A stretch of 64,000 nt of DNA from an uncultured Bacteroidota bacterium. GTDB lineage: Bacteria > Bacteroidota > Bacteroidia > Flavobacteriales > Flavobacteriaceae. The notes under the pieces are model-generated. The model was given only the letters and a program-made list of their open reading frames with translations, was not told the origin of the DNA and did not search any database. A program made the position numbers and the translations under genes. The stretch spans positions 1-64,000 of the forward strand of contig CABZAD010000003.1 in assembly GCA_902523665.1 (NCBI GenBank), in the 5' to 3' direction. Below, piece by piece: positions 1 to 64,000 of the stretch (its first letter is position 1; every line of letters begins with the position of its first letter).

Positions 1-812
1 ATATGATTCTCTATGGGTTTTTTAGTTTCAAAAGAAATTTGACTTATTGTTAATGGTTTTTCAAAAACAGAGTTAGATTCCTCAAATATTTTTTTTAAGT
101 GTTTATTCTTGAATACTACTTGTTGCTGAAAATCTTTAATATTTCTATGTTTTTTAAATAAGTCATATTCTGTAATATAACATAAGTTAATCGAATTGTT
201 TTCTACTTTTGAAACTCCGCAATACCCCCCTTTAAAATTATGTAGAGCTATAAGGTCTTCTGGAAAATCTCCTTTAACATGCATTTTAACAGCTAGATAA
301 GGTGATTTTTTTTTAATAAACTCTCTATTCATCTTAAAGTCTAATAAAGACCTTTTACCAAAAGCTCCAATGGTAATTTTACTTTGGAAATATTTTGAAT
401 CTTTAGTCTGAACTGTAAAAACTCCTTTTTTAAAAACTACAGAGTTTACTGCATCTTTTAAAACCTCAACTCCGTTAGTTTGTGCTTTTTTCATCAATAA
501 GATATCCAAAAAATATCGACTCATCCCAAAACCCCCTAAAGGTAATTCTCCTCTAATTAGATTACCTTTTACAGTGCTAACTTGCACTTTATTAATTTTT
601 TTAGCCCCTTCTTTTATAGGATCAATACCTAAAGAGTTTAAATACGGAAGTACTTCATTAGAAATATATTCTCCACATACTTTGTGTTTCGGATATTCGT
701 TTTTTTCAATAAGTAAAATACTATATTTAAATTTTGATAAATGGATAGCGTTTGTTAACCCTGCCAATCCACCACCAATTATAATTACATCATATGTCTT
801 TGTATTTTTCAA
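1..812 (-). CDS. FAD-dependent oxidoreductase, geranylgeranyl-reductase-like (partial, runs off window start)
   Basis: Own reverse-strand translation, not in ORF track: LKNTKTYDVIIIGGGLAGLTNAIHLSKFKYSILLIEKNEYPKHKVCGEYIS...; GxGxxG Rossmann motif plus KVCGE motif; probable TTG start at 812. Confidence 0.8.
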   Translation of the reverse strand, partial: MKNTKTYDVIIIGGGLAGLTNAIHLSKFKYSILLIEKNEYPKHKVCGEYISNEVLPYLNSLGIDPIKEGAKKINKVQVSTVKGNLIRGELPLGGFGMSRYFLDILLMKKAQTNGVEVLKDAVNSVVFKKGVFTVQTKDSKYFQSKITIGAFGKRSLLDFKMNREFIKKKSPYLAVKMHVKGDFPEDLIALHNFKGGYCGVSKVENNSINLCYITEYDLFKKHRNIKDFQQQVVFKNKHLKKIFEESNSVFEKPLTISQISFETKKPIENH

Positions 813-833
813 ATTTATTTTTTAAAATGGGGT

Positions 834-1424
834 TTAATGTTTAAACTCTTTTTTTAGCTCTTCATAAAAACCAGCGTATGCAATAGAATACCTTGGAAGA
901 AGCCATACCCACCAAATAAATAAAGTAAAAATTCCAGCAATAAAGAACAAGACCGCCTCTAGATTAAGCATGAAGAGCTGCCATTTATGATTTCTCATCA
1001 TTTTTTCACTTAAGTTAAAAGCTTCAATCACACCAATATCTGGATCGTCTGCAAGTATGAAAAAAACCTGTGAGTACATCAATGCTAGAATGATTCCTGG
1101 TATAATTAAAAGTATAAACCCAAGAAGAATAGCAATTGACAAAACTATTATAAAGATAATCGGCTTAAAACTATCAAAACGACTAAAGATTGTTGTAAAG
1201 TCTGCCTCGCCCTTAGTAAATACATCAAGACAAAAAACAGCAAGACCAAGTTGAATATATCCTGAAAGACAAACCACTGCAATATTTAAATACACATTCT
1301 GAGGAGAAATAGAAGACATTATCTGGGGTAAAATGGATGCCAGAACAATACAAATAAATACTTGAAAATAAGAGTCTTTTAAAATAGTTTTTGTTTTTTC
1401 TACTAAATCACGGTTAGATATCAT
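834..1424 (-). CDS. Multi-pass integral membrane protein of unknown function
   Basis: 196 aa ORF with several hydrophobic segments (IIFIIVLSIAILLGFILLIIPGIILALMYSQVFFIL). Confidence 0.6.
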   Translation of the reverse strand: MISNRDLVEKTKTILKDSYFQVFICIVLASILPQIMSSISPQNVYLNIAVVCLSGYIQLGLAVFCLDVFTKGEADFTTIFSRFDSFKPIIFIIVLSIAILLGFILLIIPGIILALMYSQVFFILADDPDIGVIEAFNLSEKMMRNHKWQLFMLNLEAVLFFIAGIFTLFIWWVWLLPRYSIAYAGFYEELKKEFKH

Positions 1425-1512
1425 AAATTAATTATTAGTTCATATAAATGTAACAAAACAGATAACATTCCCCAAGCAGTGATTTTGTATATTGGGATAG
1501 AAGAACAATAAA

Positions 1513-2049
1513 ATGATTGAAAAACTGTACATTCTAATTCTTGAAAATGAAATTGTTAAACTTAGACAAACTAAAAAAGAAGATTTTGATCAACTATTTA
1601 AATTAGGTGGTAAAAAAGAAATATGGGAACAACACTTTAACAAAGACAGATATAAAAAAAGTGTTTTTTTAAAATACTTTAATCAAGGAATTAAAAATAA
1701 ATTTGGAAGCCTAACAATTATATCAAAAGATGATGGAAAAATAGTTGGATGGACGAGACTTTATGATTTTGATGAAAAGGTACCAGCAATTAAAATAGGA
1801 TATACATTTTTAGGTAAATCTTACTGGGGATTAGACATAAATTATAATTCCAAAAAGCTTATTTTAAATTATCTCTTTGGCTTCCTTGAATTAGTCTGTT
1901 TTGATATATTCGAAAAAAATATTCGTTCACAAAAAGCTGTACAAAAATTAGGAGGTGTTTTTAATGAAAAGAAAAAAGATAAGCACCATTACATATTGAA
2001 TAAAAAATCTTGGAAAAGACAAGAAGAGCTGAAAAATAGGATATTATGA
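1513..2049 (+). CDS. GNAT-family N-acetyltransferase
   Basis: 178 aa; VKLRQTKKEDFDQLF start and RSQKAVQKLGGVFNE acetyl-CoA-site-like C-terminus. Confidence 0.7.
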   Translation: MIEKLYILILENEIVKLRQTKKEDFDQLFKLGGKKEIWEQHFNKDRYKKSVFLKYFNQGIKNKFGSLTIISKDDGKIVGWTRLYDFDEKVPAIKIGYTFLGKSYWGLDINYNSKKLILNYLFGFLELVCFDIFEKNIRSQKAVQKLGGVFNEKKKDKHHYILNKKSWKRQEELKNRIL

Positions 2050-2352
2050 TGAGTTTATATTGGTTAACATGTAATCAAAAAAAACACTTTTTAAAAAACT
2101 AACCAATTCCTCATCTTTTATAACCACATTATCTTTAAACACACCAAAGTCAATATCATTTTCAAAATAAGTTACAACCATTTCATACTCATTAACAGAT
2201 GAGTCATGTTCAATTTTAGTCTTTTTGTAAAGCATGGTATTTCCATTGAGCTCTTTTTGCCTTTGATCTTTTTCAGTCTCAATAATTTTATACCTCATTT
2301 TTCTTAGTAAACTTTTTATACAGCCAGTATATAAAAATAAATATGTAGCCAA
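2044..2352 (-). CDS. Hypothetical protein
   Basis: 102 aa ORF; internal Met gives a possible shorter start; no recognised family. Confidence 0.4.
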   Translation of the reverse strand: MATYLFLYTGCIKSLLRKMRYKIIETEKDQRQKELNGNTMLYKKTKIEHDSSVNEYEMVVTYFENDIDFGVFKDNVVIKDEELVSFLKSVFFDYMLTNINSS

Positions 2353-2516
2353 TTATGAAATAATACCTCATATATAAATTTAAAAAAAATCAAAATATTT
2401 TTAAATACTGAGTGATGGTTTTTAATCAGCTATAATCTTTAATTATAAAGATTAAGTAAATAATATTAATATGTGTTTGTACTTATTGTATCCTTAAGTA
2501 AAATTTCATAATTTAA

Positions 2517-4715
<2,199 letters not shown>

Positions 4716-4752
4716 ACTATAATTTTTATATTTAACGACTTAAAAATCAATT

Positions 4753-6774
4753 ATGAAAAATTTCACTTTTAAATTTATACTAAGCGCATTACTGTTCTCT
4801 TCAATTTATTTGAACTCACAAGAGTTTACAGTTCAATCAAACCTTGAAAACTTATCAATTGAAGTTGGTGAGATTTTTGAGCCAAAAACAAATATTTTAG
4901 ATAAGAATGGAAATAAAGTAGAGTGCCCCAATATAATTTATTACAATAAAAATGGAGCTTTAAATTGGGATGACGGGATTAGTGTTAATAGAAGAAGAGG
5001 AACAATTAAAGGAGAAATTCCAGGACAACATAAAGTTATTGCACTTTGTATTGGGTTATCTGATGGAAGGTTGAGTAGAGATTTTGATGTGACCGTCAAT
5101 TATGCAAAGCCAAAAGAGTTACAAGTTAACTTGAGTAGAGAAACAGTATATACTGGAACATATGTTCCTCTACAATATAAAGTGGTTGACGCATATGGTT
5201 TTACTAGGTTCGATGCGGATATTCAAATAAGTTCTGACAATGACTTAGTTGAAATAGACATCTTAAATAATGTAAAAGCTATTAGGCCTGGGAATGCTAA
5301 ACTAAAAATTGAGCTTGATGGAGTATCAACCTCTTTAAGCTTCAAAATAAAAGAAACACCAATATCGAAACTTTCAATTAATGCTAACCTTGATGTAGCA
5401 AGAACAGGAGATGTAGTTAAGTTCTCCACAACTGCTTATGATGACAAAGGAAAGGTGGTTACAGACGCTCCTCTTAGTTATTCTTTCTCTGGAGAGTCTT
5501 TTGATAAGAGCTCAACCGCTGCAGGTTTAATTAAAGATGATGGAAGATTTGTAGCTGAAACAGCAGGCAAATATTTAATTACCGTAACAGCAGGAGAAAA
5601 GTCTATTTCAAAGCCATTAGTCGTTTACGATAGAGGTATTCAAAGAGAGGTTATTACTGTTGGAACTGGAACAGTGCAAGACAAGCATACTTCAGACTTT
5701 TGGGTTTTTGAGGGTCAAGATGGAAATGATTATGCAGTATCTGGGACTTGGGGTGCAGATGGAACTACTTATTTTTGGGATGTTACAGACCCAGGAAATT
5801 TGAAAAAAATTGATAGTGTTCAAGTAGATGCAAGAACGGTTAATGATGTAAAGGTTTCATCTGACGGTAAAATTTCTATTATAAGTAGAGAGGGTGCGTC
5901 TAATAGAAGAAATGGAATTGTAATACTTGATACAACAAACCCTTATGATGTTAAAACTCTCTCAGAGTACACAACAAACTTAACGGGAGGTGTTCACAAT
6001 TTATTTATATATGAGGATCATGTTTATGCACTTAGCAATGGAGAAAGATTCTATGTTATAAATATTGAGGATCCTACAAATCCCTATGAAGTTGGTATGT
6101 TTGAAATAGGAGAAAAAGGGCAAGCTATTCATGATGTATGGATAGAGGATGGTATTGCATACTCTTCTAATTGGAAGCATGGAGTTTATATGATTGATGT
6201 TGGAAACGGAGTTGCTGGTGGCTCACCTTCAAACCCAGTAGCAATGGCAAATTATAGCTATGAATCAGGAGCTCATCACGCAACATTTCCCTTTAAAAGT
6301 AAATCAACTGATAAGTTCTACACAGTATTAGGTGATGAAATTTTTCCACAAGGTATTGATGTGTATACCACCAATGAGACTGCAGGCTTCATACATTTTG
6401 TCGATTTTACCGATATTAATAATCCAGAAGAAGTTGCTAGATATGAGCTGCCTGGGCATGGCTCGCACAATTATTGGATAGAGGATGATATACTATATGT
6501 TGCAATGTATACAGGTGGTGTTAGGATAGTTGATATAAGCGGAGAACTTATGGGGGATCTCTTTAGACAGGGGCGAGAAATCGGTCATATTAATACGGCA
6601 AACCCAAACGGATACATTCCTAATGCTGCAATGACATGGGGTGCACAACTCTATAAAGGGTACGTTTTTTATTCAGATCATAATGGTGGAATTGGTTCTT
6701 CAAAAGTGTTGCCAACAAAACCTGATAATTCTAGAATTAATGAATATTTGGACAGACCAAGATTAATTGATTAA
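4753..6774 (+). CDS. Secreted protein: N-terminal Ig-like domains plus C-terminal LVIVD-type beta-propeller
   Basis: Signal peptide MKNFTFKFILSALLFSSIYLNSQ; repeated 'VHNLFIYEDHVYALSNGERFYVINIEDPTNPYEVG'-type LVIVD units. Confidence 0.8.
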   Translation: MKNFTFKFILSALLFSSIYLNSQEFTVQSNLENLSIEVGEIFEPKTNILDKNGNKVECPNIIYYNKNGALNWDDGISVNRRRGTIKGEIPGQHKVIALCIGLSDGRLSRDFDVTVNYAKPKELQVNLSRETVYTGTYVPLQYKVVDAYGFTRFDADIQISSDNDLVEIDILNNVKAIRPGNAKLKIELDGVSTSLSFKIKETPISKLSINANLDVARTGDVVKFSTTAYDDKGKVVTDAPLSYSFSGESFDKSSTAAGLIKDDGRFVAETAGKYLITVTAGEKSISKPLVVYDRGIQREVITVGTGTVQDKHTSDFWVFEGQDGNDYAVSGTWGADGTTYFWDVTDPGNLKKIDSVQVDARTVNDVKVSSDGKISIISREGASNRRNGIVILDTTNPYDVKTLSEYTTNLTGGVHNLFIYEDHVYALSNGERFYVINIEDPTNPYEVGMFEIGEKGQAIHDVWIEDGIAYSSNWKHGVYMIDVGNGVAGGSPSNPVAMANYSYESGAHHATFPFKSKSTDKFYTVLGDEIFPQGIDVYTTNETAGFIHFVDFTDINNPEEVARYELPGHGSHNYWIEDDILYVAMYTGGVRIVDISGELMGDLFRQGREIGHINTANPNGYIPNAAMTWGAQLYKGYVFYSDHNGGIGSSKVLPTKPDNSRINEYLDRPRLID

Positions 6775-6777
6775 ATC

Positions 6778-7830
6778 ATGAAGAGACTATATTTAATTTT
6801 ATTCCTTTTAATTTTTAATATTGGATTTTCACAAGAATATTATGTCTATGTTGCTGCTGAATCCGATGACCAGGTTTCAGTATTAAAATTTGATGGAAAA
6901 GAAATTCAAGAAACAGATAGAGTTTCAGTTGGTGTAATGCCGACAGAAAATGAAGGTCCACATGGAATAACTATTGATCCTAATGGTAAATATTGGTATT
7001 TAACATTGGCACATGGAAGTCCAAATGGATCAGTTGTTAAATATTCTACGGAAAACAATGAGCCACTATCAAAAGTCGAGTTAGGTCTATTTCCAGCCAC
7101 CATGCAAATATCAAAAAAAACAGGACTGCTTTATGTAGTCAATTTTAATTTACATGGCCTAATGAAAACAAGCACAGTGTCAGTTGTTGACCCAGAGTAT
7201 ATGGTAGAGATAAGTCAAATAAAAACAGGTATTATGCCTCATGGGTCAAGAATCTCTTCAGATGGAAATTTTCACTATTCTGTAGCAATGATGTCAGGAG
7301 AACTATTTGAAATAGATGCTGTTGATTTGAGTGTCAAACGTATTTTGAGTCTTGATACCAATAAACATCATAGGAATGCTATGCATCACTCAAAAATTAA
7401 ACCAACATGGGTAACTCCGTCTCCATCAGGAAAAGAATTATATATAGCTGGTAATGGGTCAGATAATATTTACATAGTCGATACTGAAAAATGGGAGGTA
7501 AAAGAAGTTTATAAAACAGGAAAAGGACCCTATAACATTGCAGTCTCGCCAAACGGTGAAAAGCTTATTGCCACGCTTAAAAATGAAGGGGCTGTTACAA
7601 TATGGTCGTTGAAAAACAGAAAACAGATCTCAAGAATCAAAACATCAACAAGTATTCCACATGGTGTTGTAGTTTCCCCAGACAACAAGTATGCTTTTGT
7701 GTCAGTAGAGGGTGTTGGTGGAGAATCTGGAAAGGTTGACGTGATTAATCTTGAACAACTAAAGCTTGTAGCTTCAGTTGAAGTTGGAAAACAAGCGGGT
7801 GGAATAGCTTTTTGGAAAATTGCAAATTAG
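6778..7830 (+). CDS. Secreted YVTN/YncE-family beta-propeller protein
   Basis: Signal peptide MKRLYLILFLLIFNIGFSQ; repeats such as GPYNIAVSPNGEKLIATLKNEGAVTIWSL and IPHGVVVSPDNKYAFVSVEG. Confidence 0.8.
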   Translation: MKRLYLILFLLIFNIGFSQEYYVYVAAESDDQVSVLKFDGKEIQETDRVSVGVMPTENEGPHGITIDPNGKYWYLTLAHGSPNGSVVKYSTENNEPLSKVELGLFPATMQISKKTGLLYVVNFNLHGLMKTSTVSVVDPEYMVEISQIKTGIMPHGSRISSDGNFHYSVAMMSGELFEIDAVDLSVKRILSLDTNKHHRNAMHHSKIKPTWVTPSPSGKELYIAGNGSDNIYIVDTEKWEVKEVYKTGKGPYNIAVSPNGEKLIATLKNEGAVTIWSLKNRKQISRIKTSTSIPHGVVVSPDNKYAFVSVEGVGGESGKVDVINLEQLKLVASVEVGKQAGGIAFWKIAN

Positions 7831-7835
7831 ATTAA

Positions 7836-9053
7836 ATGGAAGGTTTTTCAGAAAAAACTAGAGATTACTTTCCTTCTTTAAATAGAGTCAACAGTTCAAA
7901 TCAACAAATTATATACTTAGATGGTCCCGGAGGAACCCAGGTTCCAATTCAAGTAATTGAAGCAATTTCTGACTACTACTTGAGATCAAACGCGAACACC
8001 CACGGAGAATTTATCACAAGCCAAGAGACAGATTTAGTTATGGATGATCTCCGATTTAAAGTTTCTGTTATGCTTGGGGCAGAAAGTCCAAACACAATTT
8101 CAATTGGTCAAAACATGACCACATTAAATTACAGTTTGGCAAGAGCTTTATCAAGAAAATTTAAACAAGATGATGAAGTGATTGTAACAGAGCTTGATCA
8201 TGAGGCAAATAGAGGCCCATGGATGATTTTGAAAGAAGTGGGTGTGAAGATTATTGAAGTTAATCTAATGCAGAATGGAACTCTTGATTATTCTGATTTC
8301 AAAAATAAAATAAATGATAAAACCGTAATGGTTTGCATGGGTATGTCGTCCAATGCACTTGGAACACTTAACAGTTTCAATAAAGTTAAAGAATATCTAA
8401 AAGACAGAAAATGCCTTTTTCTATTAGACGCTGTCCATTATGCACCTCATTTTTCAATTGATGTTACAGATCTTAACTGTGATTTTATGTTATGTTCAGC
8501 TTATAAGTTTTATGGACCACATATAAGTTTTCTTTACTCTAAGCCCGGCATTTTGAATAATCTTAATACGGACAGACTAGTTGTTCAAGATCAGGAAGCC
8601 CCTTATGTAATTGAAACAGGGACACTGAATCATGCAGCATGCTCAGGAGTTTCAGCAGCTATTGATTTTATTTCATCTTTAGGTAAAGGAAGTACATACA
8701 GGGAAAAACTGGAGAGTGCATATTTACAAATAAGCGATCATGAATTTAATCTTGCAAAACATCTCTATGAGTCATTACAAGGCTTTAATAAAACAACTGT
8801 TATTGGCCCTGATTTTTCTACAAGAGAAAGAACACCGACAGTATCATTTGTTCACTCAGAGTATTCTCCTCAAGAGGTCTGTGCGAACTTGGCTACACAA
8901 AATATTTGTGCTTGGAATGGACATTTCTACGCACTTAAGGCAATTCAACAATTAGGACTTGAAAGCAGCGGAGGTGTAACAAGACTTGGAATTTCACTTT
9001 ACAATACAAAAAAAGAGATAGATAGAGTAATCGAGGTTATACAATCTATTTAG
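7836..9053 (+). CDS. Class V aminotransferase-fold PLP protein, cysteine-desulfurase-like
   Basis: YLDGPGGTQVP, LDHEANRGPW, LLDAVHYAPH, CSAYKFYGPH (PLP Lys); C-terminal AWNGHFYAL where canonical SufS has RxGHHCA. Confidence 0.85.
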   Translation: MEGFSEKTRDYFPSLNRVNSSNQQIIYLDGPGGTQVPIQVIEAISDYYLRSNANTHGEFITSQETDLVMDDLRFKVSVMLGAESPNTISIGQNMTTLNYSLARALSRKFKQDDEVIVTELDHEANRGPWMILKEVGVKIIEVNLMQNGTLDYSDFKNKINDKTVMVCMGMSSNALGTLNSFNKVKEYLKDRKCLFLLDAVHYAPHFSIDVTDLNCDFMLCSAYKFYGPHISFLYSKPGILNNLNTDRLVVQDQEAPYVIETGTLNHAACSGVSAAIDFISSLGKGSTYREKLESAYLQISDHEFNLAKHLYESLQGFNKTTVIGPDFSTRERTPTVSFVHSEYSPQEVCANLATQNICAWNGHFYALKAIQQLGLESSGGVTRLGISLYNTKKEIDRVIEVIQSI

Positions 9054-9054
9054 T

Positions 9055-9996
9055 TCAGCTACTCAATTTTTCGATAAACCAGTTTTTAAAAACTTCCTGA
9101 GTTTCTTGGGTGGCCATATTTAGATCTTGTATATTCAGAAATTTAACTTCAGCTTTTGAATCAATACTTCTTAATATTTTTTTTAGTTTTTTGGCAGAAA
9201 GATTTCTGGCCTTATTTATCTCTACAAGTTTATTTGAGGAGGACTCAAAATAGAGATTCTCTTTAATTAGAAGATGCCAACAAAGACTGTATGGCATGTA
9301 TTGTCTGGCATCTCTAAATTTATGCCTAATTTGGTTGGTAAGTATCTGAGGGTTTTTATCATAAAAATCTTTAATAACTGATTTTATTTGTGGCCTTCCA
9401 GAATGATATGATTTAAAATAATTATTGTGGAAACCCGCAATATTTGCAGCTTTTGATTGTGCAGCGTTGAAGCTTGGCCTTATATTTAGTAAGTTTTTTA
9501 TTTTATTTGATATGATCTTTATTAATTGTTTATTGTATGTTTTGGCCCAACTTCCTGTTAAAACAACTTTATTGTCTTTAAACCAATCTTCAATAGAAGT
9601 TTCTTTGATAAGAAACATATCATCATTAAAATAGATAAACTTATTAGAAAGATTTTTAATCTTGAATAGTAATGCATCTATCGATCTAATATTAAATGTT
9701 GGCAGGGAATCCATATTGTCGCAAAAAATATCTTTATGATCAATAATTTCAACCTTATTTAAAGACAATAGATGCCTAACCTCGTTTAAGTTTGGCTTTT
9801 GGTTGTCAGTAACAATAAAGATTTTTCGAACAAATGGGGCAAATTTAATAATAGATGCTACACAGAAATGAATTTCATTTGCCTGAAGATATTCTCTATT
9901 TATGATCTTTTTGTTTTTAAGATTTTCTTCAAGTCTTAATCTGTAATTAGGCTCAGAGCCATCAACCCAAGTTATTACTGCATCAATTTTTTCCAT
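9055..9996 (-). CDS. Stealth-family sugar-phosphate transferase
   Basis: CR1-like IDAVITWVDGSEPNYR and CR2-like NKFIYFNDDMFLIKE motifs. Confidence 0.85.
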   Translation of the reverse strand: MEKIDAVITWVDGSEPNYRLRLEENLKNKKIINREYLQANEIHFCVASIIKFAPFVRKIFIVTDNQKPNLNEVRHLLSLNKVEIIDHKDIFCDNMDSLPTFNIRSIDALLFKIKNLSNKFIYFNDDMFLIKETSIEDWFKDNKVVLTGSWAKTYNKQLIKIISNKIKNLLNIRPSFNAAQSKAANIAGFHNNYFKSYHSGRPQIKSVIKDFYDKNPQILTNQIRHKFRDARQYMPYSLCWHLLIKENLYFESSSNKLVEINKARNLSAKKLKKILRSIDSKAEVKFLNIQDLNMATQETQEVFKNWFIEKLSS

Positions 9997-10191
9997 TTAG
10001 ACGAAATAAAAAAGTTTATTAATTGGTGTTTTTAAAGATTCTGAAATTTTTATAGCTATGTTAAGGCCAGGCACAAATTTATTTTTCTCTATTGAAATTA
10101 TTGTTTGTCTGCTAACACCAGCTAGCACTGCTAAATCCTCTTGGGTTAGACCTGCACCTTTTCTATAATCTTTAACTCTGTTTATAAGCAT
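9997..10191 (-). CDS. Small XRE/Cro-type HTH transcriptional regulator
   Basis: 64 aa; RKGAGLTQEDLAVLAGVSRQTIISIEKNKFVPGLNIAIKIS helix-turn-helix. Confidence 0.9.
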   Translation of the reverse strand: MLINRVKDYRKGAGLTQEDLAVLAGVSRQTIISIEKNKFVPGLNIAIKISESLKTPINKLFYFV

Positions 10192-10192
10192 A

Positions 10193-10210
10193 TGTAAAGT
10201 AAGCTTTACA
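10193..10210. promoter_or_regulatory. Operator-like dyad 1 TGTAAAGTAAGCTTTACA
   Basis: TGTAAAG-N4-CTTTACA inverted repeat ending 1 nt from the XRE start codon. Confidence 0.65.
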
Positions 10211-10216
10211 AAGATA
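10209..10216 (-). promoter_or_regulatory. Bacteroidota -7 promoter element for the XRE gene
   Basis: Minus strand TATCTTTG fits TAnnTTTG, 18 nt upstream of the start codon, overlapping dyad 1. Confidence 0.45.
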
Positions 10217-10226
10217 ATAAATTTTT

Positions 10227-10244
10227 TGTAAAATAAACTTTACA
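10227..10244. promoter_or_regulatory. Operator-like dyad 2 TGTAAAATAAACTTTACA
   Basis: Same TGTAAA...TTTACA inverted-repeat architecture and 18-bp length. Confidence 0.65.
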
Positions 10245-10264
10245 TTATAAATTCTTGATTTTTT

Positions 10265-10282
10265 TGTAAAGCTTATTTTTTA
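10265..10282. promoter_or_regulatory. Degenerate operator-like site 3 TGTAAAGCTTATTTTTTA
   Basis: One intact TGTAAAG half-site; second half degenerate. Confidence 0.4.
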
Positions 10283-10289
10283 TGAAAAA

Positions 10290-10307
10290 TGTATAGTTTA
10301 CTTTACA
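10290..10307. promoter_or_regulatory. Operator-like dyad 4 TGTATAGTTTACTTTACA
   Basis: Same architecture with one half-site mismatch. Confidence 0.55.
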
Positions 10308-10356
10308 TTATATTTTAAGATGTTAAATAATAATTAAAACCATACCAAAAATAAAC

Positions 10357-10377
10357 CTAGAAAATTGAATTTTCTAG
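10357..10377. repeat. Perfect inverted repeat CTAGAAAATT-G-AATTTTCTAG upstream of the YceI gene
   Basis: 10-bp arms around one central base; ends 20 bp before the start codon. Confidence 0.7.
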
Positions 10378-10396
10378 TTTTACGTAAATTTAACGC

Positions 10397-11008
10397 ATGA
10401 AAAAATTAATCACTTTATTAATGTTTGTCTCACTGGTTTCATGTAATATGAACTCTAACAAGTCAGAAGAGACAAGTAACGTTACAGTTAATGCGTCTGA
10501 TGCAATTTATAATATTAATCAAGACGAAAGTAGCCTTGTTTGGACTGGTAGAGAAGTCTCAACAAGCTCCCACTATGGATCAATTAATTTTACATCTGGA
10601 CAATTTGAGGTTGTAGATGGTCTTATTTCACAGGGTGAGTTTTTTGTTGACATGACATCTATAAACGTGCAAGATTTAACAGGTGGAAGTAAAGAAAGGT
10701 TAGAGGGCCATTTAAGATCAGATGATTTTTTTTCAGTCGAATCTTTTCCTTCAGCTCATCTATATATTTCAAGTTCAGAGCTAATATCTGATGGAAAATG
10801 GATGGTGAATGGTTTTTTAACCATAAAAGACATTTCACACCCTGTTTTATTTGAAATGGCAAACACTCAAGATGGGTGGACTGCTAACCTTGTTTTTGAT
10901 AGATCAAAGTATAATGTGAAGTTTAGATCAGGAACATTTTTTGAAAATCTTGGTGACAAACTCATTTACGATGATATTGAGTTAGAAATTAATCTAAAAA
11001 CTTCATAA
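10397..11008 (+). CDS. YceI-family lipoprotein
   Basis: Lipobox-like LVSCN; SSLVWTGREVSTSSHYGSINFTSGQFEV...LRSDDFFSVESFPSAHLYI, typical YceI. Confidence 0.9.
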   Translation: MKKLITLLMFVSLVSCNMNSNKSEETSNVTVNASDAIYNINQDESSLVWTGREVSTSSHYGSINFTSGQFEVVDGLISQGEFFVDMTSINVQDLTGGSKERLEGHLRSDDFFSVESFPSAHLYISSSELISDGKWMVNGFLTIKDISHPVLFEMANTQDGWTANLVFDRSKYNVKFRSGTFFENLGDKLIYDDIELEINLKTS

Positions 11009-11009
11009 T

Positions 11010-11090
11010 ATGAATCCTAATAGACCTAGATGTGGATGTGGAAACACGCAAGACCCAGAAGGCTTTTGTGATGGCTCTCATAGCAGCTAA
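11010..11090 (+). CDS. 26-aa CDGSH-type iron-sulfur microprotein
   Basis: Own translation, not in ORF track: MNPNRPRCGCGNTQDPEGFCDGSHSS*; CxC...CDGSH ligand set. Confidence 0.75.
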   Translation: MNPNRPRCGCGNTQDPEGFCDGSHSS

Positions 11091-11092
11091 TA

Positions 11093-11653
11093 ATGAATAA
11101 GTTACTTGCATTTGGGGCTTCTTCCTCAAAAAACTCAAGGAACAAAAAACTAGCCTCGTATGTTGCCACTAGAATGGCTCCAAAAGAGGCTATTCTTGTT
11201 GACTTAAACGAATTCGAAATGCCAATTTATAGCGAAGATAGAGAACAAGAGATAGGCATACCAGATAAAGCATATGAGTTTAAAAAATTGGTTAATGAAA
11301 GTATTGGAATAATAATTTCACTTGCTGAGCACAATGGCTCCTATACCTCGGCATTTAAAAATATATATGATTGGATTTCTGTAATTGAAACAACAGTATG
11401 GGGTAATAAGCCCTTAATATTATTATCAACTAGTGATGGACAAAATGCTGGCAAAACAGTGCTTCAAACTGCCTTATCTCGCTTCTCTAGACAAAGTAAA
11501 GAGGAAATTCCTCATTTTTCACTTCCAAACTTTAATGTAAACTTTTCAGATACTGATGGAATTATCAACAAAAAACTAAGTGGAGAGTTAGATAAACAAA
11601 TAAGTATATTCTCCAGTCAAGTTGATAACTTACTTGATTCCTGTAATAATTAG
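11093..11653 (+). CDS. NAD(P)H-dependent FMN reductase
   Basis: GASSSKNSRNKKLASYV, EHNGSYTSAFKNIYDWIS, KPLILLSTSDG flavodoxin-fold reductase motifs. Confidence 0.85.
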   Translation: MNKLLAFGASSSKNSRNKKLASYVATRMAPKEAILVDLNEFEMPIYSEDREQEIGIPDKAYEFKKLVNESIGIIISLAEHNGSYTSAFKNIYDWISVIETTVWGNKPLILLSTSDGQNAGKTVLQTALSRFSRQSKEEIPHFSLPNFNVNFSDTDGIINKKLSGELDKQISIFSSQVDNLLDSCNN

Positions 11654-12238
11654 TGTCCCATTCCACTTACCTTTTTTTCCGAAGTACCAATATTCTACAT
11701 TACTAAACCCTGCTGATTTAAAAAAGTTTAACCAAGTATTTTTAGATAATAATTGCATAGTAGTTATTGATATATCCTCCTTCCAACTGTGTGATGGTTT
11801 ATTTTCTATATAATGATCAATACCCATGATTAAACGACCTTTATTTTTTAACCAATTATCATAAATACGACTTATGATAATTTCAGGTTTTTCAAAATAA
11901 TAGAAAACCTCCATTGAGTGAACGATATCTACTTTTTCTTTAGGGATCCATTTTAATAGGTCATGGCAGAAGTATTCATTTTTATTATCTAACATTTTAG
12001 CCTTTTCGATCATATGAATTGATCCATCAACACCAATTGCACTAATACACTTTGGGTCAGAAGAAACTTTTCGAACTACCCAACCATTTCCACAGCCAGC
12101 ATCTATAAATTTATATTTATCGAATCCTTTTGTCGAATATTTAATCATGTTCTCAACAGATGTAGAATGGTTTTTCTCCATACCTTCATCTTTTCCATTT
12201 AAAACCCAATTACTAAAGACTTTGATAGGTGATTCCAT
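11630..12238 (-). CDS. Class I SAM-dependent methyltransferase
   Basis: FIDAGCGNGWVVRKV motif I, IGVDGSIHMIEKA. Confidence 0.85.
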   Translation of the reverse strand: MESPIKVFSNWVLNGKDEGMEKNHSTSVENMIKYSTKGFDKYKFIDAGCGNGWVVRKVSSDPKCISAIGVDGSIHMIEKAKMLDNKNEYFCHDLLKWIPKEKVDIVHSMEVFYYFEKPEIIISRIYDNWLKNKGRLIMGIDHYIENKPSHSWKEDISITTMQLLSKNTWLNFFKSAGFSNVEYWYFGKKGKWNGTLIITGIK

Positions 12239-12733
12239 TTAATCTACAGTTATTAATTTGTGGGTTACACTGAAATCACAGAGAGAAACAATATAAAGAT
12301 TAGAATTATTCAAGTCATTAATTTGATCATAATAATCTTCCTCAATAAGATTATTTACAAAACCAGGAATAGTATTACTATGTCCAACAACAAGTGTATT
12401 TTCGCCAATACTTGATTTTAAAAAAGTTTTATCGATAATATCATCGGAAGAGTAAATAAGTATTTCCAAGTTATTATTTTCTGCAAGAGGTTTGACTGTT
12501 TTTATTGTCCTTTTGTAATTAGTAGAGTATATTCTAGAAATGTTTTTATCAATAAAAAATCTTTTCCAATTTTCAGCTCTTAAAAAACCTTTATTACTAA
12601 GATCTGGATCACGATTTGATTTATCTGCCCTTACTTTCTCAGCATGTCTAATTAGGTATATGTTAGAACACTCTTCACTAGGTTTAAAAAATGAAATGAA
12701 TACGAGAAGAAATAATATTTTTAAAATATTCAA
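12239..12733 (-). CDS. Histidine phosphatase family protein
   Basis: IYLIRHAEK (RHx catalytic motif) and LVVGHSNTIPGF. Confidence 0.85.
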   Translation of the reverse strand: MNILKILFLLVFISFFKPSEECSNIYLIRHAEKVRADKSNRDPDLSNKGFLRAENWKRFFIDKNISRIYSTNYKRTIKTVKPLAENNNLEILIYSSDDIIDKTFLKSSIGENTLVVGHSNTIPGFVNNLIEEDYYDQINDLNNSNLYIVSLCDFSVTHKLITVD

Positions 12734-13434
12734 AGTATTATTTTTCTTCTACTTATAGCATAAATTAAATATGCAATAATCATTACAAGGGGCTCCCATA
12801 TAAGTAGATAGTATGGCCACTCTCCAATTACAAGAGGGTTGTTTACCTGTGGGGCAGCATTAACATACATATAATTGGAGTCTAATAGAAAATTAATTGG
12901 CATTATGATTGCCATTAAGATATTAAGGTGAATCCAAATCTTAAACCAAGAAAACTTAGGAAGTTTGAGGCCTAAATGTAAAAACATAAAAATTGGCAGA
13001 ACTATAATTAAACTATGAGAAACATAATAGTTTAAATAGTATCTTAAAGATCCGTCAAAATAGTTCATCTGCGGTGTCAAAATTGCCATTATACCACCGA
13101 TAACTCCTGTATAATATACAAACTGAAAGAGCTTGTCTTTCTTCTTAACAAAAGGAAGCACACAACATATAATGGAGGATATTCCACACAATTGTATAGG
13201 TAAATTATATTGAACATCCCATGTGCCACTCATAATATATCCTCCATTTTCAGTAATAAAATCAAGAATCATTATAACCCCAATAAGATATGTAATCTTG
13301 ATTTTCTGTGTTCTGTTTAAAAACCGAGCAACAATTAAAGGAACAGAAATAAAGATTAGTGAAAATATAGTCCAAGTCTTCCATTCATCTGTCATAAATT
13401 CAACGACATAAATTGGAATTGGATTTTCTTCCAT
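12730..13434 (-). CDS. YwaF/TIGR02206-like integral membrane protein
   Basis: Multi-pass; NLPIQLCGISSIICCVLPF and HSLIIVLPIFMFLHLG. Confidence 0.7.
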   Translation of the reverse strand: MEENPIPIYVVEFMTDEWKTWTIFSLIFISVPLIVARFLNRTQKIKITYLIGVIMILDFITENGGYIMSGTWDVQYNLPIQLCGISSIICCVLPFVKKKDKLFQFVYYTGVIGGIMAILTPQMNYFDGSLRYYLNYYVSHSLIIVLPIFMFLHLGLKLPKFSWFKIWIHLNILMAIIMPINFLLDSNYMYVNAAPQVNNPLVIGEWPYYLLIWEPLVMIIAYLIYAISRRKIIL

Positions 13435-13468
13435 ATTAAAGTGGTTTTTTCAAATGTATAAAAACTAT

Positions 13469-14443
13469 TTAACTAAGATTATAATAGAATGAGTTTCTCA
13501 ATAATTCAAGACTTTTTGGTACTGCAGTATTTGCATCTTCATTTCCCTCAAACTCAAGGGATATATATCCTTTATAGTTGTTTTTTCTCATCAATTCACC
13601 AATTGAATTATAATCAATATTAATCTGATTAAAAGCTGGCCATTTTGCGCCACCATAGTATGTTTTTGCCTGAATCAAGCATGTGTGTGGAGCTAACTCA
13701 GCTAGTTGCTCTTCTCTATTATCAAAGAAGTTACCTGTATCCAGAGTAACACTTAACCATGGAGAGTCTATAGCATTAACAATTTTCATTACCCCTTTAG
13801 AAGTTAAACCTAAACCCCAGTGGTTTTCTAGTCCGAGAACGACTCCACATTTTTCTGCTGTTGGAATACATTGTTCAATAGAATCGATAACCCATTTAAA
13901 TCCTTCTTCCTCTGTATAGCCGTCAATAATAGATTCTACACCTTTGTTATCCATTAGAACATCAAATTCTGATTTATCCCCAATAGGTTTTGTTGTTCCC
14001 CACCTTCCAGTATTAATTCTAATAGTAGGAATTCCTAAAGAGTAAGCCACCTCAATTTGATGCTTTGTTAATTCAATATTTTCTTTTCTTTTTGAGGCTT
14101 TTGGACTAACATAACTTTGATGGGTTGAGAGTCCCATGATATCTAAACCTGAATCAAATGCTCTTTTTTTGAGTTTTTGTAAATAACTATTTTCTTCGGA
14201 TTTCATTTGAATAAGTAGAAGTTCTATTCCGTCGAATCCAAACTCAGAGGCTTTATCAATGCAATATTCAATAGGAGTTTCTTGTCCATTGAATTGCCAG
14301 AACGAGTATGTAGAAACTCCAATAGGATTATGTTTAATATTTTTTGGAGTTATCTTGTTATTGGGATTAATATTTGAACAACCAACTAATGGGGCTCCTA
14401 TTGACGCAGTTACAAGCGATTTTAGTAAAGATCTTCTTTTCAT
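13469..14443 (-). CDS. Sugar phosphate isomerase/epimerase (TIM barrel), exported or lipoprotein-like
   Basis: MKRRSLLKSLVTASIGAPLVGCSN N-terminus; GVSTYSFWQF, FGFDGIELL, LGLENHWGLG, GYISLEFEG. Confidence 0.8.
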   Translation of the reverse strand: MKRRSLLKSLVTASIGAPLVGCSNINPNNKITPKNIKHNPIGVSTYSFWQFNGQETPIEYCIDKASEFGFDGIELLLIQMKSEENSYLQKLKKRAFDSGLDIMGLSTHQSYVSPKASKRKENIELTKHQIEVAYSLGIPTIRINTGRWGTTKPIGDKSEFDVLMDNKGVESIIDGYTEEEGFKWVIDSIEQCIPTAEKCGVVLGLENHWGLGLTSKGVMKIVNAIDSPWLSVTLDTGNFFDNREEQLAELAPHTCLIQAKTYYGGAKWPAFNQINIDYNSIGELMRKNNYKGYISLEFEGNEDANTAVPKSLELLRNSFYYNLS

Positions 14444-14550
14444 TTAGAATAATTTATTTTTTTATTTAAATTTAATAAATTCATATTCAAAAAATCAAAA
14501 ATAAATTTTTAAAAAACTCCTAAGATTAGGGTTTTTTTATTTTTGATAAT

Positions 14551-15705
14551 ATGAGAAATATTTTATTATTATTTGTATCACTATTTTTTTTCCAGGGGTG
14601 TTTTTTTGAACATGATCCACTTATATCTGCATTAAATAATGATGATTTTAAAAGAAAATTTATAAAAGACAAAGAAAAATATGAAATACAAATTCTTTAT
14701 ACAGAAGTTTCAAAAAACAAACTTGGTCAAATAGAATTTACAGATTTTCAGTTTCAATTAAATGATCAAAAGTATTTTTATCCAGCAAGTACAATTAAAT
14801 TACCCGTTACAGTTATGGCTTTATCGAAAATTAATGAGCTAAGGGCTGGAGGGTCAAATATTTCTCTTAAATCTAAAATCAAACTTTCTTTAATAAATGA
14901 TAAGAAAGAAATTATTATAAAGGATTCTATTACGTCTTTTCAGAATTTAATTGCAGATGTTTTTTTAGTTAGTGATAATTCTGCATCTAATGTTCTGATT
15001 GATTTTTTAGGGTATAATTATTTTAACCTATCTATGCGTAATTCAGGATATGAAAACACATATCTAAATCATAAGTTTAATCCTGACCCTTTTATTGATT
15101 CTTCATGGATAATTAGTACTATTGATAATGATATAATATCATCTAAAGAAAATAAAATAACTGTTTTAGCTAGCAGTGATATATCAAATTTAAAAAAGGG
15201 AAAAAAAAGATTTATAAATGGAGAAATAATTAATGAACCATTAGACTTTTCATCAAAGAATCGGTCATCATTAACAGATATGCATAATATAATGAAGAAT
15301 TTAATTTATCCTGAGATTACTCTCTCAAAATTTAATTTAAATGTAGAAGACTATGATTTCTTGAGATATTGGATGAGTAGATTTACTTATGAAGATCTTG
15401 GTAACAAATACATTACAAATGAAAAATTCTTTAAATCATATAATAAGTTCTTTATCCATGGAATGGATACTGTTTTGAAAAAGACTGATGTTAGGGTATA
15501 CAATAAGATTGGACAGGCATATGGAACTTCCACGGATAGTGCATATATTAAAAATTATAGAGAAGATATTGAGTTTTTCCTAACGGCAACTATATACACC
15601 AATAATAACGAAATAATTAATGATGATATTTATGAGTATAGTGATATAGCTATTCCTTTTTTATCAAAATTATCGAACATTCTTTATAAAAATCTGGCTG
15701 ATTAG
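14551..15705 (+). CDS. Class A beta-lactamase-like serine hydrolase
   Basis: Lipoprotein signal (FFQGCF); FYPASTIKLPVTVMAL (SxxK) and VSDNSASNVLIDFLG (SDN). Confidence 0.8.
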   Translation: MRNILLLFVSLFFFQGCFFEHDPLISALNNDDFKRKFIKDKEKYEIQILYTEVSKNKLGQIEFTDFQFQLNDQKYFYPASTIKLPVTVMALSKINELRAGGSNISLKSKIKLSLINDKKEIIIKDSITSFQNLIADVFLVSDNSASNVLIDFLGYNYFNLSMRNSGYENTYLNHKFNPDPFIDSSWIISTIDNDIISSKENKITVLASSDISNLKKGKKRFINGEIINEPLDFSSKNRSSLTDMHNIMKNLIYPEITLSKFNLNVEDYDFLRYWMSRFTYEDLGNKYITNEKFFKSYNKFFIHGMDTVLKKTDVRVYNKIGQAYGTSTDSAYIKNYREDIEFFLTATIYTNNNEIINDDIYEYSDIAIPFLSKLSNILYKNLAD

Positions 15706-16652
15706 TCTTTAACTAATCCTAGATCAACTAATCTCTGATAGAGAAAGTCTCCTGCTGTTATGTCCTTAAATCCTTTAGGATTATTTTCGTCAACACACGA
15801 ATCAAGGCAGTCAAGTGGCATTTCGAGTCTAGGATGAAGAAAAAAGGGAATGGAATATCTAGATCCATTCCAAAGACTTCTAGGAGGATTTACAACTTTG
15901 TGTATAGTAGATTTTAATTTATTATTTGTGTGTCTAGACAGCATATCACCGATATTGACAATTATTTCATCATCTTCAGCAATAGCATCAACCCATTCCC
16001 CTCTATTATTTAAAACTTGTAAGCCTCTCCCTTGTGCACCCATTAGAAGTGTGATTAAATTAATGTCTCCGTGAGCAGCAGCTCTTTCTGCTTTTTTTGG
16101 CTCTTCAGTAATAGGAGGATAATGAATTGCTCTGAGAATGGAGTTGCCATTAAATATGTGGTTGTCAAAATATGTTTCTTCTAAATTTAAATAACATGCA
16201 ATTGCTCTTAAAATATGTCTTCCAGTATCCTCAAGTAGCTCATAGGTTTTTTGACCAATCTTGTTAAAATTTTCAAGTTCTTCTACAATAACATTTTCAG
16301 GATATTTATCCTCCATTTCAGGTTCATTTTTAACATACTGACCAAAATGCCAAAATTCTTTTAAATCACCCACATTTTTTCCTTTTGCATGTTCTTTTCC
16401 AAATGGAGTAAAGCCTCTCTGACTAGCAAGACCTTTAATAATATATTTAGACTTAACGTTATCTGGAAGATTAAAAAATTGTTTAACTTCTTTGTATAAA
16501 GAGTCTTTTACTTCATCATTAAGTAAGTGACCCTTAACTGCTACAAATCCAATTTCACTAAACCCTCTTCCAAGGTTTTTTATAAATTTTTCTTTGCTGT
16601 TTGAGTTACCTGATAAATAATCATTTAAGTTTACTTGTGGAATTCTACTCAT
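15702..16652 (-). CDS. Isopenicillin N synthase-family 2-oxoglutarate/Fe(II) oxygenase
   Basis: HGDINLITLLMGAQGRGLQV and STIHKVVNPPRSLWNGSRYSIPFFLHP (HxD...H, RxS). Confidence 0.9.
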   Translation of the reverse strand: MSRIPQVNLNDYLSGNSNSKEKFIKNLGRGFSEIGFVAVKGHLLNDEVKDSLYKEVKQFFNLPDNVKSKYIIKGLASQRGFTPFGKEHAKGKNVGDLKEFWHFGQYVKNEPEMEDKYPENVIVEELENFNKIGQKTYELLEDTGRHILRAIACYLNLEETYFDNHIFNGNSILRAIHYPPITEEPKKAERAAAHGDINLITLLMGAQGRGLQVLNNRGEWVDAIAEDDEIIVNIGDMLSRHTNNKLKSTIHKVVNPPRSLWNGSRYSIPFFLHPRLEMPLDCLDSCVDENNPKGFKDITAGDFLYQRLVDLGLVKD

Positions 16653-16654
16653 TT

Positions 16655-17239
16655 TTAGTCTTTTTTAGCAATTATTTTTGTAATATACTTACCCAATATG
16701 TCGAACTCTAGATTAACAAAACTTCCAGGCTTAATGGTTCTAAAGTTTGTATTTTCATATGTGTAGGGAATAATTGCAACTGAGAAAGAATCAGGTGATG
16801 AATCAACAACAGTTAAGCTTACACCATTAACAGTTATTGAGCCTTTCTCTACTGTAATGTTTTCCTTATTATGTTTAAAAAGATATTTCCAACTACCATT
16901 TGTCTCTTGAACCTCAGAACATATTGCAACTTCATCAACATGACCTTGAACAACATGCCCATCAAATCTTGAATTAATTGACATTGACCTTTCTATATTT
17001 ACAAGATCACCAGGAATTAGTTTACCAAGATTGCTTCTATTTAAGCTTTCTTCAATAACTGTAACAGTATAAACATCATCTTTAATGTCAACTACGGTTA
17101 GACATACTCCGTTGTGACAAAGACTTTGGTCAACTTTTAATTCTTTAGTTATGGAGGATTCTAAAGAAAGATTTAGATTACCTTTTTCTTTTTCAACTTT
17201 TTTAATTGTTGCCAAACATTCTATAATCCCGGTGAACAT
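16655..17239 (-). CDS. ribE: Riboflavin synthase, alpha subunit
   Basis: MFTGIIE start, duplicated lumazine-binding domains (NGVCLTVVD, HVVQGHVDEVA, VNGVSLTVVD). Confidence 0.95.
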   Translation of the reverse strand: MFTGIIECLATIKKVEKEKGNLNLSLESSITKELKVDQSLCHNGVCLTVVDIKDDVYTVTVIEESLNRSNLGKLIPGDLVNIERSMSINSRFDGHVVQGHVDEVAICSEVQETNGSWKYLFKHNKENITVEKGSITVNGVSLTVVDSSPDSFSVAIIPYTYENTNFRTIKPGSFVNLEFDILGKYITKIIAKKD

Positions 17240-17285
17240 TATTATCTTTATTTTTGCTCAGTAAAATTAGTAATTAAATTAACTA

Positions 17286-18287
17286 GTGGTAAAATCAAAA
17301 AAAATAAATGTTGGAATTTCTATTGGTGATCCCAACGGTATTGGAATAGAAGTTATGCTTAAAGCGCTTTCTGAGAGGACTTCGAATGATAATTGTAACT
17401 TTATAATTTATTCTTCACATGAATTAATTGAAAATCAGAAAAAAGATTTAAATATTAAGTCACTTCCTTTAAAAAAAATAGAAAGCTTTGATGAAATATC
17501 TCATAACTCACTTAATATTAAAGAAGTATTTACTGAATCAAAATATGAATTTGGGATGTTCGATAAATATGTTTCTCAGAATGCAATTATTTCTTTTAAA
17601 GAAGCGGTAAAAGATGCCAGTCTCAGGAAGATTGATGTCCTAATTACTTCACCAATTGATAAAAATCTATCTTTTTCTAAAACTTTTAAATATTCAGGAC
17701 ATACACAATATTTAAGAAACTATTTTAATGAAGATCCAATTATGTTAATGGTCTCCAAGAAACTTAAAGTGGGATTACTAACTGAGCATATAGCTCTTCA
17801 AGATGTTGTCCATAATATTACAGTTGAAAAAACAATCAAAAAATTAAAACTTTTATGCCATGTCATAAACAAAGACTTCGGTATACTTAAACCTAAGATT
17901 GCAGTTCTGTCAATAAATCCACATATTGGAGATAACGGTGTGATTGGAACTGAAGATCAAAAACTATTAATCCCAGCTATAAATGAGTTAAATAAAAATG
18001 AGGATATAATTTTTGGTCCGTTTTCAGCCGATACCTTTTTCTGTAATAATTATACTAAATATGATGCTACTCTAGCAGTGTATCATGACCAAGGATTAAT
18101 CCCATTTAAGACTATTTCTTTTGGTGAAGGAGTAAATTATAGTGCAGGTCTTTCTATTATTCGGACTTCTCCAGATCATGGCACAGGTTTTAACATTGCA
18201 GGAAAGAGTATTGCAGATCCATCTTCTTTTAGACATGCTTTGAATTTAGCTTTGGATATACATGAGATAAGAAATAAGATACTTTGA
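17286..18287 (+). CDS. pdxA: 4-hydroxythreonine-4-phosphate dehydrogenase
   Basis: ISIGDPNGIGIEV, YHDQGLIPFKTISFGEGVNYSAGLSIIRTSPDHGTGFNIAGK; GTG start. Confidence 0.95.
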   Translation: MVKSKKINVGISIGDPNGIGIEVMLKALSERTSNDNCNFIIYSSHELIENQKKDLNIKSLPLKKIESFDEISHNSLNIKEVFTESKYEFGMFDKYVSQNAIISFKEAVKDASLRKIDVLITSPIDKNLSFSKTFKYSGHTQYLRNYFNEDPIMLMVSKKLKVGLLTEHIALQDVVHNITVEKTIKKLKLLCHVINKDFGILKPKIAVLSINPHIGDNGVIGTEDQKLLIPAINELNKNEDIIFGPFSADTFFCNNYTKYDATLAVYHDQGLIPFKTISFGEGVNYSAGLSIIRTSPDHGTGFNIAGKSIADPSSFRHALNLALDIHEIRNKIL

Positions 18288-18316
18288 TATTAAATAGATA
18301 AATTTTTATAAATTTG
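18283..18316 (+). promoter_or_regulatory. Putative Bacteroidota-type promoter for the DUF177-rpmF-fabH-accB-accC operon
   Basis: TTTG (18283..18286), 22-nt spacer, TAAATTTG (18309..18316), fitting TTTG / TAnnTTTG. Confidence 0.45.
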
Positions 18317-18331
18317 CCGCTCAATTGTTAA

Positions 18332-18853
18332 GTGATGAAATCGCTTTCGCCATATTTGATAAAGTTTTCAGGTTTGAAAGATGGTATTCATCTATTTAAT
18401 TATGAGTTAGGAAATAAGTTCTTTAAAAATTTTGACTATTACGATTTTTATGACGCCAAACTTTTTGCTAAGCTTGAGTTAGAGAAACAATCTACACTGT
18501 TAAACCTTAAATTTTCATTTCATGGTGAAATTGAGGTACAATGTGATGTTTCTATGGAGAATTTTAATCTTGAATTAAAGACTGAACATGGAGTAGTTGT
18601 GAAATTTAAAGATGATATAATCTCAACAGATGATAAAGTTATATTTATGCCAGTTGGGTCTCATAGTATAGATGTTTCTCACTTAATATACGAAAGTATA
18701 ATTTTAGCAGTTCCTCAAAAAAAGGTTCATCCTGGAGTAGAAAACGGTTCATTAAAATCGGATATAGTTGAAAAGTTAGAAGCACTTAAACCTAAAAAGA
18801 ATTTTAAAGAAAAAACTGACCCTAGGTGGGACAAATTAAAAGATTTACTATAA
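18332..18853 (+). CDS. DUF177 (YceD-like) protein
   Basis: CDVSMENFNLELKTEHGVVVKF and C-terminal TDPRWDKLKDLL; directly upstream of rpmF. Confidence 0.85.
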   Translation: MMKSLSPYLIKFSGLKDGIHLFNYELGNKFFKNFDYYDFYDAKLFAKLELEKQSTLLNLKFSFHGEIEVQCDVSMENFNLELKTEHGVVVKFKDDIISTDDKVIFMPVGSHSIDVSHLIYESIILAVPQKKVHPGVENGSLKSDIVEKLEALKPKKNFKEKTDPRWDKLKDLL

Positions 18854-19042
18854 ATGGCACATCCAAAACGTAAAATATCAAAAACAAGAAGAGATAAACG
18901 TAGAACTCATATTAAAGCTGAGAAACAGCAAATTTCAATATGTAAAGCTACAGGTGAGTCACACCTATACCATAGAGCTCATTGGTACGAAGGTAAGCTT
19001 TATTATAGAGGAAAAGTTTTAGTTGATTCTTTAGAATCATAA
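18854..19042 (+). CDS. rpmF: 50S ribosomal protein bL32
   Basis: [44 protein letters not shown]. Confidence 0.97.
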
Positions 19043-19071
19043 AAAACTAGTATCTTAAATTGTCATTTTAA

Positions 19072-20106
19072 TTGTCCAATGACATAATTGATGTTAGTAT
19101 GATATCTAACAATACAAAAAAAATAAAAGCCGCAATTACTGCAATTGGTGGTTATGTTCCAGACAACTTTATATCAAATAAAGATTTAGAAAAAATGGTT
19201 GACACAAATGATGAGTGGATAACTGCAAGAACTGGGATAAAAAAAAGAAGAATACTTAAAGAGAAGGGGAAAGCTACTTCCTATTTGGCTGTAAACGCAG
19301 CCATCGATCTCATAAAGAAAAAAAAATTAGACCCTAATACTATTGACTTAGTAATTGTATCTACTATAACTCCAGACTTCCATGTAGCATCTACAGCTCC
19401 AACAGTGGCATCCCAAATAAATGCATCTAATGCATATGCATTTGATATAAATGCAGCATGTTCTGGATTTTTATATGGAATGTCTACTGCTACAAGTTAT
19501 ATTGAGTCTGGAAGATATAAAAAAGTTCTTTTAATAGGAGCAGACATGATGTCTTCAATAGTTGATTATACAGATAGATCAACAAGCATATTATTTGGAG
19601 ATGGAGCAGGTGCTGTCTTGATTGAACCAAGCAAAAATGACTTTGGTTGGGAGGACGAATTTTTGAGATCAGACGGAATCGGCGCAGAGTGGTTAAAAAT
19701 TAAAGCAGGAGGATCATTATATCCTACCTCAAAAGAGAGCTTTGAAAAAAAATGGCATTATATTACGCAGGATGGGAAGAATGTTTTTAAATCTGCTGTC
19801 TCAGATATGGCAAACGCAACAGAGCAGATTATAATTAGAAATAAACTTGATCTAAATGATATAAAATATCTATTGCCTCATCAAGCAAATAAAAGAATTA
19901 TTGATGCTACCGCAGAAAAGATTAATTTAGATAAAAATAAAGTTTTAATGAATATAGAAGAATATGGAAATACAACAGCAGCTACAATACCGTTGCTAAT
20001 GAATGACTATGAAAACAATTTTAAAAAAGGCGATAAAATTATTCTTGCTGCTTTTGGAGCAGGTCTAACTTGGGGTGCAGCATATCTAACATGGGCATAT
20101 AATTAA
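19072..20106 (+). CDS. fabH: Beta-ketoacyl-ACP synthase III
   Basis: ITAIGGYVPDNFISNKDLE, AFDINAACSGFLYGM (Cys), LLPHQANKRIIDA, EYGNTTAATIPLLM. Confidence 0.97.
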   Translation: MSNDIIDVSMISNNTKKIKAAITAIGGYVPDNFISNKDLEKMVDTNDEWITARTGIKKRRILKEKGKATSYLAVNAAIDLIKKKKLDPNTIDLVIVSTITPDFHVASTAPTVASQINASNAYAFDINAACSGFLYGMSTATSYIESGRYKKVLLIGADMMSSIVDYTDRSTSILFGDGAGAVLIEPSKNDFGWEDEFLRSDGIGAEWLKIKAGGSLYPTSKESFEKKWHYITQDGKNVFKSAVSDMANATEQIIIRNKLDLNDIKYLLPHQANKRIIDATAEKINLDKNKVLMNIEEYGNTTAATIPLLMNDYENNFKKGDKIILAAFGAGLTWGAAYLTWAYN

Positions 20107-20116
20107 ACTAAAAATC

Positions 20117-20602
20117 ATGGATATAAAAGAAATACAAAACTTAATAAAATTTGTTTCAAAATCTGGTGTTGAAGAGGTAAAAATTGAGAGAGAGGATTTC
20201 AAAATTACAATTAAGACAAAGAAAAATTCACCGCAACAAATAGTTGTTGATGAATTACCGAGTAAAACAAATTTTCCAACTCAGGCTGAAGTTCCGGTTA
20301 GTCAAGAAGTTTTTCAAGAAAAGCCTTCAGCTATTCAGACTCCTAGAACTGAGGACTCAAATCACGTAATTGTTAAGTCTCCTATAATAGGGACCTTCTA
20401 TAGAAAACCGTCACCAGATAAATCTGCATTTGTTGAGTTTGGTCAAGACATATCTGAAGGTGACGTGCTTTGTGTTATTGAGGCAATGAAATTGTTTAAC
20501 GAAATAGAGTCTGAGGTGTCTGGAAAAATAGTAAAAATTCTTGTAGATGACCAAAGTCCAGTTGAGTTCGATCAGCCTCTATTTATCATTGATCCATCAT
20601 AA
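20117..20602 (+). CDS. accB: Acetyl-CoA carboxylase biotin carboxyl carrier protein
   Basis: Biotinylation motif VIEAMKLFNEIESEVSG. Confidence 0.97.
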   Translation: MDIKEIQNLIKFVSKSGVEEVKIEREDFKITIKTKKNSPQQIVVDELPSKTNFPTQAEVPVSQEVFQEKPSAIQTPRTEDSNHVIVKSPIIGTFYRKPSPDKSAFVEFGQDISEGDVLCVIEAMKLFNEIESEVSGKIVKILVDDQSPVEFDQPLFIIDPS

Positions 20603-20605
20603 AAA

Positions 20606-21940
20606 ATGTTTAAAAAAATATTAATTGCTAACAGAGGAGAAATAGCTATGCGTGTCATCAGGACATGCAAAGAAATGGGTATTAAAACTGTAGCTGTATA
20701 TTCTAAAGCTGATGAAGAGAGCTTACATGTCCGCTTTGCCGACGAGGCTGTGTGTATTGGGCCTGCCCCTAGTAACGAATCATATTTAAAACCAGCGAAT
20801 ATAATTGCAGCTGCAGAGATAACAAATGCTGATGCAATTCATCCTGGCTATGGTTTTTTATCAGAGAATAGTAATTTTTCTAAAATATGTGAGGAACATA
20901 AAATAAAATTTATTGGAGCTTCACCTTCAATGATTGAAGCAATGGGAGATAAATCAACTGCTAAGAAAACAATGCTAAAAGCAGGGGTACCAGTTATTCC
21001 TGGTTCAGATGGTCTTGTTCCAACTTTGGAAGATGCTCAAAATATTGCTCTTGAGATAGGCTATCCTGTGATGATAAAAGCATCTGCTGGAGGAGGAGGT
21101 AAAGGTATGAGAATGGCAAATGATCCAAATGATTTGTTGAATGCATGGGAAGTTGCAAGACAAGAGTCTAAATTAGCTTTTGACAATGATGATATGTATT
21201 TAGAAAAATTTATAGAAGACCCAAGACATATTGAAATTCAGATTATGGCTGATTCGAAAGGAAGAGCCTGTCATCTATCAGAAAGAGACTGTTCAATTCA
21301 AAGACGTCACCAGAAATTAATAGAGGAGACTCCTTCACCCTTTATGACTAAAACATTGAGAAAAGCTATGGGTGAAGCTGCTGTAAAAGCAGCTGAATAT
21401 ATAAAATATGAAGGAGCTGGAACTGTTGAGTTTCTTGTCGATAAGCACAAGAATTTTTATTTTATGGAGATGAACACTAGAATTCAAGTAGAACATCCAA
21501 TTACTGAACAAGTAATAGATTATGATTTAATACGAGAGCAAATAAAAGTGGCAGCTGGCGAACTAATAAAGGGTAAGAATTACTTTCCAAAATTATGTTC
21601 AATTGAATGCAGAATTAACGCAGAAGATTCTGTAAATGATTTTATGCCTAACCCAGGAAAGATCCTTAATCTTCATTTTCCTGGTGGACATGGAGTAAGA
21701 ATTGATACCCATGTATATGGTGGATATGTTATACCTCCACATTATGATTCAATGATTGCAAAACTTATCACCACTGCTCAGACAAGAGAGGAGGCTATTA
21801 ATAAAATGAAAAGGGCCTTAGATGAATTTGTTATTGAAGGAGTTAAAACAACTATTCCATTTCATAAAAAAATGATGGAGCATCCAGATTTTATATCAGG
21901 AAATTATACTATTAGATTTATGGATTCAGCAGACGTCTAG
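20606..21940 (+). CDS. accC: Acetyl-CoA carboxylase biotin carboxylase subunit
   Basis: [64 protein letters not shown]. Confidence 0.98.
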
Positions 21941-22932
21941 GGCTTTACTATGCCCATCTCAATTAGTTTTTCTGCTATTTGAATTGTATTTGTTGCAGCG
22001 CCTTTCCTAAGGTTATCAGCAACAATCCAGAGGTTTAGCCCACTCTTAATGCTAAAGTCTCTTCTTATTCTCCCAACAAAAACCTCATCCTTATTTGAAG
22101 CGTTGATAGGCATTGGATATAGGTTGTTTTCTGGTTCATCTTCAACTATTAATCCAGGAGAACTTTTTAAAATACTAAACACTTCTTCAAGTCTAAATTC
22201 ATCCTCAAATTCAATATTAACAGACTCACCATGACAAATTTCTATTGGCACTCTGACTGCTGTAGATGTAATTTGAATACTATTATCATTTAGTATTTTT
22301 TTGGTCTCGTTAATTAGCTTATTTTCTTCTTTAGTGTAACCGCCTTCTTCAAATAAATCACAGTGTGGCAAAAGATTTTGATCTATAGCAAATGGGTAAA
22401 CCTTTTCAGAGTTAGAGCCATTCCTTTCAATATACAACTGATCAATTGCTTTCTTACCAGTTCCAGATACAGATTGATATGTGGAAATCACAAGACGTTT
22501 AATTTTGAACTTTTTATGAATAGGAGCTAAGACGACAAGCATTTGCATAGTAGAGCAATTAGGATTGGCAATTATATAATCATCTTTTGTTAAAGTCTCT
22601 GAATTTACCTCGCTAACTATTAGTTTTTTTGTAGAGTCCATCCTCCAAGCAGATGAATTATCAACTACTCTAGTGCCTATATCTGCAAATTTAGGTGCCC
22701 ATTCCTTAGAGGTTGAGCCTCCAGCTGAAAAGAGTGCAATATCAGGTTTTATAGTTAATGCATCAGTTAATGAGACTATATTATATTCTTTACCCTTAAA
22801 TCCAATCTTTTTACCTACAGACTTTTCTGAGGCAACAGGTATTATTTGACTAATTGGAAACTTTCTTTTATCTAAGAGATTGAGTATAACGTTACCAACC
22901 ACTCCAGTTACACCAACAACAGCAATTTTCAT
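21937..22932 (-). CDS. asd: Aspartate-semialdehyde dehydrogenase
   Basis: [30 protein letters not shown] (Cys), [16 protein letters not shown]. Confidence 0.96.
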
Positions 22933-22934
22933 GT

Positions 22935-23516
22935 TTATTTATTTTTATTCATTTTTTTGTAAAATACCGAACGGCTCAAAGGTTCATATTTGTCTTTTTC
23001 TCCTATAACAACTATATCTTTTTTGTTGTTTTTTCTATAACTATAATTTGCAATATTTCCTGATTTTTTACAAACAGCATGTACTTTTGTAACATACTCT
23101 GAAATTGCCATAAGATTTGGCATTGGACCAAATGGATTTCCAAGATAGTCCATATCTAAACCAGCAATTATTACTCTAATCCCATTATTTGCAATTTTAT
23201 TACAAACTGGAACTATTAGGTCATCGAAAAACTGAGCTTCATCTATAGCAACGACATCACAATTTTCAATATTTTTTAAAATTTCATTTGAAGATTTCAC
23301 TTCTATACATTCAAGCTTACTATCATCATGTGACTCTATGAAATTTTTACTTCTTGAGTCAACAATTGGTTTAAAAACTTTAATTTTTTGATTAGCAATT
23401 CTTGCTCTCTTGATGCGCCTAATGAGTTCTTCTGTCTTTCCTGAGAACATTGACCCGCATATAACCTCAATCCATCCGAATTGTTCATTGTTATATACTG
23501 GATTTTCTAAAAACAT
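22935..23516 (-). CDS. tdk: Thymidine kinase
   Basis: IEVICGSMFSGKTEELIRRIKRA (P-loop), VVAIDEAQFFDD, IIAGLDMDYLGNPFG. Confidence 0.96.
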   Translation of the reverse strand: MFLENPVYNNEQFGWIEVICGSMFSGKTEELIRRIKRARIANQKIKVFKPIVDSRSKNFIESHDDSKLECIEVKSSNEILKNIENCDVVAIDEAQFFDDLIVPVCNKIANNGIRVIIAGLDMDYLGNPFGPMPNLMAISEYVTKVHAVCKKSGNIANYSYRKNNKKDIVVIGEKDKYEPLSRSVFYKKMNKNK

Positions 23517-23582
23517 TTCGTAATTTAATTTGTAATAAAAACAAATTTATCAAAAAGTAAATCATTATAATAATAAACTAAG

Positions 23583-23900
23583 GTGTTTAAAAAATTAGAA
23601 ATTAAAATTAAAGAACTTGCTTTAAAAATTCATCATTCAAGATTAAATGACTCAAAAAGTATTTATGAAGATTCAAAAAAGCTATATGAATTAATTGTTA
23701 TTCATAAATATCTTACTAATAAAGAAAAAGATAGTGACTGGGAGCTTTATGAGGATAGACTTAAGGAAACACTAAAAGGTCTAAATCTAGAAACAAAAAA
23801 AACAATTATAACTCCTGATAATTCAAGTGAAATTATCCCCTTAATTGATTCTATAAAAGATTTAGTAACAGAAATACCTGAGTCACATGATGACAAATGA
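23583..23900 (+). CDS. Hypothetical protein upstream of rsmI
   Basis: 105 aa ORF with GTG start; overlaps rsmI by 14 bp, same strand. Confidence 0.5.
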   Translation: MFKKLEIKIKELALKIHHSRLNDSKSIYEDSKKLYELIVIHKYLTNKEKDSDWELYEDRLKETLKGLNLETKKTIITPDNSSEIIPLIDSIKDLVTEIPESHDDK

Positions 23901-24573
23901 GATCAAACTTTATGTTGTACCAACACCAATAGGAAATCTCGATGATATTACAATAAGGGCAATCGACAGGCTAAAAAACTCAGATCTAATTTTATCTGAA
24001 GATATAAGACACGCTAAAAAACTACTAAGTCATTACAAAATTTCTACAAAAATTAAAAGTTATCATTTGAATAATGAGCATAAAAAAGTGAAGGAGTATG
24101 TTGAGTTAATGCTTCATGGTAAAACAATTTCTTTAATTACTGATGCTGGAACTCCATGTATATCTGACCCTGGATTTTTATTGGTTAGAGAAGCAATAAA
24201 AAATGGAATTAAGATTACATGTTTACCAGGCCCAACAGCTCTAATACCTGCACTTGTTTTAAGTGGACTTTCTAGCGAAAATTTTATCTTTGAAGGTTTT
24301 TTACCAAAAAAAAAAGGCAGGAAAACAAAACTTAAAGAGATTTCAGATAATACAATTACAACAATTATATATGAATCTCCGTATAGAATTATTAAAACAT
24401 TATCTGACTTATTAGAATTTTTAGGAGCTGATAGAGAAATCTCTGTTAGTAGGGAAATATCAAAAATTTATGAAGAAACGTTCAGGGGTTCTGTTAATGA
24501 TGCTCTAAACTATTTCTCTGATAAAAAAATAAAAGGTGAGTTCGTGATTTGTATTGATAAGAGCAAAGGTTAA
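23887..24573 (+). CDS. rsmI: 16S rRNA (cytidine(1402)-2'-O)-methyltransferase
   Basis: LYVVPTPIGNLDDITIRAI, ITDAGTPCISDPGFLLVR, LPGPTALIPAL. Confidence 0.96.
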   Translation: MMTNEIKLYVVPTPIGNLDDITIRAIDRLKNSDLILSEDIRHAKKLLSHYKISTKIKSYHLNNEHKKVKEYVELMLHGKTISLITDAGTPCISDPGFLLVREAIKNGIKITCLPGPTALIPALVLSGLSSENFIFEGFLPKKKGRKTKLKEISDNTITTIIYESPYRIIKTLSDLLEFLGADREISVSREISKIYEETFRGSVNDALNYFSDKKIKGEFVICIDKSKG

Positions 24574-24587
24574 ATTTAAATTTTCTC

Positions 24588-26261
24588 ATGAAAAATTGGA
24601 TAGAAAGAGAACAGCCAGGAAAAGACAAACTTCAATCTCTTAAAAAAGATTTAAAAATTGATGATTTCATTTGCTCTTTATTACTTCAAAGACAGGTCAA
24701 TTCATTAAAAAAAGCTCAAAAGTTTTTTAGACCTGATATTAATTTACTCCATGATCCATTTCTTATGAAGGATATGAAGAAGGTTGTTGAAAAAATTCAA
24801 AATTCAAAGGAACAAAGGATTATGATTTTGGGAGACTACGATGTTGACGGCACAACATCTACAGCACTGTTATATAAATATTTTAAAAATATGGACTATG
24901 ATCTTTTATACTATATTCCTGATCGATATGATGAAGGATATGGAGTATCGCGTAAAGCTATTGAGTATGCGGAAATAAATAAAGTTTCTTTAATAATAAC
25001 TGTTGACTGTGGTATAAAAGCAATTAATCAAGTTGATTTATCCAATTCTAAGAATATAGACGTGGTAATATGTGACCATCATCTTCCAGGTGAACAAATT
25101 CCAAATGCTTTTGGAATACTAAATCCCAAGCAAGAAAACTGTAATTATCCATTTAAAGAGTTATGTGGTTGTGGTATTGCTTATAAATTAATAACAGCTT
25201 ATAATTCATTAGTAGAGAGTTCAATTGATACATCTATGTTCTTAGATTTTGTAGCTCTTGCAACAATTTCAGACATGATGCCTTTAATTGATGAAAATAG
25301 AATTATGGTATTTCATGGATTAAATGTTCTGAATTCAAAACCACGAATAGGTTTGAGAAATTTTTTGAAGTCAATTAATGGCAAAATTGATGAATCGAAA
25401 ATCTCTTTTAGTATTGGGCCAAGAATTAATGCTGCTGGAAGAATGAAAACAGGAAAAATAATTGTGGATTTATTAATTGAAGAAGATATTAATAGAGCAA
25501 ATACTCTTTCAAATGATGTTGAATATTTAAATCAAAAAAGAAGAAGAATAGAAAAATCTGTTTTTGATGAAGCGTTGACGCAAATTGACAATGAACGATA
25601 TACAAATATTGTTTACGGAGATGAATGGAATCAAGGAGTTCTGGGAATTGTTGCATCAAGATTAATTGAAAGGTCCTATAAGCCAACTATTGTATTAACA
25701 GAATCAAATGATGAAATTTTGACTGGTTCTGTTAGGTCAGTTAAAGATTATAATGTTTATAAATCATTATCTGATTGCCAAGACAACCTTCTCCAATATG
25801 GAGGCCATAAGTATGCAGCTGGATTAAAATTAAAAAAATCAAATTTTGATATTTTTAAAAATCAATTTGAGTCTATTGTTAAAGATAATGTGGGTCGTAC
25901 AATGTTTACTAAATCATTCTATTACGATCTTTTGATTGACTTTTCAATGTTAACTATTGAGAATCTAAAAATTATTCAAAGGATGGCTCCTTTTGGATTA
26001 GGGAATAAACGTCCAGTTTTTAGAACTAACAATTGTTTTATAGATTATAAATTGAAATTTTTAGGAAAAGATCAACAAATTGTCAAATCAATAATTAAAG
26101 ATAAATATGAGACAAAATTATCATTTATATGTTTTGACAAGAAAAGCGATTTAGTTGGTCTTAAATCACCATTTGATATTCTTTACAATGTCAATCTAAA
26201 TAATTTTTCAGGTCAAGATACGGTTGAATTAACTATAAGAGAGTTATATATAAAAAAATAA
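24588..26261 (+). CDS. recJ: Single-stranded-DNA-specific exonuclease
   Basis: ILGDYDVDGTTSTALLY (DHH family), VICDHHLPGE, RINAAGRM, GGHKYAAGL. Confidence 0.96.
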   Translation: MKNWIEREQPGKDKLQSLKKDLKIDDFICSLLLQRQVNSLKKAQKFFRPDINLLHDPFLMKDMKKVVEKIQNSKEQRIMILGDYDVDGTTSTALLYKYFKNMDYDLLYYIPDRYDEGYGVSRKAIEYAEINKVSLIITVDCGIKAINQVDLSNSKNIDVVICDHHLPGEQIPNAFGILNPKQENCNYPFKELCGCGIAYKLITAYNSLVESSIDTSMFLDFVALATISDMMPLIDENRIMVFHGLNVLNSKPRIGLRNFLKSINGKIDESKISFSIGPRINAAGRMKTGKIIVDLLIEEDINRANTLSNDVEYLNQKRRRIEKSVFDEALTQIDNERYTNIVYGDEWNQGVLGIVASRLIERSYKPTIVLTESNDEILTGSVRSVKDYNVYKSLSDCQDNLLQYGGHKYAAGLKLKKSNFDIFKNQFESIVKDNVGRTMFTKSFYYDLLIDFSMLTIENLKIIQRMAPFGLGNKRPVFRTNNCFIDYKLKFLGKDQQIVKSIIKDKYETKLSFICFDKKSDLVGLKSPFDILYNVNLNNFSGQDTVELTIRELYIKK

Positions 26262-26282
26262 ACCCCACCAATGGCAGGGTTT
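26260..26282. terminator. Bidirectional terminator-like hairpin between recJ and the TonB receptor gene
   Basis: AAACCCcaCCaatGGcaGGGTTT-type stem between convergent genes. Confidence 0.55.
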
Positions 26283-26306
26283 AAAAATAAGTATGAAATA
26301 TAATCT

Positions 26307-28841
26307 TTAGAAATTAATATTAAGTCCTAAATTCCATGTTGTCCCTTTTCCAAAGTATACATTGTTTTCAACATTAATACCATTCCAAGTTCTTCCACCA
26401 TCGTTATGGAAATTAGTTTGTGATTGCGATAGATATTCTTCATCAAAAAGATTATTTACATTTAATCTAGCCCTTGCATCATAACCTAACAAATTAAATG
26501 AATAAGTAGCACCTAAGTCCGCAGTTCCCCATGACGGCAATTTGATAGAACCTCTATTATTCGCAGAATTAAATTCGCTATCAAGAGGACCAAACCTACC
26601 ATGAAGATTGTCATAGCTCATCATATCTAAATCAACAGATAGCTTAGATGATACTTTATAATCAAATCCTAAATATAAAACGGTCTGAGCTGCATCTCCA
26701 ATTTTTACTCCATCTAAATAGAGTGTACCAGTTGTTCCAGCAGGCTGGTTATTATCAATGAAGTAGGCATCTCCTTGAAAGTTTTTGGTATATTTCCAAT
26801 CACCAAGTGAAAACATTCCTTTTACTCTGAGTCTACTTGAAGGGTACCATGTCATTTCACCTTCAATACCCTGATGAGTTTGCTCTACACCACTGTAGAT
26901 AATCCTTACTCCTTGATCATCAATCGAAGTGCTTCTCCTTAGTGTTCTGTCTCCCCATACAGTGTGATATGCATTAATAGTACCTTTAAAATTTGACGAT
27001 CTAAAACCATATCCAAGCTCGAATGAAGTAAATGATTCATTAAGAATTTCATCAGCTTCTTCAAAATCATAATCAGCATTAGGGAATACACCATCAAAAG
27101 ATGGAGGTCTCATGATTTGCCCCACATTGAAGAAAAAATTTGAATTATCATTTGCTCTATAATTAGCACCACCTTTAATATATCCTCCATTTACAGTAAC
27201 CACTCTACTTTTAGTGTCCGGTGCAGCAGTATAAAAACCTTCCCATTGATAGTCTTGACTTGATGTCCCAATTTGAAGTACAGCTGAGAATTTATCACTA
27301 CCTGTATATTCCATCAAACCATTAAAACCTGTCCAATTAACATAACCTATATAATATCTTTGAGACCCATTAGGATTATCCATACCTAAATTTTTAAATG
27401 GATTTGCTTCATAAGTGTCAGTAATAACAGTTCCAATTCTATCACCATTTCCTGAAAAATTAAATCCATTTATAGTAGAAATATATCCATCTAGCCCAAA
27501 TAGAGTCTCTGGACCCCTTCTGTGATAAGCTTTGTAAGATCTTAAATCAATTCCAACTTCATATCTAAAATTATCTGAATCTATTTTAATCTTTGAAATT
27601 CCACCTAACCAGTTGTGAGAGTTTGTTGAGAATCTTCTTATAGTTGTGTCAGCTCCCCACTTACTTGGAAGACCATCAATAGTATTATGATAACCTAATT
27701 TCATTCCTGCAAAAGGGCCACTTTCAGGGACATGTGCTCCAGCCATATTTTTTTGTACCGCAACACCCCAATTTATAGTTGTATCAGAATTTCTCCACTC
27801 ACCGTGATCATCAAGATACTCAGCATAAGACTCCCTGTATGGACTAACACCGTAAGATCCTCTACCTCTTAGACCTGTTCCACCACCTCTTCCCGCAGAA
27901 CCATATAGAGATGTTGCCAAAGTAATTCTACTAGAAATTTCCCAGTCCCAGTTGAATGTTGCTAATGGCTTATTGTAGTAATTTCTTAAAATTGAAAATT
28001 CTTCACCTTGATAGTCTCCATACAATGCATTAAATTTTCTGAAATCGTCGCCCTGAATTGGGCCATAATCAAGATAATCTTGAAGTTGTGTTCCATAATA
28101 TGCTTGATGATGCCACTGTCCAGCACCGATTAATGAAAAGTTAAATTCGTGGTCTCCTCCTCTAGGAGTATAACCAACTGAAAAGGCATATGTTGTTCCC
28201 TCTCCTTGCATACCATTTCTCCAACCATCACCTTGCCAAAATCCAAGAAGAAAACTTGAAGACCAACCTAGTTCATTCACTCCAGTATTATGGAATGCAG
28301 TGAACTTTTGATAGCTATTATCACCTATTGACATTTTAATTCCTGAACCTGGGTCTACCTCAGCAGCTCGTGTATTAACTGAAACAGTTCCACCTGCAGA
28401 AGGAACTGCAAGAGATGTTGAACCAAGCCCTCTTTGAATTTGTACACTTGATGTAAGATCAATTAGTCCCATCCAGTTTGACCAATAAACACGACCATTT
28501 TCCATGTCGTTCACTGGTTGACCATTAATTACATAAGCGGTGTTGGTAAAGCCAAAACCTCTCACATACATTTGACCATCACCATAACCACCATTATCCT
28601 GATTTGTATAGACCCCAGGGGTTCTTTTAAGTGTTTCAACAAACTCAAGATTTCCAGCTTTCAGATCAATTTCAGCACCAGAAACTGAACTAAATGCAAT
28701 AGGAGTTATTCTGTCTCTAGCCACATCAACAACTTGAGAAGTCACAGTAACTTCCGTCAAAGCTATAGAATCAAGAACAGACTCCTGAGCTGATATTGTA
28801 AATGTAAAAAGAGAAAATATTATTAAGATTAATTTTTTCAT
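26307..28841 (-). CDS. TonB-dependent receptor
   Basis: Signal peptide, plug domain (VETLKRTPGVYTNQDNGGYGDGQMYVRGFG), C-terminal beta-barrel ending in ...TWNLGLNINF. Confidence 0.93.
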   Translation of the reverse strand: MKKLILIIFSLFTFTISAQESVLDSIALTEVTVTSQVVDVARDRITPIAFSSVSGAEIDLKAGNLEFVETLKRTPGVYTNQDNGGYGDGQMYVRGFGFTNTAYVINGQPVNDMENGRVYWSNWMGLIDLTSSVQIQRGLGSTSLAVPSAGGTVSVNTRAAEVDPGSGIKMSIGDNSYQKFTAFHNTGVNELGWSSSFLLGFWQGDGWRNGMQGEGTTYAFSVGYTPRGGDHEFNFSLIGAGQWHHQAYYGTQLQDYLDYGPIQGDDFRKFNALYGDYQGEEFSILRNYYNKPLATFNWDWEISSRITLATSLYGSAGRGGGTGLRGRGSYGVSPYRESYAEYLDDHGEWRNSDTTINWGVAVQKNMAGAHVPESGPFAGMKLGYHNTIDGLPSKWGADTTIRRFSTNSHNWLGGISKIKIDSDNFRYEVGIDLRSYKAYHRRGPETLFGLDGYISTINGFNFSGNGDRIGTVITDTYEANPFKNLGMDNPNGSQRYYIGYVNWTGFNGLMEYTGSDKFSAVLQIGTSSQDYQWEGFYTAAPDTKSRVVTVNGGYIKGGANYRANDNSNFFFNVGQIMRPPSFDGVFPNADYDFEEADEILNESFTSFELGYGFRSSNFKGTINAYHTVWGDRTLRRSTSIDDQGVRIIYSGVEQTHQGIEGEMTWYPSSRLRVKGMFSLGDWKYTKNFQGDAYFIDNNQPAGTTGTLYLDGVKIGDAAQTVLYLGFDYKVSSKLSVDLDMMSYDNLHGRFGPLDSEFNSANNRGSIKLPSWGTADLGATYSFNLLGYDARARLNVNNLFDEEYLSQSQTNFHNDGGRTWNGINVENNVYFGKGTTWNLGLNINF

Positions 28842-28862
28842 GAATACTTATTTTGTTAATTA

Positions 28863-28870
28863 CAAAAGTA
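28863..28870 (-). promoter_or_regulatory. -7 promoter element of the TonB receptor gene
   Basis: Minus strand TACTTTTG fits TAnnTTTG, about 22 bp upstream of the start codon. Confidence 0.45.
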
Positions 28871-28887
28871 AAATTATTCATGTTTAT

Positions 28888-28901
28888 TTTCGTTAACGAA
28901 A
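28888..28901. promoter_or_regulatory. Perfect 14-bp palindrome TTTCGTTAACGAAA, operator candidate
   Basis: Perfect dyad 17 bp upstream of the -7 element, where the -33 element should lie. Confidence 0.5.
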
Positions 28902-28949
28902 TATCAACACATTATTAAACAATTATCAACTATTGTTTTTGATTTAAAC

Positions 28950-30485
28950 TTAAAGTTGTTTTCTTATTTTTTTTGAGGATTCGTCTAGGCCTTCGTCATG
29001 ACCGAGAAGAATTTGTTTAGCTATTGATTTTCCTAACTCAACGCCCCATTGATCATAGCTATAAATATTTAAAATTGATCCTATTGTAAAAATTTTATTT
29101 TCATACATTGCTATTAATGAACCAAGGTTAAATGGGTCTAGCTTGTTAATAACTATTGAGTTTGATGGTTTGTTGCCATCTATATTTTTATGGATATTCT
29201 TACCTGAGTTTGATTTTCCCATCATCAAGGCATTGGATTGAGCTAAAAAGTTTGAATTTAAAATTTCATGTTGAGCGGAATCGCCATATAATGATTCTTT
29301 AAATGCAATTAAATCACATGGAATAATTTTAGTCCCTTGATGCATTAGTTGAAAAAAAGCATGTTGGGCGTTAGTTCCGGTTGATCCCCATAATATTGAC
29401 CCTGTTTCATAATTTACTTTTCTACCATTTCTATCAATACTTTTACCGTTACTTTCCATACTTGCCTGTTGTAGATAATCAGGAAGCTTGCTCAAGAATT
29501 GACTGTAAGGAAGAATTGCTTCCGTTTCATACTTAAAAAAATTATTATACCAAATACTAATTAAAGCAAGAACTACCGGAATATTTTTTTCAAATGGAGA
29601 ACTCTTAAAATGTATATCCATTTCATTTGCACCTCTTAGAAAATCTTTAAAATTGTCTGAACCTATAACTATTGAAATAATTAGCCCAACAGAACCCCAT
29701 AATGAAAATCTTCCACCAACCCATTCAGGTATTGAAAGAATATTTTCTGAGGAAACACCAAACTTTTTAGGAGCTTCAGTATTATTTGAAATACAAATAA
29801 AATGATCTTTTATATAATCTTCACTTGTATTATCAATAAACCATGCTCTAATTTTATTTGCATTTTCAAGTGTCTCAATAGTAGTAAAGGTTTTTGAAAC
29901 TATTATAAAAATGGTAGTCTCTGGATTGAGTTTTTCTATGAGTTTTGATGTGAAATCAGGATCTATATTTGATATAAAATGTGGCACAATACCTTTATTG
30001 TAATATGACAAGGCTTTTGTAACCATGTCAGGCCCTAGATGGGATCCTCCAATTCCAATATTAACAACATCTGTAATTTTTTTACCAGAATATCCTAATC
30101 TCTTTGCACTATTTATTTCATCTGAAATTTTAATTATCTTGTTTAAAGTAATATTAACCTCATCATTTTCTAATGATCTTAAAGCGGTATGAAGAACTGC
30201 TCTACTCTCAGTTTCATTTATAACAGATCCATTAAAATACTTCTCAATATTATTTTTTAGATTAGTTTCATCACATAGGCTTTTTAAAAGCTTAAATGAA
30301 TTATTACTTAATCTATTTTTTGAAAAGTCAACATAAAAGTTATTCCAGTTGATTGAAAACTTTTCGAGTCTATTATTTTCTCCTGTAAAAAAGTCATTAA
30401 TATGATAATTATTCTCTTTGTCAAATTGCTGAATAAGTTTTTTCCATGAAGATAGTTTCGTAGGATTTATCTTTGATAAAGCCAT
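28950..30485 (-). CDS. pgi: Glucose-6-phosphate isomerase
   Basis: VNIGIGGSHLGPDMV, FIIVSKTFTTIETLENA, WVGGRFSLWGSVGL, GTNAQHAFFQLMHQGT. Confidence 0.97.
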   Translation of the reverse strand: MALSKINPTKLSSWKKLIQQFDKENNYHINDFFTGENNRLEKFSINWNNFYVDFSKNRLSNNSFKLLKSLCDETNLKNNIEKYFNGSVINETESRAVLHTALRSLENDEVNITLNKIIKISDEINSAKRLGYSGKKITDVVNIGIGGSHLGPDMVTKALSYYNKGIVPHFISNIDPDFTSKLIEKLNPETTIFIIVSKTFTTIETLENANKIRAWFIDNTSEDYIKDHFICISNNTEAPKKFGVSSENILSIPEWVGGRFSLWGSVGLIISIVIGSDNFKDFLRGANEMDIHFKSSPFEKNIPVVLALISIWYNNFFKYETEAILPYSQFLSKLPDYLQQASMESNGKSIDRNGRKVNYETGSILWGSTGTNAQHAFFQLMHQGTKIIPCDLIAFKESLYGDSAQHEILNSNFLAQSNALMMGKSNSGKNIHKNIDGNKPSNSIVINKLDPFNLGSLIAMYENKIFTIGSILNIYSYDQWGVELGKSIAKQILLGHDEGLDESSKKIRKQL

Positions 30486-31729
30486 TATATAGAGGTTTTA
30501 TTTTTAATTATTATAGAATCAATTTGTGATTTAATTAAAACAATATCATTAAGATACTTTTGTTTTAAGGACTCACTAATCGGCTTAGCTTCTGGCAACT
30601 TTTGCTTAAATGGATCCACTTCGTATCCATCTTTCCAAAATCTATAACATACATGAGGCCCTGAGGTATATCCAGTAACTCCTACAAAACCTATTACATC
30701 TCCCTGCTCAACAAATTGACCTACTTTAACTTTAGCTTTCTGCATATGGAGGTATTGAGTTGTATATGTGTTGTTATGTTTAACTTTTACATAATTCCCA
30801 TTTGCTCTTGTATAGCTTACTTCTGTCACAGCTCCATTTGCAGTTGATAATATCGGCGTGCCAATTGGTGCTGCAAAGTCGGTACCTCTATGAGGCCTTA
30901 TTCGGTTGTTATACAGTGCGATTCTTCTCCTGAGATTATATCTTGATGAAATTCTACCAAATTTTATGGGGGATTGTAAAAAAGCCCTTCTAAGATTCTT
31001 AGCATCTTGATCAAGATATTCAACAATACCTTTTATAGAATCAGTCTCATACTCGAACGCATACCTTTCAGCTCCTTTATGTAAAAAATAAGCTGCTCTA
31101 ACTTTAGTGATTTCAACAGGTATAGTGTCATCTATGAAGGCTTGTGTGTAGATGACTTTAAATTTGTCACCCTTGTCTAGTCTAAAAAAATCAATTGTCC
31201 AAGCATATATATCAGACAAGTAATAAGTTAATAGTGGGTCTTTATCTTGCCCCTCAAGTGTCAAGTATAATGAGTTTTCAATAATACCTGATGCAGATAA
31301 ATCTTTATATGTTCTTTCCTTTTTAAAAGTTCTTCCATAAATACTATCCTTGAGTTGAATTAAAGAATATCCCTCAATTGTTGGGTGGTAGACAAATGCT
31401 TTTAACCTTGGTACTGAGTCATTTGTGAATATTAGTGTGTAGGGTTTTCCGCGTTGTAGTATTCTAAAGTCAACATCATTTTTAGTCTTTTCTAAAGCTT
31501 TATATATTTCAGGATAGTCAATACCTTGACTTTCAAGTATGTCTCCAAAAGTATCGCCTCTTCCAACATTTTTTTCTTCAAAAATATGTTTTGACTCGTC
31601 ATATCCATATTTATAGATTATTGGATCTTCCTCATCTAAAATAACCGAGGCAATTTCTGAACCACATGAACTAAATAAATTAATTAAAAGAAATAACAAT
31701 GTGAAAAAATAATACTCAATATTCTTCAT
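30485..31729 (-). CDS. M23-family peptidase (LytM/OapA-like)
   Basis: Lipoprotein signal (FSSCGS); RPHRGTDFAAPIGTPILSTANGAV, YLHMQKAKVKVGQ, GPHVCYRFWKDG. Confidence 0.93.
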   Translation of the reverse strand: MKNIEYYFFTLLFLLINLFSSCGSEIASVILDEEDPIIYKYGYDESKHIFEEKNVGRGDTFGDILESQGIDYPEIYKALEKTKNDVDFRILQRGKPYTLIFTNDSVPRLKAFVYHPTIEGYSLIQLKDSIYGRTFKKERTYKDLSASGIIENSLYLTLEGQDKDPLLTYYLSDIYAWTIDFFRLDKGDKFKVIYTQAFIDDTIPVEITKVRAAYFLHKGAERYAFEYETDSIKGIVEYLDQDAKNLRRAFLQSPIKFGRISSRYNLRRRIALYNNRIRPHRGTDFAAPIGTPILSTANGAVTEVSYTRANGNYVKVKHNNTYTTQYLHMQKAKVKVGQFVEQGDVIGFVGVTGYTSGPHVCYRFWKDGYEVDPFKQKLPEAKPISESLKQKYLNDIVLIKSQIDSIIIKNKTSI

Positions 31730-32523
31730 TAACTTTTTTGTTTAATTAAAAAAGGACTAACAATACCCGAATAGTTGTTCAAGTCAGCTTTGATAGAACC
31801 TACTAATAAATCAGCCTGAACTCTAATAGGAATTTTATTTTCATCATTAGTAAGCCAAATTGTTATACTTCCTTCACCTTTAAAAATTCTACTTCTATTA
31901 GTGGCAGGCATAAATTTTAAGCACTCTAACTTACCATATTTGGTCCTTATGACCTCTTTGCCAAGATATTTTAGGGACAACTCTCTATTTTTTGAATCGT
32001 AGAACATATTTATATTAAAAAAATCTCCTTCGTCTATGTCATTTTCAGAGAAATTTTTTCTTAAATAATATAGTGATGATATAAGATCTTGAACATTATC
32101 CTTTGTTGAAATAATATCAGTAGTACCTTTTTTAATATTTTTTACAGTAGCCTGTTTTTTTTCTGAGTCAAAACTAACTTCCAAATTTTTTGTATATCCA
32201 CCTTCGTAAATATTTCTTTTAAAAAGCTTAGGTTGTACTTTTTTTGATTCAAAATAGCTGCTATAATAATCTTCTACTTTGAAAAAAAGTCTTGCTAGAC
32301 CGATTGTTTTTCCATACCCAGACGCAAGTAAAACATCTTCCCCATCAATCTTTTCATTTGAAAGTGTAAGAGAGGCATAACTGGCATTAAAAATTCCATA
32401 ATGTACTCTGTATTCAAGATTTTCACCAGCTTTAAATGGTCCAAATTCAGTATAGGATGTTTGACTAAAAATTAGATTAATACTAAATAATATAGACTTA
32501 AGGTATAGAAGAAAAATTTTCAT
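31729..32523 (-). CDS. DUF3108 domain-containing protein
   Basis: AGENLEYRVHYGIFNASYASLTL, FDSKNRELSLKYLGKE, ITIWLTNDENKIPIRVQAD. Confidence 0.85.
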   Translation of the reverse strand: MKIFLLYLKSILFSINLIFSQTSYTEFGPFKAGENLEYRVHYGIFNASYASLTLSNEKIDGEDVLLASGYGKTIGLARLFFKVEDYYSSYFESKKVQPKLFKRNIYEGGYTKNLEVSFDSEKKQATVKNIKKGTTDIISTKDNVQDLISSLYYLRKNFSENDIDEGDFFNINMFYDSKNRELSLKYLGKEVIRTKYGKLECLKFMPATNRSRIFKGEGSITIWLTNDENKIPIRVQADLLVGSIKADLNNYSGIVSPFLIKQKS

Positions 32524-32548
32524 CTTGCAGTTACAAAATTAATCAAAA

Positions 32549-34276
32549 TTAATTTCTTAATTGATTAAAAACAGATCTACCTCTTGTCTTACCAAGAAAC
32601 TTAATCAGTTCTTCTTCCTCGAGTTCTTTTAGTCTAATAAAAGATTTATATTTTTTCAATAATTTATCTTTTAGAATAGGGCCAATTCCGATTAAATCAT
32701 CAATACCTGATTTAAGTGCATTTTTACTCCTTATATCTCTGTGAAAATTAATAGCAAATCTATGTGCTTCGTTTCTTAATTGCTGAATTAATTTTAAAGT
32801 TTCTGATTTTTTATCAATGTATAAAGGAAGTTTATCATTTGGCTTGAATATCTCTTCAAGTTTTTTGGCTATCCCTATTATAGCTACTTTTTTTTCTAAA
32901 TCAAGTTTCTTTATACTTTTTAAGCCTGCGGTAAGCTGTCCTTTTCCTCCATCTACTATAATAAGATTTGGTAATGGTTTATTCTCTTTTAAAAGCCTAG
33001 ATAATCTTCTGAATATAACTTGTTCCATAGATGCAAAGTCGTCGGGCCCCTCAATATTCTTAATTTTAAAGTGTCTGTAATCTTTTCTTGACGGTTTACA
33101 ATTCTTGAATACTACACAAGACGCAACGGGATTTGTACCCATTAAATTTGAATTGTCAAAACATTCAATTTGAAGAGGTTGATTTTTTAATTGTAAATCT
33201 TTTTTTGCTTGTTCCATAATCCTTTTTCCATGGTCCTCAGGATCTACAATTTTTATCTGCTTTAACTTATCAATTCTGTAAAATTTTGCATTTCTTTCAG
33301 AAAGCTCGATTAACTTTTTCTTATCACCTGATTTAGGAACTGAAATTTTAAGTGTTTTAGGAAGGCTTACTTTAAATGGGACAACTACTTCTTTACTTTG
33401 AGAATGAAACCTTTGTTTTAGTTCAATAACAGCTAATCTTAAAATTTCTTTATCAGTTTCTTCAAGTCTTTTCTTGATTTCAAGTGTAAATGATCTGATA
33501 ACTGCACCGTAAGATATTTGTAAATAATTTACATATGCATGGGTTTGATCAGTAACCAAAGCAAAAACATCGATATCACTAATCTTGGAATTAACAATTG
33601 TAGATTTTGCTTGATAATTATAAAGAATATCTAGCTTGTCCTTAACCTCTTGTGCCTCTTCATATTTTAGATTCTTGGAAAAAGCATCCATCTTATTCTT
33701 TAACTCATCAATTGACTTTTTAAAATGCCCTTTAATTAAATTTCTTATTGATTTTATATTTTCAGAAAACTTAATTTTTACTGTATCATCTGTCTCCTTC
33801 TTAATCATATGGTTAAGTTCATGATTTAAGAAAGGATAAATATCTTTTATAAGTTTAATTAAAAAACGAGCACTATATACATTTGTAAATGGTCCGTAAT
33901 ACTCTCCTTTTCTTTTTTCAACCTTTCTGGTATAAAAAATATCAGGGATTGGATCTTTAACTATACATATCCAAGGGTATGACTTATCATCTTTTAGTAA
34001 TATATTATACTTAGGCTGGTATTTCTTTATTAAATTATTTTCAAGTAATAGAGCATCCATTTCTGTATCAACAATAATTTTCTCAATTTTTTTTATGCTT
34101 TTGACTAAAAGCCTAGTTTTTTTACTTTCATGACTCTTGTTAAAATATGAGCTTACTCTTTTTTTTAAATTTTTTGCTTTGCCTATATATATAATTTTTT
34201 CATCGTCATAAAACTGATATACACCAGGCAGCTCCGGAAGTGACTTTGATTGAATATGAAGTTCATATTGTTCCAT
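32549..34276 (-). CDS. uvrC: Excinuclease ABC subunit C
   Basis: LPELPGVYQFYDDEKIIYIGKAKNLKKRVSSYF (GIY-YIG), ECFDNSNLMGTNPVASCVVF, LIIVDGGKGQL. Confidence 0.97.
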   Translation of the reverse strand: MEQYELHIQSKSLPELPGVYQFYDDEKIIYIGKAKNLKKRVSSYFNKSHESKKTRLLVKSIKKIEKIIVDTEMDALLLENNLIKKYQPKYNILLKDDKSYPWICIVKDPIPDIFYTRKVEKRKGEYYGPFTNVYSARFLIKLIKDIYPFLNHELNHMIKKETDDTVKIKFSENIKSIRNLIKGHFKKSIDELKNKMDAFSKNLKYEEAQEVKDKLDILYNYQAKSTIVNSKISDIDVFALVTDQTHAYVNYLQISYGAVIRSFTLEIKKRLEETDKEILRLAVIELKQRFHSQSKEVVVPFKVSLPKTLKISVPKSGDKKKLIELSERNAKFYRIDKLKQIKIVDPEDHGKRIMEQAKKDLQLKNQPLQIECFDNSNLMGTNPVASCVVFKNCKPSRKDYRHFKIKNIEGPDDFASMEQVIFRRLSRLLKENKPLPNLIIVDGGKGQLTAGLKSIKKLDLEKKVAIIGIAKKLEEIFKPNDKLPLYIDKKSETLKLIQQLRNEAHRFAINFHRDIRSKNALKSGIDDLIGIGPILKDKLLKKYKSFIRLKELEEEELIKFLGKTRGRSVFNQLRN

Positions 34277-34317
34277 TCAAACAAAATTAAAGTTATTTTT
34301 ATTTTATATTAATATAG

Positions 34318-34887
34318 ATGATAAATAACAATAAAAAGTTTTTACGAAAAGCTTTCAAGGAAAAAAGGTCTAAAATTAATTTAACTCAGTATAAGTATTT
34401 GTGTAAGTGTATTTATAATAACTTAATTAAACTTAAGATCTGGGATAAAGAATTTTTCCATATTTATCTATCCAATGATTCCAAAAAAGAGGTTAGTACA
34501 AATGATATTGTGAGCTTATTGATAAAAAAAAATAAAAAAGTAATAGTGCCAAAAATTTGTGATGAACAATTAATACATTTTGAATTAGACTTAAACACAG
34601 AATTCATTATTAATAAACTTGGAATTAGAGAACCAATAACCGATGTAGAATTTGACAAATCATTAATTGAAATAATAATAGTTCCACTATTAGTTTTTGA
34701 TAGAAAAGGCCAAAGAGTTGGATATGGTGGAGGATATTATGACAAGTTTATGAGTGATGTTCCAAATAATGTGGTTAAAATAGGACTTTCTTTATTTGAA
34801 CCTGTTGAAGAAATCAATGACATTTATGCAAATGATATTAAGCTTAATTTTGTTATAACCCCAAGTAAAATACATAGCTTTAATTAA
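34318..34887 (+). CDS. 5-formyltetrahydrofolate cyclo-ligase
   Basis: IIVPLLVFDRKGQRVGYGGGYYDKFM signature. Confidence 0.95.
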   Translation: MINNNKKFLRKAFKEKRSKINLTQYKYLCKCIYNNLIKLKIWDKEFFHIYLSNDSKKEVSTNDIVSLLIKKNKKVIVPKICDEQLIHFELDLNTEFIINKLGIREPITDVEFDKSLIEIIIVPLLVFDRKGQRVGYGGGYYDKFMSDVPNNVVKIGLSLFEPVEEINDIYANDIKLNFVITPSKIHSFN

Positions 34888-35563
34888 AAGAAACCTCTTT
34901 ATTAAAGATTAACAAAAGAATTATTCCTGTGCTGATATAGGAATCAGCAAAATTAAAAACATACTCAAAAAAGGTATATTCTTTACCTCCTATGTAGGGC
35001 AACCAATTTGGCCATATCCATGTTGCTAAAGGAAATTGAATCATATCAACTACGCTTCCATAAAATAATGAGGAATACCCAACCTCTGGAAATAATGTAG
35101 CAACTTGACCAAAACTAGATGAAAATATTACACCATAAAAAACGGAGTCAATAAGATTTCCAAGAGCACCTGCTAATATTAGGCAAAAACAGAATATTAA
35201 TAATTGCGAACCTTTGTTTTTTATAATACTTTTTAGGTAAAATCCTATTCCTATACAAGCAAAGATTCTAACAAAAGTTAATATCAATTTTGCAGAATCT
35301 TCATCTAAGAAAGGTATTAAATTATTAAGCCTAGCACCCATTGCCATGCCCTTATTTTCAATAAATAAAAGTTTAAAAAAACCTAAGTCTATAATTGGCA
35401 TTTCACCATAGGCTGTAATAGGATAATTAAGTTTAATATAAAACTTTATAAACTGATCTAAAGAAACCAATAATAAGATTAATATTATGGACTTTTTAGT
35501 ATCAATATTTTTTAGCAGGGATATCAAGAAATAGAACTTAACTTTGAATATTCTTTGCCTCAA
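34880..35563 (-). CDS. lspA: Lipoprotein signal peptidase
   Basis: LVSLDQFIKFYIK, LLFIENKGMAMG, GALGNLIDSVFYG, YVFNFADSYISTGI. Confidence 0.94.
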   Translation of the reverse strand: MRQRIFKVKFYFLISLLKNIDTKKSIILILLLVSLDQFIKFYIKLNYPITAYGEMPIIDLGFFKLLFIENKGMAMGARLNNLIPFLDEDSAKLILTFVRIFACIGIGFYLKSIIKNKGSQLLIFCFCLILAGALGNLIDSVFYGVIFSSSFGQVATLFPEVGYSSLFYGSVVDMIQFPLATWIWPNWLPYIGGKEYTFFEYVFNFADSYISTGIILLLIFNKEVSFN

Positions 35564-35921
35564 TACTTAATGTTGCATGAGGAACGATTTTAAGTCTTTT
35601 TTTATTAATAAGCTTCCCCGTAACCCTACATACTCCGTATGTCTTATTTTCAATTCTTATAAGTGCATTTTTTAAATCTCTGATAAATTTTTCTTGTCTT
35701 AGAGCTAGTTGAGTATTAGCTTCCTTAGACATTGTTTCAGAGCCCTCTTCAAAAGATTTAAATGTTGGTGATGTATCGTCAGTCCCATTGTTACTATCAT
35801 TCATATATGCGCTTTTGAGAAGATTTAAATCAGTCTTTGCTTTTTCAATTTTTTCATTGATAATTTTTCTAAAGCTTTCTAATTCTTTATCAGTATACCT
35901 ATTCTTTGTCTTTTTACTCAT
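35538..35921 (-). CDS. DksA/TraR-family regulator with degenerate zinc finger
   Basis: ALIRIENKTYGVCRVTGKLINKKRLKIVPHATLSIEAK; next to ileS and lspA. Confidence 0.85.
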   Translation of the reverse strand: MSKKTKNRYTDKELESFRKIINEKIEKAKTDLNLLKSAYMNDSNNGTDDTSPTFKSFEEGSETMSKEANTQLALRQEKFIRDLKNALIRIENKTYGVCRVTGKLINKKRLKIVPHATLSIEAKNIQS

Positions 35922-35951
35922 ATTAAACTTTATTAATGGTTATAACTGTTT

Positions 35952-38900
35952 TTATATCATCAAACTCAATTTTTCCCCTTCATTTAAATTTTCGCTAAAA
36001 TATAATTTTATTGCAAGAGTTTCACCCTTTATGTAATCTAAATTAGAATTTAATGCCTCCTCAAGTTTTTTGTTATTTTTTATATTAATCTCAATTTTAT
36101 CAGTTACATCATAGCCTTGATTCTTTCTTATGTTTTGAACTCTATTCACTATTTCTCTTGTTATACCCTCATTTATAAGCTCTTCATTAAGATTTAAATC
36201 AAGAGCAATAGTTTGACTACCATCTGTTGCTACGGAAAGACCTTCAATATCCTTATAGTTTATCTCAATATCATCAGTAGAAATAATTACATCAGTGTTT
36301 TCAACTAATAGATTCAGACTTCCTTCAATTTCCAGTTTTTCAATTTCAGTATTTGAAAGTTGTTTAATTTCTTTTGCAACAGCATCAATTATTTTTCCAT
36401 ATTTAGGACCAAGTAGCTTAAAGTTAGGTTTAAGCTCTTTAATTAGTAAAGAGTCTTTATTATCAAGAAATTCAATTGACTTTACATTTATTTCAGATAG
36501 TATTTGAGATTTTGCGTTTTCAATCTCTTCTTTTTCAATATCTGTTTTAACTGGAATAATTATCTTATTCAGTGGCTGTCTAACTTTAATTTTTTCTTTT
36601 TTTCTAATTGAAAGCGCCAAAGAGCAAATATTTCTTATTTGATTAATTTTGTTCTCAAGCTTTTTATCAATTAACTCTTGAATTATATCTGGAAAACTTG
36701 ATAAATGAACAGAATTAGCATTTTCTTGTTTGGAAATTATATTTAAAGATTGAAAAATATACTCAGAGTAAAAAGGTGCTATGGGAGAAATCAGTTTACT
36801 AATTTTTATTAAACATTCATGTAGTGTTTGATATGCAGAAATCTTATCTTGATTATATTCTCCTTTCCAGAATCTTCTCCTGGATAATCTTACGTACCAA
36901 TTGCTAAGTTTCTCCTGAACAAAATCATTTATATCTCGAGCAGCAGGGGTTAAATCATAATTCTCAAGGTTATAATCTACTTTTTTTGCCAATGAATTTA
37001 ACTCTGAGATAATCCATCTGTCAAGTTCAGGTCTTTTGACAAAATCTATTTTATCTTCCTTATGTTTGAAGTTATCAATGTTGGCATATAAACTAAAAAA
37101 ACTATAAACGTTTTGAAGAGTCCCAAAGAATTTTCTTTTAACTTCAGCAACACCTTCTTTATCAAATTTTAAATTATCCCATGGGTTTGAATTAGAAATC
37201 ATGTACCACCTTACTGCATCTGCACCATATACATTTATCATTTCAAATGGATCAATAGCATTTCCTAGTCTTTTAGACATTTTTTGTCCATTTTTGTCTA
37301 ATACAAGCCCATTAGAAACAACATTTTTATATGAAATGGAGTTAAAAGAAAGACATGAGATAGCGTGAAGAGTATAGAACCAACCTCTTGTTTGGTCAAC
37401 ACCTTCTGCAATAAAGTCGGCGGGGAAATTGGTTTGTTTATCAATCATCTCTTTATTCTCAAATGGATAATGAATTTGAGCATAAGGCATTGAACCTGAT
37501 TCAAACCAAACATCAATTATATCTTTCTCTCTTTTCATTGGCAACCCCTTACTTGTTGATAAAATAATTTCATCAACAATGTCCTTATGTAAGTCTATGT
37601 TATCATAATTTTTATCTGACATATTCCCAATCTCGAAACTTGAGAACGGGTTAGACTTCATGTTTCTATCTTTGATTGATATGTTGATTTCATTAATGAG
37701 CTCTTCAACAGATCCTATAACTTTATATTCGGAATTATCCTCATTAGCCCATATAGGAAGTGGAACTCCCCAAAACCTTGATCTTGAAAGGTTCCAATCA
37801 TTTGCAGATTTTAACCAATTTCCAAATCTCCCCTCACCAGTTGAATTAGGCTTCCAATTAATTTCTTTATTGAGATTAAACATACTTTCAGACAAGTCAC
37901 TAACTTTAATAAACCATGATTCCATAGGGTAATATAAAATAGGCTTATCTGTTCTCCAGCAATGAGGATAAGAGTGTAAGTATCTTTCAACTCTAAATGC
38001 TAAATTTTTTTCTTTAAGTTTAATAGCGATTTCAACATCTATCGATTTTTCAGGCATCTTATCTTCTTGATAGTATTCATTTTTTACATATTTTCCACTT
38101 ATCATACCAATATCATCAATGAATTTACCTTTTAAATCAACTAAAGGTACCTTATTGCCATTTTTATCAGGAACTAGAAGAGGCGGAACTTCAGGTTTTG
38201 CAGATTTTGCTGCCTTATAATCATCTGCACCAAATGTTGGAGCTGTATGAACAATTCCAGTTCCGTCTTCGGTTGTTACAAATTCCCCTAAAATTACTCT
38301 AAATGCATTTTCTGGATTGTCAATTGGTAGAGGAGACTCATCCCATATCCTTTCATATTTAAGATTTTCAAAATCAATACCATTAAATGAACTAACAACA
38401 TAGTATGGAATTTTTGTATCAGATTCTTTGAATAAACCTAACTTATTTTTTTCTTTAACATTAAAAAAGTTTTTACTAAAAACTTTTTTAATAAGAGAAG
38501 TAGCAAGAACCACGGTTATTTTTTCTCTTGTATACTGGTTAAATGTTTTTACAAATGAATACTCAATTTTACCACCTAAAGTTAAAGCCGTATTAGAGGG
38601 TAGAGTCCAAGGGGTTGTGGTCCATGCTAAGAAATAAAAAGGGAACATTTCACTGAATTTATCAGATTTATTGTCTTTGATACATTTAAATTGAGCAATT
38701 ACTGATGTATCACTAATTTCCCTGTAAGCGCCAGGTTGATTTAGTTCATGGGAGCTTAAACCAGAGCCTGCCGCTGGTGAATAAGGTTGAACAGTATATC
38801 CTTTGTAAAGAAGGTTTTTTTCAAATATGTTTTTAATTAACCACCAGACAGTTTCCATGTATTTGGGTTTGTAAGTTACATATGGGTCAGACAAGTCAAT

Positions 38901-39320
38901 CCAATATCCCATACTTTCAGTTAATAACTCCCAATCGGATGTATATCTCATAACTGCTTTTTTACAAGCACTGTTATACTCAGAAATACTAATTTTATCT
39001 CCAATATCATCCTTTGAAATTCCTAATTCTTTTTCTACCCCTAATTCTACTGGTAATCCGTGGGTATCCCATCCAGCTTTTCTTTTAACATTATAACCTT
39101 TTAAAGTTTTATATCTGCAAAAAGCATCTTTTATAGTTCTTGCCATCACATGGTGGATGCCTGGCTTACCATTTGCAGAGGGAGGGCCTTCATAAAATAT
39201 AAAATCTGGACTATTTTCTCTATTATAGGATTTTGTGAAAACATCATTTTTTGACCAAAAATCTTGAATTTCTGAAGCAATTGTTGAAAGTGAAAAGTTT
39301 TTTGATTCTCTAAATCCCAT
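35952..39320 (-). CDS. ileS: Isoleucyl-tRNA synthetase
   Basis: YEGPPSANGKPGIHHVMART, GWDTHGLPVEL, WFESGSMPYAQIHYPFEN, KNGQKMSKRLGN. Confidence 0.98.
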   Translation of the reverse strand: MGFRESKNFSLSTIASEIQDFWSKNDVFTKSYNRENSPDFIFYEGPPSANGKPGIHHVMARTIKDAFCRYKTLKGYNVKRKAGWDTHGLPVELGVEKELGISKDDIGDKISISEYNSACKKAVMRYTSDWELLTESMGYWIDLSDPYVTYKPKYMETVWWLIKNIFEKNLLYKGYTVQPYSPAAGSGLSSHELNQPGAYREISDTSVIAQFKCIKDNKSDKFSEMFPFYFLAWTTTPWTLPSNTALTLGGKIEYSFVKTFNQYTREKITVVLATSLIKKVFSKNFFNVKEKNKLGLFKESDTKIPYYVVSSFNGIDFENLKYERIWDESPLPIDNPENAFRVILGEFVTTEDGTGIVHTAPTFGADDYKAAKSAKPEVPPLLVPDKNGNKVPLVDLKGKFIDDIGMISGKYVKNEYYQEDKMPEKSIDVEIAIKLKEKNLAFRVERYLHSYPHCWRTDKPILYYPMESWFIKVSDLSESMFNLNKEINWKPNSTGEGRFGNWLKSANDWNLSRSRFWGVPLPIWANEDNSEYKVIGSVEELINEINISIKDRNMKSNPFSSFEIGNMSDKNYDNIDLHKDIVDEIILSTSKGLPMKREKDIIDVWFESGSMPYAQIHYPFENKEMIDKQTNFPADFIAEGVDQTRGWFYTLHAISCLSFNSISYKNVVSNGLVLDKNGQKMSKRLGNAIDPFEMINVYGADAVRWYMISNSNPWDNLKFDKEGVAEVKRKFFGTLQNVYSFFSLYANIDNFKHKEDKIDFVKRPELDRWIISELNSLAKKVDYNLENYDLTPAARDINDFVQEKLSNWYVRLSRRRFWKGEYNQDKISAYQTLHECLIKISKLISPIAPFYSEYIFQSLNIISKQENANSVHLSSFPDIIQELIDKKLENKINQIRNICSLALSIRKKEKIKVRQPLNKIIIPVKTDIEKEEIENAKSQILSEINVKSIEFLDNKDSLLIKELKPNFKLLGPKYGKIIDAVAKEIKQLSNTEIEKLEIEGSLNLLVENTDVIISTDDIEINYKDIEGLSVATDGSQTIALDLNLNEELINEGITREIVNRVQNIRKNQGYDVTDKIEINIKNNKKLEEALNSNLDYIKGETLAIKLYFSENLNEGEKLSLMI

Positions 39321-39379
39321 TATGCATAGTTAAAGGCGAAATTAATGATTTTAGATCAAATAAAAGTTAATCTAATAGG

Positions 39380-41878
39380 TTATAATTTAAAGTTTAGACC
39401 AATTTGAAAGGATCTTCCAGGAGCTGAAATTCCTGATGCAAAAGTTCTATAATGAGTATCAAAAAGATTTGTTAGCCCAAACCTTAAAATAATATTAGAT
39501 GAAATGTTTTTACTAGCATATATGGATAGATCAGACCATTTTGGAGTACCTAAATAAATTAATCTTTCATTTTTGAAAATGAAAGGTGTCTCATCAAGGC
39601 CATCTTCTCCCCCAAAGCTATATTCATCAGCATTTTTTGCCTCACTAAATTTAAACATTGCTTTTATGTTCAAATCTTTTTTTGAGTATGTCATTGCAAG
39701 TGAGCCAAATAGTGGAGATATAGAAGGAAGAGGACCATAATTATCATTATCATCTCCTTTAGTATAAGTCAAACTATAGTTAAATTTTAAATTATTGTAG
39801 AACTCAGAGAAACCATCGATAGAAAACCCATGTATAAATCTGTTTCCAAGATTTTTATTTGAAATTGTAGTTACTTCTTCACCATTGTAAATAATTGTTG
39901 ATAAATCTGGTGTAGTTATGTCTGAAAAAACTGTGTAATTATCTCTACCTATATGTCTCGAAATAATTGTGCTAAACCCTCTTAGTGAAATGAAATTACT
40001 ATTATCAAGAGATCTAAAATCAATTCCAAGATCTAAATTATATGCGTACTCTGGCTTTAAAAAAGTGTTAGGTACGACTAGTAGCCCATTATTCTCTCTA
40101 ATCTTTCCAATATCATCTATGTTAGGGTTTCTAAACCCACTTGATAGAACGGTATTTATTTGAACTTTTTTACTTGGTCTTAACTTTATCGAGATTGTAG
40201 TTGTTAGGGCTTTTGAGTTTAAATCAATTTCAGATAGTTGAGGGTTGACTGAAATTATATCATTCCAACTAGCTTTAATTCCAGTAAACGTTAATCTTGT
40301 TCCAACATTAAATGTAAAAAATTCACTCATGTTCCATGACCAATTTATATATGAGGCGAAACTTGTATATGAACTTCCATTACTAGGGTATCTTGTAGGA
40401 ATTGCAAACTTTTGACTTAAACTTACTACACTATTATCTGAAATCTCAAGTATTCTATCATATGCTTTTGAATAATTATAATTGTAAGTAGATTCTAACC
40501 CATATGAAATTGAGTGACCACCTTCAAAATAGGTGTCAAAATCACCATTTATACTATAAACTTTTAAGTCTTCAATTTGATATGACCTATTCAACGTATT
40601 AAATTTTCTTTTAACTCTACTTTCATTAATTTTTTGAAATCCAATTGTAATAACCCCCTTTTTCATAAACTTTCTTTCAGGGAAAATCTTTAAACTGGGT
40701 GAAATCAAAAGTCTTTTTTGAGGACCGTAATACCATTCAGCAAATTTTAATGAATTACTTGATGAGATACTTAATTGATCATACCGATCAATATCACTTG
40801 ATTCAGAAAACTGAATGTTAACATTTAATAAGTTAGTTTCATCAACTTTAAATAAAAATTTTTGGAAAAGATCCACTTGACTATATTCAGTATTTTTTTG
40901 AATATTTTCGTCATCATTCACAGAAGGTTCAGGATAATAACTGTATCTTGAGTTCCTAGAAAATAATCGAGATAGTCCCCAATTTTTATACCCATGCTGT
41001 CTATTTTCTCCCATTCTAATTTCTCCATATTTAGAAATAGTTAAAGACGTAATACTTCCCCAATTTTCTTCACTATAGTTAGTAATAAAGTTATTAGAGA
41101 TAGATTGGTTTGCAGAAGAGTAATTTGTTGTAAAGCCTGACTTAATTTTTTGTGAAGATTTCAAAACAGGATCTTTTGTGTAGTAGTGAATAACACCTCC
41201 CATAGCATCAGATCCGTAACCTACGGATGATGAACCAAAAATTACCTCTGCTCTTTCAATATTATTAGGATCAATTGTTATTGAATTTTGTAAATGTCCT
41301 GATCTGTAAATAGCGTTGTTCATTCTTACACCATCAACAACAATTAATACCCTGTTTGCCTCAAAACCTCTAATTATTGGACTCCCACCTCCACCTTGAC
41401 TTTTTTGAATTCTAACACCAGGACTTAATTCAAGTAGTTCAGCACCAGATGATGGAGAAGTTAAAAAAACATCCTCAGATTTAATCACAGACACCTTTTC
41501 GGCAACCTGGTTTACATTAGACTCTGATCTTGCTACAGATAATATTACTTCATCAAGTGTCTGACTCTCCTCTTGAAGATATATTATATCTCCATTAACT
41601 ATACCCTCTTTAATTCTCTCTAATAAAGAATACCCAAGTAGTTGGAAATATATTTTTTCATCATAAGAAAAAATACTTAAATCAACAATTCCATTGTTGT
41701 TTGTTATTATTGATTTGGATTTATCTTCATTGTAAATTAATACATCAGGAAGCTTCTCATTAGTTGTCTCATCTTCTACATAAATTTGTTGGCTATATGA
41801 TTGACTTAGAATCAAAAAAAATAAAATTCTAAGACTAATTGGATTTGACAATTTATTTAAAAACTTCAGCAAATACAT
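39380..41878 (-). CDS. TonB-dependent receptor with carboxypeptidase-regulatory-like N-domain
   Basis: IYVEDETTNEKLPDVLIYNEDKS, plug SPSSGAELLELSPGVRIQKSQGGGGSPIIRGFEANRVLIVVDGVRMNN, barrel C-terminus. Confidence 0.93.
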   Translation of the reverse strand: MYLLKFLNKLSNPISLRILFFLILSQSYSQQIYVEDETTNEKLPDVLIYNEDKSKSIITNNNGIVDLSIFSYDEKIYFQLLGYSLLERIKEGIVNGDIIYLQEESQTLDEVILSVARSESNVNQVAEKVSVIKSEDVFLTSPSSGAELLELSPGVRIQKSQGGGGSPIIRGFEANRVLIVVDGVRMNNAIYRSGHLQNSITIDPNNIERAEVIFGSSSVGYGSDAMGGVIHYYTKDPVLKSSQKIKSGFTTNYSSANQSISNNFITNYSEENWGSITSLTISKYGEIRMGENRQHGYKNWGLSRLFSRNSRYSYYPEPSVNDDENIQKNTEYSQVDLFQKFLFKVDETNLLNVNIQFSESSDIDRYDQLSISSSNSLKFAEWYYGPQKRLLISPSLKIFPERKFMKKGVITIGFQKINESRVKRKFNTLNRSYQIEDLKVYSINGDFDTYFEGGHSISYGLESTYNYNYSKAYDRILEISDNSVVSLSQKFAIPTRYPSNGSSYTSFASYINWSWNMSEFFTFNVGTRLTFTGIKASWNDIISVNPQLSEIDLNSKALTTTISIKLRPSKKVQINTVLSSGFRNPNIDDIGKIRENNGLLVVPNTFLKPEYAYNLDLGIDFRSLDNSNFISLRGFSTIISRHIGRDNYTVFSDITTPDLSTIIYNGEEVTTISNKNLGNRFIHGFSIDGFSEFYNNLKFNYSLTYTKGDDNDNYGPLPSISPLFGSLAMTYSKKDLNIKAMFKFSEAKNADEYSFGGEDGLDETPFIFKNERLIYLGTPKWSDLSIYASKNISSNIILRFGLTNLFDTHYRTFASGISAPGRSFQIGLNFKL

Positions 41879-42572
41879 TTATTGATTTTGGTGTTTTGAA
41901 CATTTGTAAATGTAGAGAATAATAGTCAATTATATTATTTAGTATTCTTGTCCTAGATTCTCTATTAATGCTCATTGTATTTAAATCCTCAAATTTCATG
42001 CCTAATAAATTCTTAAATAATTTTAGATCTTCACCACAAATATTTCCACCTAATGGTTTGGTATTAGATGTAGATCCAGACTCAAGGCAGAAATACAAAT
42101 CATTTTCATTAATAATATTTGGGTGAAAACCAATATATTTTGAAAGTTCTATTAAAAATTTAATATGATAATTATTACATTTCCTAACATTATCATACCA
42201 GATTAAACTGTTCAATAAAAAATCAAATAAATCTTTATTTACTTCTAGTTCCTCTCTAAGAACACTATATAAAATTTCTGAAAGCAAGACAATTACAGAA
42301 CTTTTCTGAATATCAGAGTGAATTGTATTAAAAAGAACCTCAGATTTTACTTCTTTTATAAACCCTAAGTTCTTATTCTCGTTAGATGTATAATTTATAT
42401 TAATTACATTGAGTGGAAAAAAGTGTGCCTTACTAAATCTTGATTTTTTTGAACCATATAATCCTTTTACTAAAAAAGATTTATAACCTATCTCTTCAAG
42501 ATAACATGACACTATTGAACTAGTTTCACCTTGTTTTATTGAATTAATTACAAGTGCTCTGGAATTTGACAT
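41853..42572 (-). CDS. recO: DNA repair protein RecO
   Basis: RALVINSIKQGETSSIVSCYLEEIGYKSFLVKGLYG, PLNVININY; CLESG. Confidence 0.9.
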   Translation of the reverse strand: MSNSRALVINSIKQGETSSIVSCYLEEIGYKSFLVKGLYGSKKSRFSKAHFFPLNVININYTSNENKNLGFIKEVKSEVLFNTIHSDIQKSSVIVLLSEILYSVLREELEVNKDLFDFLLNSLIWYDNVRKCNNYHIKFLIELSKYIGFHPNIINENDLYFCLESGSTSNTKPLGGNICGEDLKLFKNLLGMKFEDLNTMSINRESRTRILNNIIDYYSLHLQMFKTPKSINVFAEVFK

Positions 42573-42577
42573 TTAAA

Positions 42578-43918
42578 CTAGACTACACCTTGTGCCAGCA
42601 TTGCGTCAGCTACTTTTACAAAACCAGCAATATTTGCTCCTTTAACATAATTAACATAATCTTTGTCAGTACCGTATTCAAGACATGAAGAATGAATATC
42701 GGACATAATTTCTTTAAGTTTACTATCGACAACCTCTCTTGACCAAGTATATTTAAGTGAGTTTTGAGCCATCTCTAATCCAGAAACAGCGACTCCTCCT
42801 GCATTAGAGGCTTTTCCTGGCGCATATTGAATTTTATTTTTTAGGAATAGGCTTACAGCATCTGGTGTACATGGCATATTTGCTCCTTCACCAACAGTTC
42901 TACAACCGTTTTTTAGTAATTCATTCGCATCATCCAGATTAAGCTCATTTTCGGTAGCACATGGGATAGCAATATCACACTTTACAGACCAAGGGTTTTC
43001 ATTGGCATGAAATTCTGCTTTGGAATATTTTTTAATATATTCAGAAATCCTTTCACGTTTAATGTTTTTTAGCTCCATTATATACTCTAGTTTCTCTTTA
43101 TCGATGCCCTCCTTATCATAAATAAATCCAGATGAGTCAGAAAGAGTTAGAACTTTTGCTCCCATATCAATACACTTTTCTGTAGCATATTGAGCAACAT
43201 TTCCAGAACCAGAGATTGTAACTATTTTATTATTTAAACCATCATCATTGTTTTTTAATATTTCGTCAATAAAATAAACTACACCATATCCAGTTGCTTC
43301 GGGTCTAATTAGAGATCCTCCCCATGAAACCCCCTTACCTGTCAATACTCCAGAAAATTCATTTTTTAATCTTTTATATTGTCCAAAAAGATAACCAATT
43401 TCTCTGCCACCAACACCAATATCCCCTGCAGGTATATCTTTATTCGGTCCAATATGTCTAAATAATTCTGTCATAAAACTTTGACAAAAACGCATAACTT
43501 CAGTATCAGATTTTCCTTTTGGATCAAAATCTGACCCACCTTTGCCACCTCCCATAGGAAGAGTTGTTAAAGCATTTTTAAAAACTTGTTCAAAAGCAAG
43601 AAATTTTAAGATGCTCATATTAACAGAGGGATGGAATCTTAGACCACCTTTATATGGTCCAATAGCTGAGTTCATTTCAATTCTATACCCTCTATTTACT
43701 TGAATTTCTTCATTGTCATCAATCCAAGCTACTCGAAATGAAACTACTCTTTCCGGTTCTACCATTCTAAGTAAAATGTTTTGACCGTAATAAATTTTTT
43801 TAGTGACTATATAAGGGATAACTGTCTCAGCAACCTCAGTTACTGCCTGCATAAATTCAGGCTCATTTTGGTTTCTTTTATTTACTTCCGACAAAAATTG
43901 CTTGATAATTTTTTCCAT
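42578..43918 (-). CDS. gdhA: Glutamate dehydrogenase
   Basis: GPYKGGLRFHPSVNMSILKFLAFEQVFKNALTTLPMGGGKGGSDFDPKGKSD, PAGDIGVGGREIGYLFGQYK. Confidence 0.98.
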   Translation of the reverse strand: MEKIIKQFLSEVNKRNQNEPEFMQAVTEVAETVIPYIVTKKIYYGQNILLRMVEPERVVSFRVAWIDDNEEIQVNRGYRIEMNSAIGPYKGGLRFHPSVNMSILKFLAFEQVFKNALTTLPMGGGKGGSDFDPKGKSDTEVMRFCQSFMTELFRHIGPNKDIPAGDIGVGGREIGYLFGQYKRLKNEFSGVLTGKGVSWGGSLIRPEATGYGVVYFIDEILKNNDDGLNNKIVTISGSGNVAQYATEKCIDMGAKVLTLSDSSGFIYDKEGIDKEKLEYIMELKNIKRERISEYIKKYSKAEFHANENPWSVKCDIAIPCATENELNLDDANELLKNGCRTVGEGANMPCTPDAVSLFLKNKIQYAPGKASNAGGVAVSGLEMAQNSLKYTWSREVVDSKLKEIMSDIHSSCLEYGTDKDYVNYVKGANIAGFVKVADAMLAQGVV

Positions 43919-43919
43919 T

Positions 43920-44870
43920 TCAATCTCTTGTCTTTAGCAAAGGTAGTACAAAAAAAGAAAGACCTCCTAAAATTAAAGTTATAATAGCTTGGCATGACCA
44001 AGCAATCCATCCATAAGCTAAACCTATTTCTGTTTCTATCCCAAAATTTGATAGAAATAAGGCTATTGCTAAGGGGTAAACTCCTAAGCCATGATTTGAT
44101 AAGGAAATACTAAAAACTCCGACAACAAATGCTGGAAAAATAAGGCTGTTTTCAATAACATTTAGCTCTGTAACTGAAAACTTAATAACAAAAAAAGCTA
44201 GAATGTAATATGTCCATATTATTAAAGAGAGAAATACAAATGTTAACAATTTTCCTTTAAGCTTAGTCAGAGACAAAAATCCCTCAAGTACACTTTTAAA
44301 AAAACTTTTTATACTTTCAACTTTTATAATTAATATAAATACAGTGGCTATAAGTATGCTTATTGAGGAAAAAATAAGCCAAAAATTATTATCAATGAAA
44401 TTTAAAAAATTATCTTCAAAAAAAGATTTAAGTATTATTTCATATTGAAGTGCCCAAACCAAAAAAAGTATTGTTATTGAAATAGACATATCAATAACTC
44501 TTTCGGCAACAATTGTTCCAAAAGTTTTCCCAATTGGAATTTTATTATATTCACTTAGAACAGTTGCTCTTATGACTTCTCCAGATCTTGGAATAGCCAT
44601 ATTAGATGTATAGCACATAAACACACTTGCAATACTATTAATCCTTCCAGAGCTATATCCAATAGCCTTTGATAAAAGTTGCCACCTCAAACCTCTAACT
44701 ATGTCAGATGATGCTCCAAGAAACATAGCTAAAAGCAAATATTCTATTTTAGCAGATTTTATATAATCTAAGATTAATAGCCTTTCCTCTTGACTTGTAA
44801 TTATAAAGGTTATATATATAAAAAATACACCAAGTATTATTGGGATTAATATTCTCAGATTTTTTTTCAA
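43920..44870 (-). CDS. Lysylphosphatidylglycerol synthase TM region-like (flippase-like) protein
   Basis: Multi-pass; ASSDIVRGLRWQLLSKAIG, PRSGEVIRATVLSEYNKIPIGKTFGTIVAERVIDM. Confidence 0.85.
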   Translation of the reverse strand: MKKNLRILIPIILGVFFIYITFIITSQEERLLILDYIKSAKIEYLLLAMFLGASSDIVRGLRWQLLSKAIGYSSGRINSIASVFMCYTSNMAIPRSGEVIRATVLSEYNKIPIGKTFGTIVAERVIDMSISITILFLVWALQYEIILKSFFEDNFLNFIDNNFWLIFSSISILIATVFILIIKVESIKSFFKSVLEGFLSLTKLKGKLLTFVFLSLIIWTYYILAFFVIKFSVTELNVIENSLIFPAFVVGVFSISLSNHGLGVYPLAIALFLSNFGIETEIGLAYGWIAWSCQAIITLILGGLSFFVLPLLKTRD

Positions 44871-44874
44871 AGTC

Positions 44875-45699
44875 TTAAATTGTTATATTATCTATAAGCC
44901 TTATGTTGCCCACTTTACAAGCTATAAACGCTCTAATTTCCTCCTCCTGTTCTAAAAAGCCTGAAAGTTTAGAGGTGTCAAGTATCTCAAAATACTCTAA
45001 ATTCAAATTATCAATCATGAGAGCATCCTTCAATATATTTATTTTTGTTTCCTCTAAGGTTGAGCTTTTATAAAGTTGTTTTGCTTTTTTTAGTAATCTA
45101 ATAATATTACTTGCGCTCTCTCTATCAGTGCTGTTAAGTAATTTATTTCTTGAGCTCATAGCAAGGCCATCATCTTCTCTAATTGTTTTACATCCAATTA
45201 TATTAACTTTTAGTTTTTGCTCTTTTACTAATGCTTTAATTAAAATTAGCTGCTGAAAATCTTTTTCCCCAAAATATGCATTAGATGGATTAAACATCTT
45301 TAAAAGTTTTTCAACAACAGTTGCAACACCATCAAAGTGGCCGGGTCTCATTTTACCCTCCATTATTTTAGTGAATTGACCAAAATTGTATTTTTTTTTC
45401 TTTTCGTCTTTTTGATATATCTCATTATCATTTGGAACGTAAGCTAGAATATCACTCATAGTTTCTAATTTTTGAAGATCATTTTTAATGTCACGGGGGT
45501 ACTTTTTTAATTCATCATTATTATCAAACTGCAATGGATTAACATATATTGAAACAATTACTTTTTTATTCTCACTTAAAGCTCTTCTTATTAAAGACAA
45601 ATGTCCATCATGAAGAGATCCCATTGTTGGAACTAGACCAACAGAATCAACTTTATTAACTAATTTAATAATGTCTTTATAGGAAGAGTAAGCTCTCAA
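44875..45699 (-). CDS. panC: Pantoate-beta-alanine ligase
   Basis: VGLVPTMGSLHDGHLSLIRRAL, SIYVNPLQF, MRPGHFDGVATVVEKL, YFGEKDFQQ, GLAMSSRN. Confidence 0.97.
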   Translation of the reverse strand: MRAYSSYKDIIKLVNKVDSVGLVPTMGSLHDGHLSLIRRALSENKKVIVSIYVNPLQFDNNDELKKYPRDIKNDLQKLETMSDILAYVPNDNEIYQKDEKKKKYNFGQFTKIMEGKMRPGHFDGVATVVEKLLKMFNPSNAYFGEKDFQQLILIKALVKEQKLKVNIIGCKTIREDDGLAMSSRNKLLNSTDRESASNIIRLLKKAKQLYKSSTLEETKINILKDALMIDNLNLEYFEILDTSKLSGFLEQEEEIRAFIACKVGNIRLIDNITI

Positions 45700-45790
45700 A
45701 TCTGAGAAATTAGTTGTCTTAAAGATAATGTTTTTATATTCTTACTCATAATTTTCGTAATTTTGCCAAGCTATAGCCAAAGTTTAGATT

Positions 45791-46600
45791 TTGAAATTAT
45801 TGAAAGACAAAAAAATATTAGTCATTTCATCTGAGGTTGTACCTTATCTACCTCAAACAGAAAAAGCTGTTAATTCATTTTTAGTATCAAAAAAAATTAA
45901 TGATTTTGGTGGTATGACCAGAATTTTCATGCCAAAATATGGTATTATAAATGAAAGGAGGCATCAACTTCATGAAGTGATTAGGCTTTCGGGTATGAAT
46001 ATGATTATTAATGATCTGTACATGCCTTTAATCATAAAAGTCGCATCCATACCTAGGGAAAGGATGCAGGTTTATTTTATCGATAATGAAGATTATTTTA
46101 AAAGAAATGACTTACTTAAAGATAAAGATGATATACTTTTAAAAGATAATGACGAACGAATGATATTTTTTACGAAAGGTGTTATAGAGACTGTAAAAAA
46201 ACTTAATTGGACACCAGACATAATTAACTTACATGGATGGTTTACATCATTGTTTCCATTATATTTTAAAACCATTTTTGCAGATGATCCTGTTTTTGAA
46301 AACAGCAAAATAGTTTCATCTATTTACAATAAGTCTTTTGAGGGAAGTTTATCAAAAAAAATTATAGAAAAAATTCAATTTGATGGTATTAATCAAGATC
46401 TTAGTAATTTATCCCTTCCTGACTTCGAGTCTTTAACAGATTTAATGGTTAAATATTCTGACTCGGTAATAATTTCGTCTGACAAAATTGAAAAATCAAC
46501 TTTAAATTCAGTTAAATCACATTCAAAGAAATTATTAAATTTTAGAGATTCATCAAATGATGATACATTAATGAAATTCCTTTTAAAAAATACAGATTAA
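45791..46600 (+). CDS. Glycogen/starch synthase catalytic-domain (GT5 N-terminal) protein
   Basis: KILVISSEVVPYLPQTE, FGGMTRIFMPKYGIINERR, WTPDIINLHGWFTSLFPLY; 269 aa, TTG start. Confidence 0.85.
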   Translation: MKLLKDKKILVISSEVVPYLPQTEKAVNSFLVSKKINDFGGMTRIFMPKYGIINERRHQLHEVIRLSGMNMIINDLYMPLIIKVASIPRERMQVYFIDNEDYFKRNDLLKDKDDILLKDNDERMIFFTKGVIETVKKLNWTPDIINLHGWFTSLFPLYFKTIFADDPVFENSKIVSSIYNKSFEGSLSKKIIEKIQFDGINQDLSNLSLPDFESLTDLMVKYSDSVIISSDKIEKSTLNSVKSHSKKLLNFRDSSNDDTLMKFLLKNTD

Positions 46601-48430
46601 ATGCAGAAAAAGTGGTTTTTAAAATTTTATATAGTTTTATTTTTTTTTCTATCAATCTTTTCTTGTAATAAGGATTTCTACTCTGTTGGTTTAGAAATTT
46701 TTGAAGAACAATTTGATGACTTAAAGACCAAAACATTTCCAATATTTTCTTATCAGCAGTCATTAGATAAGGTTCAAACAAATAATATTTCAAGTGTTCA
46801 ATTAGGGACTTTCACAGATGATTTTTTTGGAAGGACAAATTCTAGCTTTGTATCTCAACTTAATATATTTTCCTTGGAAAATTTCGGAGACTTTAGTCAA
46901 GACCAAGAAAATGAAGGTAGTCTCTTAGATATAAGAGTTATCGATGAAGATGAACAATTGACAGGAGTTTATCTTGATCTACCATTTTTCAATAACACCA
47001 ACGACACTGACGGTGATGGCGTCATAGATATTTATGATTCTGATCCATCAAACCAGGAAAGTGATTCTGATAATGATGGTCTCACTGACATAACAGAATT
47101 AAGGGCTGGCTTAAATCCTTTAAGTAGTGATTCTGATAATGATGGAATTATTGATCCTAATGATGATGACAATTCTTCGTACAATAATGAAAGTCAAGTA
47201 TACGAAATTGACTCGGTATTTGGTAATAGAAATGCTAGTTTTGATTTAAAAGTTTATCAGCTTACATACTTTTTGAGCACGTTAGACCCTAATAATAATT
47301 TCGAATCAACAAAGGAATATTTTTCAAATGATAATTTTTATGAAAAAGGATTTTATGGTGAAGTTCTCCATAAAGATACAGTAACTTTAAACTTTGATGA
47401 AATACCTGTTTTATATACCGAAGATGACCCTACGACAGATCCTGATGAGTTAACACAAGTAAGTTATTTTGAAACACCAAGAATTAGAGTTCCTTTAGAT
47501 ATTTTATTTTTTCAGCGCTATATAATTAATCGGGAAGGTTCAGATAAACTCTCAAATCAAGCAAATTTTAATAACTATTTTAACGGAATAATTGTTAAAG
47601 CAGAAAATTTTTCAGATAATCTATTTATGTCTCTTGATGTTTCTAATGCTAAAGTAGTTCTCGAGTATGATTATAACTTCTACAATACTAAGGGAACAGA
47701 TGAAATATCTGATGATATAATCGAGAGAAAGAAAAAGGTAAGTTCTATTCCTCTAGGTGGTGTAACATATAATCTATATGAGCATATTGGTTTTAATCAA
47801 AAAATCAGTGATGAAGTTGAGGCTTCTAATGATAATATTCAATCTGAGAAAATTTATTTAAATGGAACAAAATTTGTTTCCAAATTAAAACTATTTTCAG
47901 ATGACAATTCTACATCTTCAGAACTAAGGGATTTTAAATCAAAAGATGTTTTGATAAATGAGGCAAATATTGTATTACATTTGGATGACGACATACATAA
48001 ATCAAATTATGAATTCTTACCAAAAAGGCTTTATGTTTACTCATATACGGATGGTGTGCCTATAGAAGATTACAACAAAGATTTTTCAATTAATTTTAGC
48101 CCTACAGCTGTAAATGCCAATAAATTTCTTTATGGTGGAATTTTACAATATGATTCAAATAATTTACCAACTAGCTACAAATTTAATGTAACAAATCATA
48201 TTTCAAATATTGTTAGATACGATTCATTAAATATAGATTTGGGTTTAACTACTACTTCGAATATTGAAGACATATCTCTTAAAAATGGATATTTTGCTAA
48301 TCAGGATAGACTTTACTTACCCTCGCCATCAATAACATTACCGTTTCCTGTTGCTCTATTTGGATCGAATCCTACTCATGCCGATACTTCAAAGAAGCTA
48401 CAATTAGAGGTTATATATACAGAGTATTAG
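46601..48430 (+). CDS. DUF4270-family lipoprotein with internal thrombospondin type-3-like repeats
   Basis: Lipobox IFSCNKDF, DUF4270-like YSVGLEIFEEQFDDLKTKTFPIFSY; insert DTDGDGVIDIYDSDPSNQESDSDNDGLTD...SDSDNDGIIDPNDDD. Confidence 0.85.
   Translation: MQKKWFLKFYIVLFFFLSIFSCNKDFYSVGLEIFEEQFDDLKTKTFPIFSYQQSLDKVQTNNISSVQLGTFTDDFFGRTNSSFVSQLNIFSLENFGDFSQDQENEGSLLDIRVIDEDEQLTGVYLDLPFFNNTNDTDGDGVIDIYDSDPSNQESDSDNDGLTDITELRAGLNPLSSDSDNDGIIDPNDDDNSSYNNESQVYEIDSVFGNRNASFDLKVYQLTYFLSTLDPNNNFESTKEYFSNDNFYEKGFYGEVLHKDTVTLNFDEIPVLYTEDDPTTDPDELTQVSYFETPRIRVPLDILFFQRYIINREGSDKLSNQANFNNYFNGIIVKAENFSDNLFMSLDVSNAKVVLEYDYNFYNTKGTDEISDDIIERKKKVSSIPLGGVTYNLYEHIGFNQKISDEVEASNDNIQSEKIYLNGTKFVSKLKLFSDDNSTSSELRDFKSKDVLINEANIVLHLDDDIHKSNYEFLPKRLYVYSYTDGVPIEDYNKDFSINFSPTAVNANKFLYGGILQYDSNNLPTSYKFNVTNHISNIVRYDSLNIDLGLTTTSNIEDISLKNGYFANQDRLYLPSPSITLPFPVALFGSNPTHADTSKKLQLEVIYTEY
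47001..47175 (+). repeat. Tandem Asp-rich calcium-binding repeats (TSP type-3-like) inside the DUF4270 ORF
   Basis: Three D-x-D-x-D-G units: DTDGDGVID, DSDNDGLTD, DSDNDGIID. Confidence 0.85.
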
Positions 48431-48571
48431 AAATACTTATAGTAATAATATTTTATATATATAAAGGCTATATAATATAATAAAAAAAGAATATTAATTA
48501 GAAAAATAATATGAATGATAATAAATTATAAGAAAAACTTATTAATAATTTGTATCAATAAGATAAAACTA

Positions 48572-49519
48572 TTATCTTGCTTTAAGTTTCTCTATTAAAG
48601 CTGGCACAATTTCAAATGCATCTCCAATAACTCCATAATCTGCTGCTTTAAAAAAAGGTGCTTCAGGATCATTATTAATGACAACTTTTACTTTTGAAGA
48701 GTTTATTCCTGCAAGATGTTGAATTGCTCCAGATATACCAATTGCTATGTATAAGTTTGATGATACTGGTTTACCAGTTTGTCCAACATGTTCACTGTGA
48801 GGTCTCCAGCCCATATCTGATACTGGTTTAGAACAAGCTGTTGCAGCTCCTAGTGTATCAGCAAGCGATTCAATCATTGTCCAGTTTTCAGGACCTTTAA
48901 GCCCTCTACCAGCTGAAACTACAATATCTGCATCTGCTATTGTGACAGATCCAGTTTCTTTTTCAATATTTAATATTTTCTGGTTTGAATCAATACACTT
49001 GATATTTATAGTTTCAATTTTAGGATTATTGGGATTCTCAACTATCCCAAAAGAATTTGAAGTAATACTAATAATTTTAGTTTCTGATTTCAATTCAGTT
49101 AAAGAGAAAGCTTTATTAGTAAAGCAAGTTCTTTTTAAAGTAAATGGTTTATTACTTTCAGGTAAATCAACAACATTTGAAATAAATGATGAATCAGTTA
49201 TACCAGATAAGTAAGCGCCAAGATATTTAGAATTAGGTGATGAGGATAAGATAACAATCTTTGAATTTTCACTTTTCATGACTTCAATTAAAGCGTGGGC
49301 ATATTTTTTTGAGGAAAAATCACTTAAATCAGGACTATTAATATTAATGACTTTATCAGCACCATAAGGATTTAAACTCTCCGTATCACTACAGTTAATA
49401 ACTACACCGCAAACTGCTTCTCCTATATTATCTGCAAGAGCTTTACCATAACAAAGAGCCTCATAAGATGATTTTTTAAACTTATAATTTTCAGATTCTA
49501 TATATACTAGTACTGCCAT
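48572..49519 (-). CDS. etfA: Electron transfer flavoprotein alpha subunit
   Basis: IVVSAGRGLKGPENW, GQTGKPVSSNLYIAIGISGAIQHLAGI, VINNDPEAPFFKAADYGVIGD. Confidence 0.97.
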   Translation of the reverse strand: MAVLVYIESENYKFKKSSYEALCYGKALADNIGEAVCGVVINCSDTESLNPYGADKVININSPDLSDFSSKKYAHALIEVMKSENSKIVILSSSPNSKYLGAYLSGITDSSFISNVVDLPESNKPFTLKRTCFTNKAFSLTELKSETKIISITSNSFGIVENPNNPKIETINIKCIDSNQKILNIEKETGSVTIADADIVVSAGRGLKGPENWTMIESLADTLGAATACSKPVSDMGWRPHSEHVGQTGKPVSSNLYIAIGISGAIQHLAGINSSKVKVVINNDPEAPFFKAADYGVIGDAFEIVPALIEKLKAR

Positions 49520-49522
49520 TTA

Positions 49523-50269
49523 TTATAATACTTTTGCTTCGTTCTCTAATAGATCAATTAATTTATCAAGCTCATCCGCCTTTACAAGTTTTACTTCACT
49601 TTTAGCGGTAGGTTTACTAAACTTTTTATCATGAGTCTTGGGATTGATGCCTTGAGCTGGAATTACGTCTAAGGTTTTTTGTCTAGCCATCATTATTCCC
49701 CTCATATTAGGGATAATAAGATCACTTTCTTCAACTAATCCTTTTTGAGATCCAATAACAAGAGGAAGCTCACATTCACTTATCTCAGTACCTCCAGATA
49801 TTTCTCGAGAGAAGGTTGCTTTTGATCCTTCAATTTCTAAGCTCACACAATTTGTAACAAAGTTGAAGTCAAGTAGTCCAGCTAAAAGTCCTGGAACTAA
49901 TCCACCATTGTAATCAATTGATTCTCTTCCACAAATAATTAAATCATAGCTAGTTTCCTTACAATGTGCTTCAATTTCTTTAGCAACAGAATAAGCATCA
50001 TGTGCCGGACAATCAATTCTAATTGCTTTGTCTGCTCCAATTGCAAGACATTTTCTGAGAGTTGCTTCTACTGATGAATCACCAACAGTTAATGCTGTAA
50101 CATTTGCTTGGTTAGAATCTTTCAACCAAACAGCCTTGGTCAATCCAAACTCATCATTTGGGTTAATTACAAATTGAACACCATTAGCATCAAAATTTGA
50201 ATCATTTTCAATAAAATTAATTTTGGATGTAGTGTCAGGCACGTTGCTAATACAAACTAAAATATTCAT
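49523..50269 (-). CDS. etfB: Electron transfer flavoprotein beta subunit
   Basis: NILVCISNVPDTTSKI, VINPNDEFGLTKAVWL, DLIICGRESIDYNGGLVPGLLAGLL. Confidence 0.97.
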   Translation of the reverse strand: MNILVCISNVPDTTSKINFIENDSNFDANGVQFVINPNDEFGLTKAVWLKDSNQANVTALTVGDSSVEATLRKCLAIGADKAIRIDCPAHDAYSVAKEIEAHCKETSYDLIICGRESIDYNGGLVPGLLAGLLDFNFVTNCVSLEIEGSKATFSREISGGTEISECELPLVIGSQKGLVEESDLIIPNMRGIMMARQKTLDVIPAQGINPKTHDKKFSKPTAKSEVKLVKADELDKLIDLLENEAKVL

Positions 50270-50278
50270 TTTTTATAT

Positions 50279-51721
50279 TTAATACTTTCTATAATTCCTG
50301 AGACCTTCTGTAAACTCACCATCTGAAATTTTAAAAAGCTTTATAATTCCATCGTTATTGTTTATGTTAGATGATATTTTTCTTTTGTGAAGTTTTTCGT
50401 AAATATCTACACTCACTTTTTTTCTGTTTTCTAGGTTTTCAAATAATTTGATTGGTTTAGTTTTTCTAATCCAATCTTTTTCAATAGTACCTTCAAAAAT
50501 TTTAGCTTTTGATCCACTGCCGTAACTAATAAACCCTATTTTCTTATTTTCAAATTTTTTATTTTTCTCATAAGCCTCAACTAAAGAGCTTATTAAAGAC
50601 ATAAAAATTGAGGCAGTATACATATTACCAATTTCGGATGAGGCTTTCTCACCTGGAGAAATTTTATCTTTAATAAAAGACTTATAAATATCAGATTTCG
50701 AAACTTTTTTTATCCAATCTTTATCTTCAGGTGAATCTGGGTTACCAATTTCTGAGTATATTTTATCTAATTGATTATTTTCCTTCATCCAGTCCATCCA
50801 TTTGTTTACAATCATTCTCCTTCCATGATATGCATAAGGAAGGTGGAAAATAATATTTTCCCAATCACTTAAAATATCTCTCTGATTTTGTTCATTAAAG
50901 TTTTCAATAGCCTCATACACTCTTTCTTTATAGCTTTCATTTGAAAATTGTCCTTCAAATATTGGTTCTTCTTTGTAGACCTCAACAAGATCATTTGAGT
51001 CAGACCAGAATTTTGAATCAGATATATTTAAGAGATTTTCAGCTTCATTTACAGACACCTCTTTTCCAAAAAGTTTGGCAGCTTCGATTAATATATTAGA
51101 TTTTTTAAAAATTCTTCTTGGCTTGAAAAAATCTCCAATCCCTTTTGTTGAGACTCCCCATGCTCCATTAAAAGATATAATTGATGGATCTTCACAAATT
51201 AACATTGAAACAGATCCTGCACCTTGGGTGTATTCACCAGATGAATTTAGTTCATATTTAGCAATATCAGATGCAATTACAATTGCTTGTCTATTTTTAC
51301 CATTTCTTACCCAATCACAACAATTTTGTAATGCATCAACAGCACCTGCACAAGCAAAAGTAAGATCTACGATATCACAATTCTTAAAACATCTTTCACC
51401 ATACTCATTAGCAAAAATATCTTCAAGAATTTCAACTACATATGAAGATGTAGGTTTAGAAGCATCAATACCACTTTCTGTACCGAGGTAAACCCTTCCA
51501 ATTTTTTTAGGATTAATATTATTTTCCTTTATTAGTCTATATAATGAGTTTGCTGCAATTGAAGCAGAGTCTTCATCGAAATCAGGGGTAGCCATTTTTT
51601 TAAGACCTAATCCTTTAACTAGCTTTTCTGAAGGAATGTCACGAGCAAAAGCCAATTCTTCAATATCTACATAAAGAGATGGGACATAATAAGAAAGTGA
51701 ATCAATACCAACTTTTTTCAT
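50279..51721 (-). CDS. Hydroxymethylglutaryl-CoA synthase
   Basis: GIDSLSYYVPSLYVDIEELA, FACAGAVDALQNCCDWV (catalytic Cys), FHLPYAYHGRRMI, SYGSGSKAKIF. Confidence 0.93.
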   Translation of the reverse strand: MKKVGIDSLSYYVPSLYVDIEELAFARDIPSEKLVKGLGLKKMATPDFDEDSASIAANSLYRLIKENNINPKKIGRVYLGTESGIDASKPTSSYVVEILEDIFANEYGERCFKNCDIVDLTFACAGAVDALQNCCDWVRNGKNRQAIVIASDIAKYELNSSGEYTQGAGSVSMLICEDPSIISFNGAWGVSTKGIGDFFKPRRIFKKSNILIEAAKLFGKEVSVNEAENLLNISDSKFWSDSNDLVEVYKEEPIFEGQFSNESYKERVYEAIENFNEQNQRDILSDWENIIFHLPYAYHGRRMIVNKWMDWMKENNQLDKIYSEIGNPDSPEDKDWIKKVSKSDIYKSFIKDKISPGEKASSEIGNMYTASIFMSLISSLVEAYEKNKKFENKKIGFISYGSGSKAKIFEGTIEKDWIRKTKPIKLFENLENRKKVSVDIYEKLHKRKISSNINNNDGIIKLFKISDGEFTEGLRNYRKY

Positions 51722-51768
51722 TGCAATTGCTTAGATTCAAATATAGTTACATAAAAGTTTATCCAAAA

Positions 51769-51796
51769 AAAAAGAGCAACCAAAGTTGCTCTTTTT
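51769..51796. terminator. Rho-independent terminator-like hairpin downstream of the TonB receptor gene (- strand)
   Basis: AAAAAGAGCAAC-CAAA-GTTGCTCTTTTT perfect 12-bp stem; T-run on minus strand. Confidence 0.8.
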
Positions 51797-51815
51797 ATGA
51801 TAATATTATGAATAA

Positions 51816-54737
51816 TTAGAAGTTGAAAGTAAGTTTTCCTAAAACTCTTCTTCTAATTGTAGGTAGGTTTGGATATGTTTCATATGGTGTATCTGTGAGG
51901 TTAGTTGCAGAAACATCAAATCTAAGGTTTGGACTAAACCTGTAACCCACACTAGCATCAATTAAATTCTTAGCCTCTACCATTCCATTCCAGAAACCTT
52001 GAACTGATCTAAATTTGTCATCATGTTGGAATGAAATTGCAAAGTTAATGCCTGTTAATGGAGTATAATCGACTCCCATTCTATATTTCCATTTAGGAAC
52101 ATTTAAGTAGGAAGTGTTTAGAAGTCCATCATCATTGTCTTCTCCTGGAATCCACTCATTTTGGCTTAACCATGAAGCATTAGCCCATAATCTTACATCA
52201 GGATTAGCGAAGTAATCCATCGAAAAGTCAGCACCAAAGTGAGATCTCTTAGCATCACCATTAGTAATATAACCTGTTGTTATGTGAGTAATACCGTCCC
52301 CTTGAGGAACCATGTCAGATTCTACTGCACCAATTGCACTAAATAAAGGACCTAATTGTCCTACAAAACCTTGACCTCCTGCTTGAAATGCTCCATTAAT
52401 ACCACCTAGAGTTTGAGCTATTCCACCTGCAATAGCTGTTTGTAGAGCAGGGACACCTTGTGCGGCAAGTGCACCTGAAGCAACTACACTATATGGAAGT
52501 CCTAATTGAGCAGCAAGACCTTGATAAGTCTGAGTTGTAACGGCAGTTAAAGCTCCTGTGACATATGCAGTTGCATCAGCAGCAACAGCAGCTCCTAAAT
52601 CTCCTGGAATATCAGAACCTACTAACGCATAAGTATCACCTACAGCATTGAAGTTTGTAAAACCAATTGTTTCATAAGAGTATACATCTGCACTTAATTT
52701 AAGTTTACCTATTACACTTGTTACTCCAAACTCAATGTTCTCAACAGAGGTAAAAGCAGCTTTATTAGTATCTCTATTTCCTGTTGTCCTAGTAGGTTCA
52801 AAAGCGTCATATGGACTTAAAATCCCTGAACCACCAGATGGACCACCATACTGTGCAATCCATGGTGATAAAAGTGGTTGAAGTGTTGGCGCTTGAGCAA
52901 ATAAACCAGCCCACGATGCAGATGCAACAGATCCATAAGGAATAGCAAGCGGAAGCCCACTTCCAGCAGCACTCACAGGTATATCAACTGGAAGTCCAGC
53001 AAGATCAATTACTTGAGTTGAAGGATCGCCAAATCTTTGAGCGTTTGCTTGTCCCGTAAGCCAGGCATCTAGAATCCCAGGCGCTTGAACAGCGACAGGA
53101 AAGTCAATATATTGTTGTAGAGCTGTTGGACCAGATAATGCTTTGTTGTATGCAAACCTCCAAGTTGTATTTTCAGATGGTTTATAAACTAGAGCAACTC
53201 TAGGAGCAAATTCACCAGTACTTATAATGTTAATATGGTCATATCTTCCAGCTAAAACTAAATCAACTTTTTCTGACATCTTAAGTAAACCTTGCCCATA
53301 GAAACCATTAATAGTATACTTATCGTTGTCATCATTTCTTCCATAAAGTGTATATTCAGAATCAGAAGCTGTATCTCTATAATCCCAACCTGCAGTCCAC
53401 TCTGAATCAAATAAAAAAGGTAAATCAAAGTTATATTGAAGCTGAGCTTCAACAGATGTTCTCTTTGCTACTTGCCTATAACCTGATCCATAAAGAAATG
53501 TAGGGTTATCCTCTTGACCTCCATCATTGTGATCAACAAATGCTTGTGCATACCAATTACCAATAGTTGCCTGAGCTTGACCCCAATATGTAGTACCATC
53601 TGTATAACCAATTCCTAAGTCTTGCCAAAATAAACCACTACCACTATTAAGTCCTGCGCTCACTGTATAATTTGAATCATCGCTTGGTCTCCACTCTAAG
53701 GTAGTATTTGCAGTTAAATTGCTGTATTCATCTATGATTGCATTTTCATTATTACTGAAGTCCAAAAGAATAGGTCCACCAGGCGATAATCCTGGGTCTA
53801 CGTATTTATTAGTAATTATAGGTTGACGGATTATTCTATTTATTGTTATTCCAGCTGCTGTAAGTTCTGACTCATCTTCATAAGTAAAATCTGTACCCGA
53901 GCTTAAAGTAGCATTAATTTTCCAACCAAAAGTTTTGTCATTATTTGCTCTAGCAATTCTAAATTCTGAACCAAATGTGTCCATCTCACCACCCCAAACT
54001 GATACAGAGTTACCTTGATAATCTATTGGACTCTTAGTTCTAAAGTGAATAACACCTGAGGTAACGCCAGGCCCATAAAGAACACCTGCAGCTCCTCTTA
54101 CTACTTCAACTGTAGCAAGATCTAAATTTGAAAGACCTTGTTGGAAACTAAAATAGGTTCCAGCAGCAGGAGTTGTAAGAAACCTGTTGTCTTGCATTAT
54201 AAATGTTGAGGTACCAAATGTTCCTGATCCCGCTCTCATTTCGAAATTCAAGGAATTTGCACTTTGTTGTTGGATTTGAACTCCAGGTACATTAGTAAGA
54301 ATTCTTGCAGGATCGGCAACGGCAGAAGAATTTTCAATTTCTCTAGTTGAAATTACACTAACAGATGCTGGAGCTTCAAGTGCTTTTTGAGCACGTCTTG
54401 AAGCAGAAATAACTATTTCCTCAAGGTTTTGTCCTGCGGAAAGCATTACATTAATATCTTGATTAGCAGAGGTAACTAAAACTCTTTCAGCAGAGTAACC
54501 AACATAACTAATCACTATTGTTAAGGGAAATTCTTGACTAGTATTAAAGGAAAAATTTCCATCAAAGTCAGTTACAGTCCCAACATTAGTTCCATCTATG
54601 ATTACATTTACTCCAGGAATAGCACTCATACTGTCTGAGTCACTTACAGATCCAGAAATTTGAGTTTGAGAGTAAACACCACCAAATAGAAGTACAGCCA
54701 TAAAGGCTAAATAATACTTATTTAAAATATTTTTCAT
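51816..54737 (-). CDS. TonB-dependent receptor with carboxypeptidase-regulatory-like domain and Ala/Gly-rich loop insertions
   Basis: ISGSVSDSDSMSAIPGVNVIIDGTNVGTVTDFDGNFSF; plug ARILTNVPGVQIQQQSANSLNFEMRAGSG; barrel C-terminus RRRVLGKLTFNF. Confidence 0.93.
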   Translation of the reverse strand: MKNILNKYYLAFMAVLLFGGVYSQTQISGSVSDSDSMSAIPGVNVIIDGTNVGTVTDFDGNFSFNTSQEFPLTIVISYVGYSAERVLVTSANQDINVMLSAGQNLEEIVISASRRAQKALEAPASVSVISTREIENSSAVADPARILTNVPGVQIQQQSANSLNFEMRAGSGTFGTSTFIMQDNRFLTTPAAGTYFSFQQGLSNLDLATVEVVRGAAGVLYGPGVTSGVIHFRTKSPIDYQGNSVSVWGGEMDTFGSEFRIARANNDKTFGWKINATLSSGTDFTYEDESELTAAGITINRIIRQPIITNKYVDPGLSPGGPILLDFSNNENAIIDEYSNLTANTTLEWRPSDDSNYTVSAGLNSGSGLFWQDLGIGYTDGTTYWGQAQATIGNWYAQAFVDHNDGGQEDNPTFLYGSGYRQVAKRTSVEAQLQYNFDLPFLFDSEWTAGWDYRDTASDSEYTLYGRNDDNDKYTINGFYGQGLLKMSEKVDLVLAGRYDHINIISTGEFAPRVALVYKPSENTTWRFAYNKALSGPTALQQYIDFPVAVQAPGILDAWLTGQANAQRFGDPSTQVIDLAGLPVDIPVSAAGSGLPLAIPYGSVASASWAGLFAQAPTLQPLLSPWIAQYGGPSGGSGILSPYDAFEPTRTTGNRDTNKAAFTSVENIEFGVTSVIGKLKLSADVYSYETIGFTNFNAVGDTYALVGSDIPGDLGAAVAADATAYVTGALTAVTTQTYQGLAAQLGLPYSVVASGALAAQGVPALQTAIAGGIAQTLGGINGAFQAGGQGFVGQLGPLFSAIGAVESDMVPQGDGITHITTGYITNGDAKRSHFGADFSMDYFANPDVRLWANASWLSQNEWIPGEDNDDGLLNTSYLNVPKWKYRMGVDYTPLTGINFAISFQHDDKFRSVQGFWNGMVEAKNLIDASVGYRFSPNLRFDVSATNLTDTPYETYPNLPTIRRRVLGKLTFNF

Positions 54738-54944
54738 ATCAATTAGGTTTTGTTATACAAAAGTTTAATTTTTAGCATAACTAGTTTATTTGTTTAAGAC
54801 AAGTACAGGTCATGGAAGTCTATGGTTTTTAATAAGTTCCACTACTATAGATTATCTGATTTAACGTTGAAGTTAATATAATTTTTTGCATCTCACAAAT
54901 AGAATACTTCAGATGCCTTATTTTTTAGAAACAAAGACACAAGC

Positions 54945-56711
54945 TTAAAAGCTTTCTTCAAAGATAATCTCCTTATCTGCTTCGTGCCATTTTAAGTAAT
55001 TTTTAGAGTATATATCTTCTATTTCCCCTCTTTTTAATTTTTGAGTTGGACCAATTATTCCATTCTCTTGAGTCCATTCGTCTTTTACTACAATAAAAGT
55101 TGATACTTTTTGGTAATTCATTAGTTCTTTATTCATACTAATTAGTTTATTTGATAGAAGATTAGACAACTTATCTTTAGATATGGATTTTCCAATGTCT
55201 GATAATTGAATCAAACATAATGGTTGAGCAATTCCTCTTCCCACTATACAGGATTCCTCAATTTCATTTATGTCTCCAATCATTTCCTCAAGGACAACAG
55301 GCTCTATAAATTTTCCTTTTGAAGTTTTAAAACTATCGGTTACTCTTCCAGTTATGTATAAATAATTATCATTGTCAAGATAACCTTTGTCTCCAGTATG
55401 TAACCATCCATCTTTTAAGGCCCTATCCGACATCTCTTTGTTTTTGTAATATCCAGACATTATTACAGGACCCTTTGTTAGAATTTCTCCTGTCTCATCA
55501 TCAATTTTCAGCTCTATACCTTTATGAGTAATACCCACAGATCCTGTTTTTTCAATATTTTTACCATCCACAGCAGTACATATTACACAGTTTTCAGTCA
55601 TTCCATAACCATTAGTAATATAAATTCCAATACTTCTAAACCATTCAATAAGGGATACTTGAATTGGAGCAGCTCCAGACACAGTCTGCCTGATTTTTCC
55701 AAATCCTAAACCTTTTCTAATTAATTTTTTTAATAATGATGATATTATAGGTATGCTTAATAAAGTATTTAATCTTTTTTGAGGAAATTTAGATAAAACA
55801 CCGAGTTGAAGCTTCGTCCAAACTCTTGGAGCAGCTGCAAAAACATGAGGTTGAATTTCCTTTAAATTTTTACCAAATGTGTCAATTGATTCAACAAATG
55901 ATATTGTACCTCCATAAGTAAAACATACCCATTCAACTACAACCCTCTCAAATATATGATTTAGAGGTAGATATGAAATAAAATTATTATTACCATCATG
56001 TCTAATACCAAGAGGATTGTCAGGTTCTGATAGTACACTTTTTATGCCATCAATTGACATATATTTTAGCATAACCCCTTTTGAGTTTCCCGTTGTGCCG
56101 GAAGTAAATATTATTGTCCATAATTCAGATAAACTTGGTTTGTGAGGATTTTGAATTGGGTCATGACTATTAATAAATTTTTCCCACTCAAAACCTACTG
56201 TAACATTTGAACAACCATCATATTGTGGGTACTTAATTATTGGTAATTTTTTAGGTATACTATCTTTGATTTTATCCCATGTTTCAATTTTACCTATAAA
56301 TAGAGCATCTACATCACCGTAATCTAACAAATGTGCAAGTTCCTCTCCATTTAATGAAGGAAAAAATGGAACAGATATGTAACCTGCCATTACAATTGCA
56401 AGATCAGATATTACCCACTCTCTACAATTTTTTGAGTATATTCCAATGTGTGCATTTTCCCTTAATTTAAGAGATTTTAATCCAGTAGCAAGCTTTCTTG
56501 CCATTACCCCAACTTCACCCCATGTGTATTCCTCCCATTTATCTCCAAAAGGCTGTCTCAATAGTGGTTTGTCTTTATTCTTTTTCTCCCACTCATAGAA
56601 TTTAAATTCATATTGTTCTTTATTATCTATCATAATTGTCTGGTTTTTGTTAGTTTGATTTTTTAAATATATGAGAATATTTTCATCTAAGAAAAATATA
56701 TAAAGTATCAT
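54945..56711 (-). CDS. Long-chain acyl-CoA synthetase / AMP-binding enzyme
   Basis: LWTIIFTSGTTGNSKGVML (P-loop), GYGMTENC, GWLHTGDKGYLDNDNYLYITGRVTDSFKTSKGKFIEP; true start likely internal (MIDNKEQYEFKFYEWEKK). Confidence 0.95.
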   Translation of the reverse strand: MILYIFFLDENILIYLKNQTNKNQTIMIDNKEQYEFKFYEWEKKNKDKPLLRQPFGDKWEEYTWGEVGVMARKLATGLKSLKLRENAHIGIYSKNCREWVISDLAIVMAGYISVPFFPSLNGEELAHLLDYGDVDALFIGKIETWDKIKDSIPKKLPIIKYPQYDGCSNVTVGFEWEKFINSHDPIQNPHKPSLSELWTIIFTSGTTGNSKGVMLKYMSIDGIKSVLSEPDNPLGIRHDGNNNFISYLPLNHIFERVVVEWVCFTYGGTISFVESIDTFGKNLKEIQPHVFAAAPRVWTKLQLGVLSKFPQKRLNTLLSIPIISSLLKKLIRKGLGFGKIRQTVSGAAPIQVSLIEWFRSIGIYITNGYGMTENCVICTAVDGKNIEKTGSVGITHKGIELKIDDETGEILTKGPVIMSGYYKNKEMSDRALKDGWLHTGDKGYLDNDNYLYITGRVTDSFKTSKGKFIEPVVLEEMIGDINEIEESCIVGRGIAQPLCLIQLSDIGKSISKDKLSNLLSNKLISMNKELMNYQKVSTFIVVKDEWTQENGIIGPTQKLKRGEIEDIYSKNYLKWHEADKEIIFEESF

Positions 56712-56788
56712 TATAATACCAGAAAATAGATTAATACATTTATTTATAGATTTACATATAAACTAGGAATCTTATAAAACGTAAAATA

Positions 56789-57262
56789 ATGGAAAAACCT
56801 TACTCAACTGAAATAAATAATCTTGAGGACTTAAAAAAATATCTTGGTAAAGATCTTGGTATTTCAAATTGGTTTGAAATGTCTCAAGATAAGGTTAACT
56901 TATTTGCCGATCTAACACATGATGACCAGTGGATTCATATAGATTCAGAAAAAGCTGTGAAGTATTCTCCATATAAAAAAACCATTGCTCATGGTTTTCT
57001 TGTATTATCCTTCGCAACTAAAATAGTTTCTCAGACTGTTAAAATAAACAATATTGCTTTGGCTGTAAACTATGGACTTAATAAAGTTAGGTTTCCTAAT
57101 GCAACTCCAGCAAACTCAAAATTTCGTGGTAAAGTCTCGTTAATTAATCTTGAAGATTTAGAGGGGGGATTAAAATTTACTCTAAAAATTATAATTGAAG
57201 TTGATGGTGAAATAAAACCTGTTTGTGTAGCAGAAACAATTTTTTTGGTTTATAAAGCTTAA
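56789..57262 (+). CDS. MaoC-family (R)-specific enoyl-CoA hydratase-like protein
   Basis: FADLTHDDQWIHIDSEKA, KKTIAHGFLVLSFATKIV hotdog-fold hydratase motif. Confidence 0.92.
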   Translation: MEKPYSTEINNLEDLKKYLGKDLGISNWFEMSQDKVNLFADLTHDDQWIHIDSEKAVKYSPYKKTIAHGFLVLSFATKIVSQTVKINNIALAVNYGLNKVRFPNATPANSKFRGKVSLINLEDLEGGLKFTLKIIIEVDGEIKPVCVAETIFLVYKA

Positions 57263-57361
57263 GTTAAATTGTATATTTTCTACTTTTCTTTTTCCAAAAT
57301 ATATCTTAATAAATTATCAAAATTGAACGCCTATTAACTTTTAAATTTTAATCCAAGAACA

Positions 57362-57369
57362 TATATTTG
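57362..57369 (+). promoter_or_regulatory. Putative -7 promoter element upstream of atpD
   Basis: TATATTTG fits TAnnTTTG; no clear -33 seen. Confidence 0.35.
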
Positions 57370-57385
57370 CAGTTTAATTTTATAA

Positions 57386-58909
<1,524 letters not shown>

Positions 58910-58911
58910 TA

Positions 58912-59187
58912 ATGTATCTAGAAATAATCTCACCAGAAAAAACATTATTTAAAGGACAGGTTGAGTCTGTTCTTTTTCCAGGGACATATGGTGACTTCCA
59001 GGTTCTTAATAATCATGCACCAATTGTATCTACACTCAAAAAAGGTAAGGTTAAAATTTTAGGCAACATTTCTATTGATAAGGATGTCATAGATAAATTT
59101 GAATATAATGAGAATGTGACAACACTTGATATTGAGTCTGGTACTGTAGAAATGAATAACAATCAAGTTACTTTATTAGTCGATTAA
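58912..59187 (+). CDS. atpC: ATP synthase F1 epsilon subunit
   Basis: MYLEIISPEKTLFKGQVESVLFPGTYGDFQVLNNHAPIVSTL. Confidence 0.96.
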   Translation: MYLEIISPEKTLFKGQVESVLFPGTYGDFQVLNNHAPIVSTLKKGKVKILGNISIDKDVIDKFEYNENVTTLDIESGTVEMNNNQVTLLVD

Positions 59188-59614
59188 GGCATTTAATTAT
59201 TAAATCCATTTCCCATCCTTTCTGAATTAGGCTTCTAATTATCTTATTTTTAACTTCATCTGAAGTATCATCTTGTTGTATTTGCTTCTCACAAATTTTA
59301 TATAACTTATTTTCATAGTCTTCCTCAGTAATTTGTTTTAATGCATTGTTAATATTCCACTCGGAAATATTTTTCGACTTTAACTTCATTTTAATTTTAT
59401 TGCGCCCCCAGCTGTTATAGTTATATTTACCTCTAACAAATGCTTCAGAGTATCTTGTTTCTGATAAAAAATTTTCATCAATTAAATAACAGATATACTC
59501 ATCTAATTGATTACCAAATATTCCAAGTTTATTAAGTTTATTCTTAACATCAAAGTGACATCTTTCTTGATATGCACAATAATGTTCTATTTTATTTTTT
59601 ACTGAAGACTCCAT
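59168..59614 (-). CDS. recX: Regulatory protein RecX
   Basis: YCAYQERCHFDVKNKLNKLG, YICYLIDENFLSETRYSEAFVRGKYNYNSWGRNKIKMKLK. Confidence 0.92.
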   Translation of the reverse strand: MESSVKNKIEHYCAYQERCHFDVKNKLNKLGIFGNQLDEYICYLIDENFLSETRYSEAFVRGKYNYNSWGRNKIKMKLKSKNISEWNINNALKQITEEDYENKLYKICEKQIQQDDTSDEVKNKIIRSLIQKGWEMDLIIKCLNRLIK

Positions 59615-59627
59615 GGTTTAATATAAA

Positions 59628-59658
59628 AAAAACCGCTTAGAATTTCTAAACGGTTTTT
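59628..59658 (-). terminator. Rho-independent terminator after rng
   Basis: AAAAACCGcTTAG-aattt-CTAAaCGGTTTTT stem, followed on minus strand by a T-run. Confidence 0.75.
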
Positions 59659-59666
59659 AGTAATTT

Positions 59667-61217
59667 TTATTTCAAAATTTTAGATCTATTGTTTGTTAAA
59701 TTATATTGAAGATACAAGTATGAGTCTCTTGGAATAACTTTAATTATTCGTTTGTACTGAAAGCTCCACTTATTTTTTAATGAAAATAGACCCTTATCTA
59801 TATACGCTGCTACAAATGGATGAACATGTATGTATATTGCTCCGCTTTTGTAACGCGAATTCTTAACAATCCTGTTAAGTTCTGTGTTAATTTTGTCAAC
59901 AAGTAAAATAGGTGCTTCCACTTCTAATTCTTTATTTGGATTAGCCTCTTTTGTTTTAATATTCATTTCAGGCCTTATCCTTTGCCTTGTAATCTGAATC
60001 AATCCAAATTTACTTGGTGGAAGAATCTTGTGCTTTGTTCTGTCTTTTGCCATTTCTGCACAAAAGTGATCAAATAACTTTTTTCTGTTTTCTCTTTTAG
60101 TTAAATCTATAAAATCTACAACTATAATTCCTCCCATATCCCTGAGTCTTAATTGTCTCGCAATTTCAGCAGATGCAATTAGATTAACTTCCATGGCAGT
60201 CTCTTCTTGTGTTTTTGATTTATTAGATCTGTTTCCACTATTTACATCAATAACGTGAAGAGCTTCTGTGTGTTCTATAATTAGATATGCTCCTTTTTGC
60301 ATAGAGACTGTTCTTCCAAATGAAGATTTTATTTGCCTCTCGATTCCATATTTTTCAAAAATTGGAGTTACCCCTTTATATAGTTTAACGATTGATGATT
60401 TTCCTGGAGCAATTAGCTTAATATATTCTTTAATCTCGCTATGTAAATTGATATCATCAAGATAAATGTTTGAGAACGAATCATCAAATACATCTCTTAG
60501 TTTTGATGTTGTTCTATTTATCTCTCCCAAGATTTTTGTTGGATATGAATTAGACTTACTGAAATTTATACATAGTCTTTTCCATCTCAAAATTAAATCT
60601 TTAAGATCTCCCTCTAGCTCGCTTACGGATTTATTTTTTGCTACTGTTCGAATTATTATTCCAAAACCTTTTGGTTTAATATTCTTAACTAAGGTCTTTA
60701 GCCTTTTCTTTTCATCCTGACTTTTAATTTTTTGTGAAATTGAGATTCTTTCGGAAAAGGGAATCAAAACCATATACCTACCTGCTAATGAAATTTCAGA
60801 GCTTAATCTTGGCCCCTTAGTAGATATAGGCTCTTTTATTATTTGTACTAAAGTTGTTTGTTGTACTTTTAAACAATCTTTAATTTGACCATTTTTTGGT
60901 ATATCCTTCTCAAAATCAAATTTGCTAAATGAAAAAGATTTTACCTTTTTCGAGTCAATTTGATCTACAAATTTTGATAATGACAAAAGTTTTGGTCCTA
61001 AGTCATGATAGTGAAGAAATCCATCCTTTTCATGTCCTACATTTACAAATGCAGCATTCAATCCAGGTATGGTTTTCCTTATTTTAGTAACAAAAATATC
61101 ACCTACAGAAAATTTGTTTTTACCTACTTCTTTGTCTAGCTCAATAAGTCTTCCTTCATTAAGCATTGCAAAATCAACAGCATTTGAATTTGATCTTATA
61201 ATCAATTCTTTTTTCAC
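59667..61217 (-). CDS. rng: Ribonuclease E/G family protein
   Basis: GLNAAFVNVGHEKDGFLHYHDL (S1), GGIIVVDFIDLTKRENRKKLFDHF, KFGLIQITRQRIRP. Confidence 0.95.
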   Translation of the reverse strand: MKKELIIRSNSNAVDFAMLNEGRLIELDKEVGKNKFSVGDIFVTKIRKTIPGLNAAFVNVGHEKDGFLHYHDLGPKLLSLSKFVDQIDSKKVKSFSFSKFDFEKDIPKNGQIKDCLKVQQTTLVQIIKEPISTKGPRLSSEISLAGRYMVLIPFSERISISQKIKSQDEKKRLKTLVKNIKPKGFGIIIRTVAKNKSVSELEGDLKDLILRWKRLCINFSKSNSYPTKILGEINRTTSKLRDVFDDSFSNIYLDDINLHSEIKEYIKLIAPGKSSIVKLYKGVTPIFEKYGIERQIKSSFGRTVSMQKGAYLIIEHTEALHVIDVNSGNRSNKSKTQEETAMEVNLIASAEIARQLRLRDMGGIIVVDFIDLTKRENRKKLFDHFCAEMAKDRTKHKILPPSKFGLIQITRQRIRPEMNIKTKEANPNKELEVEAPILLVDKINTELNRIVKNSRYKSGAIYIHVHPFVAAYIDKGLFSLKNKWSFQYKRIIKVIPRDSYLYLQYNLTNNRSKILK

Positions 61218-61335
61218 TGTTATAAGTATTATTTCTACTCATTGGTAGAAAGGTTAAACATTTTTCAATAATTATATAACTTTCGTTATAACATATTTCA
61301 AAGAACTTGGGATGTTTAAAGTGTAGTCCCTAACA

Positions 61336-61425
61336 CTATTTCTTTTTGTGACGGTTAGCTCTTGCCCTTTTTTTTCTTTTGTGAGTAGCAACCTTATGTC
61401 TTTTTCTTTTTTTACCGCTAGGCAT
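61336..61425 (-). CDS. 29-aa highly basic protein, possible Bacteroidota-specific ribosomal protein
   Basis: Own translation, not in ORF track: MPSGKKRKRHKVATHKRKKRARANRHKKK*; between HU and rng on the same strand. Confidence 0.8.
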   Translation of the reverse strand: MPSGKKRKRHKVATHKRKKRARANRHKKK

Positions 61426-61442
61426 AAATATCCTATTTAAAA

Positions 61443-61778
61443 TTAGCTAACTGGAACATGCTGTTTCACAGATTTGACAAAATTTTTAGAAGGTTTAAAT
61501 GCTGGTATATTATGAGCTGGAATAATAACAGCAGTGTTTTGTGAAATATTTCTACCTGTTTTTTCAGCTCTAGTCTTGATAATAAAACTTCCAAAACCTC
61601 TTAGATAAACATTATTATTATCTTGAAGAGAGCTTTTAATTTCATCCATAAATTTTTCAGCGATCATTTGAACATCGGTTTTATCCATTCCTGTTTGATC
61701 CGATATATTTTTTACAATATCTGCCTTTGTCATTTTTTCTGTTATATTGATTAAACAATTAGCTTTTAAGGCTAGCAA
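61443..61778 (-). CDS. HU/IHF-family DNA-binding protein
   Basis: TKADIVKNISDQTGMDKTDVQMIAEKFMDEIKSSLQDNNNVYLRGFGSFIIKTRAEKTGRN; start likely at the internal Met of MTKADIV. Confidence 0.95.
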   Translation of the reverse strand: MLALKANCLINITEKMTKADIVKNISDQTGMDKTDVQMIAEKFMDEIKSSLQDNNNVYLRGFGSFIIKTRAEKTGRNISQNTAVIIPAHNIPAFKPSKNFVKSVKQHVPVS

Positions 61779-61844
61779 ATATATAAATTTATATTTTAAA
61801 TTAGTGATTAAGTAATATATTATTAGTTAGATTTAAATTGTAAG

Positions 61845-62885
61845 ATGCCTTTGGAAAACCAATTACTGAAATGGTATTCAATCAATAAAAGAGATTTGCC
61901 TTGGAGAAAAAATAATGATCCTTACAGTGTTTGGATTTCAGAAATAATTCTTCAGCAAACAAGAGTTTCTAGTGGAATCCAGTATTATAAAAACTTTATG
62001 GAGAGGTTTCCAAATATTGAAAAACTTTCAACATCTGAGGAAAGCCATGTCCTTAAGGCTTGGCAAGGCTTAGGTTATTATAATAGAGCTATAAATCTTC
62101 ACAAAACTTCGAAAGAAATCATTAATAATCTTAATGGTAAATTTCCATCAACATATAGAGATTTAATTAAGTTAAAGGGAGTTGGTGATTATACTGCTAG
62201 CGCTATATCCTCTATTTGTTTTAATGAATTTAATCCGGTTGTTGATGGAAATGTAATGAGATTTTTAACAAGATATAATGGAATAAAGGAGCCAATTGGT
62301 TCTAAAAAAACTCAAAATAAAGTAAAAGAGATTGGAAAAATATTAATTAACAAGACAAATAGTCCAGGAGACTTTAATCAAGCTATGATGGAATTCGGTG
62401 CATTAATATGCACTCCTTTTCCTGATTGTGATTCATGCATTTTCAATTCAAAATGTAAAGCATACAGAAAAAATATTGTAGGAAAGCTTCCATTTAAATT
62501 AAAAAAGAAAAAAGCAAGGAAAAGGTTCTTTAACTATATAGTTTTAGTTGACCCAAAAAATAAAACTATTATTGAAAAACGTATTAAAAAAGATATTTGG
62601 TTTAAACTTGATCAGTTTCCATTAATCGAAACTAATTATAAAGTTGATAATATCAAGAAAATATCTAGCTTCAAAAAATTTATTAATTCTCAAAATACTT
62701 TAATTAAAACCAATGCATTTTCGAAATATAATACTAAACATGTTTTATCACATCAAGTTTTATATATTTCATTTTATATCTTTAAAACAGAAAAAGATAT
62801 TCCTCTAGGTATTGATTTATCTGGATTAAGCAAATATAACTTCCCTGTTCCTATAAATAATTTTATTAATAAGAAATTATTCTAG
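61845..62885 (+). CDS. mutY: A/G-specific adenine glycosylase
   Basis: LPWRKNNDPYSVWISEIILQQTRV, LKGVGDYTASAISSICFN (HhH), CTPFPDCDSCIFNSKC (4Fe-4S). Confidence 0.97.
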   Translation: MPLENQLLKWYSINKRDLPWRKNNDPYSVWISEIILQQTRVSSGIQYYKNFMERFPNIEKLSTSEESHVLKAWQGLGYYNRAINLHKTSKEIINNLNGKFPSTYRDLIKLKGVGDYTASAISSICFNEFNPVVDGNVMRFLTRYNGIKEPIGSKKTQNKVKEIGKILINKTNSPGDFNQAMMEFGALICTPFPDCDSCIFNSKCKAYRKNIVGKLPFKLKKKKARKRFFNYIVLVDPKNKTIIEKRIKKDIWFKLDQFPLIETNYKVDNIKKISSFKKFINSQNTLIKTNAFSKYNTKHVLSHQVLYISFYIFKTEKDIPLGIDLSGLSKYNFPVPINNFINKKLF

Positions 62886-62891
62886 GTACTC

Positions 62892-62899
62892 TATTTTTG
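62892..62899 (+). promoter_or_regulatory. Putative -7 promoter element upstream of ssb
   Basis: TATTTTTG fits TAnnTTTG 24 bp before the start codon; no clear -33. Confidence 0.3.
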
Positions 62900-62923
62900 T
62901 ATATTAGCAGTATATAAGTATAT

Positions 62924-63349
62924 ATGAGCGGATCTCTCAATAAGGTTATGTTAATTGGACATTTAGGTGATGACGTTAAAATTAAGCACTTTGATAATGG
63001 AGGATGTATTGCAAGATTTCCCTTAGCTACTAATGAAACATATACTAACAAGTCAACTAACGAAAAAGTAACAAATACGGATTGGCATAATGTTGTACTT
63101 AGAAATAAAGCAGCAGAAATCTGTGAAAAATATTTATCGAAAGGAGACAAGGTATATTTAGAGGGGAAACTTAGAACAAGAAAATGGCAAGGAGATGACG
63201 GTGCTGATAGGTATACCACTGAGGTAAATGTTGATGAATTTACATTTCTGTCAACAAAAAAAGAGCCCTCTGTCAATGTTGAATCTAATCCACCAGCATC
63301 TACAAATAATCAGGCAAGTGATCAGACTGAAGATGATTTACCATTCTAG
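62924..63349 (+). CDS. ssb: Single-stranded DNA-binding protein
   Basis: LNKVMLIGHLGDDVKIK, TDWHNVVLRNKAAEICEKYLSKGDKVYLEGKLRTRKWQ, acidic tip DDLPF. Confidence 0.97.
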   Translation: MSGSLNKVMLIGHLGDDVKIKHFDNGGCIARFPLATNETYTNKSTNEKVTNTDWHNVVLRNKAAEICEKYLSKGDKVYLEGKLRTRKWQGDDGADRYTTEVNVDEFTFLSTKKEPSVNVESNPPASTNNQASDQTEDDLPF

Positions 63350-63393
63350 AATAATTTCTGAACTCACACTTATAAATTAAATACTAGAATTCG

Positions 63394-64000
63394 GTGATAG
63401 TTAAATTTTCTTTAATCATAATCTTTCTATTCTTATCAGCCCTTACATCTGGCTCTGAGGTAGCTTTTTTTTCGCTAGATAAATCAAACATACCTAATGA
63501 AAAGGGTGATAATTTGATATCTAAAATACTTTCACTTTTAGAAAAGCCTAAAAGGTTACTTGCTACTATTTTAATATCAAATAACTTTATAAATATTGCT
63601 ATTGTAATAATGTTTGCTTCCATCGACAATCCATATTTAAGCTCACTGAACCCTATACTTGAAACTATCATTGAGGTAGGTTTGATAGGTATGTTAATTT
63701 TATTTATTGGAGATATTTTACCTAAAATTTATGCTAATAGAAATCCTTTGGTTTTTTCAAAAATCATGGTGAATCCCATTTACTTCCTTGATAGATATGT
63801 ACTGTTTCTTTTTAACACACCAATGAGTAAATCTATGAGTTATTTAGAATCAAATTTAATCAAGGATTCTAGACAACTTTCTGTAGATAAACTCTCCAAG
63901 GCTTTTGAACTTACTGATTCAAATGAAACTAGTAAAGAGGAGAAAAAAATTCTTAAGGGTATTGTAAATTTTGGGAATGTTGAAACCAGGCAAATAATGT
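63394..64000 (+). CDS. gldE: Gliding motility-associated protein GldE / CNNM-CBS-domain membrane protein (partial)
   Basis: Own translation, not in ORF track: VIVKFSLIIIFLFLSALTSGSEVAFFSLDKSNI...LLATILISNNFINIAIVIMF...GDILPKIYANRNP; mutY-ssb-gldE order is typical of Bacteroidota; runs off window. Confidence 0.85.
   Translation, partial: MIVKFSLIIIFLFLSALTSGSEVAFFSLDKSNIPNEKGDNLISKILSLLEKPKRLLATILISNNFINIAIVIMFASIDNPYLSSLNPILETIIEVGLIGMLILFIGDILPKIYANRNPLVFSKIMVNPIYFLDRYVLFLFNTPMSKSMSYLESNLIKDSRQLSVDKLSKAFELTDSNETSKEEKKILKGIVNFGNVETRQIM

Follow-up and report, generated by a model that had tools for sequence, protein, structure and literature searches.

Between yceI and a gene for an FMN reductase-family flavoprotein, the 64,000-nucleotide stretch of DNA analysed here (the window) carries an open reading frame of only 26 codons. 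Is this frame a gene, and if so, what might its product do? The ORF (11010-11090, forward strand; MNPNRPRCGCGNTQDPEGFCDGSHSS) starts with the ATG at 11010 and ends with the stop codon at 11088-11090. Upstream on the same strand lies yceI (10397-11008), encoding a 203-aa YceI-family lipocalin (Pfam YceI, E=3.1e-24) with a lipoprotein-type signal whose lipobox, LVSC, was read from the sequence. It scored 86.5 bits against PF04264, above the cut-off of 23.7, and its closest solved relative was TT1927b (1wub). The downstream gene (11093-11653, forward strand) encodes a 186-aa FMN_red-family flavoprotein (Pfam FMN_red, E=6e-25), the downstream partner in the genus and in a few relatives. This protein scored 88 bits against PF03358 (NADPH-dependent FMN reductase), above the cut-off of 24, and its closest solved relatives were FMN-dependent NADPH-azoreductases and chromate/quinone reductases.

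A 26-residue gene between yceI and the reductase gene

The yceI stop codon is separated from the ORF's ATG by 1 nt, and the ORF's stop codon from the ATG of the reductase gene by 2 nt, exactly as the original prediction had placed it. This positioning of start and stop codons supports translational coupling of the ORF to yceI and to the flavin-reductase-family gene. Fusion to YceI by read-through or frameshifting in the window was considered and rejected: the ORF has its own ATG and lies in a frame unlike that of yceI, and the corresponding gaps in Polaribacter are tens of bases long, so separate initiation is the simpler explanation. Both P. irgensii and P. glomeratus have yceI paired with a micro gene, and the Polaribacter orthologue is 30 aa long. 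The protein, which we refer to as micro-CDGSH, carries the motif CxCGxT-x4-GxCDG[ST]H (11031-11081, forward strand), with Cys8, Cys10, Cys20 and His24 as the predicted ligands and a spacing in the window copy of C-x-C-x9-C-x2-S-H. All four ligands of the CDGSH set are kept, and the interval between Cys2 and Cys3 is 9 residues compared with 8 in canonical CDGSH, which confirms the one extra residue claimed beforehand. When all six frames were scanned, the motif was unique in the window in both its strict and its loose form; per shuffled window, 0.07 matches to the loose motif and 0.00 to the DNA pattern used below are expected.

Within the genus, a profile search in which no residues were forced recovered orthologues in 19 of the 24 other genomes, with E-values down to 1e-15. 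In 18 of those 19, as in the window, the gene is intact and in the same place, in the core order yceI - micro-CDGSH - FMN_red(+); the genus loci also keep an HTH_3 gene upstream and a methyltransferase gene downstream, both on the opposite strand. The remaining copy, in genome G007, is divergent and sits elsewhere. Neither G007 nor the five genus genomes without micro-CDGSH gave a yceI match; these genomes are 54-84% complete, and such an empty answer is weak. Most close relatives have one codon more, end in ...SHSNQ or ...SHxNK, and have a stop codon that overlaps the ATG of the reductase gene (TAATG). In the window the last CAA became TAA, which makes this copy one codon shorter.

The window protein and every genus orthologue carried the ligands C-x-C...C-D-G-(S/T/A)-H, the first Cys of the G007 copy being unread (an N in the assembly). 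Invariant positions in the genus set comprised the CDGSH residues, the Cys, the Thr and three Gly; the third bases of many of these codons varied. Over the 17-codon core, 19 sequences gave a pS of 0.54 and a pN of 0.067 (pN/pS, 0.12). Over the full 22 codons of the same sequences, pN/pS was 0.20, compared with at least 0.36 in the five other frames. Thus neither a lack of conservation nor the substitution pattern of non-coding DNA was found; purifying selection acts in this frame only, and the 26-aa ORF is a genuine protein-coding gene.

A second micro-CDGSH paralogue (VECSCGQTSNPYGICDGTHWSC) was observed 10-17 kb from the first in four other genus genomes (motif at 3608-3658 in locus L111); no match to it was found in the window genome.

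Family distribution, partner genes and fusions

Across the order, 32 of 398 genomes, mostly of 1-2.1 Mb, matched the family profile at E <= 0.001, a few of the weakest matches being ordinary CDGSH proteins. A sample of 396 genomes from across the phylum returned the window genome as the sole match, and the family is therefore limited to some lineages within the phylum. We scanned 84,980 species genomes with an exact DNA pattern and obtained at least 119 matching stretches; the taxa among the matches listed were marine Flavobacteriales, Paenibacillus, Brevibacillus and Verrucomicrobia/Opitutae, the last mostly with two tandem copies. Viral contigs yielded at least 120 further matches to the pattern, and the two scans pooled gave at least 177 distinct proteins of 22-35 aa with at least 125 distinct cores. 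The pattern itself fixes the Cys, Gly, Thr, Asp and His of the motif, so their invariance among its matches is not independent evidence; the genus and order profile searches, which did not force these residues, agree with their conservation.

Searches of named-phage and plasmid collections with short protein queries gave no convincing relative. A literature search found no mention of CDGSH together with YceI, and the titles and abstracts of papers containing both CDGSH and phage held nothing about phage CDGSH proteins. Micro-CDGSH is a so far unlisted family of 22-35 residues in marine flavobacteria, other bacteria and phages. The microprotein was rightly predicted to be overlooked and genuine. 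It is not a one-off: the family, large and so far without an entry, extends to other phyla and to phages. Its genes are too short for routine annotation, are retained in small marine genomes and are frequent in environmental phages.

Among the 119 named loci listed, which include many close relatives and are not independent counts, YceI was the immediate upstream same-strand gene in 55 and was fused to micro-CDGSH in 2 more. Of the 81 genomes of the family, 80 have YceI, each with about 1-8 copies, from which we estimate that a random gene would lie next to it in roughly 0.1% of cases. The flanking genes differ, with MarR, HxlR, HTH_3 or a D-Tyr-tRNA deacylase-like gene upstream and FMN_red or a TrpE-like, Lrp-like regulator or DUF3857-like gene downstream (those not searched were named by eye), indicating that the yceI-micro-CDGSH pair has been kept through rearrangements. 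An FMN reductase gene lay directly downstream in 15 of the 119 loci listed, 5 of them without YceI. Four arrangements showed this linkage: accompanied by HTH_3 and YceI, as in the genus; accompanied by YceI plus pirin (MED-G14 type); placed behind a YidC-like gene; and, at three loci, accompanied by neither. The link to a flavin reductase that had been predicted for the window therefore recurs, in two of the four arrangements without YceI, but YceI is the commoner neighbour. Micro-CDGSH is most often partnered by YceI, with the FMN reductase as a second, recurring partner. Copies in Paenibacillaceae, Verrucomicrobia and phages are without YceI, and most family members have no adjacent reductase.

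Micro-CDGSH was found in five architectures, the first being the standalone protein of 22-35 aa. In the second architecture it lies N-terminal to a signal or membrane segment followed by a YceI domain (nine loci and others); the motif ligands are invariant and the hydrophobic segment is variable. Such fusions occur in at least 9 further genomes, and in most of them the gene order is HxlR(-) / micro-YceI - pirin. One fusion (L023/L038, genome G056) has an in-frame TAA after CxCG in its micro-CDGSH part, through sequencing error or decay. In the third architecture the motif forms the C-terminal tail of PSP1/RicT homologues (L051, L053-L056 and L077; Pfam PSP1, E=1.6e-28), fusion to RicT accounting for 3 of the 119 named loci listed. 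RicT/PSP1 proteins of marine Flavobacteriales with this tail, also seen at L166 and L177, keep the paired CxxxxCC cysteines. The fourth comprises tandem pairs in Verrucomicrobia/Opitutae, in proteins of about 54-63 aa; double copies were noted at 11 loci.

The fifth architecture is that of phages, in which micro-CDGSH either stands alone or is attached as a tail to the C-terminus of XkdF-type head proteases (Peptidase_S78_2, E=4.3e-13; six loci with such tails). The standalone phage copies often lie beside a peptidase-M15 gene and small membrane-like genes, in what resembles a lysis-type cassette (viral loci L179-L298, for example L288, L184 and L187). A small membrane-like gene adjoins micro-CDGSH in 39 of the 120 viral loci listed, with peptidase-M15 or another small gene on the other side. 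One phage protein (L255) fuses a different micro motif, CGCGRSPTGKCIGWH, to micro-CDGSH; this motif possibly represents a related class of 3Cys-1His loops.

Relation to CDGSH and SEC-C proteins

Micro-CDGSH shares the ligands Cys-x-Cys...Cys-Asp-Gly-Ser/Thr-His with CISD/NEET proteins (PF09360, types 1-7; PMC3174974), and the S/T lies equally far from Cys2 in both. The CISD consensus C-x-C-xx-(S/T)-xxx-P-Phi-C places 8 residues between Cys2 and Cys3 (PMC3174974), whereas 9 were present in every micro-CDGSH member found, the S/T being kept and P11 replaced by Gly. CISD proteins also have a hydrophobic residue before Cys1, an N-strand and a lid-proline motif, GP-Phi-x-Phi (Lin et al. 2011, PMC3174974). 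In micro-CDGSH, Cys1 is mostly preceded by Lys or Gln, the 26-aa protein has no lid-proline motif, and the beta-sandwich and dimer scaffold are probably absent, the chain being too short for the known folds. Because it departs from CISD in spacing, P11, the hydrophobic residue before Cys1, the lid-proline motif and probably scaffold, we named the family micro-CDGSH and did not assign it to CISD. Type 6 and CISD3-like tandem proteins carry two motifs per chain, as does the Opitutae form; the stretch between motifs is about 6-15 residues in Opitutae, in contrast to about 20 with a folded core in type 6 (PMC3174974).

Profile-profile comparison matched micro-CDGSH to canonical CDGSH motifs with 97.2% probability and a one-residue insertion. 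Against Pfam PF09360, the window protein scored 12.5 bits, below the cut-off of 29.5, and the tandem form 16.6 bits; 18 of 50 family members reached Pfam zf-CDGSH at E<0.1 (best, 6e-4). Profile searches of the PDB returned weak CDGSH matches only. No NCBIfam or PHROGs model recognised the window protein, nor did the 50 members have a credible match in NCBIfam. AlphaFold modelled the single form (a 30-aa orthologue, 50 sequences) with a moderate mean pLDDT of 74 and no Foldseek match; the tandem model, at a mean pLDDT of 55, was too poor to use. The profile-profile match with its single-residue insertion suggests that micro-CDGSH would work like the CDGSH motif and probably derives from it.

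The SEC-C motif is another portable Cys-rich micro-domain that starts with CxCG and is often a C-terminal tail, with a His directly after its third Cys. Micro-CDGSH is likewise portable and starts with CxCG, but its His is at Cys3+4. Membership in SEC-C was rejected on this position and on the lack of a Pfam SEC-C match, at E<=1 for the window protein and at E<=0.1 among the 50 members.

Possible function and alternative explanations

The best overall explanation, to which we give a probability of about 0.45, is that micro-CDGSH is a minimal 3Cys-1His [2Fe-2S] microprotein, made with YceI and the reductase, that would act as a one-electron relay from flavin to quinone. It is very probable that the protein binds metal. 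The three Cys and one His of the 17-residue loop would bind one metal centre, most likely [2Fe-2S] as in mitoNEET, and we somewhat favour such a cluster over zinc. The Fe-S model is consistent with the conserved Thr after CxCGx, with the D-G-S/T before the His and with the occurrence of the same module on RicT, which in B. subtilis is an Fe-S protein (PMC6751060). If so, a bare loop of some 17 residues could suffice for a working CDGSH-type metal site, and these would be the smallest CDGSH-type proteins, in a class uncatalogued so far.

Published precedents and gene order suggest a path NAD(P)H - reductase - micro-CDGSH - quinone - YceI. The CDGSH cluster of mitoNEET passes electrons from FMNH2, generated by a flavin reductase and NADH, to oxygen or ubiquinone (PMC9490426). 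Ubiquinone-8 or related prenyl lipids are found in YceI lipocalins, one of which, BcnA, acts with a linked or fused cytochrome b561 in protection from lipid peroxidation (PMC9113575). In the BcnA-LcoA system (PMC9113575), as here, a YceI lipocalin is joined by linkage or fusion to a predicted redox protein; there it is a membrane cytochrome b561, whereas here it would be a CDGSH-like peptide of 26 aa in the cytosol.

The cytosolic micro-CDGSH would be co-produced with YceI and the FMN-dependent reductase, the stop and start codons of neighbouring genes nearly overlapping. The reductase would turn NAD(P)H into reduced flavin, the micro-CDGSH centre would accept an electron and hand it on to membrane (mena)quinone, and YceI, as an isoprenoid-quinone-binding envelope lipocalin, may carry or use the quinol to quench envelope oxidants. 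Flavobacteria use menaquinone. Because YceI is exported and micro-CDGSH is predicted to be cytosolic, the inner membrane would separate the two, and any contact must go via the membrane quinone pool. YceI, a widespread lipocalin of unclear physiology, gains a testable candidate partner in the cytosol. We regard the flavin-to-quinone relay itself as tentative: the closest solved relatives of the reductase, being azo/quinone reductases, need not release free reduced flavin. Most family members are without the reductase, so a general metal module may have several uses, of which the role with the reductase is one. It is similarly doubtful, although conceivable, that micro-CDGSH represents a widespread class of about 25-residue [2Fe-2S] microproteins in bacteria and phages which, with YceI and a flavin reductase, forms an envelope-protecting NAD(P)H-to-quinone path in marine flavobacteria.

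The same loop could instead be a redox-inactive zinc knuckle, its three Cys and one His holding Zn2+ in a portable interaction tag, like SEC-C tails, on YceI-linked, RicT-linked and phage proteins. That the loop is bare of the CDGSH scaffold fits this possibility, as does its occurrence on unrelated proteins, where it extends the N-terminus or forms a short tail; in phage head proteases or a lysis-type cassette, it is difficult to imagine a redox role. We consider it possible but unlikely, since [2Fe-2S] CDGSH loops have the same CDG[ST]H part and the same conserved Thr, Pfam SEC-C gives no match, and the module is fused to the Fe-S protein RicT and linked to a flavin reductase. Less probable still is a labile 3Cys-1His cluster that reports iron or oxidative state, or is passed on, and is co-regulated with a YceI stress operon. 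NEET clusters are described as labile and transferable (PMC6006223), the operon is flanked by MarR, HxlR or HTH_3 regulators, and the signal segment of the YceI fusion would leave the motif in the cytosol; against this, no recurrent Fe-S assembly genes were found in the neighbourhoods clustered.

Two further explanations deny the peptide itself a role. The spacing of 1-2 nt on either side in the window could mean that the frame serves as a leader whose value lies in ribosome passage from yceI to the reductase gene. This very improbable reading is largely refuted, because amino acids and not DNA are conserved and because elsewhere the gene is last in its operon, free-standing or fused into other proteins. 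A chance ORF, for which short length alone speaks, has a negligible probability and is ruled out by frame-specific purifying selection, by cross-phylum conservation and by the 0.07 motifs expected per shuffled window. Under the preferred reading of a minimal [2Fe-2S] protein, a portable CDGSH-type module would travel on lipocalins, RNA-processing factors and phage head proteases.

The gene of a 64-aa HTH_3 regulator (9997-10191, reverse strand; Pfam HTH_3, E=2.1e-13), found in the same place in genus loci, runs divergently from the yceI operon, and its product probably regulates that operon. Just upstream of yceI we observed a perfect inverted repeat, CTAGAAAATT-G-AATTTTCTAG (10357-10377), which is not conserved in other genus loci and was set aside for that reason. 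An operator-like palindrome (TGTAAAGTAAGCTTTACA) lies at 10193-10210, and roughly half of the genus loci have a palindrome of this class ahead of yceI. The TGTAAA/TTTACA palindromes are plausibly the operator for the divergent HTH_3 protein, and more such boxes extend beyond this site to about 10307.
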